From positions 3,299,889 to 3,363,888 of the forward strand of contig NZ_AZUQ01000001.1 of NCBI RefSeq assembly GCF_000527155.1: 64,000 nt of DNA. Direction: 5' to 3'. This document shows positions 1-64,000 of the stretch, one piece after another. Source of the DNA: Haloglycomyces albus DSM 45210. Its GTDB lineage: Bacteria > Actinomycetota > Actinomycetes > Mycobacteriales > Micromonosporaceae. The notes under the pieces were generated by a model. It ran no database searches. It had not been told where the DNA came from and saw nothing but the letters and a program-made list of their open reading frames with translations. How positions within the stretch are numbered: position 1 is the stretch's first letter; every line of letters begins with the position of its first letter. A program made the translations under genes and the position numbers.

Positions 1-660
<660 letters not shown>

Positions 661-1647
661 TTATGCGGCGAGGATGTCGTCTTCGTGCAAGGCCTCGTCG
701 GGTCCCGGTCGCCCCTCGTCGGCGGCCCGTTTGGTCGCCAGGGAGATCAACCGCCGGATCCGTCCGGCGATCGCGTCTTTGGTCAAGGGGGGATCGGCCA
801 GGGCGCCCAGTTCCTCCAGCGAGGCCTGCCGGTGTGCCACGCGCAGTTTTCCGGCTTCGGCGAGGTGTTCCGGGGCGTTGTCTCCCAATATCTCCAGGGC
901 ACGGGTCACCTTGGCAGCGGCGGCGACGGCGGCCCGCGCCGAGCGGCGCAGGTTGGCGTCGTCGAAGTTGGCGAGACGGTTCGCGGTGGCCTTGACCTCG
1001 CGACGTACGCGGCGTTCTTCCCACCGCAACACGCAACCGTGTGCACCTAGGCGGGTCAGAAGATCGGCGATCGCGTCACCGTCGCGTATCACCACCCGGT
1101 CGACGCCGCGTACGTCACGGGCCTTCGCCGTGACGCCGAGCCTCCGTGCGGCACCGACGAGGGCAATCGCGGTTTCCGGACCGGGACAGGTGATCTCGAG
1201 AGAGGAGGAACGCCCCGGTTCGGTCAAGGAACCACGGGCCATAAAGGCCGCTCGCCAAGCCGCTTCGGCACAACACGGATAGGCCCCGACGATATGGGCG
1301 GGCAGACCGCGAATCGGATATCCGCGCGCGTCGGTAAGTCCGATCTGACGGGCATAGGCGCTTCCGTCCGCCAAGACTCGAAGCAGATAGTGGTTCGTAC
1401 GCCGCAGACCGGCCGCTACCAAGACCTGCAGTTGAGATTCATAGTTGTACAGCTCGGCGATGAAACGATTGGCGCGCCGCGCCACCGCGCCCGAATCCAC
1501 CTCCGCCTCCACCATGACGTGAGCCCCCTCCACCAGATGAATGCCGCCGGAAAAGCGGAAAAGAGTCCCGAGTTCAGCTCTCTGACAACAGGATTTGGTG
1601 GTCTCTACTCGACTGAGCTCATCTTTGACCTCTGCGGTCATTGCCAT
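661..1647 (-). CDS. whiA: Sporulation/division transcription factor WhiA
   Basis: The 328-aa product starts [15 protein letters not shown] and has the LAGLIDADG-like N-terminal domain (the GTLFRFSGG and [17 protein letters not shown] regions) and a C-terminal helix-turn-helix ([23 protein letters not shown]). WhiA is a DNA-binding protein that, with WhiB, activates division and sporulation genes in Streptomyces. The open frame extends 21 codons upstream, but the ATG at 1647 begins the conserved family N-terminus and follows AAGGTG, so I chose it. It sits downstream of uvrC, rapZ and yvcK in the conserved actinobacterial order. Confidence 0.95.
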
Positions 1648-1778
1648 AGGGAAGCACCTTACTGTGTATTGTTGACCATCACTTGAGCCAGAGGACGTGC
1701 CCGCCCGCACGTCGTTCGGCGGTGGTTTTTAAGCGACGGACCGGGCCCGCCTCGGGCTCACCTACTCGCTCACGACCG

Positions 1779-2696
1779 TCATCGACTGCCATCCAGTATG
1801 AGCGTACGAAGCAGGGCCGCGAGCGCGGCGACATCGTGGGTGACCGGGTCGGCTGCGATGTCCGCAGTAACAAGTTCGGCCCCCAACGCCTCCGCCGCCT
1901 TGTTCAACGAGGCGAGTCCGTCATCGTTGCGAGAGCGCTGTGAGATTACATGGTGAAACCGAACACTTTCAGCATATTGAGTGAGGACCCGCATGTGAGC
2001 AGCGGTGTCGAAGCCGTTCGTTTCGTTTTCTTCGGCCAGATTGAGGACGGCGATCCGGCGGGCGGTCGAGCGGGCGATGGCGTCGCGCAGTTCGGGTAGG
2101 AGGAAGTGTGGGATCACGCTGGTGAACCAGGATCCCGGTCCGAATACGTGCCAATCGGCCTCTTCGATCGCCCGTATCGCCGCGGGGGTGGCGGGTGTGT
2201 CGCCGGGGATGAGTCGGATCTGTTCGACGTCCCCGTTGGCGACCGCGATCTGGTGTTGCCCGCGAACGGTGGAAATCGTGTCTCCTTGGCTGAGGTCGGC
2301 TTCGATGTCGAGTGGAGAGGTCGCCATGGGGAGGATTCGTGCTCGGCATCCCAGGAGTTCCGCGGCTCGGTCGATGGCGGTCACCGGATCGTCATGGCGT
2401 TCCAGCAGTGAGGTGAGAATGATGTTGCCGACCGGGTGTCCGGTGAGGAAGTCGTTGCCGTCGAATCGGTGTCTGAAGAGGTCGGCTGTCTGTGTTCGTC
2501 CGGGTGAGGCGGTGGCGACCAGGGCCTTACGCAGGTCGCCGGCGGGGAGAACGGGTCTGCTGTCACGGATGACTCCCGACGAGCCGCCGTTGTCGGCCAC
2601 GGTGACAACGGCGGTGAGATCGACGGGCAGTTGCGTCAGTGAGTGGAGTGAGGTGGACAGGCCTCGCCCGCCTCCGAATGCCACGACTTTGGTCAT
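1779..2696 (-). CDS. yvcK: YvcK/CofD-like gluconeogenesis factor
   Basis: The 305-aa protein opens with TKVVAFGGGRGLSTSLHSL, the glycine-rich nucleotide-binding loop of the YvcK family, followed by VADNGGSSGVIR and GNIILTSLL, also typical. Family members bind UDP-sugars (UDP-GlcNAc in Bacillus and Listeria) and influence cell-wall synthesis and growth on gluconeogenic carbon sources. The gene lies 216 bp after rapZ and 131 bp before whiA. Length and motifs are normal for the family. Confidence 0.94.
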   Translation of the reverse strand: MTKVVAFGGGRGLSTSLHSLTQLPVDLTAVVTVADNGGSSGVIRDSRPVLPAGDLRKALVATASPGRTQTADLFRHRFDGNDFLTGHPVGNIILTSLLERHDDPVTAIDRAAELLGCRARILPMATSPLDIEADLSQGDTISTVRGQHQIAVANGDVEQIRLIPGDTPATPAAIRAIEEADWHVFGPGSWFTSVIPHFLLPELRDAIARSTARRIAVLNLAEENETNGFDTAAHMRVLTQYAESVRFHHVISQRSRNDDGLASLNKAAEALGAELVTADIAADPVTHDVAALAALLRTLILDGSR

Positions 2697-2912
2697 GAGA
2701 ACCCTTCGCTACCTGACTGTGGTTCGTTCGATCGGCCGAGGCTCCACCGGCGTTTCCGCGCGGTAGTGGGCTCTCCGGTGGTGCGGTGACGGCGGACTTT
2801 TCCCACTCACATGCTCGCGTGCAGGCCGCCCGGACTCGTCGATCGATCAGGTCGGGCAGAGCGCATTGTGTCGCTACACCGTTGGAGGACGCGCTTCGGC
2901 TTGTCGTACAGA

Positions 2913-3830
2913 CTACTCGCGACCGGCGTCACGGTTTTGCACGGTGGTCGGGTATCCGGATTCGTTGAGTCGTGACGCCAGTTCTTCGGTGATCGCGACC
3001 GATCGGTGTTTCCCTCCGGTACATCCGATGGCCACGGTTATGTACCGTTTTCCCTCTCGTTCGAAACCGGGAACGGTTTTCAGGAGGAGATTGGAATACG
3101 AGTCCACGAAATCCTCGGCTCCGGGACGTGAGAGGACGTACTTGGACACCTCGGGGTTCTGACCGGTGAATTCGCGTAGTTCCGGCACCCAGTAGGGATT
3201 GGGCAGGAACCGAACGTCGGCGAGATAATCGGCGTCGCGCGGGATTCCGTATTTGAATCCGAATGACATGACGGTGAATTGCAGTCCCGGGGTGGACGGC
3301 GCCAGGAAGGCCTCTTCCACCCGCGACCGCAGCTGGTTCTCATTGAGCAGGCTGGTGTCGAAGAGCATGTCGGCCGATTCTTTAGCCGGCTCGAGGAGAC
3401 GTCGTTCAGCGGTGATCCCGTCCAGGAGCGCTCCGTCGCCTTGCAGCGGGTGGGCACGCCGCACCTTTTCATAACGCCGGATGATCACATCGTCGTCGGC
3501 GTCGACGAAAACCAGGGTGGGACGGAATCCGTTCGACCGCAGTTCGTCGATGACGCCGACCAGGTCGGTCATGAAAGCCAGCGAACGAACGTCCAGCACC
3601 ATGGCCGACCGCTGTACTTCGGGTCCCCCCTCGGCCGCCAGGGCGGCCGCTTGGCCGACCAGCGCTTCGGGAAGGTTGTCGATGACGTAGTAGCCGACGT
3701 TCTCCAGCGCCCGGGCCACCGTAGAGCGTCCTCCACCGCTGATTCCGGTGACGATAACCAATTCTAGGGCGTTTTGTCGGTTTTCTTGGGTGTTGTTGTC
3801 TGTGGGTGTCACCGTTCCAGTATGGCTCAA
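2913..3830 (-). CDS. rapZ: RNase adapter / nucleotide-binding protein RapZ (YvcJ)
   Basis: The 305-aa P-loop protein has Walker A GISGGGRSTVARALE near residue 30, the family signature GYYVIDNLPEALV directly after it, and the C-terminal GCTGGKHRSV loop. In Enterobacteria RapZ hands GlmZ sRNA to RNase E; in Gram-positive bacteria the role is less clear and relates to nucleotide and cell-wall metabolism. A hydrophilic N-terminal extension of about 25 residues precedes the P-loop, so the exact start is less certain. It begins 11 bp after uvrC and is probably co-transcribed with it. Confidence 0.95.
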   Translation of the reverse strand: MSHTGTVTPTDNNTQENRQNALELVIVTGISGGGRSTVARALENVGYYVIDNLPEALVGQAAALAAEGGPEVQRSAMVLDVRSLAFMTDLVGVIDELRSNGFRPTLVFVDADDDVIIRRYEKVRRAHPLQGDGALLDGITAERRLLEPAKESADMLFDTSLLNENQLRSRVEEAFLAPSTPGLQFTVMSFGFKYGIPRDADYLADVRFLPNPYWVPELREFTGQNPEVSKYVLSRPGAEDFVDSYSNLLLKTVPGFEREGKRYITVAIGCTGGKHRSVAITEELASRLNESGYPTTVQNRDAGRE

Positions 3831-3840
3831 GAAGGCATCG

Positions 3841-5763
3841 TCATGTCATGTCACTGGAACCGTTGTCCCTTGTCTGATTCGACTCCGCAGTGTCGTCGTG
3901 CAGGTGCCGATGTATCGTCTCGGCGAGCTTGGGCCCGATGCCGCTGACACTTTGCAGTTCCCCGATGTCGGCGGCCTTGATGTTCTTAACCGAGCCCAAG
4001 GTGCGCAGGAGCGCTTTCCGTTTGGACTCGCCGAGCCCCGGAATACCGTCCAGAGCGGAGGCGCGCATCCGTTTACGCCGCCGGGAGCGATGCAGGGAAA
4101 TGGCGAAGCGGTGTGCCTCGTCGCGCACTCGCTGCATGAGGTACAGCGCTTCGGAGGTGCGCGACAGGATCACGGGAAACTCCTCCCCCGGCATCCAGAT
4201 CTCCTCCAGACGCTTGGCCAAACCACACAGATTGACCGTGTCGACCCCCAACTCTTGAAAGACCTGTTCGGCGGCGGCCACCTGAGGAGCACCACCGTCG
4301 ACCACGATCAATTGCGGCGGGTAGGCAAATCCCCCTTTGGATTCACTGCCTTCCTCGTCGCCGTCGGGACTGCCGCTGGGCTGCTCGTTCAGGCGGGAAA
4401 GACGTCGTCGGAGCGTCTCACGTAGGGCCGAGAGATCGTCCTTCGCTTCCCCCTTGATTACAAATCGGCGATACTCTCCCTTTCGGGCCACGCCGTCTTC
4501 GAATACCACCATGGAGGCGACCACCTCCTCTCCCAACGACTGGGACACGTCGTAGCACTCGATCCGCAGCGGTGCCTGCGGAAGTTCCAGTGCTTCGGCC
4601 AGCTCTTCGAGGGCCTGCGAGCGTGCGGTGATGTCTCCGGCCCGTTTCAGTTTGTGCCGCGCGAGCGCCTCATTGGCGTTCTTGGCCACCGTTTCCGCCA
4701 GGGCTCGCTTATCACCGCGTTTGGGGACGCGGAGGTCGACGAGGCTGCCGCGTTTCTCACTGAGCCACTCGGTGACGGCGGTCGGTTCGTCGGGCATGCG
4801 TGGCACGAGAACCTCCCGTGGAACGGTTTCGGATCCATTGCCGTAGAACTGGAGCACGAATCGCTCCACGATTCCGGACACGTCGATCGGTTCGGGCTTG
4901 TCGATGATCCAGCCACGTTGCCCACGAATCCGCCCACCGCGTACGTGGAACATCTGGACGGCGGCCACCAGTTCGTCGTCTTCGACGGCGATGACGTCCG
5001 CTTCGGTGTCTTCGGACAGGACCACCACTTGCTGTTGCAGTACCCGGTCCAAAGCCGACAGGTCGTCGCGGATGCGGGCGGCCTTTTCGAATTCCATGGC
5101 GGCGGAGGCCGCTTGCATCTGCTCGGTCAGTTCGCGTCGAACCTGGGTCGTATCGCCGGACATGAAACCCATGAAATCGTCGACGATACGGCGGTGTCCT
5201 TCCGGGGAAATGTGTCCGACGCACGGTCCCGTACATTTTCCAATGTCGTACAGCAGGCAGGGACGTCCCATTCGTTTATGGCGCCGGTACACGCCGTTGG
5301 AGCAGGTTCGTATGGGGAAGACGCGAGTGAGAAGGTCCAGAGTCTGCCGGATGGCCCAAGCGTTTCCAAAAGGCCCGAAATACCGCACCCCTTTGCGTCG
5401 GTTACCGCGCATGACCTGCGCACGAGGTACTTCTTCATTGACCGTGACGGCCAACCAGGGATAGGACTTGTCGTCCCGAAACATGATGTTGAAGCGGGGA
5501 TCGAATTCTTTGATCCACGTCCATTCGAGTTGGAGGGCTTCCACTTCCGTCGCGGTGACCGTCCATTCCACACTGCGCGCGGTGGTCACCATTCGCCGCG
5601 TCCGGTCGGGCAGCACGTCTGGATCGGCGAAGTAACTGTTCAAGCGATTGCGCAGATTCTTGGCCTTACCCACGTAGATGACACGGCCGTCGGCGTCTCG
5701 AAAGCGGTAGACGCCCGGTTCGGTCGGGATGGTTCCTGGAGCTGGGCGATAGTCAACGGTCAC
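3841..5763 (-). CDS. uvrC: UvrABC excinuclease subunit C
   Basis: This 640-aa protein has the N-terminal GIY-YIG nuclease ([25 protein letters not shown]), a Cys-containing region ([13 protein letters not shown]), a UVR/UvrB-binding segment ([20 protein letters not shown]), the RNase H-like 5' incision domain ([17 protein letters not shown]) and C-terminal HhH motifs ([31 protein letters not shown]). UvrC makes both incisions in nucleotide excision repair. Full length and normal. A short acidic low-complexity insertion ([15 protein letters not shown]) interrupts the second nuclease domain. It heads the uvrC-rapZ-yvcK-whiA cluster. Confidence 0.97.
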
Positions 5764-5909
5764 ACCGTAATTTTACTTGACGTTTGAGACATGCCCTTCG
5801 CCCCGAACCCGTGGTGTTTCGAATACCGCCATTCGACTCAATGGGACCGAAAGCGGTCGGCACGGCCGATATACCCTGAAGAAAACGAGACCTCTTCAGA
5901 AGGAAAAGA

Positions 5910-6284
5910 ATGATAGATTTCGACAACGGGTCGGTCTTCAAGTTGAAGCCGACCGATGTCCCCGACTCCGGGGAGACCGTCTCCGAGCTACTCGTCGCGG
6001 GCGAGAGCTTCCAGGCGGCCTTCAGTACCGTTCGCGATAAGGTCCTGTTTACCGACAAACGCATCATCGCCGTCAACGTCCAGGGCATCACGGGGAAGAA
6101 AGTCGACTACACCACCCTGCCGTACAGCAGGATTCAAGCGTTCTCAGTCGAGACGGCGGGAACGTTCGACATGGACGCCGAACTCGACCTGTGGTTCAGC
6201 GGAATGGGAAAGATTCGTTTTGAGTTCAAGGGCGGCGCCGACATTCGGGCGCTGGCCAACCTCATCGCGAGCCACACCCTTTAG
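5910..6284 (+). CDS. PH-domain protein of unknown role (bPH_1-like)
   Basis: The 124-aa protein matches the bacterial pleckstrin-homology type 1 pattern: GESFQAAFSTVRDKVLFTDKRIIAVNVQGITGKKVDYTTLPYSRI and a C-terminal helix (ADIRALANLIASHTL), here described from its landmarks LFTDKRII, GKKVDYTTLPY and IRALANLI. Such proteins are small and cytosolic, and none has a firm biochemical role. An AGGAAA ribosome site precedes the ATG. It is transcribed alone, divergently from uvrC and convergently with aroE. Confidence 0.8.
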   Translation: MIDFDNGSVFKLKPTDVPDSGETVSELLVAGESFQAAFSTVRDKVLFTDKRIIAVNVQGITGKKVDYTTLPYSRIQAFSVETAGTFDMDAELDLWFSGMGKIRFEFKGGADIRALANLIASHTL

Positions 6285-6336
6285 CTCGACGTCGTTATCG
6301 TCTGGAGCCCGGTGAGGTTCCAGACGCATTGCGATC

Positions 6337-7149
6337 TCACGCTCTCTGCTCCACGGCGGTGTCCAGGGCCGCCCGCATGGCTGCGACCGGTGCCGTCTCA
6401 CGCCCGGTAAAACGCGTCCACTGGTGTACGGCCTGATGCAACAGCAGCGCCAAACCGTCGATGGTTGTCGCGCCGTTCCTGGCGGCCCTACGCAGCAGTG
6501 GAGTGGGACGAGGATCGTAGACGACGTCGAACACGGTATTGAACGTCGACCACGGAATCTCGTAGTCGTCCACAACCCCTTTCGGGACGGTCGACACCAC
6601 GATCTCCGAATCGGCCGCCTCCGGCAACGTCTCCCACTCGCGATATCGCAGGTGGAGGCCCAGGGCCGCTGCCACCGGTTCCAGCTCCCGAATCGCGGTA
6701 CGACGTCGAGCGAAGACGTTGACCGACGTCGCGTTCAATTCAGCGGCGGCCCCGAGCGCCGCCCGGGCGGTTCCTCCGGCTCCCAATATGGAGAACCCGT
6801 CGGCCGCACTCACACCCGCTTCGTGGAATGCGTCGATCAAGCCGACGGCATCGGTATTGTCGGCGAGCACCTTCCCTGAGGTGAACACGAAGGTGTTGGC
6901 CGCTCCCAAAGCGGCGGCGGTCGCGGAGACCTCATCAGCGAGGTCCAAGGCCACCTCCTTGAGCGGCATGGTCAGAGACAATCCCGCCCAGGTGTCGTCG
7001 ATCCCTTCCAGGAACGGCGCCAGGGCCTCCCGGTCGCATTCATGCCGGGTATACAGCCAATCGTGCAGGCCGCTAGCCTGATACCCGGCATTGTGAATCG
7101 TCGGGGACAGGGAATGGCTCACCGGAGACCCAAGTACCGCGGCACGCAT
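6337..7149 (-). CDS. aroE: Shikimate dehydrogenase
   Basis: The 270-aa protein begins MRAAVLGSPVSHSLSPTIHN, the shikimate-binding loop. It continues with TMPLKEVALDLADE (catalytic Lys in the PLK motif), ADNTDAVGLIDAF (Asn/Asp contacts) and the nucleotide loop ILGAGGTARAALGA. It reduces 3-dehydroshikimate with NADPH in the chorismate pathway. The start codon overlaps the mltG stop (TGATG), and the genes sit in the actinobacterial alaS-ruvX-mltG-aroE order, so translational coupling is likely. Confidence 0.95.
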   Translation of the reverse strand: MRAAVLGSPVSHSLSPTIHNAGYQASGLHDWLYTRHECDREALAPFLEGIDDTWAGLSLTMPLKEVALDLADEVSATAAALGAANTFVFTSGKVLADNTDAVGLIDAFHEAGVSAADGFSILGAGGTARAALGAAAELNATSVNVFARRRTAIRELEPVAAALGLHLRYREWETLPEAADSEIVVSTVPKGVVDDYEIPWSTFNTVFDVVYDPRPTPLLRRAARNGATTIDGLALLLHQAVHQWTRFTGRETAPVAAMRAALDTAVEQRA

Positions 7150-8330
7150 CAGTCGATAATCCCGTTCTCCCGTGCGACCTGCTTATTCTCTTCGTGTTCG
7201 GCATTGGTTTCGGCGAACAGAGCCGAGCCGTCCTCTTCGGCGGTAACAAAGTACAGCCAGTCCCCGTCGGCCGGTTCCACCGCCGCTTCCAGGGCCGCAC
7301 GTCCCGGATTGGAGATGGCGGTGGGCATATAGCCTTCGTTGGAAGCGGTGGACCATTCGTTATCGGGGTCGTTGAGCTCCTCGTTGGTCAACTCGTTGGA
7401 CCCTTTGACCTCCCCGGTTTCCAACTCGTGACCGTAGCTGATCGAGGCGTCGGTCTGAAGACAGCGACAGCCGATCTGCTCCAAGGCGTTCTCCCCGTAC
7501 AAGCGGTTGTAGAATACTCGCGCGATCTTGGCGTCGTCTTCCGGGATTCCGGACTCGTACTGCACGATCGAGGCGATCTGCAACGCCATCCACGGTTCTA
7601 TGTCGCGTTCGACGGCACGATCCATGAATCCCAGATCCTCCACTTCTTGATTGAAGCGGGCCACCATGGTCGCCAGGACCTCTTGGGCGGATTTGGAATC
7701 CGAAAAGTCGTAAGTGGCCGGGAAGAGGAAACCCTCGATCGACATCGTGACGCCGTCGTCCAGGTTCTCAAACCACATCGGATTCACCCCGAGGTCCACC
7801 GGGTCCTCGGCCGCCTTTTCAAATTCTTCGACGGGAATACCCGTCTCTTCGGAGAGGACGTTGTAGATACGGACGGTCCGCCAACCCTCGTTGATCGTCA
7901 CGGCACCTTCCACGATCACGTTGTCCGGGTCGGCCAGAATCTCCAGGGCCGCTTCGGCCGACATCTCCTCTTCCAGCTCATAGACACCGGCATGGATGGT
8001 GGTACCCAGATCGTTGTTCTCCTCCGAGGCGTTCACGAACGCCTGCGACGAGGCCACGACTCCTTCGTCGTACAGGAGATTACCGATATCGGCAACGCTT
8101 TGCCCCTGTTTGATCTCGATCTGGACGAGGGTTCCGTTACCGTCGCCGGAGTAGTCCTCCGCGCTGAACATGCCCTTGACGAAGTGGTTATAACCCCACC
8201 AGCCACCGAAACCGACGGCTCCGAGAAGGACCACCACCAAAGCCATCGCCACGACGGAGGATTTCGACTCTTTCTTACGATGTCTACGTGGTTCATTGTC
8301 ATCGCGCTCGGACGTAAACTCGTCAAGCAT
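7149..8330 (-). CDS. mltG: Endolytic murein transglycosylase MltG (YceG-like)
   Basis: The 393-aa protein has a basic N-terminal tail, one transmembrane helix (VVAMALVVVLLGAVGFGGWW) and an extracytoplasmic YceG domain. That domain contains the LysM-like QGQSVADIGNLLYDEGVV segment and the catalytic region IASIVQYESGIPEDDAKIARVFYNRL, with the conserved Glu in QYES, plus SNEGYMPTAISNPGRAAL. MltG cuts nascent glycan strands to end elongation. I use the ATG at 8330, preceded by GGAAGG, rather than an upstream TTG that lies within ruvX. The extracytoplasmic part is strongly acidic. Confidence 0.93.
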   Translation of the reverse strand: MLDEFTSERDDNEPRRHRKKESKSSVVAMALVVVLLGAVGFGGWWGYNHFVKGMFSAEDYSGDGNGTLVQIEIKQGQSVADIGNLLYDEGVVASSQAFVNASEENNDLGTTIHAGVYELEEEMSAEAALEILADPDNVIVEGAVTINEGWRTVRIYNVLSEETGIPVEEFEKAAEDPVDLGVNPMWFENLDDGVTMSIEGFLFPATYDFSDSKSAQEVLATMVARFNQEVEDLGFMDRAVERDIEPWMALQIASIVQYESGIPEDDAKIARVFYNRLYGENALEQIGCRCLQTDASISYGHELETGEVKGSNELTNEELNDPDNEWSTASNEGYMPTAISNPGRAALEAAVEPADGDWLYFVTAEEDGSALFAETNAEHEENKQVARENGIID

Positions 8331-8334
8331 CTGC

Positions 8335-8841
8335 TCAAGCCTTCCGCTGTCTGTCAAGCCACGACTGCAATATCTCCACTGCCGCGACCTGATCGATCAC
8401 TGACCGTTGTTTGCGTGAGTCCATGCCGGCAGCGTGCAGGCTGCGACTCGCGAGCGCAGTGGTCAGTCGCTCGTCGGTCATCACCACCGGGGTCGGGTGG
8501 ACGTGGTTGGTCAGTTTTTCAGCCCATCGTCGGGTGTGTTTCACCGCCAAACCATCTTCACCCGATAGGGTAACGGGTCGCCCGAGGATGATTTCAACGA
8601 CGTCGTGTTCGACGATCAGTCGACCGATTTCGGCGATGTCCTGGCCGTAGACGGTGACACCGGGTTTACGGTCGGCTTTTCGATCACGACGGATCGTGGT
8701 CAGAGGCGTGGCGAGGATGCCGTCGGGGTCGCACAACGCTACCCCGATGCGTACTTTGCCAAGATCTATTCCCAAACGGCGGCCCCGCCGGAACCCCTCG
8801 GAGGAGGGGGCGGCGGGGCCGGTGTCACACTCGTCGGACAT
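8335..8841 (-). CDS. ruvX: YqgF/RuvX-family putative Holliday junction resolvase
   Basis: The 168-aa product has the RNase H-fold start RRLGIDLGKVRIGVALCDPDG with the conserved Asp, then the GRPVTLSGEDG region and the C-terminal SVIDQVAAVEILQSWLD signature. YqgF proteins process 16S rRNA ends and/or resolve recombination intermediates; which role applies here cannot be told from sequence. About 25 polar N-terminal residues precede the fold. It lies 5 bp after alaS and 4 bp before mltG, in the usual order. Confidence 0.93.
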   Translation of the reverse strand: MSDECDTGPAAPSSEGFRRGRRLGIDLGKVRIGVALCDPDGILATPLTTIRRDRKADRKPGVTVYGQDIAEIGRLIVEHDVVEIILGRPVTLSGEDGLAVKHTRRWAEKLTNHVHPTPVVMTDERLTTALASRSLHAAGMDSRKQRSVIDQVAAVEILQSWLDRQRKA

Positions 8842-8846
8842 GGCCG

Positions 8847-11528
8847 CTAGCGTCCGATTTCAGCGACGATCGCTTCCAGGAGCGCGGGAGCTTGCTCGGC
8901 CGGCACTCCGCCGCCTTGTGCGGTGTCGTCGTTTCCGCCTCCTCGGCCCGATAGCGCCGCCTTGACAAGCCCCTGGGCCGACAGGTGCCGGCCGCGGGCG
9001 GCCTCGTTGGTGGTCACCACCAGGGATGCCTTACCGCCGTTGGTCGCCGCGACGGCGGCGACTCCCGGTTCGGTGTCCGGCAGGGCCGAGCGGATCTGGG
9101 TGGCCAGTTGTCGCGCGTCGCCGCCTTTGGTTCCGTCCGGGGCGGTAATGGCCGCGACCTTGACCGCACCGATTTGGCGGGCCTGGTGGGCGTATTCGGA
9201 GGCCTTGGCGCCCATTTGCTGTTGCCGCATCTGCGCGACCTCGCGCTCAGCGTCTTTGGCGCGCTTGAGCAGTGCCCCGATCCGTTCGGTGATGTCGCCA
9301 CGCTGCGCCCCCAGCTCGGAGGCGATTTGATTGACCAGGTCACGCTCGCGAGCCAAATATTGGTACGCTTCGATTCCAGTGACGGCCTCAACGCGCCGCT
9401 GTCCGGAACCCACCGACGATTCACCCGTCACGACGACCGATCCGATCTGTGAGGAATGCCCGACGTGGGTGCCACCGCACAATTCACTCGACCACGGTCC
9501 GCCGATTTCCACGACTCGGACCGTTTCGTCATAGGTTTCGCCGAACAACGCGATCGCACCGCGTTGTTTGGCTTCCGGCATGGTCATGTAATCGACGGTG
9601 ACCGGCAGGTCGCGACGGATGGCGAGGTTGGAGACCTCCTCCACTTCGCTCTTGGTCTCGTCGGATAGTTTTCCCCGCCAGGAGAAGTCCAACCGCAGAT
9701 ATCCGGGACGGTTGAACGAACCGGACTGCAACGCACTGGGCCCGAGGACTTCACGCAACGCGGCGTGCACCACGTGCGTCCCGGAGTGCGCTTGACGCGC
9801 GCCCAGACGCCATTCGGGATCGACGTGCGCCTGAACTCCCTCGGACAGGGCGAGTTCCCCTTCGAGCACGCGAACCTTGTGGACGACCAGTCCCTTGACC
9901 GGGCGTTGCACGTCGAGCACTTCGGCGGAGACGTTCGGGCCGCGCAGGATCCCGGCGTCGGCGTGTTGCCCACCGGATTCGGCGTAGAACGGCGTGCTGT
10001 CGAGGACGACTTCGACGATCTGACCGGCGGTGGCCACGGGAACGGAGGTTCCCTGCGACAGGATGCTCAACACCTTGGATTCGGTGTCCAAGGTTTCGTA
10101 GGCCAGCCAGTTGCTGGGGCCGTGTTCCTCCAGCATCTTCCAGTAGACCGACATGTCCACGTGACCGGTCTTGCGAGCCTGAGCATCAGCCTTCGCCCGA
10201 GCGCGCTGTTCGCTCATGAGAGTACGGAAGCCCTCTTCATCAACCGACAGGCCTTGCTCGGAGGCCATTTCCAAGGTGAGGTCGATGGGGAAGCCGTAGG
10301 TGTCGTGCAATTCGAAGGCCTTGTTTCCCGCGAGAGTACGACCTCCGGACTTCTTGGTTTCGGCGACGGCGGAGTCCAGAATGCTCGTGCCGTGCTTGAG
10401 TGTTTTCAGGAACGATTCCTCTTCCGCGTAGGCGTAGGAGGAGATGCGTTCAAAGTCCGATTCCAGTTCCGGGTACGACGAGCTCATAAGATCCCGAGCA
10501 ACCGGGAACAGTTCCGGCATCGCGGGTTTGTCGTAGCCCAGCAGTCGAATGGCGCGGATGGCCCGACGCATGATGCGCCGCAGCACGTACCCCCGGCCTT
10601 CGTTGGACGGTACGACCCCGTCCCCGATCAGCATGAGGGACGAGCGGACGTGGTCGGCGACGACGCGGAATCGCACGTCGTCGGGGTGGGACTGCGCCGC
10701 CTCCTGCGAGGTGGAGACCCCGTAGCGTTTTCCGGTCAGCTCCGCGGTCTTGTCGATCAGGGGACGAATCTGATCGATCTCGTACATGTTGTCGACACCC
10801 TGTAGGAGAACGGCCATACGTTCCAGGCCCATACCGGTGTCGATGTTCTTCTTGGGAAGGTCCCCCAAAATTTCATAGTCGGTTTTGGTGGAACCTTCGC
10901 CCCGTAGCCACTCCATGAATACGAGGTTCCAGAATTCGAGGTAGCGGTCCTCGTCGACCTCCGGTCCGCCGTCGCGTCCAAAGGCCGGTCCGCGATCGTA
11001 AAACAGTTCCGAACACGGCCCACAGGGCCCCGGGATGCCCATCGACCACATGTTGTCGGCTTTGCCGCGACGGACGATGCGATCCATGGGAAGACCGATG
11101 ATCCGGTGCCAAATGTCGATCGATTCCTCGTCGTCCAAGTAAACGGTGGCCCAGATACGTTCGGGGTCCAAGCCGAATCCACCGTCGGACACCGGCCGAG
11201 TGGAAAGGTTCCAGGCGTGCTTGATGGCCTGTTCCTTAAAGTAGTCCCCGAAAGAGAAGTTTCCGTTCATCTGGAAGAAAGTGCCGTGGCGGCTGGTCTT
11301 GCCGACCTCTTCGATGTCGGGCGTTCGGATGCATTTCTGCACCGACGTCGCCCGATCCCACGGAGGTGTGGCCTGACCGGTGAAGTAAGGGACAAACTGC
11401 ACCATTCCGGCATTAATGAACAAGAGGTTGGGGTCCTCAATGGCGGGCAGGGGTGCGCTGGGAACCACCGTATGGCCTTGGGACTCGAAGAATGTCAGAA
11501 ACCGGCGTCGGATTTCGGCGGTCTCCAT
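8847..11528 (-). CDS. alaS: Alanyl-tRNA synthetase
   Basis: The 893-aa class II synthetase starts [19 protein letters not shown]. It has motif 1/2 regions ([36 protein letters not shown]), motif 3 (DTGMGLERM), the editing zinc site ([11 protein letters not shown] and CGGTHVGH) and a C-terminal DHHA1 domain. It charges and proofreads tRNA-Ala. The ATG at 11528 is preceded by a near-perfect AAAGGAGG at 8-nt spacing; a GTG three codons upstream would overlap that site. It is followed closely by ruvX. Confidence 0.97.
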
Positions 11529-11564
11529 GGAGGGCACCTCCTTTTCTGGTGTCTCGGTTTGTCG

Positions 11565-11834
11565 TTATTCGTCGTATTCGTCGCCGTCACGCAGGAGCGG
11601 TGCCAAATTCTCTCCACGTTCGAAGGCCGCCATCAGTTCGGCTTCCTTTTCACGCCTGGCATCGCTGACTTCGCTCCAGAACTGTTGGAACGTTCCTTTC
11701 GCCTCCACTCCAGCGTCACTCAGACGCTCGGCCACGCCGGACGGCGCCATGGACTGTTTGGCCTTAGCGATCTTGCGTACGATGAGCACGCCGACGGCAG
11801 CGCCGACGCCCACCCACATTATCCGCTTGAACAC
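11565..11834 (-). CDS. Small membrane protein, DUF6167-like
   Basis: The 89-aa product has one N-terminal hydrophobic helix (MWVGVGAAVGVLIVRKIAK) followed by a charged helical tail and an acidic C-terminus (LRDGDEYDE). Position and pattern match the small DUF6167 proteins found next to alaS in many actinomycetes. Function unknown. It sits 36 bp upstream of alaS on the same strand, so the two are probably co-transcribed. Confidence 0.8.
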   Translation of the reverse strand: MFKRIMWVGVGAAVGVLIVRKIAKAKQSMAPSGVAERLSDAGVEAKGTFQQFWSEVSDARREKEAELMAAFERGENLAPLLRDGDEYDE

Positions 11835-11899
11835 GGCAACTCCTCAAGTTTATTTCCTCAGCGGCACGGCTTGCGGCGGACCGACCTCACCGTTGACGA

Positions 11900-12421
11900 T
11901 TACTTCTGTTTCTTGTCCTTACGGCTGCGGCGCTTGTGATCACGCCGGGCTTCCTCAGCGGCGGACAGGGCGGCTCGAATCTGGGCCTCCTGGTAGTCGT
12001 CGTCGCGCTGTTTCATGGTCTTACGCAGACCGAAGGCAAAGGAGGCGGCCTTGATCAGAGGCGAGGCGAGAGCCGAGGTAATCATGGAGGTCATGTTGGT
12101 GACGTTGTTGGTCACCTGAACCACGTTGTCGGTCATGCCGCCCACCTTGGCCAACTCGCTTTCGGTTTGGCTCAGATTGGCGTTGACCAGGGTAATGGTT
12201 TTATTGGTGTTGTCCAGCATCGGGCCGACACGGTGATCGACGTCGTCGAGAAGCTTGTTGGTCTTATCCAGAGATTTACCAATCTTGCCAATCACACCGA
12301 AGGCGAAGATCAAGAGAAACAGAAAAAGGCCGACACCCGCTGCCAGTACACCCCATTCCCATACCGCGATCGAGGTGGACTCTGCTGCAAGGTGCGGTAG
12401 TTGTTCGTGATTTGCCGACAC
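11900..12421 (-). CDS. DUF948 membrane protein
   Basis: The 173-aa protein has one N-terminal transmembrane segment (VLAAGVGLFLFLLIFAFGVI), then a long heptad-like region with repeated Asn/Thr positions (LDKTNKLLDDVDHRVGPMLD) and a Lys/Arg-rich end (DHKRRSRKDKKQK). This is the DUF948 architecture also seen in Bacillus YtxG-like proteins. I chose the GTG at 12421 because AAGGAG lies 7 nt upstream; the frame continues 12 codons further without a ribosome site. It belongs to the conserved DUF948-DUF6167-alaS group. Confidence 0.85.
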   Translation of the reverse strand: MSANHEQLPHLAAESTSIAVWEWGVLAAGVGLFLFLLIFAFGVIGKIGKSLDKTNKLLDDVDHRVGPMLDNTNKTITLVNANLSQTESELAKVGGMTDNVVQVTNNVTNMTSMITSALASPLIKAASFAFGLRKTMKQRDDDYQEAQIRAALSAAEEARRDHKRRSRKDKKQK

Positions 12422-12615
12422 AGGAATCTCCTTGTTGCTGGACTGGAACGATGACATACCAAATAATGGGCGCGGAACTCACTCTACCTTGACCTATCCA
12501 GACACTCAGGCGTCGACCTGGCGCGTTAACTGCGTTTTGAGTCTCAAAATCCGATTCCGAGTAGAGAACGGCCCACACTGGTTATTCGGCCTGGACGAGT
12601 CATCGTACCGAATGT

Positions 12616-13668
12616 CTAGGCGTCGCGTTTGACCGCTTTCACCAGAAGCCTCTCGAAAACCGGAACGGATTCGGGGTCGATATCGGATTTCAGCCGTTCG
12701 AACGCGGTTTCGGCGTCCTCGGTAAGGCGATCGATGCGCTCCTCGGTTTCACGCCGCGCACCGGTCTCCTCGAGAACGTCGCGCAATCGCGTGATCTGCG
12801 CTTCGGTCAATTCGGGATCACCCAGGCGTTGCGTGATGAGCTCGCGACCGGTCGGACTGGAGTTTTCCCAGGCCACCGCAATCAAATAGGTATGTTTCCC
12901 TTCGCGAAGATCGTCTCCGGCGGGCTTACCGGTCTGAGCCGGATCTCCAAACACCCCCAGAATGTCGTCGCGCAATTGAAAGGCCTCACCCAACGGAAGC
13001 CCGAAATCGCTAAAACGCCGCTTCAGTTCCGCATCGGCCCCAGCCAAGGAGGCCCCCACCAGCATCGGCCGTTCGATGGTGTACTTGGCGGCCTTGAAGC
13101 GCGCCACCTTCATGGCCGTCTCACGACTGACGTCACGACGAAATTCGGCAAGGATATCAAGATACTGCCCCGCGCTGACCTCGGTGCGCATCCGGTCGAA
13201 ATCCGGGCGCGCTCGCAATAGAGCGTCGGGACCCATTCCCGATCCCGTGAACAGCTCGTCGGACCAGGCCATGCACAAATCACCCAGCAGTATCGCCGCG
13301 GCGGAGCCGAAATCACGCCCGGAACCGCTCCATCTATGGAGCCGGTGCAGGCTCTCAAAGCGGCGGTGCACCGACGGCGCCCCACGCCGGGTATTCGAGT
13401 CGTCAATGAGGTCGTCGTGGATCAGAGCGGACGCCTGCAACAGTTCCAGCCCGGAAACACAGGTCAGCAGTTCCTCGGAATCACTCGCGCCCGCGGCCCG
13501 TGCGGCCCAGTAGGCGAAGACCGGCCGAACCCGTTTACCCCCTTTGAGTATGAAATCGTTGACCGCTGAGGCGTACTCTTCCAAGGCGGGATCGATGTCG
13601 GTAATGATTCGCTCCTGGCGGGCCAAGAATTGCGCCAGAATACCCTCGATACGGCTGTTCACATTCAC
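12616..13668 (-). CDS. Trans-isoprenyl diphosphate synthase (polyprenyl synthetase)
   Basis: The 350-aa protein has both Asp-rich motifs of the family: HDDLIDDSNTRRG (first, in the region preceded by SALI) and LRDDILGVFGD (second), plus GGKRVRPVFAYWAARA near the N-terminus and GKPAGDDLREGKHTYLI. It condenses isopentenyl diphosphate with allylic diphosphates. Chain length cannot be read safely; residues before the first motif suggest a geranylgeranyl or longer product. The start is a GTG. It is divergent from metF with about 95 bp between them. Confidence 0.9.
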   Translation of the reverse strand: MNVNSRIEGILAQFLARQERIITDIDPALEEYASAVNDFILKGGKRVRPVFAYWAARAAGASDSEELLTCVSGLELLQASALIHDDLIDDSNTRRGAPSVHRRFESLHRLHRWSGSGRDFGSAAAILLGDLCMAWSDELFTGSGMGPDALLRARPDFDRMRTEVSAGQYLDILAEFRRDVSRETAMKVARFKAAKYTIERPMLVGASLAGADAELKRRFSDFGLPLGEAFQLRDDILGVFGDPAQTGKPAGDDLREGKHTYLIAVAWENSSPTGRELITQRLGDPELTEAQITRLRDVLEETGARRETEERIDRLTEDAETAFERLKSDIDPESVPVFERLLVKAVKRDA

Positions 13669-13763
13669 ATCTCAAGGGTAAAACTTTTTCACCTGTCCCA
13701 TTGTGTGGGTCGTATTCGATGCCGTCTACAGCACTGAAACCGCATTCTCTAACGTCGGTAGGC

Positions 13764-14714
13764 ATGACTCTAGGATTGCCGTCGACCATGCCACGCGAAG
13801 ACGCCAAGATCGGCGACCTCCTGCGCCGGGACAAGCCGTGCATATCCTTTGAGATGTTTCCTCCCCGGACGGCCAAGGAGGAACGAATACTGTGGAAGAC
13901 CATCCGCGCGCTGGAGCCGTTGGCGCCCGAATGGGTATCGATCACCTACGGCGCCGGAGGCAAAACCAGGGAAAGAACCGTAGAAACGACCGATCGCATC
14001 GCGACGGAAACCACCCTGCTGCCCATGGCGCATTTTACCGCCGTCGATCATTCGGTGGCCGAACTGCGCAACCTCATCGGACACTTCGCCGACGTCGGCG
14101 TGCGCAACATTCTTGCTCTTCGTGGAGACCCGCCCGGCGACCCGCAAGGCGATTGGGTACCGCACCCCGACGGCCTCAATTACGCCATTGAACTCGTGGA
14201 ATTGATCAAGGAATCAGGAGACTTCTCCGTAGGGGTCGCCGCTTTCCCGGAGGGACACCCCCGTTCTCCCAGCTGGAATGCCGGAGTGCGTCATTTCGTG
14301 GACAAATGTCGCGCCGGAGCCGACTTCGCCGTCACACAGATTTTCTTCGATCCCACCGATTACCTTCGACTGCGCGATGACGCCGCCAAACTCGGATGCG
14401 ATACGCCCATCATCCCAGGGGTGATGCCGGTGACAAATATTCGACAGATTGAAAAATTTGCGGAACTCACAGGAATGGTGTTTCCGCCGGCCCTCGCCGA
14501 CCGCCTCCACGCGGTCAAGGACGATCGTGAGGCCATTCGCGATATCGGCGTCGAAGTCGCCTCCGACCTGTGCAATACGCTCCTGCGCGAAGGCGCGCCC
14601 GGGGTCCAGTTCGTTACTTTGAACCATTCACGCTCCACTCGGCGGGTGTGGGACCGCATTCGGCCCCTCACCGACGACTCGCCGATGGTTCCAGAAATCG
14701 CCGAGGTCCCGTAG
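13764..14714 (+). CDS. metF: 5,10-Methylenetetrahydrofolate reductase
   Basis: The 316-aa TIM-barrel flavoprotein has the active-site CISFEMFPPRTAKEE (catalytic Glu), WVSITYGAGG, NILALRGDPPGDPQG and FAVTQIFFDPTDYLRL motifs. It reduces methylene-THF to methyl-THF for methionine synthesis. The ATG at 13764 is my choice; an in-frame ATG at 13788 and a longer upstream frame are possible because no strong ribosome site stands out. It is divergent from the polyprenyl synthase and followed by the membrane gene at 14741. Confidence 0.94.
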   Translation: MTLGLPSTMPREDAKIGDLLRRDKPCISFEMFPPRTAKEERILWKTIRALEPLAPEWVSITYGAGGKTRERTVETTDRIATETTLLPMAHFTAVDHSVAELRNLIGHFADVGVRNILALRGDPPGDPQGDWVPHPDGLNYAIELVELIKESGDFSVGVAAFPEGHPRSPSWNAGVRHFVDKCRAGADFAVTQIFFDPTDYLRLRDDAAKLGCDTPIIPGVMPVTNIRQIEKFAELTGMVFPPALADRLHAVKDDREAIRDIGVEVASDLCNTLLREGAPGVQFVTLNHSRSTRRVWDRIRPLTDDSPMVPEIAEVP

Positions 14715-14740
14715 ACTCTTGTCTTGCACCGCGATCGAGG

Positions 14741-15415
14741 ATGCCGCAAGCTGAGATCATGCATGATGCGGCTTCCACTTCCGCTGCGCCGTCTGCTAAA
14801 ACAAAGGCTATGCGCACCCGGGTTCCCGCCGATTCCCTTTTGGGACGGGCCATACTGTCAAGTCAGCTACCGCCCTGGTTGGTATTGACCGCTGCCTTTC
14901 TCGCAGCAGTCGCCATACCGGGCGTCGCCCTACTCCCGACGTCATACTCCGCACTACTACTGCCGTTGCTGGGCTTGATCGTCCTCAGCGACCTTTCCTT
15001 CGGCCTGTTGGCAACACAGGTGGAAAATCTCAGTCGACGCCTACTCATGTTCGAACCCCTGGTATGTCGACTCGGGGAGGCCTCCTGGTTGGTGGCCTTC
15101 TGGCTGCTGGGAGCCCCAGGGTGGGTCCTCGCCCTCACCTGCGGATCATGCTGGCTGTACGTGCAGACGCGCAGCCGGGCCCGCCAACTCGGACTACGCC
15201 AGATGGGCATGACCACTCTCGCCGAAAGGAACGTCCGTACCACGACCGTCGCCGTCGCCTTCGCCGCGATCGTCGTAATCAACACCGCTGGAGGGGACGA
15301 ATACTCCTCGTGGGTGAAAGGCGTCGCCACCATCGCCGCCACCTCATGGATGCTACTGAGTTTGTTGGGCCTATTGCAGGTCACCGTCGTCGCAGCAGCG
15401 GCGCTGAAGGACTGA
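14741..15415 (+). CDS. Membrane protein resembling a degenerate CDP-alcohol phosphotransferase
   Basis: About 224 aa with four or five hydrophobic segments. The layout VLSDLSFGLLATQVENLSR, then CRLGEASWLVAF, then RARQLGLRQMGMTTLAERNVR recalls the order of landmarks in CDP-alcohol phosphotransferases, where a DR-GEA helix is followed by a P/ER loop. The catalytic Asp positions appear not to be kept: Cys stands where the last metal-binding Asp is expected. DUF5941-type proteins look similar. The start is uncertain (ATGs at 14741, 14759 and 14810). The assignment is inferred from pattern only; this could be an unrelated membrane protein. Confidence 0.6.
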   Translation: MPQAEIMHDAASTSAAPSAKTKAMRTRVPADSLLGRAILSSQLPPWLVLTAAFLAAVAIPGVALLPTSYSALLLPLLGLIVLSDLSFGLLATQVENLSRRLLMFEPLVCRLGEASWLVAFWLLGAPGWVLALTCGSCWLYVQTRSRARQLGLRQMGMTTLAERNVRTTTVAVAFAAIVVINTAGGDEYSSWVKGVATIAATSWMLLSLLGLLQVTVVAAAALKD

Positions 15416-15457
15416 TCCTGCGGGAATAATCGCCCCAGGCGACACGTTGCACGGCAC

Positions 15458-16432
15458 ATGCGGATGGAAGTATGGGCTGACGTAATCAGTCCCTGGACGT
15501 TTATTCTCAAACGCCGACTCGACGACGCCCTGGGCAACCGCGACGACATCGAGGTGATCTGGCGTCCGGTAACGGTCGACCCGACCGCGCCCGAGCGAGC
15601 CGTGCCGTTGGTAGAGAACTTCCTGTCAACCCCAATGGACACGGCCGAGGTAGAGCCCTACACCACGATCATGGAGGGCATGCCGACCGCTCGGCAGCAG
15701 ACCTACCTGGCTCGGATCGCCGCCGACGCCGGAATCGGACCCCGGTTCGGAGCCCTGTGGCGGATCAACTCCGACGCCGCGCAACGACTCCTGCACCTTG
15801 CCTACACGGACGGCGGTCCCACGGTGCAAAACGACGTCATGGAAACACTGCTGCAGTCGTACCACGTCGCCGGTGACGACATCTCCGACCACGACGTACT
15901 CGCCTCCATCGCCCGCGAGGCCGGCTTCCCGGGCGGCGGTGCCCTGCTCGACGGCGACCTGACCATGCGCGATTACCACGAACAGAAACTGCGTGGTCAA
16001 GGTTTGGGAGTGGAGGCCTCTCCTACGATCGTGCACCACGACCACGTCCTCAAAGGAGCCGTTAACGAGGAAGACCTCACCGAATTCCTCAATGCGCTTC
16101 CGGAGCCTCCCGAGGTTCCGGAGGAACGCGAACGCCTGCGCCTGGCCGAGTCTCTCCTCAGGCAACGCAACCCACTCGGTGCGCTGACCCTGGTGGAGCC
16201 GGTGTTGGCCGAACACCCCGAGCAGAGTGACATTCTGGAAGTGGCCGCGCGAGCCTATTTTGGTTCGGCGCAAATGAACAAGGCCCGGGCGCTCGCCGAG
16301 CGGCTGGTCGACCAGAATCCGGCCGACTTCTACGCACACCACCTGCTGGGTCGAACCCTGGTCCGATTGGGCCGTAAACAGGAGGGCCAGCGGCATCTAC
16401 GTTTGGCCGGGGAAGACGACCTGAAGGATTAA
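15458..16432 (+). CDS. DsbA/FrnE-like thioredoxin-fold protein without CXXC, fused to TPR repeats
   Basis: The 324-aa protein begins MRMEVWADVISPWTFILKRR, which aligns with the FrnE/DsbA start (typically DxxCPWCYIGKxR), but both active-site cysteines are replaced (SPWT, residues 11-14). The whole protein contains no Cys. The insertion domain and the cis-Pro loop (EASPTIV) are kept. Residues about 225-320 form two TPR-like helical pairs (NPLGALTLVEPVLAEHPEQ, NKARALAERLVDQNPADF). It cannot catalyse thiol-disulfide exchange; a scaffold or chaperone role is inference. No signal peptide, so cytoplasmic. A strong hairpin follows the gene. Confidence 0.85.
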   Translation: MRMEVWADVISPWTFILKRRLDDALGNRDDIEVIWRPVTVDPTAPERAVPLVENFLSTPMDTAEVEPYTTIMEGMPTARQQTYLARIAADAGIGPRFGALWRINSDAAQRLLHLAYTDGGPTVQNDVMETLLQSYHVAGDDISDHDVLASIAREAGFPGGGALLDGDLTMRDYHEQKLRGQGLGVEASPTIVHHDHVLKGAVNEEDLTEFLNALPEPPEVPEERERLRLAESLLRQRNPLGALTLVEPVLAEHPEQSDILEVAARAYFGSAQMNKARALAERLVDQNPADFYAHHLLGRTLVRLGRKQEGQRHLRLAGEDDLKD

Positions 16433-16437
16433 TCCCG

Positions 16438-16474
16438 CGGTGGTGGACCGATACGGCACTTCGGTCCACCACCG
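16438..16474 (+). terminator. Strong hairpin after the DsbA-like gene
   Basis: A perfect 13-bp inverted repeat (CGGTGGTGGACCG with CGGTCCACCACCG) with an 11-nt loop lies 6 bp after the stop codon. No T-run follows, which is common for actinobacterial terminators. Confidence 0.75.
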
Positions 16475-16539
16475 TGCCTTCATACTGGAGATTCGCCGGT
16501 ACACGCCTGCGAAGCAGGTAGCTGCCCTATCGTGAGTTC

Positions 16540-17124
16540 ATGCACTTCGATCCGGCGGGAAATCGCCTACAGGGACCGATACGCCGATGGCTCTCCATCG
16601 GCGTCATCGTCGTCGCGCTTGTCCTGGTCGGATCGGCCACTCTGCTGGACCGCACGATCCCCGATCTCGCCAAGCCCACCGGCAACGACGTCCTCTTGGA
16701 CAACGGGGATACGGTCGCCCGAATTGAGCTCACCGAAGGATGGCGCATCGACAGGCATAGCAGCAGTCCACCCGAATCGGTGGCTCTGGAACACGGACAG
16801 GTCCGCTTCCATGCGCGCCTGGCGTCGTTTCCCACTGAGGCGACTCAATACCAAATCTGGACCGGCTTCGTGAAAACTCTGCGGGTCACCCTGCCGTCGG
16901 GCACACTCACCCCGCCGAAGGAAATCGTCTCCTCAAGCGGCGTCAAGGGACTGGCCGCTTCCTATCAAAGGGACGGCGAACACGGCGAGGTGTACGCGTT
17001 TCCCAACCAGAAGTCGAACGCAGCGGTGGAGATGATCCTGCTCGGGCCACAGGATACCGGTGATCGCAACTGGACCGCCGCGGTCGAGGTGGCCGAATCC
17101 ATGACCTTCGGGGAGACCGCATGA
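16540..17124 (+). CDS. Exported or membrane-anchored protein of unknown function
   Basis: The 194-aa product has an N-terminal hydrophobic helix (WLSIGVIVVALVLVGSATLL, residues about 17-36) after a short basic head, and a soluble extracytoplasmic domain of about 150 residues with no Cys and no recognised motif. I do not recognise the family. Its stop overlaps the start of the PrsW-like protease gene (ATGA at 17121), so the two are translationally coupled and may act together, for example as a protease and its partner; that link is inference. Confidence 0.75.
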   Translation: MHFDPAGNRLQGPIRRWLSIGVIVVALVLVGSATLLDRTIPDLAKPTGNDVLLDNGDTVARIELTEGWRIDRHSSSPPESVALEHGQVRFHARLASFPTEATQYQIWTGFVKTLRVTLPSGTLTPPKEIVSSSGVKGLAASYQRDGEHGEVYAFPNQKSNAAVEMILLGPQDTGDRNWTAAVEVAESMTFGETA

Positions 17125-18272
17125 CTTCCGAATCGGCTGTATCTGCCCGGTTGGCGAGCGCCGAACCGGATCACCGTTATCACTGGTCGGCACTGTTGGT
17201 AATCCTTATCGGCTTGGCGGCGGGGGCCTGGAGTCTGGGACGAAATTTCGCCGCCACCGTGTGGGTGTTCGCGGGTGCCGCCGCCTTGAACGTGGTCTTC
17301 TTGAGTATCAGCCTCGTGGTGGGGCTATGGCTGGCGCGCCGCCTCATGCGCCCGGTGGCGGCTCCGCCGTGGTCGGGGACCTGGATCGCCGTTCTCTGGG
17401 GCGGATTGGGAGCGATCGGAATCTCCCTGGCCGCCAACACGGCGTTGACGTCGTTTGTCACCAAAGCGCTGGGTTTTGATATCGCGTCCGAATGGGGTTC
17501 CGCCCTGGTGGCTCCCATCAATGAGGAGACCGCGAAGTTGCTCGGCGTGATACTTCTGGCCGCCGTATCCACCCGTTTGGTTCGGAGTCCTTCGGACGGT
17601 TTCGTATACGGAGCGCTCGTGGGGCTCGGGTTCCAGGTGGTCGAAAACCTCACCTACGGTTTGAACTCCATTCTGGGAGCGGGCGGTGTCGATCCGGCCG
17701 CCATGAGCACACTGGTGTTCGGGCTGCGTACAGGGACGGGGTTCTGGGGTTCTCATTGGGCCATGAGCGCGGTGGCGGGAGCCGGAATCGGCTATCTTGT
17801 CGCCAACCGGGGGCGTTCTCGGTCTCGGCGTGCCACCGTCGCCGTCTCATGCTGGCTTCTGGCCATGGCGATGCACTGGCAGTTCAATTCGCCGTTGCTG
17901 TCGGATCCGCAATACCTGTTTTATGTGAAAAGTACCCTCAATCTGGTGATCGCCCTGGTGGTTTTCCTTGTCGCACGGCGGGCGTTCCGCACGCACTGGA
18001 AATACGGGGCCGCCGACGAGGTCGATCGCGGTGCTCTGTTTCCCCAGGAAGCCACGGCGCTCTCCCGACGACGGGCGCGAGCACGTTATCTCAGGCGCTA
18101 TTCTCGGCCCGGCCGACAGCGGTACCTGCTGCATCTTCTGTTGCGGCGGCAACTGCGGCTGTTGGAAGATCGGGCGGCCGGTTGCCCGGGGGACGCGGCC
18201 GAGCCGCAGCGCGCCGATATCGCGGACATTCGGGCGACGATGGCCGTATCCGAGTCACACGAAAGCGGGTGA
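17121..18272 (+). CDS. PrsW-family intramembrane metalloprotease
   Basis: The 383-aa polytopic protein has the PrsW motifs: APINEETAKLLGVILLAA (paired Glu), VYGALVGLGFQVVENLTYG (EN motif), GSHWAMSAVAGAGIG and AMHWQFNS (metal-binding His). About eight hydrophobic segments are visible. The C-terminal 90 residues are soluble and very Arg-rich (RRRARARYLRRYSRPGRQR). Bacillus PrsW cleaves an anti-sigma factor; the substrate here is unknown. The start overlaps the upstream exported-protein gene by 4 bp. Confidence 0.88.
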   Translation: MTSESAVSARLASAEPDHRYHWSALLVILIGLAAGAWSLGRNFAATVWVFAGAAALNVVFLSISLVVGLWLARRLMRPVAAPPWSGTWIAVLWGGLGAIGISLAANTALTSFVTKALGFDIASEWGSALVAPINEETAKLLGVILLAAVSTRLVRSPSDGFVYGALVGLGFQVVENLTYGLNSILGAGGVDPAAMSTLVFGLRTGTGFWGSHWAMSAVAGAGIGYLVANRGRSRSRRATVAVSCWLLAMAMHWQFNSPLLSDPQYLFYVKSTLNLVIALVVFLVARRAFRTHWKYGAADEVDRGALFPQEATALSRRRARARYLRRYSRPGRQRYLLHLLLRRQLRLLEDRAAGCPGDAAEPQRADIADIRATMAVSESHESG

Positions 18273-18303
18273 GGGTCCGCCCGTTCGGGCGAACCCTTCG
18301 GCT

Positions 18304-18699
18304 TTAATTCGACTCGTCGAACGACATACTGATCGAGTTGATGCAGAATCGGTCGTCGGTGGGCGTGTCAAAGCCTTCACCGTGGAAGACGTGGCCCAAG
18401 TGGCCGTCGCAGTTCGCGCAGCGCACCTCTACTCGAGGACGTTCGGGTAGCGAATGGTCCTCGATGTAACGAACCCGATCTTTCGCCAAGGGAGCGTAGA
18501 AGGCGGGCCATCCGCAGTGGCTGTCGAATTTCGTCTCCGAGGTGAACAGTTCGGCGTCGCAGGCGCGGCATCGGTACACGCCCTGGCGTTTCTCCTCTAC
18601 CAGTTCGCCGCTCCACGGCCGTTCGGTGCCGCTCTCACGCAGCACGGCGTATTCGTCCGGTGTGAGGACCTCACGCCAGTTGATCTCTTCAGAACTCAT
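18304..18699 (-). CDS. msrB: Peptide methionine-(R)-S-oxide reductase MsrB
   Basis: The 131-aa protein has the full MsrB pattern: two zinc CxxC pairs (RCRACD and RCANCD), the substrate loop SHCGWPAFY, HLGHVFHGEGF and the catalytic Cys in DRFCINSISM. It reduces methionine-R-sulfoxide in oxidised proteins in the cytoplasm. It is convergent with the PrsW-like gene and appears monocistronic. Confidence 0.96.
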   Translation of the reverse strand: MSSEEINWREVLTPDEYAVLRESGTERPWSGELVEEKRQGVYRCRACDAELFTSETKFDSHCGWPAFYAPLAKDRVRYIEDHSLPERPRVEVRCANCDGHLGHVFHGEGFDTPTDDRFCINSISMSFDESN

Positions 18700-18780
18700 A
18701 ACTTCTTTGTACCCCTTTCGAGTCGGGCTACATCGCGCCCGATTCCCGAACGTGACTCACCGTATGCGTGTCGAGCGGTT

Positions 18781-19257
18781 CTACAGCTGTCGCAGCCGTG
18801 TGAGTTCCAGGGCGGTGCCCAGCGCCGCCTGTACCGCCTCGAAGCCTTTGTCCTCTTTCGAATCAGGGTAACCGGCTCGGTCGAGGGCCTGCTGTTGATT
18901 TTCCACTGTCAGCACCCCGTGTGCGACCGGAGTCGACTCGTCGAGGGCCACGCGTGTCAAACCGTCGGTGACCGAGCGGTTCACGTATTCGAAGTGTGCC
19001 GTCCCCCCGCGGATCACGACCCCGAGTGCCACGACCGCATCGAAACGACGGGCCAAGGCCTGCGCTACCACGGGCAGTTCCACCGCTCCCGCCACTCGGA
19101 CGACTTCGGCTTCTTCCAAACCGGCGTCCTGTGCCGCCGTCAGCGCACGATCGAGCATCTGGTCCACCACCTCGCGATTCCAGGCGGTAACGGCGATTCC
19201 CAGGCTCAGCCCGCGTGCGTTAAGGTGCGCGGCTTCGGGGCGTCCGTCTCCGGCCAT
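18781..19257 (-). CDS. ribH: 6,7-Dimethyl-8-ribityllumazine synthase
   Basis: About 158 aa with the lumazine-synthase landmarks: SLGIAVTAWNREVVDQML, RVAGAVELPVVAQALARR, VALGVVIRGGTAHFEYV (catalytic His region) and the C-terminal NQQQALDRAG. It condenses the ribityl-uracil and dihydroxybutanone phosphate in riboflavin synthesis. The frame extends far upstream through ribBA, but the ATG at 19257 overlaps the ribBA stop (ATGA) and begins the family N-terminus, so it is the start. Confidence 0.95.
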   Translation of the reverse strand: MAGDGRPEAAHLNARGLSLGIAVTAWNREVVDQMLDRALTAAQDAGLEEAEVVRVAGAVELPVVAQALARRFDAVVALGVVIRGGTAHFEYVNRSVTDGLTRVALDESTPVAHGVLTVENQQQALDRAGYPDSKEDKGFEAVQAALGTALELTRLRQL

Positions 19258-20495
19258 CAGGCGACTCCTTCCAGCTCCGTGGGCAGTCCGCTGATGAGGT
19301 GGCCCATACGGTCGCGTTTGGTCTGGAGGTATTTGAGGTTGGACGGGGTGGTGTGGTTGGGAAGCTCCATACGCCGCGTCACATTGATTCCGTGGGTCTC
19401 CAGACCGACTCTCTTGTCGGGATTGTTGGTGAGCAACCGAACGGATTGAACTCCCAGGTCGGTCAGTATGCCGGCGGCGGCCGACCATTCACGGGCGTCG
19501 GCGGGCAGCCCCAGATCCAGGTTGGCGTCCACCGTGTCGCGCCCGCTGTCCTGCAGTTGATAGGCGCGCAGCTTGTGCACCAGGCCGATTCCTCGTCCCT
19601 CGTGTCCGCGCATGTAGACGATGATTCCTCGACCCTCCGCTTCGATTTCGCGCATCGCCGCATGCAGCTGCGGCCCGCAGTCGCATCGCAGGGAACCGAA
19701 GGCGTCGCCCGTCAGGCACTCGGAGTGCAGTCGTACCAGCACGTCGCTCCCGTCGCCGACGTCGCCTTTCACCAACGCCATATGTTCGGCGTCGTCGTCG
19801 ACGACCGAATAGCCGTAGGCGGTGAAGTCTCCGTATTCGGTGGGCAGTACGGCCCGTGCTTCACGCGTGACGTTACGCTCTTCGCGACGTCGCCAGGCGA
19901 TCAGATCGGCGATGGTGATCAATGCCAGGCCGTGTTCGTCGGCGAAAGCCCGCAGGTCGGGTAGGCGTTTCATGGTGCCGTCATCATTGACCAGCTCGCA
20001 GATTCCGGCGACCGGTTGTTTGCCCGCCATACGCGTGAGGTCGGCGGCGGCCTCGGTGTGGCCGGGACGTTCGAGGACTCCGTCGGGGCGAGATCGCAGC
20101 GGTACGACGTGGCCGGGGCGTGTCAGATCGCTGGGAGTGGTGCTCGGCTTCGCGAGGGTCGCGATGGTGTGTGCTCGGTCGGCGGCGGAGATTCCCGTGG
20201 TCACTCCCGACTTGGCGTCCACACTGACGGCGTAGGCGGTGCCGTGTCGATCCTGGTTGTCGACATAGGCGGGGGGCAGCTGCAGCGCGTCGGCCCGCTC
20301 GGCCGGTAGCGACACGCAGATGTAGCCGGACGAATAACGGACGGTGAAGGCGAGTAGTTCCGTGTCGGCGTCCTCGGCGGGAAAGATGAGGTCACCTTCA
20401 TTCTCCCGGTCCTCGTCGTCGGCCACGACGATCGGCCGACCGGCGGCGAGCGCTTCCACGGCCTCTGGGATGGTATTGAGGCGAATGTCGGACAT
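19257..20495 (-). CDS. ribBA: Bifunctional 3,4-dihydroxy-2-butanone-4-phosphate synthase / GTP cyclohydrolase II
   Basis: This 412-aa fusion has the RibB half ([24 protein letters not shown] with the acidic metal site, and [19 protein letters not shown]) and the RibA half. The latter shows the zinc-binding [18 protein letters not shown], then [15 protein letters not shown] and [15 protein letters not shown]. It supplies both precursors of riboflavin. Its start codon overlaps the ribE stop and its stop overlaps the ribH start, giving a tightly coupled operon under the FMN riboswitch. Confidence 0.97.
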
Positions 20496-21082
20496 CAGTT
20501 GCTCTTTCGTGCTTGCAGGAGCTTTTCAATGTGTTTGGCGGTGAGATCTACTTCGATATGAACGGTGTCGCCGGGGTTCTTCTTCCCCAATGTGGTGGCC
20601 GACAGAGTTTCTGGGATGAGGCTCACACTGAAGGTGTGTTCGTCGACCGCTACGACGGTGAGCGAGACGCCGTCGACGGCGATGGAGCCTTTTTCGACGA
20701 TGTATCTGGTGTATTCACCGGGGAGGTCGAAGGTGACGGTCTCCCAGTTGGCCCCCGGTTCGCGGTGGGTGATCGTGGCGGTGGTGTCGACGTGGCCCTG
20801 TACCAGGTGACCGCCGAGGCGAGTGGTGAGTGTGGCGGCCCGTTCGAGGTTGACGGGGGATCCGGCTTCTAGTTTACCGAGGTCGGAACGCTCATAGGTT
20901 TCCCGCATGACGTCGGCGTGGAATTCGGCGCCGTTGATTTCGGTGACGGTGAGGCAGATTCCGTTGACGGAAATGGAGTCTCCGATGGAGGCATCGCCGG
21001 TGACCAGCGGCCCGTGGACGGTGATGCGCCCTGGCTCGGCTCGGCTGACGACCCCGAGCTCCTCGATGATTCCGGTGAACAC
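20495..21082 (-). CDS. ribE: Riboflavin synthase alpha subunit
   Basis: The 195-aa protein begins [12 protein letters not shown] and shows the two-fold internal repeat of the family: [16 protein letters not shown] and [16 protein letters not shown], with [22 protein letters not shown] between them. It disproportionates two lumazines to riboflavin. The GTG start follows AGGGGG by 6 nt. It is the first gene of the operon, downstream of the FMN riboswitch. No ribD deaminase/reductase gene lies next to it in this window. Confidence 0.95.
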
Positions 21083-21224
21083 TGTTCCCCCTACTTACTT
21101 GTCCAGTAGCAGGGCGCGGTGCCGGGCACCGGAATTCAGGGAACAGTCGGGACGGTAACGGGCGTGGCGGCACGGTGGCGCTCGGTGCGCACCGGGCTCT
21201 ACACCCGTGGTGGTTTTCCTATCG

Positions 21225-21375
21225 CGTCTGCTCCCATCCGGACTTTCACCGTCGGCTCTGGACTCACCGGTTGCCCCCGGTTCACCAGATCCACCGATTA
21301 CTGGAGGTAATCGGGTCGCGGGCTTGCGCCGTTTGCGCTCACCGCCGGTTCGGACTTTCACCGACCCCGCTGACG
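21225..21375 (-). promoter_or_regulatory. FMN riboswitch (RFN element) upstream of ribE
   Basis: Read on the minus strand, the region contains the RFN consensus segments in order: GGGGTCGGTGAAAGTCC, ACCGGCGGTGA, GCAAGCCCGCGA, GGTGAACCGGGG, AGAGCCGACGGTGAAAG and TCCGGATGGGAG. The closing P1 strands (CGTC near 21375 and GACG near 21225) pair. FMN binding is expected to shut down the rib operon. About 140 nt separate the aptamer from the ribE start, including the self-complementary CGGTGCGCACCG, which could form part of the expression platform. Confidence 0.95.
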
Positions 21376-21470
21376 TATAGGTTGTCGTCTGGAATTGTGT
21401 CATATGTCCGGACTGTTTGGCTACATTTGTGCGATATAACACCGATCACGAAGGCGGCGAGCAAGGCACT

Positions 21471-22478
21471 CTAGCGGCTCCAGAACACGGGGCGACCTGG
21501 GCGGTGCACCGTATCGGACGGTGCGGTGGAGTAGGCTATGTAGTCGCCTATATGCGACTTTGCCTTCCCTTTCAGGTTGCTGGCTTCGGCGACGGCTTCG
21601 TGAGCGTCGGCGAAGTTGCGCTTGGTGGACAGAGCGACTCCGATAGAGAGCGTCGGCAGCGCCGAGCGGGCCGGATTCCCATTGCGGTCGGTGAAGTCGA
21701 TGTACCCGACTTCCACGTCCTTATCGTCGGCCAAGTCGATGACGTGTTGGCGGAAGTTCCCGATGAGAAATCTGATCGTGGCGTCGATGTCGTCGGGCCG
21801 CGCCAGGATCGCGAAGTCGTCTCCACCCACGTGGCCGAGGAATACCGGGGCGGCGCCCGAGTCGGCCGCGGCGCTGTAGGTCGCTTCGGCCAAGGCCCGA
21901 ATGAATTCGTCTCCGCGCACGAATCCGTATACGTCGTTGACCGCTTTAAAATTATCAATATCAATATAGGCGAGCGCAAAAGGGTAGGCACGCCTGATCC
22001 AGGCGGTCACCTCGCGCAGAATGCGGTCGTTGCCGGGCATGCCGGTCAAGGGGGACGCTTCGCGAACCTCCCGATGTCGCCGAATCGCCGACCCGATCCG
22101 GGCCGAGACTTCGGCCGGGTCGAACGGTTTGGCCACGACGTCGTCGGCCCCGGTTTTCAGGGCGACGATGGTTTCCGCGGCGGTCAATCTGGCCTGTGTG
22201 AAGACGATCGGCAGGGAGGCGGTCGCCGGATCGGCGCGCAGTTGCCCGGTCAAGGCCAGTCCGTCGATGAACGGAATGTCGCGTTCGATGATCAGAATCG
22301 ACGGGCGTCGCACCGCGATGGACGCCAACGTCTGGTACCCGTCTCTGGCGAGCGCGGTGTCGAACCCGTCGTGGCGCAGGCGTTCAGCCAGGTACTGGGC
22401 GACATGGGCATCGGAATCAGCTATGAGCACCAGATCCTCGCCGGGAGTGGGGTCGGCGTTGGGGATGGTATCGCTCAC
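21471..22478 (-). CDS. Response-regulator-like diguanylate cyclase (REC-GGDEF)
   Basis: About 335 aa: an N-terminal receiver domain (LVLIADSDAHVAQYLAERL through ADDVVAKPFDPAEV) and a C-terminal GGDEF domain (FALAYIDIDNFKAVNDVYG, then GHVGGDDFAIL). In the receiver, Glu65 (ILIIERDIP) occupies the usual phosphoacceptor Asp position, while the acidic pair and Lys are kept. The GGDEF motif reads GGDDF, a tolerated variant. The product would make c-di-GMP if active. The GTG at 22478 is chosen because it lies just after the rpe stop; the longer frame runs into rpe. Probably co-transcribed with rpe. Confidence 0.85.
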   Translation of the reverse strand: MSDTIPNADPTPGEDLVLIADSDAHVAQYLAERLRHDGFDTALARDGYQTLASIAVRRPSILIIERDIPFIDGLALTGQLRADPATASLPIVFTQARLTAAETIVALKTGADDVVAKPFDPAEVSARIGSAIRRHREVREASPLTGMPGNDRILREVTAWIRRAYPFALAYIDIDNFKAVNDVYGFVRGDEFIRALAEATYSAAADSGAAPVFLGHVGGDDFAILARPDDIDATIRFLIGNFRQHVIDLADDKDVEVGYIDFTDRNGNPARSALPTLSIGVALSTKRNFADAHEAVAEASNLKGKAKSHIGDYIAYSTAPSDTVHRPGRPVFWSR

Positions 22479-22482
22479 GTGG

Positions 22483-23205
22483 TCACCGTTCGTTGGTCGC
22501 CGGGTTGTCAGTGGACGGTTGACGCGCCGCGTCGGCCTGTTGCCGGAGTCGTCGGGCGGCCGCGGCGGGGTCGGAGGCACCGTAGACGGCGGTACCGGCT
22601 ACGAAGGCGTCGGCACCGGCCGTAGCGGCCTGTTCGATGGTATCGGCGGAGATTCCTCCGTCAACCTCAATACGGAGATCCAAGTGCCCGCTTTTTGCGT
22701 GACGACGTGCGAGCGCGACCTTGTCCAGTAGCTCAGGCATGAATTTCTGCCCGCCGAAACCGGCTTTGATCGTCATGATCAGCAGCGTGTCGAATTCCGG
22801 CAGAATGTCGAGGTAGGAATCCACCGGAGTGTCACGGTCGATCGCCAGCCCCGCCTTGGTTCCGGCCGCACGCAGGTTTTTCGCGATGGTCACCGGATCG
22901 TCGGTCGCCTCGGCATGGAACGACACGTTATAGGCGCCCAGTTCCGCATAGCCAACGGCCCATTGTGCGGGATCGTCGATCATGAGGTGACAGTCGAGCG
23001 GTACGTCGGTACTCGCGCGGAGAGCCTGAACGACCGGAGGCCCCAGCGTCAGGTTGGGCACGAAATGATTGTCCATGACGTCAACATGCAGCCAATCGAC
23101 CTCTTCGGACACTCGAGCCGCCTCGTCTGCCAAGTGGGCAAAGTCCGCGGCAAGCAAACTGGGGGCAATGACGGTTGACTGTTCTGTATTCCTCACGTCG
23201 CTCAC
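22483..23205 (-). CDS. rpe: Ribulose-phosphate 3-epimerase
   Basis: The 240-aa TIM barrel has [35 protein letters not shown] (metal-binding His and Asp), [33 protein letters not shown] and [15 protein letters not shown]. It interconverts ribulose 5-phosphate and xylulose 5-phosphate in the pentose phosphate pathway. The extra C-terminal tail ([23 protein letters not shown] region) is about 20 residues longer than most homologues. Confidence 0.96.
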
Positions 23206-23301
23206 CCCTCAAGTGTAATTCAAGGCGTACGGTAACGACACGCCAGTTTGGCCTTACTCGCGCGGTGCGGAAACACGCCTTGACGATGCGGCTCTACCGT
23301 C

Positions 23302-24702
23302 TCATACGCGGCGTAGAAGAGCGAGGAACATGGCGTCCGTACCATGACGATGCGGCCAGAGCTGCCGATACGGCCCCGCGGTCGTATCGGGAATCTCCGA
23401 CACCAGCGCCGGCGACTCGACCACTTCCACGTGACCTTCGGCCACAACGGAGTCGACGATGTCCTTGGTCTCCGCCCACAACGGCGAGCAGGTCACATAG
23501 GCGACCACTCCCCCACGACGGGTAATGCGAACGGCGTTGTGGAGCAGTGCGCGTTGCAGCCTGCTCAACTCAGCGACGTCGACCGGCTGTTTGCGCCAAC
23601 GTGCCTCCGGGCGGCGACGCAGTGCCCCCAGCCCGGAACAGGGGGCGTCGACGAGCACGCGGTCGGCACCGTCCGCACGTCCCCACCGCCTTCCATCGGC
23701 TTCGACAACCTCCACCGGCATATCGGTCGTGTTCTCCCGCACCAGGTCCGCTCGGTGGGCTGCCGGCTCCACGGCCGTCACCCGTGCGGAGCGTTCCCGC
23801 GCCAGACTGCCGAGTAGAGCACTTTTACCTCCTGGACCGGCACACAGATCGACCCATGCCGCGTCACTTCCCTCGATCGCGGTGTCGGTAAGGGCCAGGG
23901 TCACCGCCTGGCTGCCCTCGTCCTGTACGCCCGCCGCCTTCGCCGCGACCGCCGGGACCCGACCGGGGTCCCCTGCCGAAAGGTACACCGCATAGGGAGA
24001 CCAGCGTCCGACCTCACCACCGGTTTGGGAGGCCAGATCAGACCGTGTTATCCGCCCTGGCCGGGCGGTGAGATGCACCTGCGGAGCGCTATTGTTCTCC
24101 GCCAGAGCGGCCTCCACCTCTGACTCGGGCAGGAGCGACTCGAATTCGGCCACAATCCATTCCGGATGGGATTGATCGAATGCCAGCCGACCTCGCGTCG
24201 TCGTCGGGTCAAGGCCGGAGCTTGCCCTTGGTGTGTCCATCAGCTCCGCACGCCACTGTTCAAACGAACGGTCCGCCACCTTACGGAGTACGGCATTGGC
24301 CAGACCGGACACCTTGGGCGCCACCGCTCCCTTGACGAGCCCGACGGTTGTGGACACCGCCGCGTACGCGTCGATGCGGGTCCACAGGATCTGATAGGCA
24401 CCGAGGCGGAGAGCGTCCACCAGGTCGGGACGCAGATCGGTCAGGTCCCGCCCGGAGGCGGCGGTCAAAACGGCGTCGAGCGTGCCTTGAGCGCGCAGAG
24501 TGCCGTAGGCGAGTTCGGTGGCGAGCCGGGAATCCCGCTCCGACAGGTTCGCCGCCGCCAGCGCTTTGGGTAGCACCAGGTTGGCATAGGCGTCATCGGC
24601 GCTCACCGCTCGTAGAGTGTCGAAGGCGACGCGCCGGGGATTGTTACGCCCACCTCGACGGGTCTGAGTGGGTCGACCGTTCGCTTTACTCAAACCGACC
24701 AT
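23302..24702 (-). CDS. rsmB: 16S rRNA (cytosine-5) methyltransferase RsmB-like
   Basis: About 466 aa with an N-terminal NusB-like RNA-binding domain (RRVAFDTLRAVSADDAYAN) and a Rossmann methyltransferase domain: QDEGSQAVTLAL, DLCAGPGGKSALLGSL (SAM site), VLVDAPCSGLGALRRRPEARW (PC motif) and YVTCSPL (catalytic TC motif). It methylates a cytosine in 16S rRNA. The ATG at 24702 has CAGGA five nt upstream and overlaps the 3' end of fmt by 17 bp, a usual order (def-fmt-rsmB). Confidence 0.94.
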   Translation of the reverse strand: MVGLSKANGRPTQTRRGGRNNPRRVAFDTLRAVSADDAYANLVLPKALAAANLSERDSRLATELAYGTLRAQGTLDAVLTAASGRDLTDLRPDLVDALRLGAYQILWTRIDAYAAVSTTVGLVKGAVAPKVSGLANAVLRKVADRSFEQWRAELMDTPRASSGLDPTTTRGRLAFDQSHPEWIVAEFESLLPESEVEAALAENNSAPQVHLTARPGRITRSDLASQTGGEVGRWSPYAVYLSAGDPGRVPAVAAKAAGVQDEGSQAVTLALTDTAIEGSDAAWVDLCAGPGGKSALLGSLARERSARVTAVEPAAHRADLVRENTTDMPVEVVEADGRRWGRADGADRVLVDAPCSGLGALRRRPEARWRKQPVDVAELSRLQRALLHNAVRITRRGGVVAYVTCSPLWAETKDIVDSVVAEGHVEVVESPALVSEIPDTTAGPYRQLWPHRHGTDAMFLALLRRV

Positions 24703-25609
24703 CGCTTTCCTGAATTCCACGCGCCCATGCGGTCGCGTCCATGGCTTTCTTACCGGCCGGCTGTACCGTGCCCAGACGCACCGGATCGGTCGCGGTACCG
24801 ACGAACACGGACTTCTTGGTCGTTTCCAAGCGGCCCGGTTCCAACCGAGGGCCGTCCTTGTCGACCGTCACCGGACCAAGACGGAAGCGTTCGCCCTGCC
24901 ATTCGGTCCACGCACCCGGCGTCGGCGTCACGGCGCGCACCCGGCGATCCACGGCGAAGGCCGGTTCGCTCCACCGCACACGGGCGTCGGCGGAGGTGAT
25001 CTTCGGAGCCAGACTCACTCCGTCGCTCGACTGCGGACGAGCGTGGATATCGTCCTCGGCCAGAGCGTTGACCACGTCGACCGCCAGGCGCGCTCCCGAG
25101 ACGGACAGGCGTTCCAGCACGTCACCGGAGGTGTCCCGAGAGGAGATGGAGTCGGTGACCATGCCGAAGACCGGCCCGGTGTCCATCCCGGCCTCCAGCT
25201 GGAAAACGCTCGCACCGGTCATATCGTCACCGGAGAGAACGGCGTGTTGCACCGGGGCGGCTCCGCGCCAGGCGGGCAACAGCGAGAAATGCAGGTTGAT
25301 CCAACCCAGACGAGGAATGTCCAGAGCTTCGCGCGGTACGAGTTTCCCATAGGCCACCACGACCACAAGGTCAACGTCGAGCTCACGTAGACGTTGGTGA
25401 GCCTCTTCCGTCCGCAGAGTGGTCGGCGTCCACACGTCCAGACCGCGATTCTCGGCCCACTGCGCCACCTGGGAACGGGCGACCTTGCGTCCACGTCCGC
25501 GACGTGCGTCCGGCTGTGTGAGTACCCCGACCAGTTCGTGCGGCGATTCCGCGAGCGCTTCCAGCGTCGGAACGGCTACCTGTGGTGTCCCGGCAAAAAG
25601 TATCCTCAT
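24686..25609 (-). CDS. fmt: Methionyl-tRNA formyltransferase
   Basis: The 307-aa protein begins MRILFAGTPQVAVPTLEAL and has KLVPREALDIPRLGWINLHFSLLPAWRGAAPVQHA, which contains the SLLP and formyl-binding motifs, and GAWTEWQGERFRL in the C-terminal domain. It formylates initiator Met-tRNA. Its ATG overlaps the def stop (ATGA), so the formylation and deformylation genes are coupled. Confidence 0.96.
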   Translation of the reverse strand: MRILFAGTPQVAVPTLEALAESPHELVGVLTQPDARRGRGRKVARSQVAQWAENRGLDVWTPTTLRTEEAHQRLRELDVDLVVVVAYGKLVPREALDIPRLGWINLHFSLLPAWRGAAPVQHAVLSGDDMTGASVFQLEAGMDTGPVFGMVTDSISSRDTSGDVLERLSVSGARLAVDVVNALAEDDIHARPQSSDGVSLAPKITSADARVRWSEPAFAVDRRVRAVTPTPGAWTEWQGERFRLGPVTVDKDGPRLEPGRLETTKKSVFVGTATDPVRLGTVQPAGKKAMDATAWARGIQESDGRFE

Positions 25610-26166
25610 TGTTTGAAAAACAGTCCTTGATTTCCAGATTGGGAATGTGGAGAGACTTTGACCTTTACGTTGTCGTCGTACCAGTCCTGTGCTCGGATTT
25701 CTTCCAATGCCGCACGCCGCGCCTCCTTGTCGAGGCGATCGATGAAGATAATGCCGTCCAGATGATCGGTCTCGTGCTGTAGGCAGCGGGCCATCATACC
25801 GGTACCGACGATCTGGACGGGATCGCCGTACTCGTTAAAGCCCTTGGCGATGACGTTCTGACGTCGTACCGTGTCGAAATAGAGCCCGGGAAGGGACAGA
25901 CAACCCTCCGGGCCCTCCTGAAGCTCTTCATCGGGGAATTCGAGTAGTGGATTGACGATGTGGCCGACCACGTCGTCCACGTCGAAGGCAAAGACGCGCA
26001 GCCCTACTCCCAGCTGAGGGGCCGCCAAACCGGCGCCCCCTTCATCGCGCATGGTGTCGACCAGATCCTTCACCAGCTTGCGTAGCTCTTTGTCGTAGCT
26101 GGTCACCTCCTCGGCAGGTGTCCGTAGGACGGGATCTCCGTAGAGGTGAATCGGCATCACCGACAT
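25606..26166 (-). CDS. def: Peptide deformylase
   Basis: The 186-aa protein has all three signatures: GGAGLAAPQLGVGLR, GPEGCLSLPG (metal-binding Cys) and QHETDHLDGIIFIDRL (HExxH). It removes the N-formyl group from nascent proteins. GGGGAG lies 6 nt before the ATG at 26166. The C-terminal tail after the last helix (VKVKVSPHSQSGNQGLFFKQ) is not part of the core fold. Confidence 0.96.
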   Translation of the reverse strand: MSVMPIHLYGDPVLRTPAEEVTSYDKELRKLVKDLVDTMRDEGGAGLAAPQLGVGLRVFAFDVDDVVGHIVNPLLEFPDEELQEGPEGCLSLPGLYFDTVRRQNVIAKGFNEYGDPVQIVGTGMMARCLQHETDHLDGIIFIDRLDKEARRAALEEIRAQDWYDDNVKVKVSPHSQSGNQGLFFKQ

Positions 26167-26371
26167 GTCGTCTCCCCTTATCGGTCGGTATCAGGGCGGC
26201 ATCGTACTCAGTGTCGCACCCTGATCGGGGTGTGGTGGCGTTCCGGTCGGCGGTTGTGGCCTTCGCGTCCATCGCCAGCATCAGCACCCCGACGATCGAC
26301 ACGGTGGCGCATATCAACAACACCGCCAGAGTGCCTATCTCCCCCAACCAGATCATGTTCCTCACCCCCAT
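26042..26371 (-). CDS. Possible small membrane protein overlapping def (uncertain)
   Basis: A frame of up to 109 codons starts with a hydrophobic helix (IGTLAVLLICATVSIVGVLML) followed by a polar tail. Only its first 68 or so codons lie outside def; the rest overlaps def in another frame and is low-complexity. A GGTGAGG sequence before the second ATG (26356) could serve as ribosome site. The clear transmembrane segment between the ABC permease and def supports a real small gene, but the C-terminal part may be spurious or frameshifted. Function unknown. Confidence 0.35.
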   Translation of the reverse strand: MGVRNMIWLGEIGTLAVLLICATVSIVGVLMLAMDAKATTADRNATTPRSGCDTEYDAALIPTDKGRRHVGDADSPLRRSRPTDTCRGGDQLRQRATQAGEGSGRHHAR

Positions 26372-26402
26372 CAGCGACGGTTTGCGCCCCGATCCGTCCC
26401 GG

Positions 26403-27149
26403 CTAAGCCGTGTGGGAACGAATGGCGACGTCGGAGAGCAGGCGGCGCACCAAATATCCGTACAGAATCAGCAACACGGCCACGACCAGCAACTTGTACT
26501 GCAGATCGACATCGGCGATGAGGCCGAAGGTCAGCCGGATCGGTAGGGGCGCGTCCACCAGGTTGGTATCCGACAGGCCATTGACCGTGATCACGCCACC
26601 GGCGATGACGAAGATGACCGGAATGGTGCTCTGGCCTGCCATGCGGTATATCAGCACCCCGGTCAGCATTCCGACGAAGGTGTAGACGTAGTACACGGGA
26701 AAGGTCAGCAGGCCGTCGATCAGCGTATCCGATACCGACCCGCTGACCTCCGCCCACAGGCCACCGACCAGTTTCTGCTGACTGTCCAAGGCGGTCAGAA
26801 GGAAGTACTCCCCGGTATAGCCGGCAATCGTTATGAGCGCCATGAGCGGTGGAGCCACCACCGCGAACATCAAAAAGCCGGCCGACAGTTCCCGGCGCGT
26901 CACTCCTTGAGCCACACCGGTCGGAACCAGGCTGTAGGCGATGCCGCCGGCCATAATGGCCAGAAAGATCGCCCCGGCCTGCGACAGAATCAACCAGATG
27001 GAGTAGTTGTCGAGCTCCTGAATTCGCGTATAGGCGAACAGAGCCACGTACGAGCCGAGTCCGATTGCGAGGAACCACCAGGCGAAGGCGGTGAAAAGGT
27101 ACAATATCAGGCTCATACCGAAGTCTCGGGATCGATTGAGCTGTGCCAT
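26403..27149 (-). CDS. ABC transporter permease-type membrane protein
   Basis: The 248-aa protein has about six transmembrane segments (for example MSLILYLFTAFAWWFLAIGL, IWLILSQAGAIFLAIMAGG, LLVVAVLLILYGYLV). It lies 5 bp after the ABC ATPase gene, with which it would form a two-component transporter. No substrate-binding protein is present, so export or membrane-stress functions are more likely than uptake. This fits the YtrA-type GntR regulator of the operon; family knowledge links such systems to cell-envelope or antibiotic stress. Confidence 0.8.
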   Translation of the reverse strand: MAQLNRSRDFGMSLILYLFTAFAWWFLAIGLGSYVALFAYTRIQELDNYSIWLILSQAGAIFLAIMAGGIAYSLVPTGVAQGVTRRELSAGFLMFAVVAPPLMALITIAGYTGEYFLLTALDSQQKLVGGLWAEVSGSVSDTLIDGLLTFPVYYVYTFVGMLTGVLIYRMAGQSTIPVIFVIAGGVITVNGLSDTNLVDAPLPIRLTFGLIADVDLQYKLLVVAVLLILYGYLVRRLLSDVAIRSHTA

Positions 27150-27154
27150 GGGTA

Positions 27155-28021
27155 TTACCTATCCGGGTTGGTGAGGTGTATGAACAAATCCTGCAGTCCG
27201 ATCGGGTTGATCTCCACTCCCTCACGGGGCAGGCGACGTCGGACGTCGTCGGGAAGTTCGACGACCGTCGCGCTCTTTGTGGGCCCCAGACGTTGTTCGG
27301 ACAGCACTTCGAGCGACGCGGTGGCTCCGTCGACGGCCTCCGCACTTCCGGTCAGAGTGGCTCCCATGGTGTCCAGAGAATCCTTGTCCGAATGGAGGAG
27401 GACTCGACCCTTGTCCAGGATGATCACCTCTTCCAGCATGGAGGCCACTTCGTCGATCAGATGCGACGATAGAATCACCGTATGCGGACGGTCCATATAG
27501 GTCTGGAGCACTTCGCGATAAAAGGCGTCACGACTCGGGGCGTCCATTCCCAAGTGGACTTCGTCGTACATGATCAGGTCCGCTCCGGAGGCCAAACCGG
27601 TGATGCCCGCCAATTTGGAGCGCTGCCCTCGCGACAGTTGCGACACCTTCTTATCGAGGTCCACTTCCCATTTGTCCGCCAACGACGCGGCGTACGCGCC
27701 GTCCCAATGCGGTCGCATGTCACAGAGGTCGAATACTTCGTTGCCGTCATCGGAGTCGTCGAAGTCCCCGCCTTCTCTGATGAGGCAGACCTGCGAGACG
27801 ATATCGATGTTTTCGAAGACCGTTTGACCGCCCACGGACAACGACCCCTGCGAGTGCTTACGGAATCCGGCCAGCAGGCTCAGCAGACTGGTCTTTCCCG
27901 ACCCGTTCCGCCCCAACAGTCCGTAAATCTTTTCCGGCTCCAGATTCAGTGTGACCTGCGAGAGGGCGGTGGTCGCTCCGTACTTCAGGCCCAGATCGCG
28001 GGTGGAAACCGAGAAACTCAT
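27155..28021 (-). CDS. ABC transporter ATP-binding protein
   Basis: The 288-aa ATPase has Walker A GLLGRNGSGKTSLLSLLAG, signature VSQLSRGQRSKLAGITGL, Walker B-like ADLIMYDEVHLGMDA and H-loop VILSSHLIDEV. Walker B is followed by Glu then Val-His rather than Pro, a small departure. The C-terminal 60 residues form a regulatory extension. The start overlaps the GntR gene stop (ATGA), so it is translationally coupled. Confidence 0.9.
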   Translation of the reverse strand: MSFSVSTRDLGLKYGATTALSQVTLNLEPEKIYGLLGRNGSGKTSLLSLLAGFRKHSQGSLSVGGQTVFENIDIVSQVCLIREGGDFDDSDDGNEVFDLCDMRPHWDGAYAASLADKWEVDLDKKVSQLSRGQRSKLAGITGLASGADLIMYDEVHLGMDAPSRDAFYREVLQTYMDRPHTVILSSHLIDEVASMLEEVIILDKGRVLLHSDKDSLDTMGATLTGSAEAVDGATASLEVLSEQRLGPTKSATVVELPDDVRRRLPREGVEINPIGLQDLFIHLTNPDR

Positions 28022-28383
28022 GCCGACACCTCAGCTTGATCGCGTAGATAATGAATAATGTCCTCGATGCTGATTCCCGCCGCTTGGGCGCGCTCCAACA
28101 GAGGCTCCAGTACTTCCTGAAAGAACTGTTCCCGATAATCGCTGGACAATCTGTCCCGGGCATCGTCGGCCACAAACATTCCAATACCGCGTTGTTTGTA
28201 CAAAACCCCTTCATCGACCAGGTCTTTAAAGGCCTTCTGCGCGGTCGCGGGGTTGATCCGAAAAAACGAAGCGTACTCGTTCGTGGACATGATTTTTCCT
28301 CCGGGTGGCAAGGTGCCGTTCATAATGTCCGACTTGATCTGATCAGCGATCTGGCGATATATGGGTGTTCCGTCATCAAACAT
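28018..28383 (-). CDS. GntR-family regulator, YtrA type
   Basis: The 121-aa protein has the winged-helix start PIYRQIADQIKSDIMNGTLPPGGKI followed by the recognition helix region RINPATAQKAFKDLVDEGVLYKQRGIGMFV. Only a short helical C-terminal segment follows, as in the YtrA subfamily, which has no large effector domain. These autoregulate ABC transporter operons. The 16-bp palindrome upstream is its probable operator. Confidence 0.92.
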   Translation of the reverse strand: MFDDGTPIYRQIADQIKSDIMNGTLPPGGKIMSTNEYASFFRINPATAQKAFKDLVDEGVLYKQRGIGMFVADDARDRLSSDYREQFFQEVLEPLLERAQAAGISIEDIIHYLRDQAEVSA

Positions 28384-28414
28384 CTCGCCGTCTCCTGGTT
28401 CAGTACTTGAGGGG

Positions 28415-28430
28415 TTAATTAGCTAACTAA
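28415..28430. promoter_or_regulatory. Probable GntR operator
   Basis: TTAATTAGCTAACTAA is a near-perfect 16-bp palindrome (14 of 16 positions symmetrical) centred on TTAGCTAA. It lies 32 bp upstream of the GntR gene start in an AT-rich patch. YtrA-type regulators usually bind palindromes at this place; the match to this regulator is inferred from position. Confidence 0.6.
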
Positions 28431-28491
28431 TGAACCATAGCACCTAGAAGGTTCCACTGACAAACCCCCGGCGAGATCCGTTCCAGGACAT

Positions 28492-28520
28492 AAAAAAGCG
28501 GCCACCCGAGGTGGCCGCTT
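28492..28520 (-). terminator. Rho-independent terminator of the aromatic operon
   Basis: An AAGCGGCCAC / GTGGCCGCTT stem of 10-11 bp with a tiny loop is flanked on its low-coordinate side by six A, so the minus-strand transcript ends in a hairpin followed by a U-run. It lies 26 bp after the hydratase stop codon and closes the nine-gene operon. Confidence 0.9.
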
Positions 28521-28545
28521 CCGAGTTACCAGCAGGAAATCGAGA

Positions 28546-29328
28546 CTAAGAGAAGTTCACCGCCACCTCTCCCAAAGGGCCCAGACGAGCGGAAACCCGG
28601 TCACCGGCACGCACGGCGGCCGTCGGCCCCAGTGCGCCGGTGAGCACCACGTCTCCACGCCGCAGGGGGCGGTTGCGCTCCGCCATTCTGGCCGCCAACC
28701 AGCGCAAGGCGTTGAGGGGGGAACCGAGGCAGTCACGACCGGTCCCGGTCGACACCCGCTCGTCGTTCAGCCGCATGTCCATCGTGCAGGCGGCGATGTC
28801 CAAATCCGTCAGACGACGCGGAGTATGTCCCAGAACAAAATGCGAGGCGGCCGCATTGTCGGCGATGGTGTCGACGATGGAGATGTCCCACTCGGCTATA
28901 CGGCAATCGATGATTTCCAGAGCCGCGACCGCGTAGTCCACCGCCGATATCGCCTCGGCGGTGGTGACGTTCGAACGTGTGAGATCGCCACCCATGACCA
29001 GCGCGATTTCCGCCTCGATTCGTGGAGCGATGAGTCCTGACGTCGAGATGGTCCCTTCGTTGGGTATGTCCATGTAATCGAACAGCATCCCGAAGTCCGG
29101 CTGATCAACGCCGAGTTGAGCCTGAACGTCAACAGAGGTCAGACCGATCTTGCGCCCCACGATCCGCGCGCCTCGGCCGGTCACATGATGGGTGTTGACG
29201 TCCTGAACCGCATAGGCGGTTTCAATGTCGGTCGCCCCGATTACCTCTCGAACCGGCGCGACCGCGACGGCATCGCGTGCCGCCGCGCGTAGGTCCTCCG
29301 CGACCTGTTCACATGGGTCTACAGTCAT
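28546..29328 (-). CDS. 2-Keto-4-pentenoate hydratase (MhpD-like)
   Basis: The 260-aa protein fits the fumarylacetoacetate hydrolase-like hydratase family: IVGRKIGLTSVDVQAQLGV, PRIEAEIALVMG (metal-binding Glu pair), CRIAEWDISIVDTIADNAA and GSPLNALRWLAARM. It adds water to 2-hydroxypenta-2,4-dienoate, the shared product of meta-cleavage pathways. It is the last gene of the operon. The aldolase and acetaldehyde dehydrogenase that normally follow are not in the window. Confidence 0.9.
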   Translation of the reverse strand: MTVDPCEQVAEDLRAAARDAVAVAPVREVIGATDIETAYAVQDVNTHHVTGRGARIVGRKIGLTSVDVQAQLGVDQPDFGMLFDYMDIPNEGTISTSGLIAPRIEAEIALVMGGDLTRSNVTTAEAISAVDYAVAALEIIDCRIAEWDISIVDTIADNAAASHFVLGHTPRRLTDLDIAACTMDMRLNDERVSTGTGRDCLGSPLNALRWLAARMAERNRPLRRGDVVLTGALGPTAAVRAGDRVSARLGPLGEVAVNFS

Positions 29329-29358
29329 GTCCTCACCTAACGATTCCCCAGCGCTCCA

Positions 29359-30342
29359 CTACAGTATTCCGAGCCGACGAGCGAAGGCCGTCCGATGCAG
29401 CCGTTCCGCTATGACGGCTTTTCGGTATTCCTCGATCACTCCGGCAACGATATCGGCGGCCGGTTCCACGGCCGCGACCTCGCCGACCCCGTGCCCTGCG
29501 CTCCACACGTGTTTCCAGGCCTTGGCGTCCGCATGCATGTCACCGGCGAAGTCGATGTCCGGTTTATCCTCTGACAGTTCAACACCGTTGGCATGCAATG
29601 ACGGACGCAACCAGTTGGCCTTGGCACCCGTGACCGCGTCGGAGGTGAACACGTCCTCCATATGAGATTCGGTAAGCATGGACTTGTACGGCCCTGCCGC
29701 CAACGACTCCTCGGCCGCAATGAAACGGGTTCCCATGTAGGCCAAGTCGGCGCCCAGGGTCTCCGCCGCTCGCACCGAGCGCCCGGTCGAGATCGCTCCC
29801 GCCGCCACGACCGGTCCAGAAAAGAACGACCGCACTTCATCGATGAACGCCGACATGGCATAGGCACCCGTATGCCCACCCGCGCCCGCCGACACCAGGA
29901 CCAGTCCGTCTGCACCACGGGCGACCGCCTTGCGGGCATATGCCGGAGAATTGACGTCGGCGAAAACCAGTCCCCCATAGTCGTGCACATCGTCCACGAC
30001 CCGTTGCGGGCCTCCCAGAGCGGTGATGACCAGACGCGGTTGGAAGTGTTTGACCAGCTCCAGTTCCGCGTCAAAGCGACCGTAGGTGGAGTGTGTCAGC
30101 ATGTTGAACGCCCACGGAGCGCTCGGCACACCGTCCTTGACGTCGGATTCCAGGCCGGTGGTAATGGTGTCGAACCAGGAGTGGAGGTCCTCCAGGGTAC
30201 GGCCGTTGGGGCCCGGAAGCGACCCGATCACGCCGCTGCGGCACGCGGCGAGAACCAGATCGGGGCCGGACACCAGGAACATCGGGGCGGCTATGACGGG
30301 CAGTTTCAGTTGGTCGACAAGTCGAGACCAAGCGTCGTTCAC
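29359..30342 (-). CDS. Nitronate monooxygenase-type flavoprotein
   Basis: The 327-aa TIM barrel has PVIAAPMFLVSGPDLVLAAC at the N-terminus, the catalytic-His region SAGAGGHTGAYAMSAF and GADLAYMGTRFIAAEES, all typical of the NMO/2-nitropropane dioxygenase family. FMN binding is expected. Its place inside an aromatic degradation operon could mean handling of a nitro or enoyl intermediate; many relatives have unknown substrates. It is 30 bp upstream of the hydratase gene and about 93 bp after the SDR gene. Confidence 0.85.
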   Translation of the reverse strand: MNDAWSRLVDQLKLPVIAAPMFLVSGPDLVLAACRSGVIGSLPGPNGRTLEDLHSWFDTITTGLESDVKDGVPSAPWAFNMLTHSTYGRFDAELELVKHFQPRLVITALGGPQRVVDDVHDYGGLVFADVNSPAYARKAVARGADGLVLVSAGAGGHTGAYAMSAFIDEVRSFFSGPVVAAGAISTGRSVRAAETLGADLAYMGTRFIAAEESLAAGPYKSMLTESHMEDVFTSDAVTGAKANWLRPSLHANGVELSEDKPDIDFAGDMHADAKAWKHVWSAGHGVGEVAAVEPAADIVAGVIEEYRKAVIAERLHRTAFARRLGIL

Positions 30343-30435
30343 GTCTCATCCTTTCGCATCGGTGGTCATTCCGGGGGCTTCGAGGCGAGACGGAGAGGCG
30401 CGTTCGCCGAGCGACTGGGCAGAGGAGTTCGTGAC

Positions 30436-31245
30436 TTATCCACCGCCCTTGCGGCGCCGACCTCCTCCGCGTACCTCTAGGCCGCCGTCGGAGGGAATGA
30501 CCGCGGCGGTAGTGAAAGGGCTGGCCTCCCGAGAGGCCAAGGTGACGTAGAGCGACGCATGATCCTGAGGTTCGGAGAGGAAACCCAAGGGAACGGTTTT
30601 CTCCACCATCGACTCAAATCCGTCCAATTCAGAAAGCTGCTTGTCCTTGCCCGCCCCCTCGACTCCCGACAACGGGGTTCGGGTGGCCCCGGGAGCCACG
30701 GCATTGACCCGCACGTCGGGGGCCAGTTCGAAGGCTAGCTGACGTACCGTGCCCACAAGAGCGTGCTTGGCGCTGACGTAGAGGATTCCGCCTCCCCCCG
30801 AGTACAGCGACGACGAGGAGAGAGTGAAAATAAGCGATCCCCGGGTCGAACGCAACTCCTCCACCGCCGCCCGTGCGGCCAGAAGGTAACCCTTGACGTT
30901 GACGTCGAACAGTTCATCGAAACGCTCGCCGATCGCGTCACCGTCCATGTCCTCCAACCCCTGAAAGAAGTCGTACACGCCGGCGTTGGGAATCATGGTG
31001 TCCAGGCGACCGAAGGTCGCCAAGGTGTCGGAGACGACGCGCCTATTGCTGTCCCACTCCCGCACGTCTCCCAGAGTCGTGATCACCGATTCACCGTGAT
31101 CGGCGTGCAAGCGTTTAGCCTGGTCTTTATCGCGTAGCAGGACCCCGACACAAGCGCCCTCGGCGACGAATCGGTCGACCACGGCACGACCGATACCGGA
31201 CCCTCCACCGGTCACTATGGCGACGTAACCGTCCAGTTGTCCCAT
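30436..31245 (-). CDS. SDR dehydrogenase, cis-dihydrodiol dehydrogenase type (HcaB/BphB-like)
   Basis: The 269-aa SDR has the NAD-binding GGGSGIGRAVVDRF, the NAG motif (PNAGVYDFFQGL) and the catalytic SSSSLYSGGGGILYVSAK (Ser, YxxxK). The PNAGVYD segment resembles cis-dihydrodiol dehydrogenases of ring-hydroxylating pathways. It would oxidise the cis-diol made by the adjacent dioxygenase to a catechol. The C-terminus ends in an unusual RGGGRRRKGGG tail. It lies 8 bp downstream of the beta-subunit gene. Confidence 0.88.
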   Translation of the reverse strand: MGQLDGYVAIVTGGGSGIGRAVVDRFVAEGACVGVLLRDKDQAKRLHADHGESVITTLGDVREWDSNRRVVSDTLATFGRLDTMIPNAGVYDFFQGLEDMDGDAIGERFDELFDVNVKGYLLAARAAVEELRSTRGSLIFTLSSSSLYSGGGGILYVSAKHALVGTVRQLAFELAPDVRVNAVAPGATRTPLSGVEGAGKDKQLSELDGFESMVEKTVPLGFLSEPQDHASLYVTLASREASPFTTAAVIPSDGGLEVRGGGRRRKGGG

Positions 31246-31253
31246 GCGTCCCC

Positions 31254-31805
31254 CTAGAAGAAAGTATTGAGGTTTTTAGACAACAAAATATTCTGAACGG
31301 TCAAGACTCGGCGGGCCACCAGCTTCCATCCGTGCCCGTCGTGCGACCACAGATCCTCGCGGCGACCGTGGATAATGTCCTGATCACGCTCGTTACGGTT
31401 GCGCACGTTCTCAAAGGCCGACAGCACCGCCCTCTCCCCGCCCGAGGTTTCGAAGACCTCGATATTGGAGACCAGATGGACATGGCGGGTAGCGGGATTG
31501 TCCGCCCAGGCCGACGGCTCGGCATACCGTCGCATGCGGACGACGATCTCGTCCATGTGATCGTCGAAGTACGCCATGTCTCCGTAGGCATAGGTTCCCC
31601 GCTTGTCGTCGCGACGGCGAGTCTGGCGTTCCGGCATCCAGTAGTGGATATCGGGATGCAGCATCTCCGCCCAACGGGTGTAGTCCTCCTCGTCAAGCAG
31701 GCGTGCTTCGCGATGGAGGAGAAGGACCATGGCTTCACGTTCGGCTCCTCGGACGGGGCGATCCCAGTCGATGCCGTAATCCTCCGCGGCGCGCGCTCGA
31801 CTCAT
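31254..31805 (-). CDS. Ring-hydroxylating dioxygenase, beta (small) subunit
   Basis: About 183 aa of the SnoaL-like beta-subunit fold: EAMVLLLHREARLLDEEDYTRWAEMLHPDIHYWMP and the C-terminal HGWKLVARRVLTVQNILLSKNLNTFF, seen as landmarks LLHREARLLDEEDY, HPDIHYWMP and VQNILLSKNL. It is structural and pairs with the alpha subunit, most like HcaF/BphE types. The ATG at 31805 overlaps the alpha-subunit stop (ATGA); the frame continues upstream inside the alpha gene but without ribosome site. Confidence 0.9.
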   Translation of the reverse strand: MSRARAAEDYGIDWDRPVRGAEREAMVLLLHREARLLDEEDYTRWAEMLHPDIHYWMPERQTRRRDDKRGTYAYGDMAYFDDHMDEIVVRMRRYAEPSAWADNPATRHVHLVSNIEVFETSGGERAVLSAFENVRNRNERDQDIIHGRREDLWSHDGHGWKLVARRVLTVQNILLSKNLNTFF

Positions 31806-33178
31806 GATCGGCCCCCGGGCGGTGCGGAGGGCGCCTTCTGCAGGTCCTCCCAGTTGTCGTACATCATGAACTCCCGCCAACGCTGATAGAACATGCGTTG
31901 ATTGGCGTCGTTCAGGCTGCCGCGATAAACGTGGCCGGGAAGCTGCGGGTCGGTCTCGGCGCTGCGCAGACCCAAACCGTAATGCAGGGGCTGATGGCGC
32001 GTCACGAAACCCTGATTCTGCCCGGTGCAGTACTCCCAGTTTTCTCCATCGTCCATCTCGAAGATCCCGCCGGGAGAAAAGGTCATCATCGTTCCCTTGC
32101 GGTACAACTCCTTGATCTCCTCAGGCATGTTCTTGTTCACCAAGGTCCAGGTGTACAACTCGATGCTGTTCGGACCGGTCGGCTGCCATACCCGGAACGA
32201 GGCCTGTCCCGGTAGAAAGGAGAAGTTGGGAAACACGTTGCACGACGACACCGCTCCGACCATGCGGGCCCGGACCTCGCCGAGGCGTTCCCTGCGTGCC
32301 TCATAACGGTCGAAGACGTACTGGGTCAAGGCATCGTATCCCAGCGTGCGGGTGTTCCCGACCTTGTCCTGATTCGTCTCGATACCGTGGCCGAACACGC
32401 TCGCGTGGAAGGCACGCTCCTCATAGTGTTTACCAAGCTCGACTCCCCCACCGAGCACGGCGGAGGCGCCCGACTGATGCGTCCAATAGGCGTGCAGGAT
32501 GTCCCCGACGAAGTTCTCGGCGGGAAACTTCCAGTTGGCCCGCATCTGCGACCGTATGGCACCGCCGATGAACTCCGTACCGCCCTCCTCGTTGTCCAAC
32601 ATGACATCGAGGTAATACGTGAAGGGACCGAACCACTCTGCCAAGCTCGGCGCGTCAGGGTCGAAGGTACCGAATATGAGTCCCTTGTATTCGTCCACTT
32701 GCGCAACCGGGGTCAGTCCAATGCCGGTGGCCTCGAAGTCGGGATCGGTGTCGTACACGCCTCCGTCGGTCCCTCGGAGACGACCGTCGAGTCCGAACGA
32801 CCAACCGTGATAATTACAGATGAAGCCACGCGCCTTCTCCCCCGCGTCGGCCATGCAGACGCGGTTTCCCCGATGCGGGCAGGAATTGACCAGCGCACGT
32901 ACACTCTTGTCACGTTGGCGCACGACGATGACGTCGTCTTCCCCCATACGGGTGCGCACGAAGTCGCCCGGCTTGGGGATCTGGCTCTCGTGGGCGAGGA
33001 ACAACCAGGACCGAGCGAAGATCTGTCGCAATTCGGCACGGTACACCTCCGGATCGACGAATACCGACCGATCGACGGTGCAGCGTTCCGGGTTCACCAA
33101 ATCCGCGAATTCGGGGTACGCTCCGGCCTGCGGATAAACCGGACTCATCTCCGGGGGCTGTGGTCGCGCTACGCTCAT
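31802..33178 (-). CDS. Ring-hydroxylating dioxygenase, alpha (large) subunit
   Basis: The 458-aa protein has the Rieske centre CPHRG ... CNYHGW (residues about 100-125) and the mononuclear iron site ENFVGDILHAYWTH with two His. Length and motifs fit Rieske non-heme oxygenases of the HcaE/BphA1 group. It performs cis-dihydroxylation of an aromatic ring using electrons from the adjacent ferredoxin. Its start overlaps the ferredoxin stop (ATGA). The substrate cannot be read from sequence. Confidence 0.93.
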   Translation of the reverse strand: MSVARPQPPEMSPVYPQAGAYPEFADLVNPERCTVDRSVFVDPEVYRAELRQIFARSWLFLAHESQIPKPGDFVRTRMGEDDVIVVRQRDKSVRALVNSCPHRGNRVCMADAGEKARGFICNYHGWSFGLDGRLRGTDGGVYDTDPDFEATGIGLTPVAQVDEYKGLIFGTFDPDAPSLAEWFGPFTYYLDVMLDNEEGGTEFIGGAIRSQMRANWKFPAENFVGDILHAYWTHQSGASAVLGGGVELGKHYEERAFHASVFGHGIETNQDKVGNTRTLGYDALTQYVFDRYEARRERLGEVRARMVGAVSSCNVFPNFSFLPGQASFRVWQPTGPNSIELYTWTLVNKNMPEEIKELYRKGTMMTFSPGGIFEMDDGENWEYCTGQNQGFVTRHQPLHYGLGLRSAETDPQLPGHVYRGSLNDANQRMFYQRWREFMMYDNWEDLQKAPSAPPGGRS

Positions 33179-33513
33179 TGGTCGACTCCTTCTCCCTCGG
33201 GAAGCTCGACGTAGACCATCCCGTCCACCTCGTGCACCGGATAGAAGGTGAGGTTGGGGCAGTCGCTGGGCGCTTGATGGGCCTGACCGGTGGAGAGGTC
33301 GAATTCAGCAAAGTGGACTGAGCAGATGACGCGATCGTCTTCGACCCAGCCGTCCGACAGGAGTCCGGCGCGATGCGGGCATTGGTCCGGGAAGGCGAAA
33401 ATGTCGCCGCGTGAGTCACGCGTGAGCCCGACGGCACTACCGGAGTCCAGCTCCGCCCGAACGACCTCTTCGGCTTCCACCACGTCGGCAGGGCAGATTT
33501 CGACTTTAGGCAC
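33175..33513 (-). CDS. Rieske-type [2Fe-2S] ferredoxin
   Basis: About 112 aa with CPHRAGLLSDG and CSVHFAEFDLSTGQA, the two Cys-His pairs of a Rieske cluster. It is the electron carrier for the dioxygenase encoded next. The GTG at 33513 is chosen because GGAGG lies about 9 nt upstream; the frame extends into the LigB-like gene without a good start. It overlaps the LigB-like stop by 8 bp. No matching ferredoxin reductase gene is present nearby. Confidence 0.92.
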   Translation of the reverse strand: MPKVEICPADVVEAEEVVRAELDSGSAVGLTRDSRGDIFAFPDQCPHRAGLLSDGWVEDDRVICSVHFAEFDLSTGQAHQAPSDCPNLTFYPVHEVDGMVYVELPEGEGVDQ

Positions 33514-34342
33514 GGCCCGACACCTCCAATTCGGCCAGTCCCATGCCGGTGACCCATTCGGGGATGGCTTCGTAGGCGACGGTGCTTCCGCCTGCCGCCC
33601 CACATACGCCCATGGCGCACAGGAAGGTACGGATCTCCATGGCGCCGTTGCCGGCCTGTTCGGTGATCTCCTCGTCGCTCAGACCAAGGAGCCGATCGAC
33701 GTCGCCGTTATTGAGAGCGTCCAGAATCATGGCGTCGAAATCCGGGTTGACCCTGCCCATGTTTTCGTCGCCGACCCAATGGCTGATGCCGCCCGAACCG
33801 ATCACGACCACCCGCTCGTCCTGATCGAAGGCGTCGATCGCTCGACGTATCTGCTGACCGAGTTCCCAGGCGCGCGCCAAGGGGAGATACGGGTCGACAC
33901 CGCAGGCCAACATGAGGGCCACGGTCGAGATCTGGGGGTGTGGTTCGAGGAGGAGCTGATGCGGTACGGCGATGGAGTGATCGACCGTCATCGCCCGTCC
34001 GACCGCGTAGTCGAAACCGTTGGCGAAGCCGTGTTCCGAAATATGAGTTCCCAGGGGCCCGTTGGCCTTAATCGGCCCCCGCTTCAAGCCGGGTAGTTGG
34101 TCGATCGGGCCCTCGAGATCCCCGGTGGAGATCACGTAACGGGGCAGACAGGTGGGCCCGAAGAGTATGTAGTGGTCGCAACCGATGATGAGCGCCGAGG
34201 TGGCGTCCAACTCACCGATACGATCGCTGATCGTCCGGTAGGCCGCCTGCACCGTCTCTTTCTGCTGGGGGTCGGGGCCATCGGGATTGAAGTACATGAC
34301 CGGGTTGTGCGGGACGACGAATCCCCCGACGACGTGAGCCAT
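33506..34342 (-). CDS. Class III extradiol ring-cleavage dioxygenase, catalytic subunit (LigB-like)
   Basis: The 278-aa protein begins MAHVVGGFVVPHNPVMYFN, with the conserved active-site His in PHNP. It has further His in IIGCDHYILFGP and a C-terminal GSGGISHWVG, all typical of the LigB/MhpB superfamily. It cleaves a catechol ring next to the hydroxyl pair using Fe(II). It is preceded by a LigA-like small subunit, so the enzyme is probably a two-component type as in LigAB or CarBaBb. Confidence 0.9.
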   Translation of the reverse strand: MAHVVGGFVVPHNPVMYFNPDGPDPQQKETVQAAYRTISDRIGELDATSALIIGCDHYILFGPTCLPRYVISTGDLEGPIDQLPGLKRGPIKANGPLGTHISEHGFANGFDYAVGRAMTVDHSIAVPHQLLLEPHPQISTVALMLACGVDPYLPLARAWELGQQIRRAIDAFDQDERVVVIGSGGISHWVGDENMGRVNPDFDAMILDALNNGDVDRLLGLSDEEITEQAGNGAMEIRTFLCAMGVCGAAGGSTVAYEAIPEWVTGMGLAELEVSGRA

Positions 34343-34353
34343 ACTGATTCCTC

Positions 34354-34602
34354 CTACTGTCGCATCGCTGCGAGATAGTCGTCATTTGATCGTCCACTTT
34401 GCAGCCAATAACCCCAGGTCAACATGGTATTGACACCTTCATTGGCCAGTGTGCGCACTTCATAGCCCAGGATGGCTTGACGTTCGTCCTCGCTGAGTCG
34501 GTAACGCTTGAGAAACCTGTCGGGTTCGGTGGAGAACAGCTTGAGGTTGGCCCGATTGGTCGACAGGTCGTAGAGAACCTTTTCGAGGATGTCGCGGTTC
34601 AT
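34354..34602 (-). CDS. LigA-like small subunit of extradiol dioxygenase
   Basis: The 82-aa helical protein matches the LigA pattern: LKLFSTEPDRFLKRYRLSEDERQAILGYEVRTLANEGVNTML, seen in the landmarks EPDRFLKRYRLSEDERQAIL and LANEGVNTMLTWG. LigA-type subunits cap the active site of LigB. It lies 11 bp before the catalytic-subunit gene, and its start overlaps the stop of the upstream hydrolase gene by 4 bp. Confidence 0.88.
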   Translation of the reverse strand: MNRDILEKVLYDLSTNRANLKLFSTEPDRFLKRYRLSEDERQAILGYEVRTLANEGVNTMLTWGYWLQSGRSNDDYLAAMRQ

Positions 34603-35453
34603 TCCACACCTCCCTTGACGGTGAGGAAGTCCCGGAGCGCCGCCATAAAGGCGTCACGTTTTTCAATCTGCACCCAGTGGCCGCAGCGCCCGAAAGCCAC
34701 CAGTTGCGAATTGGGGAGTGACTCGAAGAGATCGAGGGCCCGCGCGAACGGCACGACACGGTCTTCACGTCCGTGCAGAATCAGTGCGGGTTGTTCGACC
34801 GATTCCAAGCGCTCCAGGGGGATACCCTTCACCATGGGGTTGGATTCAGTGGGCTGCGGCATCAGCCGCCGAAAGGCCTCCATGGCTCCGGGACGGGTCG
34901 CGGCCTCGAATCGTTTGTCGACCAAATCCGACGTGATCAGGGAGGCGTCATAGGGAAAGTAGCTGAGTGCCCGCTCCATGCTGTCGCGGCTTCCGTCGAA
35001 TTCACCTTGGGCACGCAGACCGTCGGTCATGGGAAAGGTACCGCAGGGCGTACCCATCAGCACCAATCTCTCAATACGGTCCGGATGCGACATGGCCGTC
35101 GCCAAACCAAGCGCACCACCGAAGGAATTGCCTACAATCGACACCTTTTCCAGATTCAGAGCGTCCAGGATGCCGATGAGGTGCTTTACCCAGAGTTTGA
35201 TGTTGTAACGAGCATCCGGTTTGAGTTCGCTGTGCCCGAATCCGGCGATGTCGGGGGCGATCACTCGGCAATGCTCGGACAGTTCATCGACGATTCCGGC
35301 CCAGTTCGACCAAGCCGATACCCCGGCCCCGGATCCGTGTAGCAGCACAACCGGATCACCGGTCCCCTTGTCGTGATAATTCGTTTCGTGTTCCGCCGCC
35401 ACGAGGGTTTTACCAAGCGGCGCAATCGTTTCGGTCGACGATGCTGGCGTCAT
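34599..35453 (-). CDS. Meta-cleavage product C-C bond hydrolase (alpha/beta fold, MhpC/BphD-like)
   Basis: The 284-aa protein has the oxyanion region PVVLLHGSGAGVSAWSNW, the nucleophile elbow VGNSFGGALGLA, a late Asp (LILHGREDRVVPF) and the catalytic His (RCGHWVQIE). HGSGPGA-like loops and this order are typical of hydrolases that split 2-hydroxy-6-oxo-dienoates. It is the first gene of the operon; AAGGTGAGGT precedes the ATG. It would act directly after the LigAB-like ring opening. Confidence 0.9.
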   Translation of the reverse strand: MTPASSTETIAPLGKTLVAAEHETNYHDKGTGDPVVLLHGSGAGVSAWSNWAGIVDELSEHCRVIAPDIAGFGHSELKPDARYNIKLWVKHLIGILDALNLEKVSIVGNSFGGALGLATAMSHPDRIERLVLMGTPCGTFPMTDGLRAQGEFDGSRDSMERALSYFPYDASLITSDLVDKRFEAATRPGAMEAFRRLMPQPTESNPMVKGIPLERLESVEQPALILHGREDRVVPFARALDLFESLPNSQLVAFGRCGHWVQIEKRDAFMAALRDFLTVKGGVE

Positions 35454-35480
35454 ACCTCACCTTCCGTTCGCTGCAGATTG

Positions 35481-35509
35481 AACGTACCATACCGTTCGGT
35501 ATGTCACAA
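35481..35509 (-). promoter_or_regulatory. Promoter of the aromatic operon with TetR-type operator in the spacer
   Basis: On the minus strand TTGTGA (35504-35509) and TACGTT (35481-35486) are 17 bp apart. The spacer is filled by CATACCGTTCGGTATG (35488-35503), 7-bp arms around TT, the shape of many TetR-family operators. A repressor bound there would block RNA polymerase. Transcription would start about 20 nt before the hydrolase ATG. No TetR-family gene is in this window. Confidence 0.7.
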
Positions 35510-35910
35510 GACTTAATACATCGGCATTCATTGTTTACATAGGGACGAGGATCAGTCAATATCAGTATGGGACAAGAGAAGAGATTTCTAGCGTTTTTCG
35601 AAATCAAGACCCTGTCGATACACGCCCACACCTCTCGTCACCACATCGCTCCGCCTAGGACATCAAGTTCGACCCTCGTGGCCGGCCGAGCGCAGTACCA
35701 TTTGGTATTGACAGTAATGGAATTCACATCTAGCCTGAGCACAAAGCTGTTCCACGATTTCGGTAACGCGAACAATCGTCCTCCACGATGTGCCGCAACG
35801 CATCCGTCGCTCTCAACACTCGGCCGACGGCAGACGCGGCCGTCGCGGAGATCCACCCCGCGACGAACCGCGAGGTCGCTTTACCGACACTCCACATTTT
35901 GGGAGGGACA
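35510..35910. other. Intergenic region before the acyl-CoA ligase gene, with a candidate promoter
   Basis: No convincing gene lies here; short frames on both strands lack ribosome sites and family features. On the plus strand TTGACA (35708-35713) and TAGCCT (35731-35736) are 17 bp apart and form a good candidate promoter, leaving a leader of about 170 nt before the ligase ATG. Confidence 0.55.
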
Positions 35911-37488
35911 ATGACGTTCAACCGACACCCCGAACCACACGGGATCGGAGAGTCGCGACCCGAGTTCTCCGATCTTCTCAGTATGTTCCGCCATGCCTGC
36001 GCGACGACCCCGGATACACCCGCACTGGTTCATCGCGACCGGACGTGGACCTATGCCGAGGAAGCGAGCGCCGTCTGGGCGCTGGCGCGTCGCCTCCACG
36101 CAGCCAGCGTCCACGGCCGCAATGTGGCTCTGATGATCGGCAACTCCCCCGAATACCACGTTGCGTTCTGGGCCATCCTGGCAGCGGGAGGAATTCCCTG
36201 CCTGTTCAACGTCAACTACCCGGCTCCCGCCCTACGACCGCTGTTCGACGACACCGACCCTCGCCTCGCTCTGGTAACCGCCGAATCGATGGAGGTGACC
36301 AAAGACGTCGCCGATACCGAACGCTGCGCGATCATTGATCTGAGTTCCCCTGAGTCAACCATTGACCGGCTCGTATCCGATTCCGTCGATGACGACGGCT
36401 ACTGCCCCGGCGAGAGCGACCGCGCCCTCATCATGTTTTCCGGCGGCACGACGGGCGGTTCGAAGTCCATCCCCCACACTCATCGGGCGATGATGGATTC
36501 GGTGCGCCGGATGGAATGGGGGTGGCCCACCCCCGCGCGTGGCGACGTCTGGCTGCCCGTCGCGCCGTTCTTTCATATATACGGATTCCTGCACGGTGTG
36601 GCCAATCCCGTGTTCGGTAGAGCCTCGATCGTAGTGCCCGAACGCTTCCAGCCCGACCATGTGGTGGATTTGATGGGCAAACACCGAGTCACCGTCTTCG
36701 GTGGTGGACCGCCCGCCATTTACAACGCCCTTCTGTCCGCCGAGAACTTCGATTCCACCGACTTGAGTACTTTGCGCTCCTGTCCGGCAGGTGGGGCCCC
36801 GTTCCCGGTCGAACTGCTACGCCGCTGGAAAGAACGCAGTGGGATCGATATTTTCGAAGGCTACGGAATGACCGAAATCGCTCCCCTGACGGTCAATACC
36901 GCCACGTTTGGAGCCAAGGCCGGAACGGTCGGCACCGCCGCTCCCGATGTCGACGTCGAGATCACCGAAATCGGGCATCGTGACCGCGTTCTCGCTCCCG
37001 GACAGAAAGGCGAAATCCGAGTCAAGGGACCACACCTCTTCGCGGCGTACCTCAATCGCCCGGACGACACCGCCGCGGCGTTCACTGACGGCTACCTTTA
37101 CACCGGCGATGTAGGACACCTGGACGAGGACGGTTTTCTCACCATAAGCGACCGTCTGAAGGACGTCATCTTCGTGAAAGGCTTCAACGTCTTCCCTCGG
37201 GAAGTGGAGGAGGTTCTGACGAACCATCCCGCCGTCGACGCGGTCGGGGTCGTCGGCATTCCACACGACCGGACCGACGAACAGGTGATCGCCTTTGTCA
37301 CTCCCGGCGACGCGGAGCCGGACGTGGAACGGCTGCAGCAACACTGCGCGGAACACCTCGTCGCCTATAAACAACCGGCGCATATTCACCTCGTGGATCG
37401 ACTTCCACTGACAGGTGCCCGCAAACTGGATCGTATGGCGTTGCGACGATCCGCCCTGGACCTACACTCCGAGTCCGCCTCGGTGTGA
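35911..37488 (+). CDS. AMP-dependent acyl-CoA synthetase/ligase
   Basis: The 525-aa ANL-superfamily enzyme has the P-loop MFSGGTTGGSKSIPHTHR, motif GYGMTEIAP, the hinge GYLYTGDVGHLDEDGFLTISDRLKD and a C-terminal catalytic Lys in TGARKLDRM. It activates a carboxylic acid as acyl-AMP and then thioester. GGAGG lies 4 nt before the ATG at 35911. It is divergent from the aromatic operon, so its substrate may be an aromatic or side-chain acid of that pathway; this is inference from position. Confidence 0.88.
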   Translation: MTFNRHPEPHGIGESRPEFSDLLSMFRHACATTPDTPALVHRDRTWTYAEEASAVWALARRLHAASVHGRNVALMIGNSPEYHVAFWAILAAGGIPCLFNVNYPAPALRPLFDDTDPRLALVTAESMEVTKDVADTERCAIIDLSSPESTIDRLVSDSVDDDGYCPGESDRALIMFSGGTTGGSKSIPHTHRAMMDSVRRMEWGWPTPARGDVWLPVAPFFHIYGFLHGVANPVFGRASIVVPERFQPDHVVDLMGKHRVTVFGGGPPAIYNALLSAENFDSTDLSTLRSCPAGGAPFPVELLRRWKERSGIDIFEGYGMTEIAPLTVNTATFGAKAGTVGTAAPDVDVEITEIGHRDRVLAPGQKGEIRVKGPHLFAAYLNRPDDTAAAFTDGYLYTGDVGHLDEDGFLTISDRLKDVIFVKGFNVFPREVEEVLTNHPAVDAVGVVGIPHDRTDEQVIAFVTPGDAEPDVERLQQHCAEHLVAYKQPAHIHLVDRLPLTGARKLDRMALRRSALDLHSESASV

Positions 37489-37503
37489 CCTCCATACGAC
37501 GTC

Positions 37504-37550
37504 GAGTGGGGGAGCAATCGCATGGATCGCTCCCCCCCCACTCAACTTTT
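37504..37550 (+). terminator. Terminator after the acyl-CoA ligase gene
   Basis: GAGTGGGGGAGC pairs with GCTCCCCCCCCACTC (a small C bulge) across a 13-nt loop, followed by AACTTTTTCTC. This is a classical hairpin plus T-run 15 bp after the stop codon. Confidence 0.88.
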
Positions 37551-37578
37551 TCTCTACCTATCTGCAGAGGTTAGCTCA

Positions 37579-38316
37579 TTAGTACCAACCGGTGGCCTCC
37601 GAATGGGACCAGGCACCGCATGGAGTTCCGTAGCGTTCGGAAATGTAGTCCAAGCCCCAGGTAATCTGAGTGGCCGGGTTCGTTTGCCAATCGTCGCCGG
37701 CGGAGGCCATCTTGCTTCCCGGTAGCGCTTGTGGGATCCCGTATGCTCCGGAGCTGGGGTTGGTGGCCGATTCATTCCATTGCGACTCACGGTTCCAGAG
37801 GTTGACGAGGCATTCGACTTCGCCCATGCCCCAACCGCGTTCCAAGGTCAGGGTGCAGCCCATCGCCCGATTGCCGGAGTATGAGGAGCAGTCGCCCGAG
37901 ATGGGAACAGATCCGTTGTCCGGTTCCGGCTCCGGCTCAGGTTCAGGCTCGGGTTTCGGCTCCGGTTCGGGTTCCGGATCCGGCTCTTCCTCTTCTTCCT
38001 CAGGCTCTGGCTCGGGTTCCGGCTCCGGTTCGATGATGGAGTCCATCTCATCGACCTCTTCCCAGCTATAGCTGGCGGCCATACCTTCAGCCACGATGTC
38101 CTGGGCCATCTTCTCCTCGTGGGAACGATCGTCGATGTCCCGAATCGCACCGGCCGTACCAACGGCACTGACGGTGGCGACGATCGTGGCCAAAGCGGTG
38201 GCGACGACACGATGCCGCAGTACGCCACCGACGGTGCCGAGAAATCCCCGGTGACTGTGTTTAGCATTGCCCGTCTGGTCTTCGGACGGGGAGGAACTAC
38301 CCTTCGTCGTTTGCAT
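37579..38316 (-). CDS. Secreted/anchored lysozyme-like transglycosylase with Pro-Glu repeat linker
   Basis: About 245 aa: a Gln/Ser-rich head, one hydrophobic signal-anchor (VVATALATIVATVSAVGTAGAI), a linker of about 40 residues made almost only of Pro-Glu repeats, then a C-terminal domain. That domain (CLVNLWNRESQWNESATN, SSGAYGIPQALPGSKM, TQITWGLDYISERYG) matches actinobacterial SLT/aggregation-promoting-factor type enzymes, with the catalytic Glu in NRESQWN. It should cut or remodel peptidoglycan outside the membrane. The start is uncertain: in-frame ATG at 38364 and GTG at 38376 precede it and none has a clear ribosome site. Confidence 0.82.
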   Translation of the reverse strand: MQTTKGSSSPSEDQTGNAKHSHRGFLGTVGGVLRHRVVATALATIVATVSAVGTAGAIRDIDDRSHEEKMAQDIVAEGMAASYSWEEVDEMDSIIEPEPEPEPEPEEEEEEPDPEPEPEPKPEPEPEPEPEPDNGSVPISGDCSSYSGNRAMGCTLTLERGWGMGEVECLVNLWNRESQWNESATNPSSGAYGIPQALPGSKMASAGDDWQTNPATQITWGLDYISERYGTPCGAWSHSEATGWY

Positions 38317-38376
38317 TCGGGCAAGAATAATCAGAAAAATTCGCCCTACAACCTGCACAAACATCTCAGGAATCAC

Positions 38377-38740
38377 TCAGAGAGCGTAGAGACTCCCCCG
38401 GGAGGGGGCTTTGGGCGAAAAATACGATAGTCGCGCTTTCCGCCCGTGTGCGACGATTGCCGCCCTCTACGCGAAGCGGTTGGGCCGAACGGATGACCGC
38501 CAACCGGACTCGCGCACGGAATTCCTTATTCGAAGGTTTTCGCGTCACACGTCATAGTCCGCCTCACCGCCCCTGCTGACTCCCCCGCCGCATCTGCCTC
38601 CGCGATCGGCAACGGCACTCTCCGCACGCTTCCGTCTACTAGAGGCAACTGCGATCACATCCGCAATATGGATGCGCAGATTGAGTATTGAGAACCTATA
38701 CAATGAGTTTGATCAGTACACCCTCTGTTGGTAGTTGTAT
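38377..38740. other. Intergenic region between the cell-wall enzyme and the 38741 gene
   Basis: About 360 bp with no credible gene. Near 38393-38408 there is a GC-rich self-complementary patch (CTCCCCCGGGAGGGGG). Such wall hydrolase genes often have c-di-AMP riboswitches, but I could not match the consensus here. AT-rich sequence at 38675-38705 may hold the promoter of the plus-strand gene. Confidence 0.4.
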
Positions 38741-39166
38741 ATGAATTCTTCCATTGACCCCACCGTGCAACAGGCACGGCATGAGCTCACCGTGGAGCTT
38801 GTCGATTTCTTCAGCGCCCACGGTTTCAATGCGTTCACAATGGAGAGTGCGACTGGAGAGCCCGGCGTGGAGGTACACACCTATCGCGGGCCGTCGGACG
38901 ACGTCAAAGCCTACGTTGCGTGGTATCCAGGGCATGCCGCCATCGACAGGCAGGCAGCCGAGATCAGGTCCGGTCGCTTCGGCCCGAGCGCACAGACGGA
39001 CGTTGAGCTCTCGTCCGCGAACCAGACGGCCGCACTGGCTCAGGCTCTGACGGCGGCCGGTTACCTCGTCGTCTCGGTGGCTTTCGACGGTTCCGACCTC
39101 ACCCTGGTGGTCCGGCCCGGCACCAAGCACCGCTTGCGCCAACGAACGTCCTCTCCCGGTGAATAA
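38741..39166 (+). CDS. Conserved-looking hypothetical protein
   Basis: The 141-aa soluble protein begins MNSSIDPTVQQARHELTVEL and has a mixed alpha/beta pattern without a recognised motif (GVEVHTYRGPSDDVKAYVAW; ALTAAGYLVVSVAFDGSDLTLVV). No signal peptide or membrane helix. Codon use agrees with a real gene. It lies upstream of the mobA-like gene on the same strand, but 155 bp apart, so co-transcription is unsure. Function unknown. Confidence 0.6.
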   Translation: MNSSIDPTVQQARHELTVELVDFFSAHGFNAFTMESATGEPGVEVHTYRGPSDDVKAYVAWYPGHAAIDRQAAEIRSGRFGPSAQTDVELSSANQTAALAQALTAAGYLVVSVAFDGSDLTLVVRPGTKHRLRQRTSSPGE

Positions 39167-39321
39167 CGTGTGTTTGCCTCACGCACCATCGAACGAACGG
39201 CGGACGAGGCTGTATTCAATATGCGGAATTGCGGACCGTAGCCCCGCCGGATATCATCCGTGACACCACGCCCGCGAATCCGATGCGGCGGACACCGCAC
39301 ATCAACCAAGGACCGCATGTC

Positions 39322-39924
39322 ATGACCGACCACGGGCCCGCTCCCGAAAACGTCGCCGTACTTGTCTGTATCGGCGGCCGCTCACGACGCATGAACGGCG
39401 TTTCGAAGCCCGACCTCCGTATCGGCACCGAAACGATTCTGGAGCGTCTCGTCCACGCGACTTCGGGAGCCGCCCAACATCTCGCCGTGGGCCATCGCGA
39501 TACCGCGCTGCCACCCCTACCGGAGACGGTCTCGCACTTCGTAGAACGCCCACCGTACAGCGGACCCGCCTTCGCGCTCGCTCAAGCGGCGATGACGGTG
39601 CCCCGGCACCAACCCTGGATCGCCTTGTTGGCAGGCGATCTGCCCTATTTCGACTCAGCGGCCTTTACGGCGTTGCGGTGCGCCGCACGACCTGATCGAG
39701 TCACCGCGTTTACGGATGAAACCGGAAGACCCCAATGGTTGACGGCACTCTGGCCGCGTTCCCTCTTGGTCGACCAAGCGGAAACGGTCGAACCCAACGG
39801 TCCCATGCGCTCCCTCTACCAGGAGGTCGAAATTCAGTCGCTCACCTGGAACGAATCACCCCGCCCCTGGCAGGACTGCGACACCTTCGCCGAACTTCAC
39901 CGGGCCAGACGAATTCTCGCTTGA
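39322..39924 (+). CDS. Molybdenum cofactor guanylyltransferase-like (MobA family)
   Basis: The 200-aa protein has VAVLVCIGGRSRRMNGVSKPDL, the nucleotidyltransferase loop (usually LAGGxSxRMGxxK; here the first Ala is replaced by Ile and Lys is kept) and LLAGDLPYF, the metal-binding Asp region. It would attach GMP to molybdopterin. The neighbour at 40072 is a molybdopterin oxidoreductase and fdhD follows, which supports the assignment. AAGGA lies about 10 nt before the ATG at 39322. Confidence 0.8.
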   Translation: MTDHGPAPENVAVLVCIGGRSRRMNGVSKPDLRIGTETILERLVHATSGAAQHLAVGHRDTALPPLPETVSHFVERPPYSGPAFALAQAAMTVPRHQPWIALLAGDLPYFDSAAFTALRCAARPDRVTAFTDETGRPQWLTALWPRSLLVDQAETVEPNGPMRSLYQEVEIQSLTWNESPRPWQDCDTFAELHRARRILA

Positions 39925-40071
39925 GGCCGTTTCACAGACGGACCGGCGGCCGTCACCTCCCACCAAGATTCGTACCGGAATACCGCATGCTCACCCGTAC
40001 CGAACGGCCGGGTGTATTAGGCTGGCACGTGGGTCCAACCGCCGAAATGCCGAGTGGACAGGAGCGCGGAC

Positions 40072-42357
40072 ATGACAAAAGGTTCCCGAGCCAAACGTCT
40101 GAAGATCTCATCGCCGGAAGACGACGCCGTAGGGATTCCAGCGGTCGTCAACAGTATCTGGTCGGCCCAAAAACAGATGGGTCCGCGTCGGTGGTTCCCC
40201 ATCCTCAAAGCGCTGAACAAAGACGGCGGAATCGACTGCCCCAGCTGTGCCTGGCCCGACCCCGAGCGGCGACGGCCGGCGGAATTCTGCGAAAACGGCG
40301 CCAAAGCCATCGCGGAGGAGGCGACCGCGCGCGGCATCGGTGCCGATTTCTTTGCTCGACATTCGGTAGAGGAACTGTCCCAGCGAAGTGGCTACTGGCT
40401 GGGACAGCAAGGCCGCCTCACCGAACCGCTCTACCTCGACGCCGACGCCACCCATTACCGCCCCATCTCCTGGGAGGAGGCGTACGCGCTCGTCGCCGAC
40501 GAACTCGACAACCTCGACAGTCCCGATCAAGCGGTCTTCTATACCTCCGGACGCACCGGAAACGAAGCGGCCTTCCTCTACCAGCTCTTCGCTCGTAAAC
40601 TCGGCACCAACAACCTCCCCGACTGTTCGAACATGTGCCACGAGTCGACGTCATCGGCGTTGTCGGAAACCATCGGCATCGGCAAGGGCTCCGTGCTGTT
40701 CGACGACTTCCACCACACCGACCTCATCGTGGTCGTCGGCCAGAACCCCGGTACGAACCACCCGCGAATGCTGACGACTCTCGAAGAGGCCAAACGTCAG
40801 GGCGCCCGGATCGTATCGATCAATCCGCTGCCCGAGACAGGATTGGAAAGGTACCACGATCCACAGTCGATTCGAGGTCTGGTCGGTCCCGGAACCCAAC
40901 TGTCCGACCTCCACCTACCGATTCGAGTCGGTGGAGATCTGGCGCTCTTCAGCGCTCTCAACCGATCTCTCATTGAGGCCGAAGCAGTCGACGGTGATTT
41001 CATCGAGACGTACACCGACGGATACCACGACTACTCCGAGGCGTTGCTGTCCACTCCCGCAGAGGAATTCTGGGAGAAGATCGACGACTACACCGGCCTG
41101 GCACGATACGAGATCGATCAACTACTGTCTCTCATCCAGCGTTCCCGTTCGGTCATCGTATGTTGGGCCATGGGCCTCACCCAGCACGAACACTCCGTCC
41201 CCACCCTGCGGGAAGTGGTCAACCATCTACTGCTGCGCGGCAATATCGGCAAGCCCGGATCCGGACTGTGTCCCGTACGCGGGCACTCCAACGTGCAAGG
41301 GGACCGAACCATGGGCATTTGGGAGCGCCCACCACGTGCGTTCCTGGACGCGCTCGCCCGCGAGTTCGATTTCGAACCTCCGCGGGAGGACGGTCTGGAT
41401 ACCGTCAACGCGATTCGGGCCATGCGTGCGGGAGAGGTCCGTTTCTTCATGGCCATGGGCGGCAACTTCGTCTCCGCCGGCCCCGACACCGAAGTGACCG
41501 AAGCGGCCATGCGCAACTGTGAGTTGAGCGTCCAGGTATCGACGAAGCTGAACCGTTCGCACGTGGTGACCGGGCGTCGGGCACTGATCCTTCCCGCTCT
41601 GGGTCGTACCGACCGCGATCACCAAGCCGGTGGGGAGCAATTCGTTACCGTGGAGGATTCCTTCAGCAAGGTGCACACGTCGCAAGGCAAGGTGGCGCCG
41701 ATCGGTCGGACGATGAAAAGCGAACCCGCCATCGTCTGCGACCTGGCCGAGGCGGTGTTCGGTGCGGACGACTCCATAGAATGGAGTGATTTGAAAGCCG
41801 ACTACGACCGCATTCGCGACCACATATCCCGGATCGTCCCCGGGTTTGAGGATTTCAACCGCAGAGTACGTGAACCCAATGGTTTCACCCTTCCCCACCC
41901 GCCGCGTGACAGTCGTACGTTCCCCACCGACACCGGCCGGGCCAACCTCACGTCCAATCGCCTGCGAGCACCCTCGGTCAAACCGGACGAGTTGATCCTG
42001 CAGACCTTGCGCTCGCACGATCAGTTCAATACCACGATTTACGGCTTGAACGACCGATACCGGGGTGTACATCATGGACGTCAGGTGGTGTTCGTCAATC
42101 CCGTCGACGCCACAAGGCGGAGTCTTGAGGACGGAGCCACGGTGGATTTGATATCGATTGATGCCGATGGAAAGGAACGAAGAGCGTCACGTTTTCGCCT
42201 GGTTCATTACCCTACGGCGAAGGGGTGCGCGGCGGCGTATTACCCGGAGACCAACGTCCTGGTGTCGCTGGATTCGGTGGCCGAGCAGTCCAATACGCCC
42301 GCGTCGAAATCAGTTCCGATTCGTCTGGAACGCAGTTCCGTCGTGGCGCGGAGCTAG
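40072..42357 (+). CDS. Molybdopterin oxidoreductase, FdhF/YdeP family
   Basis: The 761-aa protein has the YdeP-type N-terminus with Cys (GGIDCPSCAWPDPERRRPAEF), the molybdopterin domain (FYTSGRTGNEAAFLYQLFAR, CSNMCHESTSSALSETIG, VVVGQNPGTNHPRML, GLCPVRGHSNVQGDRTMGI) and a C-terminal MopB-CT domain. Relatives are called formate dehydrogenase alpha-like; YdeP contributes to acid resistance in E. coli. Its true substrate is unknown. It lies 2 bp before fdhD and after a mobA-like gene, so cofactor supply and enzyme are grouped. Confidence 0.9.
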   Translation: MTKGSRAKRLKISSPEDDAVGIPAVVNSIWSAQKQMGPRRWFPILKALNKDGGIDCPSCAWPDPERRRPAEFCENGAKAIAEEATARGIGADFFARHSVEELSQRSGYWLGQQGRLTEPLYLDADATHYRPISWEEAYALVADELDNLDSPDQAVFYTSGRTGNEAAFLYQLFARKLGTNNLPDCSNMCHESTSSALSETIGIGKGSVLFDDFHHTDLIVVVGQNPGTNHPRMLTTLEEAKRQGARIVSINPLPETGLERYHDPQSIRGLVGPGTQLSDLHLPIRVGGDLALFSALNRSLIEAEAVDGDFIETYTDGYHDYSEALLSTPAEEFWEKIDDYTGLARYEIDQLLSLIQRSRSVIVCWAMGLTQHEHSVPTLREVVNHLLLRGNIGKPGSGLCPVRGHSNVQGDRTMGIWERPPRAFLDALAREFDFEPPREDGLDTVNAIRAMRAGEVRFFMAMGGNFVSAGPDTEVTEAAMRNCELSVQVSTKLNRSHVVTGRRALILPALGRTDRDHQAGGEQFVTVEDSFSKVHTSQGKVAPIGRTMKSEPAIVCDLAEAVFGADDSIEWSDLKADYDRIRDHISRIVPGFEDFNRRVREPNGFTLPHPPRDSRTFPTDTGRANLTSNRLRAPSVKPDELILQTLRSHDQFNTTIYGLNDRYRGVHHGRQVVFVNPVDATRRSLEDGATVDLISIDADGKERRASRFRLVHYPTAKGCAAAYYPETNVLVSLDSVAEQSNTPASKSVPIRLERSSVVARS

Positions 42358-42359
42358 GT

Positions 42360-43175
42360 ATGGGCCGTCGTGTCACCCGCCGCCGGATTACCGCCGTACG
42401 CGATGATCGTCCCCGCTCAACTCTGGATTCGGTGATCGTGGAGGAGCCGTTGGAAATTCGTATCTCCCAGGCGTCCTATACGACCACGATGCGCACCCCG
42501 GGAGACGATTTCGACTTCACCTGTGGGCATCTGTACACCGAAGGGGTCATCGTGCGGGCCGACGACCTCGTCTCCGTCGGATACTGCCGTCGCAACGGGG
42601 CGGACGTTTACAACATTGTGGACGTCCGGTTGGCCGATCACATCACGGCGCCGTGTGCCCGGGACCATCCGGTCACCAGTGCCTGCGGCGTGTGTGGATC
42701 GACGTCGATTGCCGACATCATGGATCGGATACCTCGACAAAACGTAGGCACTGAGCGTATCTCTCGGCGGCAACTCGTCGACATGCATCGGAGGATGCGC
42801 CCCGCGCAAAAGCTGTTCGATCGAACCGGCGGCAATCACGCCGCCGCACTCTTCGACGACGCCGGAGAACCGGCGGTCGTTCGGGAGGACATCGGGCGTC
42901 ATAACGCCGTCGACAAGGTCATCGGTTGGGCGTGGCGGGAAGGTCGCCTTCCGCTGCGCGGTGACAGTCTGGCCGTCACCAGTCGGGCCTCGTTCGACAT
43001 CGTCCAGAAGGCCGCCATGGCCGGGATCGGTCTCCTGTCGGTCGTCTCTGCTCCCTCGTCGCTCGCGGTGGATCTCGCGGCGCAGGCGGGGATGACCTTG
43101 GTGGCGTTCAATCGTGGTGACCGTTTCAATGTCTACACTCACCCGGAACGCATCGACGGGCTACTGGATCCATAG
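42360..43175 (+). CDS. fdhD: Formate dehydrogenase accessory sulfurtransferase FdhD
   Basis: The 271-aa protein has RVDDRPRSTLDSVIVEEPLEIRI-type start, DFTCGHLYTEGVI, the essential Cys pair SACGVCGSTS, EDIGRHNAVDKVIGWA and SRASFDIVQKAAMAGI. FdhD moves sulfur to the molybdenum cofactor for formate dehydrogenase-like enzymes. The ATG at 42360, two bp after the oxidoreductase stop, has GGAG 8 nt upstream. The frame extends further up inside the neighbouring gene, but that part is not FdhD-like. Confidence 0.95.
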   Translation: MGRRVTRRRITAVRDDRPRSTLDSVIVEEPLEIRISQASYTTTMRTPGDDFDFTCGHLYTEGVIVRADDLVSVGYCRRNGADVYNIVDVRLADHITAPCARDHPVTSACGVCGSTSIADIMDRIPRQNVGTERISRRQLVDMHRRMRPAQKLFDRTGGNHAAALFDDAGEPAVVREDIGRHNAVDKVIGWAWREGRLPLRGDSLAVTSRASFDIVQKAAMAGIGLLSVVSAPSSLAVDLAAQAGMTLVAFNRGDRFNVYTHPERIDGLLDP

Positions 43176-43195
43176 GTTTAGGCGGAGGGGTCGTT

Positions 43196-43921
43196 TCAAC
43201 GCGAGCGCCAATAGCCGAGGGCGTGTACTCGGTTTTTGGGGAGTCCCAGTTCCTTGCGGGCGAATGATGCCAGCGTACGGGTGACGGCGGCTTCACAGGC
43301 GATCCAGACGTAGGCTCGTTCCGGTTCCATGATCGCGTCGGGAAGCACGGCTCTAACCTCGTCGGTGAGTGCCTGCCCTTGGTTTTTTCGTGGAACCCAG
43401 TGAATCTCATGGTGGTCGGCGACGGTTGCGAGGGGTATGTCGGTATCGGATTCGTGGCCGGTTTCCAACCAGACGGTTGCGGGCAATTCGGAGTGGTGGC
43501 GAAGCAGCGAGTTGATCGCCGGGATCGAGGCGGGGTCACCGATAAGGTAGAGGTGCTCAGGTGCCGGATCGGGGCCGGTAAAGCCGGTTCCCTGCACCGT
43601 TGCCTCGATGGTGTCACCGGGCTGTGCGGTTCGGGCCCAATTGGCGGCGCAGCCGTCGTGCAGTGCGAAATCGAGGCTGAAGGTTCCCTTCTGAGGGTTC
43701 GGGTTCACGACGGTGTAGGCGCGTTGATGTGGTTTCCCGCCGTTGTCGAACCACAGACGTATCCACATTGTCGGGTGCGGATCGATCTGCTGGAGCAGGC
43801 CGCCGTCATCGCAGTGTACGCGACGATAATGGTCGGTTATTTGTTCGGCATCGGTAACGGTCACGGTGAAGTCCTTGCTCCCCATGAGTTTCAGTACGAA
43901 CCCCTCGACTCCACGTCCCAC
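43196..43921 (-). CDS. Siderophore-interacting protein (FAD-dependent ferric reductase, DesF-like)
   Basis: The 241-aa protein has the SIP flavin motif RAYTVVNPNP and the C-terminal NAD(P)H domain (HLYLIGDPASIPAINSLL, AYVWIACEAAVTRTLASFAR, HALGYWR). It releases iron from ferric siderophores by reduction in the cytoplasm. In Streptomyces a SIP gene (desF) accompanies the desferrioxamine genes. AAGGA precedes the GTG start. It is divergent from the desGH-like gene and shares the iron box between them. Confidence 0.9.
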   Translation of the reverse strand: MGRGVEGFVLKLMGSKDFTVTVTDAEQITDHYRRVHCDDGGLLQQIDPHPTMWIRLWFDNGGKPHQRAYTVVNPNPQKGTFSLDFALHDGCAANWARTAQPGDTIEATVQGTGFTGPDPAPEHLYLIGDPASIPAINSLLRHHSELPATVWLETGHESDTDIPLATVADHHEIHWVPRKNQGQALTDEVRAVLPDAIMEPERAYVWIACEAAVTRTLASFARKELGLPKNRVHALGYWRSR

Positions 43922-43983
43922 GTATTACGTCCTTCCCACGGTTTGCTCACACCGCGATGCGCCTCGTTCATATGTTCCATAAG

Positions 43984-44002
43984 TTAGGTTAGACTATCCT
44001 TA
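43984..44002. promoter_or_regulatory. Iron box (IdeR/DmdR-type operator)
   Basis: The 19-mer matches the actinobacterial consensus TTAGGTTAGSCTAACCTAA except for two A-to-T changes in the right arm and A at the degenerate centre. It lies 20 bp before the desGH-like start and about 63 bp before the SIP start. Repression of both with iron is expected. Confidence 0.85.
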
Positions 44003-44021
44003 TCTAATGGAAAGGACGGGG

Positions 44022-46625
44022 ATGGCGTTCACTCTGTATCGGGACGACTGGGGAGTTCCTCACCTCTGGAGCGACGATCCGATCGAGCTGTCCCTTGCTC
44101 AAGGTTGGGAGGCCGCAGCCGACAGAGGAATACAGATCGAGTCGGAACGACGACGCGCAGAAGGACGTTCCGCCGCGGTTCGGGGACGAACCGACCTCGA
44201 TTGGGATCGCTTCGCCCGACAGGCTCGCATCGACGATACCGGTTACCGCGCCTACCAATGCCTTGACCGGGATACCGCTACCTGGGTACACGCCTATACC
44301 GAAGGTATCAATCTCTACCTCGCCACTCACGACACCGGTGTCGCAGCCTGGAATCCCTGGACCCCATTGTCCATTTGGCTGTCTCACCACATCCTTTTCG
44401 GTTCGGGATTTCCCGCAAAGCTCTGGCGCGACCGAGTGGCCACCGTCCTCGGCGAGGAGGCCGTTGACCTCTTCGCCACCGACGGCCCGAATTCCGCCGG
44501 AAGCAATGGATGGTTGATCCCGGGGCACCGAACCGCCCATGGTCACCCCATTCTCGCCGGGGATCCCCACCGCATCATCGAACGCCCCGGTCTCTATCAA
44601 CAAATTCGCTTGGCCTGTCCCGACTTCGACGTGCTCGGCTTCGCCGTACCGGGAGTCCCGGGAATTCCCCACTTCGGGCATACCGGAACAGCGGCCTGGG
44701 GAATCACCAATGCCATGGCCGACAGTCAGGACCTCTTCTGGGAACAACTGCGATTTCACCACGATGGTCACGTGACCGCACTCGGCCCAGACGGGGACGA
44801 ACCCGTGCACGTGCATCAGGAGACGATCAAGGTCTCTGACGGCACGAGCGAGACGGTCACGGTCATGGAAACGGAACGCGGGCCCGTTATCGCCGGCAAT
44901 AACGACACTGGATGGTTGAGCCTGCGATGTCCCAGTCGGTCGGAAAAAGATCTAGGTTTCGCCGCTCTACCGGAACTTTTGCGGGCCAATACCATTGCTG
45001 ATATCGACAACGCCGTCGACCACTGGGTCTTGCCGGTCAACGTCGTCATGGCCGCCGACGCCCGTGGCGGACACCTGCATCGCGTCGCCGGTCGCGTCCC
45101 GTCTCGCGATCGCGCCGACGCGATCCGACCCCGTTCGGCCCGGAATCGCCGTTACCGGTGGCCGGACGGAATGGCCAAGCTGCCGCGTCACAACATTACC
45201 GACATGGCCGTCATGGCAAACGACAGTGATCTGGTGGGGCACTTGGGGATCGAATTCGCCCCACCGCACCGAGCGAACCGCATTCGGACGTTGCTCAACA
45301 CGGCGGAGAAATGGACGTCAGACGATATGGAACGGGTATTCACCGACACGCTGTTGCCGTCCGCCGAGCCCCTCGTACGCGCGGTTTCGCGCCAGAACTC
45401 GTTGACCCCCGCCGCGTCTCGCCTACAACACCGCTTGTCCCAGTGGGATCGGCGTATGGAGGCCGGAAGCATGGAGGCGACCTGGTTTGCCCGGCTGCGC
45501 TCGCAGGTGGTCGCCGCCATCGCCGATGTGCCGAATTTTTCGGCCCTGGCGGACGATCCGAACACGTCGGGGGTATTTCAAGCGTGGCTGAGTCTACGTC
45601 CACGCATCGCCTTCACGCTCGAATATCTCCTTTCGCGGGACAACCTTCTCCTAGCCCACGACCAGGTGGAGGCGATCGTCGCTGACGCTTTGGAACGGAC
45701 CGCTGCTGAAAACGAAACGGTTCCTCCGTGGGGATCAGTGCATACCGTATCGGTCTGGCAGAGCGAGATGGGTCGAGAGGACCGCCTCGAGATCGGCGGC
45801 GATCACGACTGTGTGCTCTCCACGACCAGCGTTCCGGGAGTGACCGATGGCTGCGTGCGTGGACCTGCCGCTCGGTGGGTTTGGGACCTGTCGTCGCGAG
45901 ACCGCAGTCGCTGGATCGTCCCGTTCGGGGCGTCCGGCGTCGTGGGCAACCCGCATGAAAGCGACCAACTTCCCCTATGGCAACAGGGATGTCTTATTCG
46001 TGTCGTCACCGATTGGCAAGAGCTACACAAGGAGTTCACTATGACCGAAACTCAGACCCTGACAATGCGACGAGCCACGTTCACCCACCGAATTCCAGAT
46101 TTCGGAACAGTGCGACTCGTTGAAGTGAACCCGGACGCCGATATCGATCTCATCCATCGATGGGTTCATGAGCCGCGTGCCCGCTTCTGGGGCATGAACG
46201 ACCTCGATAAGGAACAAGTCCGAGACATCTATCGGTACTTGGATTCCCTGTCGACCCATCATGTTTACCTCGTCGTGCGGGGTGATTCGCCGGTGGCCCT
46301 ATTTCAGACCTACCAGCCGGACGCCGATCCCGTCGGCGAGTGTTACGACGTGCAGCCCGGCGACATCGGCGCGCATCTCCTCGTTTCCCCGATAAGCGAC
46401 GGCACTCTCGTTGCCGACTTCACCGCACAGCTCATGCGCGTCTTTGCGAAGTTCCTCTTTGCCGATCCCACGCGCCAGCGTGTCGTGGTGGAACCGGACG
46501 CTCGAAACGACAAGGCCCTTAAACGTCTCCGCAGAGCCGGTTTCGCCCTTGGCCCAGAGGTCGACCTGCCGGACAAACGCGCACGTCTGGCCTTTTTGGA
46601 TCGTCGTACCGCCGAATCGCTGTAA
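44022..46625 (+). CDS. Penicillin-acylase-family Ntn hydrolase fused in frame to a siderophore-type GNAT acyltransferase (DesG-DesH-like)
   Basis: The 867-aa open frame has two parts. Residues 1-670 form a penicillin-acylase-type Ntn hydrolase: FTLYRDDWGVPHLWSDD, the nucleophile Ser161 in AGSNGWLIPGHRTAHGHPI, and FGHTGTAAWGITNAMAD. Residues 674-867 form an AlcB/IucB-like GNAT (RFWGMNDLDKEQV, IGAHLLVSP, RVVVEPDARNDKALKRLRRAGF). No signal peptide is present, unlike secreted acylases. At 46041 an in-frame ATG follows a perfect AAGGAG with 6-nt spacing, so the GNAT may also be made alone. Streptomyces desferrioxamine loci can carry separate desG (amidase) and desH (acetyltransferase). AAAGGA supports the ATG at 44022. 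Confidence 0.88.
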   Translation: MAFTLYRDDWGVPHLWSDDPIELSLAQGWEAAADRGIQIESERRRAEGRSAAVRGRTDLDWDRFARQARIDDTGYRAYQCLDRDTATWVHAYTEGINLYLATHDTGVAAWNPWTPLSIWLSHHILFGSGFPAKLWRDRVATVLGEEAVDLFATDGPNSAGSNGWLIPGHRTAHGHPILAGDPHRIIERPGLYQQIRLACPDFDVLGFAVPGVPGIPHFGHTGTAAWGITNAMADSQDLFWEQLRFHHDGHVTALGPDGDEPVHVHQETIKVSDGTSETVTVMETERGPVIAGNNDTGWLSLRCPSRSEKDLGFAALPELLRANTIADIDNAVDHWVLPVNVVMAADARGGHLHRVAGRVPSRDRADAIRPRSARNRRYRWPDGMAKLPRHNITDMAVMANDSDLVGHLGIEFAPPHRANRIRTLLNTAEKWTSDDMERVFTDTLLPSAEPLVRAVSRQNSLTPAASRLQHRLSQWDRRMEAGSMEATWFARLRSQVVAAIADVPNFSALADDPNTSGVFQAWLSLRPRIAFTLEYLLSRDNLLLAHDQVEAIVADALERTAAENETVPPWGSVHTVSVWQSEMGREDRLEIGGDHDCVLSTTSVPGVTDGCVRGPAARWVWDLSSRDRSRWIVPFGASGVVGNPHESDQLPLWQQGCLIRVVTDWQELHKEFTMTETQTLTMRRATFTHRIPDFGTVRLVEVNPDADIDLIHRWVHEPRARFWGMNDLDKEQVRDIYRYLDSLSTHHVYLVVRGDSPVALFQTYQPDADPVGECYDVQPGDIGAHLLVSPISDGTLVADFTAQLMRVFAKFLFADPTRQRVVVEPDARNDKALKRLRRAGFALGPEVDLPDKRARLAFLDRRTAESL

Positions 46626-46631
46626 CGAAAT

Positions 46632-46670
46632 CGGCCCCCGGCACACTCACCTCGCCATGCGCCGGGGCCG
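46632..46670. terminator. Hairpin between the convergent desGH-like and desD genes
   Basis: CGGCCCCCGGC pairs with GCCGGGGCCG (one bulged C) around an 18-nt loop, right between the two stop codons. It could end transcription from both sides. No T-run. Confidence 0.6.
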
Positions 46671-46675
46671 CTCGT

Positions 46676-48445
46676 TCACTCGGAATGTTCGGCTGCCAAG
46701 GGATTGTCGAGATCCCCCGCATAGACCAAACTGTCGGATTGATTCTCCAAGTCAACCAGAGACGTGTTGTCCCGCAACTGCAAGCGGTTCAGACATGACA
46801 GCCGGAAAGTGTCTGCTCGCAGGTCCCATCGCGCGAACCTGTTGTTCAATTCCGGATGCCGCCGCTGATAGCGCTCCAGTACATCCGCGACGACCTCCCA
46901 GAAGGCACTCCACGGCAGGATCCCGTCGTCGTCCATGATGCCCGCGAGGAATCGTAGGAAACAGTCCACTACGTCGGTCAGGATGGACAGCGGAAACTCC
47001 GCATCGGATACCTGCTCGGTGACCCGTTCCAAATCCTCGGGAACGGTGGTGATCCCGTTCAGGAACGTAATCTCCTCCCCGATGTCCTTGAGAAACACCC
47101 GTCGTACCCGGCCGTTCCGCAACACCAGGATCACGTTCTCTCCATGCGGCATGAAAGCCAAGCCGTATTTGTACAGACAGTGCACCAACGGGGTCAGATA
47201 GGCCTCCGTATATTCGCGCAACCACTGCCGTGCGGAGATACCGGAACGTCTCACCAACTCCGACACCAGTGGACGACCCTGTTCGTCGAGATGGAGCAGA
47301 CTCGCCATTGTGGCGGGCTGCTCATCGTCGTCAAGGTACGGAATGGGGCTTTCCCGCCACAGCGCCGCCAAGAACTTCCGATAGGGGGAGCCCTTCGGCG
47401 CGCAAGCGGTGTAAATCGGGTGCCAGTACCCTCCAGCGGAGTGTTCCCGCAGCACGCGCACCCCGGATTCCTGCAGCGTCGGATCGGTGTGGACGATGTC
47501 GGCGACGAATCGATTGATCCGCGGCGTCAGCTCCATGTAATCGGTCGACAGGCCCCGCATGAACCCCATGTTGAGCACCGACATGGCGGTCTTGACATAC
47601 GGTTGACTTGGATCGGTCCGGTTGAAGAACGTCCGAATCGACTGCTGCGCCTGATAAGAACAACTCCCTTGACCGAGATGCACAATGCGACCGGTGGCGA
47701 TCTCGGCGGCGAAGGCGATGGCGATCTTATTGCGCCACTGCCACGGGTGAACGGGAATCAGATGGACGTCGTCGACGGTCAAGTGCAGGCCGTCCAAACG
47801 TTCGCAGATCCAGTCCCAGTCCGGGCCGGTCACCTCCTTCGCCATTGTGGTCGTATCGCCCTCCGTACTCACGAAGAGCGACTCGTCACGGCGCAAAGCC
47901 ACCCACTCCAGACGCACCGAGGCGGCCGTCTCCGGCGCATAGGCGGCGTAATCGTCGATACTCATTCCCAGGCGCCCCGATCCGGCGACGAAACAGGGAT
48001 GGCCGGCAGTCATTGCCGCCTCAATCGTCTGGAAATCCCCTTCGGCCAGTTCGGAGGCACTCGGTTGGCCGTGTGCGCGTTGCCAGACGGCCCGATTGAG
48101 GGTGGACGCCAGTTCTTCGAGGTACACCGGTAGGACGACATCGTTCAGGCCGAGCGCCTCTCGCAGATCCACAATGAATTCGGCCGCACTCAATTCGCAT
48201 TCGTCGCCGTCCTCCCGATCGCGGCATTCAAGACTCGCTCCGTCGACGATCCAGTGGTCGAGAGGGAGCCTACGCGCCTGGAACGTCCATCGGTACCGGC
48301 GGCCGACGACCACATAGGTGTCGCCGGAGAGCTCGGGGTGCAGCAGGCGTTCATGGGAAAACTCGCCGATCGCTTTGGCCAGCAAACGACGTGTTTCGGC
48401 CTCCCAATACTCGGGCCGCAGATGATCGATCGTGGTGCGTTCCAT
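46676..48445 (-). CDS. desD: NIS siderophore synthetase, IucA/IucC family (DesD-like)
   Basis: The 589-aa protein has the family landmarks GHPCFVAGSGRLGMSIDDYAAYAPE, LIPVHPWQWRNKIAIAF, SIRTFFNRTDPSQPYVKTAMSVLNMGFMRG (shown in parts) and PHGENVILVLRNGRVRRVFLKD. It joins acyl-hydroxycadaverine units by ATP-dependent amide formation to give a desferrioxamine-type macrocycle or chain. It is the last gene of the desABCD operon, starting 3 bp after desC. The product class is inferred from the complete set of neighbours. Confidence 0.93.
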   Translation of the reverse strand: MERTTIDHLRPEYWEAETRRLLAKAIGEFSHERLLHPELSGDTYVVVGRRYRWTFQARRLPLDHWIVDGASLECRDREDGDECELSAAEFIVDLREALGLNDVVLPVYLEELASTLNRAVWQRAHGQPSASELAEGDFQTIEAAMTAGHPCFVAGSGRLGMSIDDYAAYAPETAASVRLEWVALRRDESLFVSTEGDTTTMAKEVTGPDWDWICERLDGLHLTVDDVHLIPVHPWQWRNKIAIAFAAEIATGRIVHLGQGSCSYQAQQSIRTFFNRTDPSQPYVKTAMSVLNMGFMRGLSTDYMELTPRINRFVADIVHTDPTLQESGVRVLREHSAGGYWHPIYTACAPKGSPYRKFLAALWRESPIPYLDDDEQPATMASLLHLDEQGRPLVSELVRRSGISARQWLREYTEAYLTPLVHCLYKYGLAFMPHGENVILVLRNGRVRRVFLKDIGEEITFLNGITTVPEDLERVTEQVSDAEFPLSILTDVVDCFLRFLAGIMDDDGILPWSAFWEVVADVLERYQRRHPELNNRFARWDLRADTFRLSCLNRLQLRDNTSLVDLENQSDSLVYAGDLDNPLAAEHSE

Positions 48446-48447
48446 CG

Positions 48448-49023
48448 TTATCCCCGTTCCTTCGCTTCGGAGGCTTGAAAGTTGGCCTTGGTGCAGAAAC
48501 TCAACAGAGCCACCTTGTCGTTCAATCGCAGCTCGGTGTCCGGCTTGAATCCGACCCAGGAGTTCAGGCGGTGAATGGCGGTGTTGTCCACATCGGGCTC
48601 CACCACGACTCGTCGTGCGCCCTGAGCGTCGAAGAGGTACTCCATGGTGACGCGCATTACCGCGCGGGTGAATCCCTGCAGGCGTTGCCGGGTCGGGGCG
48701 GTGAGGACGTGCATTCCAATGTCGCCCTCCCTATGCTCGTATCGCCCCGACAGTTCGCTTTGGCTCGGCTCGTACACTTCGATGAAGAAGCGTGGTGCTC
48801 CCCGGTGCAGGCCCATCAGCGCCTCTGCGTAAGGATCCGAGCGCATGGACTCGTATTCATGACGGACGCTTTCCGCCGTAGCGTTCTGGGCCATCCAATA
48901 TTTGCTCTTGGGATCTCGTAGCCAACTACTCAACAGCTCGGCGTCCGCCACCGGGTCGATCGGCCGCAGGGCCATCTCCCCAAGCTGCGGATCAACGCTT
49001 TCGTAAACGCTCGTATTCGTCAC
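48448..49023 (-). CDS. desC: Hydroxycadaverine acyltransferase, GNAT (DesC-like)
   Basis: About 191 aa of the AlcB/IucB-like GNAT fold: SWLRDPKSKYWMAQNAT, FFIEVYEPSQSEL, EGDIGMHVLTAPTRQRLQGFTRAVMR and RRVVVEPDVDNTAIHRLNSWVGF. It would acylate N-hydroxycadaverine with succinyl-, acetyl- or other CoA. The GTG at 49023 overlaps nothing and lies 5 bp after the desB stop, with GGGGAG 8 nt upstream; the longer frame inside desB lacks family similarity. It resembles the GNAT part of the desGH-like protein. Confidence 0.92.
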   Translation of the reverse strand: MTNTSVYESVDPQLGEMALRPIDPVADAELLSSWLRDPKSKYWMAQNATAESVRHEYESMRSDPYAEALMGLHRGAPRFFIEVYEPSQSELSGRYEHREGDIGMHVLTAPTRQRLQGFTRAVMRVTMEYLFDAQGARRVVVEPDVDNTAIHRLNSWVGFKPDTELRLNDKVALLSFCTKANFQASEAKERG

Positions 49024-49027
49024 AGTG

Positions 49028-50302
49028 TCACTCCCCGACTCCGAATTCTTGAAAGGCAATGCGTTCTTCCACCGGATAGACTTCCTTTCCGGTGAGAGTA
49101 CGAATGAGATGAGAATTGCGATAGGCACCCATACCCAAATCAGGCGTGACGAAACCGTGGGTCGCCAACTCCCCGTTCTGCACGAAGATCGTCCCCGCAT
49201 CGTCGACCGCGTAATCTCTTCGTGCGTTCCACCGACCCTGTCCGTCCAAACGCAGTCGGTCTCGTACCGGTTCGAGGAAGCCGGGAATCTCGTTGCGGTA
49301 TCCGGTGGCCATCACGACCTTGTCCGTGGTGAGTGAGAACGGTTCATCCTGCTCCACCTGCCGCAGTCGAAGACGAATTCGATCGCCTTCGGTCGCCAAC
49401 TCCTCCAGCTCGGTATTCGTCCACAATCGCGTCGGTGCCCCGCCGTGATCGTGTTTCAATTGATACAAGCGGTCATAGATCGCATTGATCAGATCGGCGT
49501 CAATCCCCTTATAGAGGTTGCGTTGGTCGCGATTGAGGCGATCGCGCTCGCTCCCGGGAAGGTCGTAGAAGTAATCGACGTACTCCGGGCTGGTGAACTC
49601 CAGGGTCAATTTGGTGTATTCCATGGGGAAGAAACGGGGCGACCGCGTCACCCAGTTGACCTCATAACCTCCGTCGATCGCGCCGTCGAGGAGGTCCGCA
49701 TAGATCTCCGCGGCGCTCTGCCCCGATCCCACGACCGTGATCGAATCGGATTGCTTCAGCTCCGCGCTTCGGTTCACGTATTCGCTTGAGTGCACACACC
49801 GCTCGGGCTCTCCGCGCAGCGCGGAGGGGATATACGGCCTGGGGCCGGTGCCCACGATCAGTTTCGGTGCTCGGTAGGTCTCCGTCCCTTCCGGCGTTGC
49901 GGCGGTGACAAGGTAGTGTCCCGTACCCTCATCCCATACCACGGAGTCGACTTCGCGGCGGAACCGCACGTTGTCGAGTCGCTCGGCTACCCACCGCAGG
50001 TAGCTTTGATATTCGCTGCGCAGGGGGAAAAAGGACTCCCGAATGTAGAACGGGTACAGGCGGCCAACGTTCTTCAAATAGTTGAGGAACGAGTACGGGC
50101 TCGTGGGGTCGGCCATGGTCACCAGGTCGGCCATGAACGGAACCTGCATGGTGGTGCCGGGAATCAACATCCCGGGATGCCAGTCCACAGTAGACTTACG
50201 CTCCAGGAATATCCCATCCAAACCGTCGACGGGCCGGCTCAAGCAGGCAAGACCGAGATTGAACGGTCCGATGCCCACGGCAATGAAATCGTAATCGTGC
50301 AT
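49028..50302 (-). CDS. desB: Cadaverine/lysine N-monooxygenase (DesB-like)
   Basis: The 424-aa flavoprotein has FAD-binding YDFIAVGIGPFNLGLACL, the FLERKSTVDWHPGMLIPG segment, NADPH-binding ITVVGSGQSAAEIYADLL and the C-terminal ATGYRNEIPGFL and GMGAYRNSHLIRTLTG. It hydroxylates the primary amine of cadaverine. Its start overlaps the desA stop by one base (TAATG), so the genes are translationally coupled. Confidence 0.94.
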   Translation of the reverse strand: MHDYDFIAVGIGPFNLGLACLSRPVDGLDGIFLERKSTVDWHPGMLIPGTTMQVPFMADLVTMADPTSPYSFLNYLKNVGRLYPFYIRESFFPLRSEYQSYLRWVAERLDNVRFRREVDSVVWDEGTGHYLVTAATPEGTETYRAPKLIVGTGPRPYIPSALRGEPERCVHSSEYVNRSAELKQSDSITVVGSGQSAAEIYADLLDGAIDGGYEVNWVTRSPRFFPMEYTKLTLEFTSPEYVDYFYDLPGSERDRLNRDQRNLYKGIDADLINAIYDRLYQLKHDHGGAPTRLWTNTELEELATEGDRIRLRLRQVEQDEPFSLTTDKVVMATGYRNEIPGFLEPVRDRLRLDGQGRWNARRDYAVDDAGTIFVQNGELATHGFVTPDLGMGAYRNSHLIRTLTGKEVYPVEERIAFQEFGVGE

Positions 50303-51774
50303 TATCGCGGTCCTTGATAGACGTTGGTGACGAGCCGATCGAGGACGCCCATGACATCGTCGACCCGAGTCAATGGATTCAAGAGGGTGAGCTTGAGAAC
50401 CTGTTTACCCTGATATGTTGTGGCGGCTACCGCTCCGCTTCCATCGGCGGCGAGCTCGCGTCGAACCCGGCGTTGTGTTTCGTCGTCTCCCGGAACACGG
50501 AAAACGAGGGTGGACAGTTCGGAAGCGGGAGTGACCGTCTCCAACGTGGGGTGCGCTTCCACTCGTGTCCAGACCTCATCGGCCAGGTCGCAGACGTCGT
50601 CGAACAAACGCCCGATGGCGTCGGCTCCCATGGTCCGCAGGGTCAACCAGAGTTTGAGAGCGTCGAAGCGACGAGTCGTCTGCAGGGATTTATCCACCAG
50701 ATTCGGTTCGGCACTGGATTCGGGGTTCAAGTAGTCGGCATAGTAGGTCACATGCCCTAGTTGGCGCCCCTCCTTCACCAGCAGCGCCGAGGAACTCACC
50801 GGTTGGAAGAACGATTTGTGGAAGTCCACGGTCACCGAATCGGCCCGCTCGATGCCGCCGATACTGTGACGTCGTTGGGGAGACACCAACAAGCCGCATC
50901 CGTAAGCGGCGTCGACATGGAAATGACCCGCGTAGGCTTCGGCCAATTCGGCTACCTCGTACAGGGGATCGATGGAGCCGAAATCAGTGGTTCCGGCCGT
51001 GGCGATGACGGCCATCGGTATTTTTCCCTCATCAGTGGCCTCTACCAGGCATTCCTTTAGGGCAGTGGGATCCATGCGTTGCCGCTCATCGCTGGAGACG
51101 GCGACGACCGCGTCAGCGCCGAGTCCGAGTATGCGGGCGGCCTTGACGAGGGAGAAGTGGCTCAATTCCGAGGTGAAAATCCGGAAATCTCCGATCCTTG
51201 CCATCCCCCACCGTCGTTGTGCCTCTTCCCGTGCGAGGAACAGAGCCTGGAGGTTTGACTGGGTTCCCCCGCTGGTGAAAACCCCGTCGGACCTACTGTC
51301 GTAGCCGATCCTGCCACAGGTCCAATCAATGACCCGCTGTTCTATGTGGGTCGCGCCGGCGCTCTGGTCCCAGGTGTCGACGGACGTATTGATCGCGGCA
51401 TTGAACGCCTCGGCGGCGACCGCGGGAATGACAACCGGGCAATTGAGGTGTGCCAGGTATTTCGGGTCGTGAAACCATACGGCGTCGTTGAGATAAACGT
51501 CGTGCAACTCTTCCAGTGCCGCAGCGACGTCGTCCAGAGGGCGATCGAGATCGATCGCCTCGTGAACCTGAGAGACCTGCTCGGGAGTGCGGCCGGTTCC
51601 CGGTTGTCGTACCTGCGTGAATCGACGGGCTATGTCATTGACGACGGTGTGCATCAGGGTGCGGTAGCTCGCCGCAGTCGAATTGGTGAGTATCTGATCC
51701 CGCGCCCTCCCGCCTGGATGGTCGGTCACCACCGAGTCCGCGCGCTCTGAACTGGCGAGCTTGGTCCATGCCAT
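50302..51774 (-). CDS. desA: PLP-dependent lysine decarboxylase (DesA-like)
   Basis: The 490-aa group II decarboxylase has GVFTSGGTQSNLQALFLAREEA, FTSELSHFSLVKAARILGLG, ATAGTTDFGSIDPL, HVDAAYGCGLLV and the PLP-Lys in SVTVDFHKSFFQPVSSSALL. It would make cadaverine, the first step of desferrioxamine synthesis. The ATG at 51774 follows AAAGGA; a start seven codons upstream has no ribosome site. Two iron boxes lie directly upstream. Confidence 0.93.
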   Translation of the reverse strand: MAWTKLASSERADSVVTDHPGGRARDQILTNSTAASYRTLMHTVVNDIARRFTQVRQPGTGRTPEQVSQVHEAIDLDRPLDDVAAALEELHDVYLNDAVWFHDPKYLAHLNCPVVIPAVAAEAFNAAINTSVDTWDQSAGATHIEQRVIDWTCGRIGYDSRSDGVFTSGGTQSNLQALFLAREEAQRRWGMARIGDFRIFTSELSHFSLVKAARILGLGADAVVAVSSDERQRMDPTALKECLVEATDEGKIPMAVIATAGTTDFGSIDPLYEVAELAEAYAGHFHVDAAYGCGLLVSPQRRHSIGGIERADSVTVDFHKSFFQPVSSSALLVKEGRQLGHVTYYADYLNPESSAEPNLVDKSLQTTRRFDALKLWLTLRTMGADAIGRLFDDVCDLADEVWTRVEAHPTLETVTPASELSTLVFRVPGDDETQRRVRRELAADGSGAVAATTYQGKQVLKLTLLNPLTRVDDVMGVLDRLVTNVYQGPR

Positions 51775-51807
51775 TGGGATTTTCCTTTCTGGCACAATAG
51801 AAGCAAA

Positions 51808-51826
51808 GTGCGTTAGGCTAACCTAA
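51808..51826. promoter_or_regulatory. Iron box, proximal to desA
   Basis: The 19-mer matches the IdeR/DmdR consensus at 16 of 19 positions; the right arm CTAACCTAA is perfect and the three mismatches are in the left arm. It lies 34 bp before the desA ATG, so a bound repressor would cover the promoter. Confidence 0.88.
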
Positions 51827-51838
51827 CTACCTACAGCA

Positions 51839-51857
51839 TTAGGTTAGGCTAACCTTA
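51839..51857. promoter_or_regulatory. Iron box, distal to desA
   Basis: TTAGGTTAGGCTAACCTTA differs from the 19-bp consensus only at position 18. Its centre is 31 bp, about three helical turns, from that of the proximal box, which suggests cooperative binding of two regulator dimers on one face of the DNA. Confidence 0.92.
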
Positions 51858-52511
51858 ACCCCGCTCGAGTGCAAGCCCCCTCGACAATGTGACATGCAGC
51901 GAACTCTATTTCTTCCGTCACTCCCGCAGGTTCAGAGCGAACTCGGTTCCCCACCAACCCGATTCGGATTCGTCACCCGTCGCGGGGCAGCAAGGAATGA
52001 CACCCGCCGTTCGCCTTTAGGGTCGATCCCTGGTCATTTGACCGCCTCACTTCCGAGGCGAGGTTTCCCGAAACATTGTTCCTACGAACTCTGTCCGTGG
52101 CCCTACGGCCTCACCCGTCACCCCTGACCACAGTGTCGTAAAGATGACAGTTGAAGTCGATGTCGGCCACACCCCACCACACTCGACCATTGTCGTGCGT
52201 CTCGCCCTCCGCATCCGCCGCCGCCCGACCGTTGAATGAATCCGGTCCGCTACGCACGAACCAGCTGGTCAACACCGGTCACCCGGAACCCGTCGCCACG
52301 ATGCCGGTTGACAACACAACGTGACTCCACAACGATGTAATCCTGCCCCGGAATCGAAATCCCGGCCCATCTCAACTTCATCACCCCAATAGCATATGTT
52401 TTTACTTGAATTGCGTTATTACGATGGAAACCAACCCCTACTCGCCAACGCCGAGGATTGAACCGCAACGATCGTCACTACGGACACTCGTGCCACGTCC
52501 AAGGAGGAGCA
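51858..52511. other. Intergenic region upstream of the desABCD operon
   Basis: About 650 bp without a supported gene. Short frames at 51894-52127 (plus) and 52250-52468 (minus) lack ribosome sites and family features. A small hairpin CGCCTC / GAGGCG is visible near 52041-52058. The last 60 bp, with AT-rich sequence at 52390-52425, probably hold the promoter of the 52512 gene. Confidence 0.5.
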
Positions 52512-53009
52512 GTGCCGCTGAACCAGTCGCCCGTGACCGTCAAAATCGAGGACGGCAGCCTGAAAATCTATAGCGAGCTGTACCCGCTTGGGCAAATTGC
52601 CCGTGTGGGCAAGCGCCGTTTGGAGGCCAACGACGATCGATTCTCAAACGCCGGGGGCATCGGCGCCGTCGGACTCATCCTCAGCGCGATATTCTACTTC
52701 TGTGGAAACGGTGGTATCGCTTTCCTTCTGCTGGCGGCCACTATTACACTGTTCGTGCTGGTGATTGTCAAAACAGAGGTTCCCCCACCCGTTTACGGTC
52801 TGGTGCTCAGCACCTCCGGAGGTGAGCATGCGGCTGTGTGGAGCACGAACCAGGCAGAAATCGACACACTTATTCAGGAAATCTCGCAGGCGATCAACGA
52901 TCCCGATAGACCACAAATGGTTACCAACGTCTTCAATGCCGTCGACAGGGGCGACATCAACCAAATCTACGGTGACGTCTCTGGTGGAAACATACGGATG
53001 GGCCGGTAA
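52512..53009 (+). CDS. DUF6232-like membrane protein with GDVSGGN tail
   Basis: The 165-aa protein has an N-terminal beta-rich part (VTVKIEDGSLKIYSELYPLG), two hydrophobic helices close together (IGAVGLILSAIFYFCG and GGIAFLLLAATITLFVLVIV) and a cytosolic tail with VYGLVLSTSGGEHAAVWS typical of DUF6232. It ends in INQIYGDVSGGNIRMGR. AAGGAGG precedes the GTG start by a few nt. The gene that follows carries the same GDVSGGN motif, so they are likely partners. Function unknown. Confidence 0.8.
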   Translation: MPLNQSPVTVKIEDGSLKIYSELYPLGQIARVGKRRLEANDDRFSNAGGIGAVGLILSAIFYFCGNGGIAFLLLAATITLFVLVIVKTEVPPPVYGLVLSTSGGEHAAVWSTNQAEIDTLIQEISQAINDPDRPQMVTNVFNAVDRGDINQIYGDVSGGNIRMGR

Positions 53010-53013
53010 TCTC

Positions 53014-53358
53014 ATGGGAAACCGTTTTCATGTCCAGAACAACGTACAATCGGGAAACGTCAACAGCGTCGTCGGCGACGTTTCCGGTGGCAACGTCAAT
53101 GTGGGAGGCACCGGTTCTCAATCGGCGTCCGCTGCCATCGACGAACTGCGCCAAGCGATCGAAGCGCTGAAGCCGCATCTCGACGGTCCCGATCAACGGG
53201 AACTGGACGAATCCATGCGGCACATCGACCCGTCACGCGACGAAACCGAACTCCGTCCGCCACTCCGGAAGATCGCAGGGTTGGCCGCACTTGTCGAAAA
53301 AGGCGGTGCGCCGGTTATACAGGCGGTCCGCGCAGTCCAGAACGCGCTTGCAGGATGA
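53014..53358 (+). CDS. Small protein with GDVSGGN beta-repeat head and helical tail
   Basis: The 114-aa protein begins MGNRFHVQNNVQSGNVNSVV, followed by GDVSGGNVNVGGTG, a short repetitive beta-like stretch, then an amphipathic helical region (AAIDELRQAIEALKPHLDG; LRKIAGLAALVEKGGAPVIQ). The head resembles the XNV.GDV.GXNV low-complexity segments seen in some actinobacterial defence and signalling proteins. It lies 4 bp after the DUF6232 gene. No strong ribosome site, so coupling is likely. Function unknown. Confidence 0.7.
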   Translation: MGNRFHVQNNVQSGNVNSVVGDVSGGNVNVGGTGSQSASAAIDELRQAIEALKPHLDGPDQRELDESMRHIDPSRDETELRPPLRKIAGLAALVEKGGAPVIQAVRAVQNALAG

Positions 53359-53575
53359 TCACGCACGGATCCAAGGGCGAATCGTCGTGGACACGCCGGA
53401 CCGCTCGAAAATGGTTGGCCGTATCGGCACAGCGCAGGAGCTCCGTGAGTGACGGCCCACAGCGAATCGGGACCTCGGTCATATGATTCGGAGACCCGCT
53501 GTCAACGTCACGCACGACTAAGGTAGTATTTCTAAGGACTCAGCGAAAGTCAGACGCGCTGCGCGCGTACCGTTC

Positions 53576-53652
53576 GCCCTGGTATTCCAATTGGCAGAGA
53601 AGACGGCCTCAAAATCCGTACAGTGTGGGTTCGAGTCCCACCCAGGGCACCA
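53576..53652 (+). tRNA. tRNA with CAA anticodon (Leu by anticodon) and a short variable arm
   Basis: A full cloverleaf can be folded: acceptor GCCCTGG / CCAGGGC, discriminator A and encoded CCA, D-loop with GG, anticodon loop CTCAAAA (CAA), T-arm GTGGG-TTCGAGT-CCCAC. The variable region is only five nt, whereas bacterial leucine tRNAs have a long arm. The D-stem is weak (three pairs) and base 31-39 is a C-T mismatch. The identity is therefore uncertain. A TAGTAT -10-like box lies about 47 bp upstream. Confidence 0.85.
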
Positions 53653-53752
53653 TTCGTCGACACTCTCGCACCACGATCCCGCATTCAGCGATCTCACCGA
53701 CACGTCGTGTTGTTTCCATTCGTGCGGTCGGCCCAGCCGACCCGACCGACGG

Positions 53753-54952
53753 TTACCGCTGTCGACCGAGTCCTGTCGCGTCCGTAGCCGGACCCGAGTC
53801 TAAGGCGGTCGTCGTCCGACGCCCATAGGCCGTCATCGCGGCCAACGTCGTGGTCACGGCCAGAACCAAGAGACTCAGCACCATGATCGGCAGATCGGGT
53901 ATCAACAACCCCGCGGCTCCGATGGCGACGAGAACGCCCATGGCGATGAAACGCGAGCGCGCCAACCGCCCGAATCGCGAGCGCAGGAACAGTACGTTGC
54001 CGACCAGGTAGATCAAGGGCCCGGCCACTGTCACCAGGACGATTGCCGCAGTGAGATGGTCGTGGGAGAGCCGCAGTTCCGTGGAGACGGCGACGAGTAT
54101 CGCTCCGAGAACCATGAAGGCGTGGGCGTAGGCGTAAGCGTCGCGCAACGCCGCGGTCGATCCCGCGCCACCTTGCGTGTCGGGGCCGGCGAGAGCGAAG
54201 TAGTTCCACCACAGCACGAACAGTCCGGCGAAACCGACGACCACGCTCAGGGCGAGTGGCAGGTCGAATATCCCGGTGCTGGCGATGACGCCGCCCATGA
54301 GGAGGATCGACTCGCCCAGCGCGATGATGAAGACGAGTCGGTTGCGTTCGGCGAGGTGTTCGGCATCGGTGTCCCAGCTGTCGAGTGGGGCGCTGCCGAT
54401 CCCCGGGACACGGAATTCGACTTTGGGTGCCACATAGTCCACGAGTACCGCGATCGCCCAGACAAGCAGGCGCGCCTCGGGCTCCAGGAAGGCCCCCACG
54501 ATCCAGAAGACTCCCGCGGCGAGGGTCCAGAGCAGGAGCATCTTATAGTTGGCGGCGAGCTGCTGCCCTCGGTAGGCGACCATCATGAAGACGGGTCGAA
54601 GAACGCCCATGAACAGGTAGGCGCTGACGAACAGCCACGCTCCGTCTCCGAACGCTTGGGGAATCGCGCTCGCCATTCCCAGCGCCGACAGCATCAGTAC
54701 CCCGGTCAGGAGTTGTACTGCCGTCCGGGAGGGATCGAGCCAGTTCATGGCCCAGGCGGTGTAGTTCCATCCCCACCAGACGGCGGCGAAGATGATGACC
54801 GTCTGCGCCGCGCCCATCCAGGATAGGTGTTCGAGCAGCAGGTGGGACAGCTGAATGATGGAGAAGACGTAGACCAGGTCGAAGAAGAGTTCGATCGGAC
54901 CTACCGTGGAGCGGTTACGGCTGGTGCGCGACAGTGTGGGTGTCGAACTCAT
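53753..54952 (-). CDS. Low-temperature-requirement A (LtrA) family membrane protein
   Basis: The 399-aa protein has the LtrA signature VGPIELFFDLVYVFSIIQLSH and about ten to twelve hydrophobic segments, with the conserved HLAERNRLVFIIALGESILLMG motif in the middle. LtrA was named from a Listeria low-temperature mutant; its biochemical function is unknown. The ATG at 54952 follows GAGAAGG. It appears monocistronic. Confidence 0.9.
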   Translation of the reverse strand: MSSTPTLSRTSRNRSTVGPIELFFDLVYVFSIIQLSHLLLEHLSWMGAAQTVIIFAAVWWGWNYTAWAMNWLDPSRTAVQLLTGVLMLSALGMASAIPQAFGDGAWLFVSAYLFMGVLRPVFMMVAYRGQQLAANYKMLLLWTLAAGVFWIVGAFLEPEARLLVWAIAVLVDYVAPKVEFRVPGIGSAPLDSWDTDAEHLAERNRLVFIIALGESILLMGGVIASTGIFDLPLALSVVVGFAGLFVLWWNYFALAGPDTQGGAGSTAALRDAYAYAHAFMVLGAILVAVSTELRLSHDHLTAAIVLVTVAGPLIYLVGNVLFLRSRFGRLARSRFIAMGVLVAIGAAGLLIPDLPIMVLSLLVLAVTTTLAAMTAYGRRTTTALDSGPATDATGLGRQR

Positions 54953-55142
54953 CGGGTACCTTCTCTCCATTATCGATCGTGTTCCACGCAGCCGAGACTA
55001 GCAGTGACGGTGGATATGTGCTGGGCAATCCACTCAATCGGTCGACCCGGTCTTCGCTTGGTTACGAACGAGGTGGGGGCTCATAACGGTGGTGTGGTGG
55101 CAAAGCCGGTTCGGCCGTACCGAATCGGCTTTACTGCGCAGG

Positions 55143-55934
55143 CTAGGACGACTCGGGGTTGGCGGTGGGCGCTTTGCCTGTTTCGGCGACTTCGGTGGCC
55201 GCTCGCTGGAAGGCGTCCATGGCCACCGTGGACAGGGCTCCTCCGAGCGATACTCTGTGGACTCCCAGGTCGAACAGTTCGCGGGCGCTGAGGTTGTTGC
55301 CCACGCCGAGTAGGGCGTTGACCGGTACGTCGACCGCTTGGCAGACGGTTCGCACGGCGTCGGCGTTCGGCAACCCGGGAGCATATACGACGTGAGCTCC
55401 CGCGGAGGCGTAGGCTTGCAGTCGTTTCACCGTGTCGGCGAGGTCGTTTTCGTCGCAGAGGAAGTTTTCCGCGCGTGCCGTCACGGTGAAGGGAAAGTTC
55501 AGCTCCGCTACGGCTTCCAGGGCGGCTCTGATGCGGTCGATCGCTTCTTCCAACGGCCGGATCGGTGCGGACGGGTCGCCGGTGGAGTCTTCTATGGAGC
55601 AACCGACCACGCCGGTCGTCGCCAGGGTTGCCACATTGGTTCGCACGTCGGCGGCGGTGGTTCCGAAACCGTCTTCGAAGTCGACTGAGACGGGGAGGTC
55701 GGTTGCCGCGGCGATCTCGGTCGCGTTGCGCAAACAGTGGTCGACGGTCACGCCTTCTCTATCGTTGACGCCCAGTGAGGCGGCGAGTCCGCTGCTGGTG
55801 GTGGCGAGCGCGGGGTAATCGAGTGAGGCCAGTATCCGTGCGGTACCCGCGTCGTGTGGATTAGGGATAAGGAACGGGTCGGATTGGGTGTGCAGGCGTC
55901 GAAACGCTTCGGCTTTGGCGGTGATGTTGTCCAT
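55143..55934 (-). CDS. Isocitrate lyase/PEP mutase-family protein
   Basis: The 263-aa TIM-barrel has the family pattern FLIPNPHDAGTARILASL, ALATTSSGLAASLG, PVSVDFEDGFG (metal-binding Asp/Glu), GCSIEDSTGDP and FTVTARAENFL. The KKCGH active-site motif of isocitrate lyase is absent, so it is more likely an oxaloacetate-type hydrolase or carboxy-PEP mutase-like enzyme. The ATG at 55934 follows GGGGAGAG; upstream frame is not conserved. No phosphonate genes are nearby. Confidence 0.85.
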   Translation of the reverse strand: MDNITAKAEAFRRLHTQSDPFLIPNPHDAGTARILASLDYPALATTSSGLAASLGVNDREGVTVDHCLRNATEIAAATDLPVSVDFEDGFGTTAADVRTNVATLATTGVVGCSIEDSTGDPSAPIRPLEEAIDRIRAALEAVAELNFPFTVTARAENFLCDENDLADTVKRLQAYASAGAHVVYAPGLPNADAVRTVCQAVDVPVNALLGVGNNLSARELFDLGVHRVSLGGALSTVAMDAFQRAATEVAETGKAPTANPESS

Positions 55935-56067
55935 ATTGCTCTCCCCTGGTCGGGTACAAATCGATCGCTTGGGCGTACCTGTCATCATGTCAGTGGTTCT
56001 CCTTGGCCCGCACGGGAGCCCGTGTGGGTTGCCGCTCGGAGGCGTTCCTGTGGAGATGGCGGCGGTT

Positions 56068-56947
56068 TCAGTGTGATCGGTTACCGCGTTGACGTATCGA
56101 TTCGTAGAGCAGAATCGAAGCGGCATTCGATACGTTCAGCGATGAGGCGGCGCCGCCGATGGGAATGCGGACGGTCTGATCGACCGTTTCGTGCCAGGAT
56201 CGTGACATTCCAACGGTTTCGTTTCCCACCACCAGTAGGGTGGGCCCGGAAAAATCGTGATCTGAGAGGTCCACGGTGGCGGTCTCGTCCGCTCCCACCG
56301 TGGTGATCGGTCCACGGTTCGGAGACGCGGAGCGTGCCCAGTCGGTGATTTTCTCCGTTGTCAATCCGCCGATGACCGGGACGGCGAACACCGATCCGGT
56401 TGAGGCTCGCACGGTTTTCGGGTCGAAGGGGTCGGTCGCGTGCCCGGTCACCATCACTACGTCAGCCGAGAACGCGTCGGCGGATCGAATGATCGGAGAT
56501 TCGTAGTGCGCAGACCCCTGGCTTTAGCCGTGGGGAGGAGGTCAAGGTTCCCAGATTTCCCGGGCTGGAAGGGCGATCGAGTACGATCCCCAGGAAGTTC
56601 GCATTCGGTTCCAGGCCGTCCAGGCGGGGGTGTCGCTGTTCGACCACGGCCAGGAGTTCTGGAACGTCCTCGGTTTTCTCACCCAGGTCGGCCATGAGGT
56701 GCCCCGTGACGTCGAAGACCTCCGCCGAGGTCGATTCGCGCAGTGCAGTGGCCCACCGGGACAGGCGGGAATCCATATTGAACAGTAGTGACCGTATGGT
56801 CCACCCTTGTTCCATTGCCAGGCTGATGGGACGGACTCCCTGCACCAACAGCTGTCCCAAGCGGTTTCGTTTCTTACGATTCGTCAGCAGCGCCTGCCAC
56901 TGCTGGAACTGAGCATTTCGTACTGTGACCTTTTTTGTTCGTGGCAT
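56068..56947 (-). pseudogene. SpoU-type RNA 2'-O-methyltransferase gene disrupted by a 52-bp insertion
   Basis: The N-terminal half (56462-56947) reads TVRNAQFQQWQALLTNRKKRNR to LGIVLDRPSSPGNLGT and then runs out of frame to a stop. The C-terminal half (from about 56490 down) reads IIRSADAFSADVVMVTGHATDP to IPIGGAASSLNVSNAASILLYE, with the SpoU motifs VGNETVGMS and NVSNAAS. Removing 56494-56545 joins GNLGT directly to IIRSADAF in frame. The ATG at 56947 has AGGAAG upstream. The gene is probably inactive, unless a fragment keeps a function. Confidence 0.88.
56494..56545 (+). mobile_element. 52-bp relic resembling an IS200/IS605-family right end
   Basis: On the plus strand the insert ends with an imperfect hairpin, CCCCTGGC-TTTA-GCCGTGGGG, followed by AGGAGGTCAA. 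This is the shape of right ends of IS200/IS605 (tnpB/OrfB-bearing) elements, typically a bulged GC hairpin with TTTA or TTCA loop followed by GGAGGATGTCAA. There is no target duplication, as expected for this family. No transposase remains. It inactivates the SpoU gene. Confidence 0.7.
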
Positions 56948-57294
56948 GGCTTCCTGCTTGTTGATGGGATGCGGAGACAGCATGATGGTAAGCGAACGGT
57001 GGGCGTCACTCCGTCCCGGCGGGGAGGTCGACTGTCCGTAATGCCCTTCACCTGCATATATACCTCAATTCGACTTCAGTGATCAATGATCACCGACCCC
57101 CGTCACGAACAGAAACGACGTACGGTAAAGTCCCCTTCCATCACCTGTCCGCGTTCAGACGGCACCTCAGGTGTGAGGTAAGGGCTCCTTACCCGCGAAC
57201 GACGGAATTTCTTAGGCGTTCTCCTCATGTCGCCATACCGGCCTTAGCTCCATGCTTGGTGTATAGCAAACAACGCCGATCCTTTGGAGCTACA
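56948..57294. other. Intergenic region with two mutually exclusive hairpins
   Basis: No supported gene. At 57164-57179 ACCTCA-GGTG-TGAGGT forms a hairpin; at 57177-57193 GGTAAGG-GCT-CCTTACC forms a second, perfect 7-bp hairpin. They share bases 57177-57179, so only one can form fully at a time. They lie about 100 bp before the small gene at 57295 and could act as a leader switch; this is inference. Confidence 0.5.
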
Positions 57295-57492
57295 ATGATC
57301 AACCCGGAAAAGACCGTCATCGACGCCCACCGTTCTGAACTCATCGCCGACGCCGCCCATGAGCGCCTCGTACGCTGCCTCAACTCTCAGGAACGCGCCA
57401 ACCGTGGCCGCCTGAACGGTCGTTCGCTGCTGGGACGTTTGAACACCCGATTGATGGGATTGTCGCACTCCAACGAGTGCTCGATGCGTTAA
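57295..57492 (+). CDS. Small basic protein upstream of the LuxR regulator
   Basis: The 65-aa product (MINPEKTVIDAHRSELIADA ... RANRGRLNGRSLLGRLNTRLM) is helical and basic with no membrane segment. GGAG lies 7 nt before the ATG. The frame extends upstream but that part looks non-coding. It ends about 30 bp before the LuxR ATG on the same strand. I do not recognise a family; a role with the regulator is only suggested by position. Confidence 0.5.
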   Translation: MINPEKTVIDAHRSELIADAAHERLVRCLNSQERANRGRLNGRSLLGRLNTRLMGLSHSNECSMR

Positions 57493-57521
57493 ACCCGGTC
57501 GGCTCGGAGGTACGTGGCATC

Positions 57522-60500
57522 ATGGAAGCCATGAACCGCCTCCCGTCTACTGCCCTCCCGTTGTTCTCCCGCGAGACAGAACTCAACGAGCTGCTCGCTT
57601 CGTACCGTGATGCTTGTTCCGGGGTCCCCTCAGCGGTCTTTCTCATGGGGGATGCCGGAGTCGGTAAGAGTCGCCTCCTGCACGAATTCATCGCCCAGGT
57701 ATCCGACGAAGCCACCGTGGCCTTGGGGCACTGCCTGGATACGGCGGCCGGTTCACTCCCCTATCTTCCCTTCTCCCAAGCGCTCCGTAGCCTGACGCCA
57801 CATCTTCCCGACATGTCGGCCCACTACCCGCAATGGGGCGTATTCGCCGGAACGGGAAACGTCTCGGGAAACGACCTCGATCGACTGCAGCTGTTCGAGT
57901 CGGTGTCAAGCGTCGTGAATTCCATTTCCCAGGACAGACCGCTCGTCATCGCGCTGGAAGACCTGCATTGGTGCGATCAATCCAGCCGCGACCTGCTGAC
58001 GTTCCTTATTTCCCGCATGACCGACCAAAAACTCCTGCTCATCGGTTCGGTGCGCGAAGAGGCCATGGGGCGCCACCACCCGTTCCGTTCCGCACTGACA
58101 GAGCTGGTCCGTATCCCGACCGTCCACCGATTGCGCCTGCTCCCCTTCGACGAACTCACCGCCATGGAGTTCGTACGGGAATTGAATTCCGATTTGACCG
58201 ACGAAAAGGTGCGAAACATCGCGCGCATCAGCGAGGGGAACGCCTACTTCGCCGAGGAACTCGCCGCCGACGGTGGGGCGCGATTGGGTTACGAACTCGC
58301 CGAAATCCTGCTGTCCCGCTTGGACGACCTCAGCGACAACACCCGTGACACGTTGCGGCTGGCTTCGGTGGTCGGCCGAACCTTCTCCTACCGCCTCCTC
58401 GCCCAGGCCGGCAATAACACGACTCGCGGTTTGAACGTCGACGCCGCCTTGCGGGAAGCACTGGCCCAAGGCGTGATCGTGCGAAGCGACATGGATCGAT
58501 ATTCATTTCGCCACGCGTTGAGCAAGGAGGCGATCTACGCCGACCTCCTCCCGGGAGAACGAGTACAGTTCCATCGCCTGCTCGCGGAGGTCCTGTTGGC
58601 CGAAGGCGATTCGACTCGGGTCGCCGAGCTGGCACACCACGCGTATGCGGCCGGGGATTCCGTCTCGGCACTACACGCTTCGGTCCAAGCGGCGAACGTA
58701 GCACGTGAAGTCGCGGCTCCGGCCGAAGAACTTCTACATTTGAAACGAGCCCTGGAGTTGCTCAGCCAGGTGAAGGGGACCGACTGGCCCGACGAGATCA
58801 GCGAATACCGGCTCACGGTCCGATCGGCGAACGCGGCCGCCGCAGCCGGCCTGCACAAACAGGCGATGTCATTCGGAGCCGCCGTGGTGTCACTGGTTTC
58901 CGACGCCTCCCCGAACGTGCGGGCGGAAGCGCTGTATCACCATGCGATGTACTGCAGCTACCAGCGTCTCAAGCCCGTTCAGGCGGAACGCGCCATGAAT
59001 GAAGCCTGGGACCTTCTCACCGAGCAGGGCCCTGCAGAAATACGCGTGTTGGTTCTCTCCGGGCTGGCACGAGTCGCCATGCAACGCTCGCAACGCGAGG
59101 CGGCCATTCGTTGGGCTCAAGCGGCCATCGAGGAGGCCGAGGAGATAGGGGCGGTCAAAGCCTATCCCTGTGCCCGCGCGGACGCCTTGATTACCCTGGC
59201 CATCAACGAAGATCGCCCGGAAGGGAGACTCGACACCACCCACGATCGCCTCCAAACCGCGCTGTCGGCGGTGGAGGGCTTGGACTGTCCCGAAACCCAA
59301 CTACGCGCTCGATATCACATCGGGTTGACCTACATGGAAACAGCGGATCTGGAAGCCGCCCGGCAATCGTTCGAGGACGGGGCCCGCATCGCCGCGACGA
59401 ACGGGCTGACGTGCAGTGCGTACGGATTGGAATTGGGCGTTCGTCGGGTCATGGTCGATTTCATGCTGGGCAATTGGGATCGCGCCGAAGACGTCGCGCA
59501 CATGGCCGGTGGAGTCATGCCGACCCTGGCCATGGCGCGCGTCAGCGCGGCCGCTCTGCTTCTGGAAGTGGCGCGCGGACGGTTCGCTTCGGCGAAACGC
59601 CGCTGCGAATACCTGTGGGACCGCTGGCCCGACGTCCCACAGATCACCGCATTCGTTGGAATCTCCACCTCCGAGACACACCGATTCGAAGGACGCTACG
59701 AGCAGGCGGTCTCCACCTCGATCCAAGCCATCGAGCGCCTCCTGTCAGGATCCGGCTATCACATGTCGGTCCTCTCCATGGCCGCCGTCGGACTGGGTGC
59801 CTTGGCCGACGCGGCCGAGCGTACGGACATGCCGGACGACGACGTCGCGCGGTCGCGCCGCCTTCTGGCGAACTTCATCGACCGCTGCTTCGATTCGGGC
59901 GCGCCGCTCATGGGAAGTCTGGGCCCGGAAGGACAGGCGTGGCTGGCACAGTGCCGGGCGGAGGAAGCCCGCGTCCAAGGCCGCGACTCCCCTGAACTGT
60001 GGCAGCACACCGTGCATGCCTTCGACCACGGAGAACCCTATCGCCGGGCCTACGCACAATGGCGCTACGCTGAGGCCCTGATCGCGCAAGACCGTTCCCG
60101 AGCAGGAAAACTCGCCTACACCGCACGTGGTACCGCCGAACGTTTGGGGGCGAATCCGCTTCTCAGGCAGATCGACGACTTCATCGAACGGGCAGGATTC
60201 GACGCACGTTCAACCGCACCGACGCCTCTCACTCCGCGAGAGTCGGACGTGGTGCGGCTGGTCGCACAGGGACTGACCAACCGAGGCGTCGGCGCCGAGT
60301 TGTACATCAGCGAAAAAACCGTCAGCGTGCACCTGTCACGGGCCATGGCCAAATTGGGAGCCGCCAATCGAGCGCAGGCGGTGGCAGCGGCACAACGCAA
60401 GGGCCTACTACCGTCTTTAGGCGAGGGTACTCCGTCCGTCGTCGAGGCGGAAACTACTGACCCGCGAAACCCAGAGCGGCGTAACCGGCAAAGGCCTCGT

Positions 60501-60665
60501 CTACATCGGTGTGGTCGATACCGTAACGCTCCAAATGATATTCGTGCTTACGTCGCAAACCTGGAGCCGACAGCACGTCCGCGAGATTGTCGTTGTCGGT
60601 CGCCGACCACGGCATGTCGAGTTGCCGGAAAATCTCCGGCAACTGGCGATGCGGGTCGGCGGTGA
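57522..60665 (+). CDS. LAL-type LuxR-family transcriptional regulator (ATPase)
   Basis: About 1047 aa. It has an N-terminal AAA/NACHT-like ATPase (Walker A FLMGDAGVGKSRLLHEF, Walker B LVIALEDLHWCDQSS), a long TPR-like helical middle and a LuxR helix-turn-helix at about residues 900-960 (LTPRESDVVRLVAQGLTNRG, YISEKTVSVHLSRAMAKLG). LAL regulators activate metabolic or secondary-metabolite genes. After the HTH a tail of about 80 Arg/Pro-rich residues runs 212 bp into the convergent sulfotransferase gene; such a tail is unusual. The start is uncertain: GGAGG lies 13 nt before the ATG. Confidence 0.9.
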   Translation: MEAMNRLPSTALPLFSRETELNELLASYRDACSGVPSAVFLMGDAGVGKSRLLHEFIAQVSDEATVALGHCLDTAAGSLPYLPFSQALRSLTPHLPDMSAHYPQWGVFAGTGNVSGNDLDRLQLFESVSSVVNSISQDRPLVIALEDLHWCDQSSRDLLTFLISRMTDQKLLLIGSVREEAMGRHHPFRSALTELVRIPTVHRLRLLPFDELTAMEFVRELNSDLTDEKVRNIARISEGNAYFAEELAADGGARLGYELAEILLSRLDDLSDNTRDTLRLASVVGRTFSYRLLAQAGNNTTRGLNVDAALREALAQGVIVRSDMDRYSFRHALSKEAIYADLLPGERVQFHRLLAEVLLAEGDSTRVAELAHHAYAAGDSVSALHASVQAANVAREVAAPAEELLHLKRALELLSQVKGTDWPDEISEYRLTVRSANAAAAAGLHKQAMSFGAAVVSLVSDASPNVRAEALYHHAMYCSYQRLKPVQAERAMNEAWDLLTEQGPAEIRVLVLSGLARVAMQRSQREAAIRWAQAAIEEAEEIGAVKAYPCARADALITLAINEDRPEGRLDTTHDRLQTALSAVEGLDCPETQLRARYHIGLTYMETADLEAARQSFEDGARIAATNGLTCSAYGLELGVRRVMVDFMLGNWDRAEDVAHMAGGVMPTLAMARVSAAALLLEVARGRFASAKRRCEYLWDRWPDVPQITAFVGISTSETHRFEGRYEQAVSTSIQAIERLLSGSGYHMSVLSMAAVGLGALADAAERTDMPDDDVARSRRLLANFIDRCFDSGAPLMGSLGPEGQAWLAQCRAEEARVQGRDSPELWQHTVHAFDHGEPYRRAYAQWRYAEALIAQDRSRAGKLAYTARGTAERLGANPLLRQIDDFIERAGFDARSTAPTPLTPRESDVVRLVAQGLTNRGVGAELYISEKTVSVHLSRAMAKLGAANRAQAVAAAQRKGLLPSLGEGTPSVVEAETTDPRNPERRNRQRPRLHRCGRYRNAPNDIRAYVANLEPTARPRDCRCRSPTTACRVAGKSPATGDAGRR

Positions 60666-61656
60666 GCGAGTGATAGCCGATATCGATGAACTTACCGCGT
60701 GGCGCGGATGCTCGAACCCGACGCGCCGAACGGATCGCTTCGGAGAACAACTCCAACCACTCACGTCCGATCGCGTGGTTGTCCCACGTCCGATTGTGGA
60801 TGGCGGTGCCCGTTTCCACCAACGAACACCACGAGCCCATCACGGTAGCCGGATCCCGATGCGTCCACACAATATTGGCGGAATCGAATACCTTCATCAG
60901 AACGTCGAGATTGAAAAGGTGAAACGGGGCCTTCAGAATCCACCGTTTGCGGGGTTGCCGCCACTGCAACACTTGCAGGACACGTTTCAAATGTTCATAG
61001 TCACCCGTGAAGTCGTGCTGCGCCAGCCACTGGCGGTATTCGGGAAGTCGCGCGCGAGTACAGAACCCGTGATTGTGCGGCAACGCGAAAACGCACTCCT
61101 CAGGCTGTTCGGCATCCATAGGATGGATCAAATCCCACAGCGGTGACGTCTTTCCCGCCATCGTTGCCATCGTCTGGGTGGCTTTGATGCGGTCCCGTCG
61201 AGTCTTGGCGTCAATACCACCGTGGTCGGTGAACATCAATTCCCACATCAACGGCGCACGATTCCCCTCAGAACGGGTGAAGATCTTGTGCGCCAAGGTG
61301 GTGGCAGTACGAGGCAGTCCCACCACGAAAACCGGCCGTTCGATCGGCTCCCGGGCGATCTCCGGATGTTCACTGTGGAGCTTCTGCACCCGCAGGTGAT
61401 TGGTGACGCGCCTACCGAGATCGTCGAGCGTACCGCGCCAACCGATATACGACAGCTCTTCCACCTGTGAGAACAAATGCGTCAGATAACGATAGGACTC
61501 GATAAACTCGCGCTCGCGCGAGGAATCGTACCCTACGTCCTCCTCCGCCTTGGCGACCAAGCGGTCAAAGACCGCATCTGGGTTCGCCTTTTCTTTACGG
61601 ACACCTCTAGCGTTGAGCGCGTTCACAGGACTCAGCCATCGGGCTGTTCGGCGCAT
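60454..61656 (-). CDS. Sulfotransferase-family protein
   Basis: The 400-aa protein has the PAPS-binding 5'-loop VFVVGLPRTATTLAHKIF and the 3'-phosphate region NIVWTHRDPATVMGSWCSL, plus WILKAPFHLFNLDVLMKVF. This is the Sulfotransferase_3-like group, common in actinomycetes, with unknown acceptors. Its 3' end overlaps the LuxR gene tail by 212 bp on the other strand. The start at 61656 has no strong ribosome site visible to me. Confidence 0.85.
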   Translation of the reverse strand: MRRTARWLSPVNALNARGVRKEKANPDAVFDRLVAKAEEDVGYDSSREREFIESYRYLTHLFSQVEELSYIGWRGTLDDLGRRVTNHLRVQKLHSEHPEIAREPIERPVFVVGLPRTATTLAHKIFTRSEGNRAPLMWELMFTDHGGIDAKTRRDRIKATQTMATMAGKTSPLWDLIHPMDAEQPEECVFALPHNHGFCTRARLPEYRQWLAQHDFTGDYEHLKRVLQVLQWRQPRKRWILKAPFHLFNLDVLMKVFDSANIVWTHRDPATVMGSWCSLVETGTAIHNRTWDNHAIGREWLELFSEAIRSARRVRASAPRGKFIDIGYHSLTADPHRQLPEIFRQLDMPWSATDNDNLADVLSAPGLRRKHEYHLERYGIDHTDVDEAFAGYAALGFAGQ

Positions 61657-61744
61657 TGGTTCCTCCCTGGTTTCCAGTACGGTGACAGTTTTTCACATTG
61701 GAGGGAGGGTCCTGCGGCCTACCGAACAGGACACCGTGTATTCG

Positions 61745-62692
61745 TCACGTCTCCTCACCGTCGGAATCGTCACGTGCGTCGACAATGGGAACCCATCCGA
61801 GATTCACCACCGTGGACGCCTGTGGCGACGGAGGTACTGCTTCATGCGGTGATTGCGGCTCCGCTGCGACGGACGACGCGGGTGTGGACAACCGTTCCGT
61901 TCGATCACGATCGAGCGCCGTACTCATCGTCTCGGCATTGAAGGGGCCGTGCCGCACCGCCTCATCGCGCGAAACGTAACCGGTGGCGACTTCCCGGCAC
62001 AGCGCGGCAAGTTCCCCCAGATCGCGCATCTGACGACGTGCCCACCAATAATCGGCCGGTTCGCCGTGGCCGGGCACGACGACGTCCGGTTTCCAGCTCA
62101 GTAGGTATTCGCTGACTGCGGCCCACCGTTGAGGATAGGCGTCCTCAAAGGCCGGGTCGGCACCGTTCTCGAACAGGTCCCCGGCAAAGAGAACCCGGTC
62201 GTCGGGAACCTCAACCACGACGTCATTGTCGGTGTGAGCCTTGCCGACCGGTCGTAGAACCACGGTTCGGCCACCCAGATCGACGGCGGTCGGACCGGTC
62301 AGCTCGCAGTTGGGAGGCGTCAACCGTGTGGAACCGATACGACGTGCCTGGTCCGCCTTCCCCTCCAAACGATATTGCGAGGCCATGGTTTCTCGTTGTC
62401 TCCGCCCCGCCTCAAGAAAGGCGTCCACACTTCCGGACGCCCAGATCTTCGCCTCCCCAAACGCTTCGGTTCCGAACCAATGGTCGAAATGATCGTGTGT
62501 GTACACGATCTGCCAGGGCAGCGAAGTCACCGAACGGATGGCGGAGGCGAAGTCGAACCCTTGCTGAGAATCAATACCGGTGTCGATGACCAAACACGAA
62601 CGGGTGCCCTCGATCAAGCCGAGGGACAGATCGAGCGTGTCCGTTCTCCACACCCGAATGCCCGGAGACACTTCCTGCCAGCACGCTGTCAT
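61745..62692 (-). CDS. Metallo-beta-lactamase-fold hydrolase
   Basis: The 315-aa protein has the zinc-binding IVYTHDHFDHWFGTEAF (HxHxDH), KAHTDNDVVVEVPDDRVLFAGDLFENG (third His and bridging Asp) and VVPGHGEPADYWWARRQM. The SLGLIEGTRSCLVIDTGID start is typical for the family. Substrate unknown. About 75 C-terminal residues (ERLSTPASSVAAEPQSPHEA) are low-complexity and outside the fold. It starts 50 bp after the azlD stop. Confidence 0.88.
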   Translation of the reverse strand: MTACWQEVSPGIRVWRTDTLDLSLGLIEGTRSCLVIDTGIDSQQGFDFASAIRSVTSLPWQIVYTHDHFDHWFGTEAFGEAKIWASGSVDAFLEAGRRQRETMASQYRLEGKADQARRIGSTRLTPPNCELTGPTAVDLGGRTVVLRPVGKAHTDNDVVVEVPDDRVLFAGDLFENGADPAFEDAYPQRWAAVSEYLLSWKPDVVVPGHGEPADYWWARRQMRDLGELAALCREVATGYVSRDEAVRHGPFNAETMSTALDRDRTERLSTPASSVAAEPQSPHEAVPPSPQASTVVNLGWVPIVDARDDSDGEET

Positions 62693-62741
62693 GAATTTAT
62701 TCTAGTCCAGGCGACACCACTGCCGCCCACCTCAACACCGG

Positions 62742-63047
62742 TTACGCTCCCAGCTGCCGCAGCACTGCCGTCACGGTGGCGGCGATGAGGATGACGAGCG
62801 CGAAGGGCGCCCGGAACCATGCGGCTATGCCACCTGCGATGACGCCGATGGGAAGAGCCCAACCGGCGAAGTCTCCGTCCTTGAACACCACTGACAGCAC
62901 CACCAGCGCCGCGATGACGACGGTGGCGGCGACCTTCAGGAGGTTCTCGGTGCGCTCGTTCATCGTCAATCGATCGCGCAGAAGGGACCCGGAGGCTTTC
63001 AGGGCGAGGGTTCCGGCCGCGAATACCGCGATGGCAAGGATGATCAT
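62742..63047 (-). CDS. azlD: AzlD-type branched-chain amino-acid exporter small subunit
   Basis: The 101-aa protein has four hydrophobic segments (ILAIAVFAAGTLALKASGSL, VAATVVIAALVVLSVVF, WALPIGVIAGGIAAWF, FALVILIAATVTAVL) as in AzlD/BrnE. It works with AzlC to export branched-chain amino acids. Its start overlaps the azlC stop by 4 bp. Confidence 0.88.
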   Translation of the reverse strand: MIILAIAVFAAGTLALKASGSLLRDRLTMNERTENLLKVAATVVIAALVVLSVVFKDGDFAGWALPIGVIAGGIAAWFRAPFALVILIAATVTAVLRQLGA

Positions 63048-63733
63048 GAACGTTGCGCCTCTTTCGAACTCGTCGTATCGGCCCGGTTGAGAACCGGCAC
63101 CAACGCGACACCGGACAATGCGAGCAGCACCGGAATACCGTCCGGTAGGAACGGAGTGGCGGCCAGAGCGACACTCACTCCCGCCACAACGGCGAGCAAG
63201 GTCACCTTGTTCTTAAGATTGGGAAGTATCAACGCGAGCAGCGCCGCCGGCATGGCCGCATCCAACCCCAGTACATCGGGATCGGTGACCAGCCGTCCCC
63301 CGAACGCGCCCATGGCCGTGCCTATTACCCAGGAAAAATAGAATGAGATTCCGAGGGTCCAGAAACCGGCCCGGGCACGTTGTGGGTCTTTGGTATTCAG
63401 CGCATAAGCGGTTGACTCGTCAATGAGGAGATGAGTCCCCAGCAGGGTCCGCCAGAGCCCGCGCTTCCAGAATAGGTGTCCAATCGCGAGTCCATAGGGG
63501 AAATGACGGGTGTTGAGAATCAATCCGGTCACGACGGCGACGACGAGACTCCCGCTCGTGGCGATCGAGACCATGGCGAACTGACTGGCTCCAGCGAAGA
63601 CGGTGAGACTCATGAAGACCGCCTCAAACCAGGTGAAGCCGCTTGTGGTGGCGATGGCTCCAAAGGAGACACCAATGATTCCCGCGCCCAAGACGAGTGG
63701 AATGATCTGCTGAAAGATGGAGCGGTTGAACAC
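63044..63733 (-). CDS. azlC: AzlC-type branched-chain amino-acid exporter large subunit
   Basis: The 229-aa polytopic protein has the AzlC pattern: PLVLGAGIIGVSFGAIATTSG, LTVFAGASQFAMVSI, LILNTRHFPYGLAIG, THLLIDESTAYAL and a C-terminal hydrophobic tail (PVLLALSGVALVPVLNRA). It forms the BrnF-like half of a branched-chain amino-acid exporter with AzlD, which follows directly. No Lrp regulator gene is adjacent. Confidence 0.9.
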   Translation of the reverse strand: MFNRSIFQQIIPLVLGAGIIGVSFGAIATTSGFTWFEAVFMSLTVFAGASQFAMVSIATSGSLVVAVVTGLILNTRHFPYGLAIGHLFWKRGLWRTLLGTHLLIDESTAYALNTKDPQRARAGFWTLGISFYFSWVIGTAMGAFGGRLVTDPDVLGLDAAMPAALLALILPNLKNKVTLLAVVAGVSVALAATPFLPDGIPVLLALSGVALVPVLNRADTTSSKEAQRS

Positions 63734-63780
63734 CCCTCGAGTCTATGCGGCTCGCTGGAGATTGACTACCGAGAACAACG

Positions 63781-63815
63781 CTGCCGGGTAGGACTCACAC
63801 GTTCCTACCCGGCAG
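63781..63815 (-). terminator. Terminator downstream of glnA
   Basis: A perfect 13-bp stem (CTGCCGGGTAGGA / TCCTACCCGGCAG) with a 9-nt loop lies 46 bp beyond the glnA stop and upstream of azlC. It separates the two transcription units. No clear T-run. Confidence 0.8.
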
Positions 63816-63861
63816 GTGAACCATTCAGTTGACAATCGCGAGCGCGACTCAGTCTAGCGTC

Positions 63862-64000
63862 TTAGACCTCGTAGTACAGGTCGAACTCATACGGTGTCGG
63901 ACGCAACCTGAACTGGTCGATTTCGTTTTCGCGTTTGAACGCGATCCACGTTTCGATCAGCTCGTCGGTGAACACGCCGCCTTCGGTCAGGTAATCGTGG
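63862..64000 (-). CDS. glnA: Glutamine synthetase, C-terminal end (cut by window edge)
   Basis: Read on the minus strand the last 45 codons give [19 protein letters not shown], then [20 protein letters not shown] and a stop. This is the conserved C-terminus of type I glutamine synthetase (HPYEFxLYYDV-like). It condenses glutamate and ammonia. The active site and any adenylylation Tyr are outside the window. Confidence 0.95.

Follow-up and report, generated by a model that had tools for sequence, protein, structure and literature searches.

The window, as we call the whole 64,000-nucleotide stretch of Haloglycomyces albus DNA analysed here, carries downstream of metF a gene for a cysteine-free protein that combines a DsbA/FrnE-type N-terminal domain with C-terminal tetratricopeptide repeats (TPRs). 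The gene, its neighbours and the landmarks of its product are listed in Table 1. The hydrophobic ORF that separates it from metF matched no Pfam or NCBIfam family.

Table 1. Features of the metF-linked locus (positions in the window; residue numbers refer to the window protein).
Feature	Position	Strand	Basis
metF (MTHFR), upstream neighbour, also in Glycomyces	13701..14714	+	PF02219, synteny
Predicted hydrophobic protein ORF; true start probably closer to 14760; 43 bases separate its end from the gene	14570..15415	+	ORF list, synteny
Pseudo-FrnE-TPR gene	15458..16432	+	ATG start, intact frame, 324 aa, zero Cys
DsbA/FrnE-fold domain, residues 1-213	15458..16096	+	PF01323, AlphaFold2 model, match to FrnE 5cnw
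SPWT at the CxxC site, residues 11-14	15488..15499	+	Family alignment
Low-confidence loop, residues 53-69; second conserved Cys of most relatives at about 69	15614..15664	+	pLDDT <50, column comparison
Q109 (His in 66/66 Cys-bearing members and 8/8 canonical FrnE)	15782..15784	+	Alignment
H136 (Phe in 66/66 Cys-bearing members)	15863..15865	+	Alignment
S188-P189-T190, cis-Pro loop position	16019..16027	+	Alignment
Six helices forming three TPR-like hairpins, residues 222-316	16121..16405	+	PF14559/PF13428, AlphaFold2 model
Downstream neighbour, no Pfam family	16540..17124	+	Pfam search
PrsW-type intramembrane protease gene	17121..18272	+	PF13367

A profile search had been proposed in a first-pass annotation of this DNA, and it placed both the DSBA and the TPR families above their cut-offs. 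PF01323 (DSBA) covered residues 4-211 of the window protein (E = 1e-19; 71.5 bits, cut-off 25.6), and TPR families spanned residues 224-311, with TPR_19 matching residues 233-298 at 34.7 bits (cut-off 25). No signal peptide was apparent at the N-terminus, MRMEVWADV. At residues 11-14, where canonical FrnE has CPWC, the protein has SPWT, and it contains no Cys elsewhere; the catalytic CxxC dithiol of FrnE/DsbA oxidoreductases is therefore absent, and the DsbA fold itself is recognised both by profile and by structure. These results bear out the annotation as to fold, replaced motif and lack of Cys. Its further statement that the landmarks of the fold are kept held for the cis-Pro position, P189 (Pro, assigned by position, in 72/72 family rows and 8/8 canonical FrnE rows), but not for H109 and F136, which are replaced by Q and H. 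W6, D8, W13, W35, R36, D41 and G156 are also retained.

Cysteine makes up 1.02% of the residues across the 43 long ORFs of the window, a frequency at which a 324-residue protein would have none with P = 0.036. Pure chance was weighed on this basis, and the absence of Cys alone barely exceeds it. What does go beyond chance is that exactly the family-conserved positions were lost. Four of the 43 long ORFs are Cys-free, the other three lying at 53753-54970, 24686-25609 and 63044-63733, all on the minus strand.

The AlphaFold2 model of the window protein, obtained with a 43-sequence alignment, had a mean pLDDT of 89.1 and a pTM of 0.86 and was poor only at the C-terminal end and in residues 53-69; the alignment was made up mostly of Cys-bearing relatives, and the modelled fold is partly inherited from them. 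From the N-terminus, the DsbA part comprised a β-strand (2-7), an α-helix (12-25), a β-strand (32-37), a helical insert (77-163), an α-helix (168-182), β-structure (190-199) and a last α-helix (204-212). In the TPR part (residues 221-320), pLDDT ranged from 89 to 98 per ten-residue block. The repeats announced in the first-pass annotation were thus present, but their number was not the two units proposed: the model showed six helices arranged as three hairpins, a count supported jointly with a second model, that of the Cys-bearing protein L036 from Microtetraspora (L036:5001-5975; pLDDT 92.3).

A predicted structure without a thioredoxin fold had been named beforehand as an observation that would speak against the annotation; a thioredoxin/DsbA fold was predicted, with Deinococcus radiodurans FrnE (5cnw) as the best structural match (Z = 23.9, 198 residues, rmsd 2.8), and SCO1869 (3gl5) was matched at Z = 22.8. 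FrnE (5cnw/5co3/5xwh) and SCO1869, the best matches in both sequence and structure, share with the window protein the DsbA fold, the helical insert and the cis-Pro. Canonical FrnE differs in having CPWC, a Val-Pro loop, H109 and no TPRs, where the window protein has SPWT, SPTI, Q109 and TPRs. HCCA isomerase and kappa-class GST structures matched the model at Z = 18.0-19.2, and YjbH (6gho/6ghb) at Z = 17.7-17.9. Escherichia coli YbbN (3QOU) was absent from the best 50 rows of both structure lists, which proves nothing either way.

When named genomes of bacteria and archaea were scanned, relatives were found at no fewer than 79 loci, and most of those listed were DsbA-TPR fusions; Streptomyces, Nonomuraea, Nocardiopsis, Streptosporangium, Microtetraspora, Pseudonocardia, Actinomadura, Frankia and others were among the genera of the matches listed. 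Within the taxonomic family of the window, 34 of the 354 genomes, in 8 of 44 genera, gave a match at E = 1e-22 when TPR-only forms are counted, and in a sample of the class, 13 of 394 genomes, including that of the window, matched the L036 protein at E = 1e-40. The FrnE-TPR family is therefore patchy in actinobacteria. No NCBIfam model scored above cut-off for L036 or for the window protein, and our searches of open-licence papers found no description of a FrnE/DsbA-TPR fusion family; the available portions of a Leptospirillum paper dealing with FrnE, DsbA and tetratricopeptide proteins contained no such fusion. The actinobacterial family is apparently undescribed. Stand-alone TPR proteins of about 125 aa, which share some 45% identity with the TPR segment of the fusions, are widespread in actinomycetes as a separate group (L009-L012, L014-L019, L093-L096, L099-L102, L104-L110 and a few more).

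The active site was surveyed in 72 distinct full-length members. This set leaves out the duplicates L003, L085 and L082 (of L041, L007 and L058, respectively), L115 (which carries the protein of L074), L086 and L120 (broken frame), L091 (contig end), canonical FrnE and generic TPR-only rows, and the class-survey loci L142-L153 are not part of its counts. In L086 and L120 the frame is broken between the DsbA and TPR parts, which may be real or a sequencing error, and in Nonomuraea zeae (L090:5001-6116) a low-complexity, Thr-rich repeat is inserted in the DsbA domain.

Such a survey of the CPWC position in actinobacterial homologues had been suggested in the annotation. Cys11 is kept in 66 of the 72 members, a full CxxC occurs in two and no Cys at all in six. 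Both CPWC members (L087 and L119) lack Cys at the C69 column, and the other 64 Cys11 rows, with Ala (59), Met (3), Thr (1) or Ser (1) at position 14, have C69 in 59 cases and lack it in five, so that C14 and C69 are mutually exclusive. In this Cys-bearing majority, the pattern suggests a redox role centred on Cys11, in which the Cys near position 69 would replace the missing resolving Cys. The six Cys-free rows read SPWT (window), SPWA (L006), GGWT (L007), SPET (L074), APET (L112) and SPET (L116). His109 and Phe136 were both found in 66/66 Cys-bearing rows and in 0/6 Cys-free rows, and His109 also in 8/8 canonical FrnE rows. The residue preceding the cis-Pro is Ser in 64/64 monothiol-site rows and Val in 8/8 canonical FrnE. 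Since five of the six Cys-free rows form one clade, these joint losses count as two events, not six.

Directly upstream of Cys-bearing members lies a divergent gene, whose product gave a TetR_N match in the four cases tested. When ten such proteins were used as tblastn queries against the 1.5 kb upstream of the 72 rows, a TetR gene was detected in 58: 57 of 61 two-Cys rows, one of five one-Cys rows and none of the six Cys-free rows. Tabulated against the cysteine pair, the raw counts (57/4/1/10) would indicate a strong correlation, but the independent events are few: the phylogeny-aware test gave about 3:0 among 5-6 independent pairs (sign test, p = 0.25).

A quick tree of 80 rows, rooted on eight canonical FrnE proteins, in which the window protein and L006, among others, were flagged as having long end branches, placed the fusion proteins in one clade apart from canonical FrnE (support 100). 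The CPWC pair was the first to branch within this clade (81), and the CxxA-type group received a support of 98. Total loss of Cys appeared twice, once in the five-row clade that holds the window protein and Glycomyces (99) and once in L007, the sister of the one-Cys L005 (99). With its FrnE domain, its three TPR hairpins and its place in the fusion clade, the window protein belongs to the family; it has neither Cys11, nor C69 or C14, nor His109, nor the divergent TetR neighbour of typical members. It is a family member by descent, not by mechanism.

In the Glycomyces-type genus, 3 of the 21 listed genomes encode a shortened, Cys-free DsbA domain, and the other 18 match only from residue 184-202 or thereabouts, that is, over the last DsbA helix and the TPRs (sequences read for 15 of the 18); the genus was assigned to Glycomyces through a protein identical to that of the named record L074. 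A tree built from the TPRs, which offer few columns, grouped 15 Glycomyces TPR-only proteins with the Cys-free fusions (97) and set 31 generic stand-alone TPR proteins apart (96). The order metF, hydrophobic ORF, gene was found in the window and at all 19 Glycomyces-type loci examined (L008, L074, L112, L115, L116 and L121-L134, L115 carrying the protein of L074). At L008, the TPR-only ORF begins about 40 bases past the upstream ORF, as does the full gene in the window. Since the metF-linked locus of Glycomyces species encodes a reduced DsbA domain devoid of Cys in some cases and nothing but the TPRs in others, the redox centre was lost first, the fold is dispensable in these relatives and it is the TPRs that have been retained. 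The simplest account is that the DsbA domain was deleted in frame once the redox centre had been lost, and the shortening or deletion of this domain while the TPRs are kept points to the TPRs as the presumptive working part. We consider it probable that the window protein works through its TPRs as an adaptor or in the manner of a holdase, and that the FrnE domain at its N-terminus is a relic without catalytic function.

This picture is complicated by the constraint on the DsbA domain of the window protein itself. For the long forms of Glycomyces, the ratio of dN in the DsbA part to dN in the TPR part was 2.81-2.99 in three of three pairs, as against 0.42-2.15 in 16 pairs of Cys-bearing relatives (the three Glycomyces pairs share species, as do some of the 16). 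Some constraint nevertheless remains on the Glycomyces DsbA part, as its dN (0.14-0.17) is below its dS (0.32-0.39). On a fixed tree, the DsbA/TPR ratio of end branches was 1.80 for the window protein, against a Cys-bearing median of 1.51, and was equalled or exceeded in 23 of 64 rows; the five remaining Cys-free rows gave ratios of 3.4-9.8. The overall DsbA/TPR distance ratio of the window protein (1.33) was near the lowest. The window protein retains 34 of the 42 conserved DsbA columns and the full insert, the other five Cys-free rows 25-28 columns. Given these ratios and counts, the relatives are relaxed and the window protein is not: relaxed selection in the DsbA domain of its own lineage was tested for and none was found. 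This lack of relaxation is the main result against calling the domain a mere relic.

A Cys-free FrnE fold might then still bind a client through the old substrate groove, jointly with the TPRs, as in the YjbH-Spx pair. The full-length domain with its conserved columns, the absence of domain-specific acceleration, the kept residues W6 to P189 listed above, the good model and the structural match to YjbH (Z = 17.9) would leave room for such a binding role. As the corresponding locus of the sister genus encodes a truncated domain or none, and H109 and F136 are lost, we regard it as unlikely, though worth keeping in view; the reuse of the FrnE fold for protein binding put forward in the first-pass annotation is thus unproven. 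According to passages of PMC7889195, YjbH has a FrnE/DsbA-like fold and serves as the adaptor by which Spx is targeted to ClpXP, and Listeria YjbH has a CXXC. It shares with the window protein this fold and a C-terminal extension, the likeness in our data being one of fold only. The C-terminal part of YjbH is presumably not a TPR domain.

The genome, 3.5 Mb in one contig, also encodes a canonical FrnE (L002), whose motif is CPWC and whose loop reads VPFF; it thus has another FrnE-type protein besides the Cys-free one. An Rv2466c-like protein of family PF22234 (L141:1003-1632, contig near 3423866) has a CxxA-type DsbA fold with the site CPFA. Rv2466c-type mycothiol-dependent reductases are likewise actinobacterial proteins of DsbA fold; they differ from the window protein in having no TPRs, in keeping the first Cys and in belonging to PF22234. 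Moreover, a DSBA-family protein with the site SPYS was found (L139:1420-2103, contig near 353872).

In kappa-class GST and HCCA isomerase, which share the DsbA fold, a conserved Ser takes the place of Cys. By analogy, Ser11 of SPWT could activate mycothiol for transfer. We take the SPxS/T pattern to resemble the Ser site of this group, as presumably does SPYS of L139, and both the separate SPYS protein and the structural matches at Z = 18.0-19.2 would fit such catalysis. However, a conserved catalytic Ser was not found in the family, position 11 being Ala in L112, Gly in L007 and Cys in the rest (the Cys-bearing rows). The nearest relatives vary (SPWT, SPWA, SPET, SPET, APET, with GGWT in the independent case), the tree derives the window protein from Cys11 forms, H109 is lost, and kappa GST and HCCA isomerase lack TPRs. 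Ser-type catalysis was rejected as the main reading, Ser not being kept in the nearest relatives, and we hold it to be quite improbable.

The long end branch of the window protein in both domains (0.744 in DsbA and 0.409 in TPR, against Cys-bearing medians of 0.110 and 0.072) could also be taken as that of a gene heading to inactivation, with neither domain functional. Its 324-codon frame is intact, 24 of the 30 conserved TPR columns are kept, the position beside metF is conserved, and orthologues or TPR-only forms occur in 21 Glycomyces-type genomes, all of which makes decay very improbable. Finally, that the Glycomyces arrangement is ancestral and a TPR protein gained the DsbA domain in the window lineage is hardly credible, even if stand-alone TPR proteins are widespread (31 were used in the TPR tree) and change counts on an unrooted tree are blind to gain versus loss, since the fusions span many actinobacterial families as one clade with a canonical FrnE outgroup and the Glycomyces TPR-only proteins retain the final DsbA helix and fall within the clade of the fusions.

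The first-pass annotation had held that a cytoplasmic pseudo-oxidoreductase with TPRs was not a described functional class. This did not stand, as CnoX/YbbN proteins combine a thioredoxin fold and TPRs with an altered CxxC and the genome holds its own Cys-free YbbN-like protein. According to passages of PMC8129009 and PMC6282202, E. coli CnoX has a thioredoxin fold, a C-terminal TPR domain and an SXXC motif, is not an oxidoreductase and forms mixed disulfides through another Cys, and Caulobacter CnoX has CXXC. The likeness to the window protein thus lies in the N-terminal thioredoxin-type fold, the C-terminal TPRs, the altered CxxC of some CnoX members and the cytoplasmic location. The N-terminal domains nevertheless differ, being a classical thioredoxin domain in CnoX and a DsbA/FrnE domain with helical insert in the window protein. 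So do the TPR parts: TPR_20 is present in the YbbN-like protein of the genome but not in the window protein. A further mark of the CnoX/YbbN class is holdase activity with transfer to GroEL/DnaK. Membership of CnoX/YbbN was rejected, as no PF00085 or PF14561 match was obtained in the window protein up to E = 1, and CnoX/YbbN was retained as a functional analogue. Judging by domain type, its fusion would be separate from CnoX, and the protein would not be a CnoX by descent. The YbbN-like protein of the genome (L135:859-1767, contig near 2206817; 302 aa, Thioredoxin and TPR_20) has WADQSPES in place of the CxxC motif and contains no Cys; Cys-free proteins of thioredoxin-plus-TPR type therefore already exist in this genome. 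It is the variant that is new and not the class: a Cys-free pseudo-FrnE-TPR protein, derived within an actinobacterial family that as yet has no name.

Returning to the TPR adaptor or holdase-like reading, the sequences trace the family back to a fusion of FrnE to three TPR hairpins, the two CPWC members coming first in the outgroup-rooted tree. Most members changed to a CxxA-type site with a second Cys near position 69. In the Glycomyces lineage, where no TetR neighbour was found, both Cys, His109 and Phe136 were lost, after which, in Glycomyces, the DsbA domain shortened and, in most species, underwent the in-frame deletion that spared its final helix and the TPRs. The alignments make plain the loss of both Cys, His109 and Phe136, the conservation of the TPRs and the existence of relatives that lack the DsbA domain. 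The present function would be cytoplasmic protein binding by the TPR groove, with no thiol-disulfide exchange, and the full-length DsbA domain of the window protein may serve at most as a structural element or a secondary binding surface. More tentatively, and with rather less confidence than in this reading, we propose an undescribed, chaperedoxin-like FrnE-TPR family of actinomycetes, separate from CnoX and TetR-adjacent, in which the resolving Cys may have moved some 58 residues downstream; in the lineage of the window protein and its Glycomyces relatives, such a protein would have lost the regulator, the Cys pair and the catalytic His, and then the whole fold, to become a pure TPR binder.

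The proteins form a natural series for a redox enzyme joined to a binding module, from CPWC through CxxA with a distant Cys, no Cys and a shortened domain to the TPRs alone, and some of its steps are seen at a single locus in one genus and the genus next to it. Such a series offers a way to ask on which of its two halves the work of a chaperedoxin-like protein depends. The Cys-bearing majority, with its conserved distant second Cys and the TetR gene beside it, seems the more promising target.

Follow-up and report, generated by a model that had tools for sequence, protein, structure and literature searches.

The window, that is, the whole 64-kb stretch of DNA analysed here, contains on its forward strand a single open frame (44007-46625) of 872 codons (872 aa), uninterrupted by any stop codon, which encodes a penicillin-acylase-type hydrolase followed by a siderophore GNAT. 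This assignment had been proposed in a previous examination made from the letters only (hereafter, the sequence-only reading), and was confirmed by the frame itself and by matches to PF01804 and PF13523. Two ATG codons could serve as the start; that at 44022 appears to be the better one, because it is preceded at 5 nt by an AAAGGA sequence, whereas the ATG at 44007 is separated by 4 bases from the end of an iron-box match (44002). The features of the locus are as follows.

43196..43921, reverse strand: siderophore-interacting FAD protein (desJ/desF-like ferrisiderophore reductase; PF04954/PF08021), divergent
43984..44002, forward strand: predicted iron box (IdeR/DmdR1-type operator), with 3 mismatches to TTAGGTTAGSCTAACCTAA, ending 19 bases before ATG 44022
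44011..44016, forward strand: Shine-Dalgarno (SD) sequence AAAGGA, 5 nt before ATG 44022, from the sequence
44022..46625, forward strand: fused desGH coding sequence, 867 aa counted from ATG 44022 (frame already open from ATG 44007), from open-frame and Pfam evidence
44031..46028, forward strand: DesG domain, penicillin amidase PF01804, residues 9-674, E 3.5e-137, profile positions 3-674 of 675 (full length)
44502..44504, forward strand: Ser codon for the predicted N-terminal nucleophile, at the predicted autocleavage site between the alpha and beta chains, from alignment with residue 1 of the 35sz/4hsr beta chains; Ser in 94/94 homologues
46029..46034, forward strand: internal SD sequence AAGGAG, from the sequence, retained across the clade described below
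46041..46043, forward strand: internal in-frame ATG, 6-nt spacer from AAGGAG, corresponding by homology to the start of desH in split relatives
46131..46568, forward strand: DesH domain, siderophore GNAT PF13523, residues 709-854, E 2.2e-46, with GDIGAH and EPDARN motifs
46676..48445, reverse strand: desD, NIS synthetase, best solved match DesD 6p63, E 3e-177
48448..49200, reverse strand: desC, N-hydroxycadaverine acyltransferase, PF13523, with NcdE and DfoC matches; the ORF as called probably extends too far at its 5' end
49028..50302, reverse strand: desB, amine N-monooxygenase, matching 6xbb and 5o8p (desferrioxamine), E about 1e-147
50302..51795, reverse strand: desA, PLP decarboxylase, matching 5o5c (desferrioxamine decarboxylase), E 7e-136
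51808..51857, no strand assigned: two predicted iron boxes (51808-51826 and 51839-51857), upstream of desA

The genes desDCBA (46676-51795) lie on the opposite strand, with desD convergent with the fused gene, and their identification through solved homologues upholds the placing of a DesG-DesH fusion beside desABCD. With these genes adjoining and an iron box 19 bases upstream, the fused gene is, as judged from homology, the desGH of a complete desABCD locus in a desferrioxamine-type cluster. The 64-kb window contains three iron-box matches, as compared with 0.01 expected in shuffles, and these predicted boxes suggest that the desGH/des locus is probably derepressed under low iron. The longest frame of desC (48448-49200) overlaps desB by 173 nt (49028-49200); its true start is probably later, near the desB stop, because the domain match begins only at residue 77-82 of that frame. 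Elsewhere in the window, an FdhF/YdeP-family molybdopterin oxidoreductase gene (40054-42357, forward strand) overlaps an FdhD gene (42225-43175, forward strand), both preceded by a gene for a MobA-like NTP transferase (39229-39924). The protein encoded at 37579-38376 (reverse strand) contains, as judged by eye from its translation, a long Pro-Glu repeat (EPEPEP) followed by a C-terminal lysozyme/transglycosylase-like part.

The nucleophile of DesG, Ser161 when numbered from ATG 44022, as in the sequence-only reading, is Ser166 in the numbering of the long frame. In alignments it corresponds to the Ser at the mature N-terminus of the 35sz and 4hsr beta chains; both of these solved relatives are processed two-chain enzymes. 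Ser166, His188, Asn405 and Arg422 all aligned with 35sz/4hsr and were invariant in 94/94 homologues, as were the GDxGxH and PDxxN motifs of DesH. The product lacks a signal peptide, as previously stated, and has a computed mass of 97.0 kDa from 44022, with 22.2 kDa for the product from the internal ATG, figures that replace the 94 and 21 kDa given before. By analogy with the solved relatives, the acylase part would self-cleave before Ser166, producing an ~18-kDa alpha chain and an ~79-kDa beta chain with the GNAT attached C-terminally. Because of this expected maturation, the blot pattern should also differ from the 94/21 kDa pair: if autocleavage proceeds as in the relatives, a C-terminal tag would be found on proteins of ~79 kDa (beta plus GNAT) and ~22 kDa, with the 18-kDa alpha chain apart.

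The search covered overlapping sets of genomes from the family (201), the order (299) and the phylum (396), plus fetched stretches; desG and desH were adjacent at 96 loci, fused in 42 and split in 54. Fusions occurred in the window's own genus, represented by one genome, in all 19 loci examined from genus g12, in part of genus g4, and in genera g20, g24, g29, g34 and g44; further cases were part of g69 (family f16) and the loci L090 (f18, which we take as Streptomyces-like) and L095 (f22). Hence the previous statement that desG and desH are separate genes in Streptomyces does not stand as a general rule, with many fusions in our survey and others reported in S. atratus and Micrococcus (PMC12161575). 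Six loci of g4 (L036, L037, L041, L075, L076 and L081; genomes G165, G199 and G185) contained desG without an adjacent desH, and a DesH-like GNAT was found elsewhere in these genomes (e.g. G165:C1:686324-686863), suggesting that the two genes can be unlinked.

The window gene and the 19 genes of g12, the nearest genus, formed a single clade (SH-aLRT 99) whose members are all fused and keep the junction start, and the window protein showed 52-58% identity to those of g12. A genome-contig search with the window protein returned only two loci, both distant. The tree required at least nine changes between the fused and split states. Rooting with desH-less acylases left the fused L090 unplaced at the base of the sister group of the clade and, because of this, the tree does not settle whether the change in the window clade was a fusion or a fission.

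Each of the 54 split pairs overlaps: desG terminates within desH in another frame, the desH SD lies inside desG, and the overlap is 4 to about 19 nt, measured in four of the pairs from the SD-backed desH start. Aligned fused and split pairs differed by 1-2 nt, or by a repeat insertion, located just upstream of or inside the desH ribosome site. In g69, a single base upstream of the SD distinguishes the fused L109 from the split L112, and the fused L110 has a repeat insertion there; in g4, a net two-base difference was observed both for L020/L023 versus L063/L065 and for L046/L073 versus L070/L123. In the alignment, the spacer between SD and start was 6 nt in the window clade and 4 nt in split relatives; the SD of the clade is GAGGAG, with AAGGAG in the window. 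Fused and split genes are thus separated by frame-changing indels near the desH start and not by the loss of a stop codon, because the stop of desG in the split pairs lies, without exception, within desH and out of frame with it, leaving no separating stop to lose. L109 and L112 come from two species of f16 g69 with nearly identical junctions, and their one-base difference lies in a C-rich repeat-like stretch, where a slippage-type switch between strains could be sought.

An uninterrupted frame that retains what looks like the relic of a ribosome site is also what would be produced by a recent point mutation of the desG stop, the stop-codon loss proposed by the sequence-only reading, or by an error of assembly. 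Nevertheless, the search for a junction stop in homologues, which that reading had suggested, found none ahead of desH in the 54 split pairs with their overlaps of 4 to about 19 nt, all 19 of the nearest relatives are fused, and the window genome is on one contig. We consider this origin extremely improbable, and sequencing or assembly error, in particular, was rejected on account of the 19 fused relatives.

The AAGGAG described earlier at the junction, with 6-nt spacing to an in-frame ATG at 46041, proved to be exact (46029-46043). The start codon is kept in 20/20 clade genes (17 ATG and 3 GTG), always followed by A, and is preceded by a 5-base SD in 18 of them and by a 4-base SD in the other two. 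We computed the chance rate on these same 20 genes: an in-frame ATG/GTG with a 5-base SD appeared 11 times in the 16,416 codons of the domain bodies, as compared with 18 of the 20 linkers, of 36-43 codons each, for which about 0.5 occurrences would be expected in all. Conservation beyond chance at the domain boundary thus supports the earlier impression of a genuine start, although the weight of the 20/20 count is reduced by the shared ancestry of the genes. The mRNA around the junction (about 60 nt) was less folded than the rest of its own gene in 20/20 clade genes (mean z +2.07), and the same held for 20/20 when synonymous recodings served as the reference (mean z +1.35). From these features, internal initiation at 46041 is likely.

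Junctions outside the clade were diverse. The g69 fusions L109/L110 contain an AGGAG-N5-GTG identical to that of their split sisters and have strongly unfolded junctions (z 2.6-3.0 versus the gene and 3.8-4.1 versus recoding), with the g4 and g44 fusions showing intermediate start and folding features. Among the fused loci surveyed, seven g34 fusions, L053 and L095 had no junction SD and showed near-ordinary folding, indicating that free DesH is not a general requirement. In the fusions L090 and L095, no in-frame start had an SD at a distance of 3-11 nt, although the junction of L090 was unfolded.

Glu-Glu precedes the internal start, and about 65% of recodings with the protein fixed still contained a 5-base SD; the SD alone is therefore weak evidence, and we rejected its conservation, taken alone, as proof of an internal start. 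This probability of retention (about 0.65) would agree with a plain fusion enzyme, in which only the long protein is made and the SD-like GAGGAG and the Met are leftovers from a split gene, held by the protein sequence of the linker and by descent. Published fusions are indeed read simply as fusions that channel N-hydroxycadaverine (PMC12161575), and start-less fusions occur that look functional, with their catalytic residues kept. Yet in the SD-less g34 fusions the Glu-Glu is gone, implying that the enzyme does not need it, and the start is an ATG or GTG in 20/20 clade genes despite the low identity of the window protein to its relatives. Likewise, in 20/20 clade genes the lack of structure at the junction exceeds what the amino-acid sequence requires, and this is not so in the start-less g34 fusions. 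We regard the production of the long protein only as rather unlikely.

In S. coelicolor, loss of desG lowers desferrioxamine (DFO) B about 1000-fold and loss of desH about 16-fold, with a rise in DFO E (Augustijn et al. 2025; PMC12161575). The model proposed there is that DesG takes succinate off N-hydroxy-N-succinylcadaverine (HSC) and that DesH acetylates the resulting N-hydroxycadaverine (HSC to HAC), in agreement with the cytoplasmic acyl-editing role suggested in the sequence-only reading. The original hypothesis for desG, quoted in the same article, was instead an aryl- or fatty-acyl-capped siderophore, for which DesG would free phenylacetate-type acids and DesH would use their CoA esters. 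The penicillin-amidase fold is in keeping with it, but arylated DFO is reported as absent in S. coelicolor, and it is the acetyl-capped DFO B that the knock-out loses (PMC12161575). Moreover, except for 35sz, whose substrate is not named, the nearest solved relatives of DesG are glutaryl/succinyl acylases, including a glutaryl acylase and D-succinylases, and not penicillin G acylases. These relatives fit a dicarboxylate leaving group, homology not being proof of substrate, and we consider aryl or fatty-acyl capping improbable.

In our preferred explanation, which we hold to be probable, desGH is an iron-regulated fusion made as a cytoplasmic, self-cleaving protein, together with some free DesH from the junction start. 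The mRNA from the iron-controlled promoter would be translated from 44022 into a single cytoplasmic DesG-DesH fusion. As in the S. coelicolor model, DesG would strip succinate from HSC, and the tethered DesH would acetylate the freed N-hydroxycadaverine at high local concentration, ahead of its re-succinylation by DesC, which would raise acetyl-capped DFO B relative to DFO E; both the use of cadaverine, instead of putrescine, and the product of the strain are assumed from the published model. The junction SD and ATG are predicted to let some ribosomes initiate at 46041, producing free DesH (~22 kDa), from which the cell may benefit. This SD and start would be shared with the overlapping, probably translationally coupled desG/desH pairs of relatives, and small frame-changing indels around the desH start would interconvert the two states.

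More tentatively, the overlapping coupled genes might constitute an evolutionary frame switch, with indels of 1-2 nt or short repeats repeatedly making the channelling fusion, and perhaps reverting it. Selection would keep the internal start, and with it a surplus of free DesH, such that the balance between fused and free enzyme may adjust the proportion of DFO B to DFO E. We view this extension as possible, although we lean against it.

Which of the two a strain produces, the drug desferrioxamine B or the cyclic DFO E, is determined by DesG and DesH, and a fusion with a kept internal start allows a direct test of channelling, enzyme ratio, or both. Because close relatives contain either overlapping coupled genes or one fused gene, the two states being set apart by an indel, and because lineages vary in having kept or lost the downstream start, the desG/desH family is a useful natural series for the study of gene fusion.

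The enzyme pair, the type of fusion and its likely purpose are already known (PMC12161575). What is new here is the overlap in another frame in all split pairs, the indel basis of the difference, the minimum of nine changes, and the internal start conserved in the clade. S. coelicolor desJGH (SCO4048-4050; PMC12161575) contains the same enzymes in the same order, with an adjoining SIP-family reductase gene, iron regulation and a role in desferrioxamine biosynthesis; here, however, desG and desH are in one frame with an in-frame internal start, lie beside desDCBA and convergent with desD, and the reductase gene is divergent. The desGH fusions published in 2025 for Streptomyces atratus and Micrococcus CH3/CH7 also join both genes in one frame; in the part of PMC12161575 on which we rely, we found no description of their junction. 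DfoC (5o7o), also from desferrioxamine biosynthesis, is likewise a siderophore GNAT fused to an enzyme of the same pathway, but combines a DesC-like GNAT with a DesD-like synthetase, instead of DesH with DesG. The desG stop and desH start are co-located in all split relatives, as in translationally coupled overlapping pairs (PMC3711429), whereas in many desG/desH lineages both genes are joined into one frame. Finally, Cas11 is produced from cas8/cas10d (PMC11899642) in a similar arrangement, with one frame, an internal AUG with an SD-like sequence and a second product corresponding to the C-terminal domain; the internal start of Cas11 was demonstrated by mutation and blot, whereas that of desGH is predicted, and for desG/desH the split state is still present in relatives.
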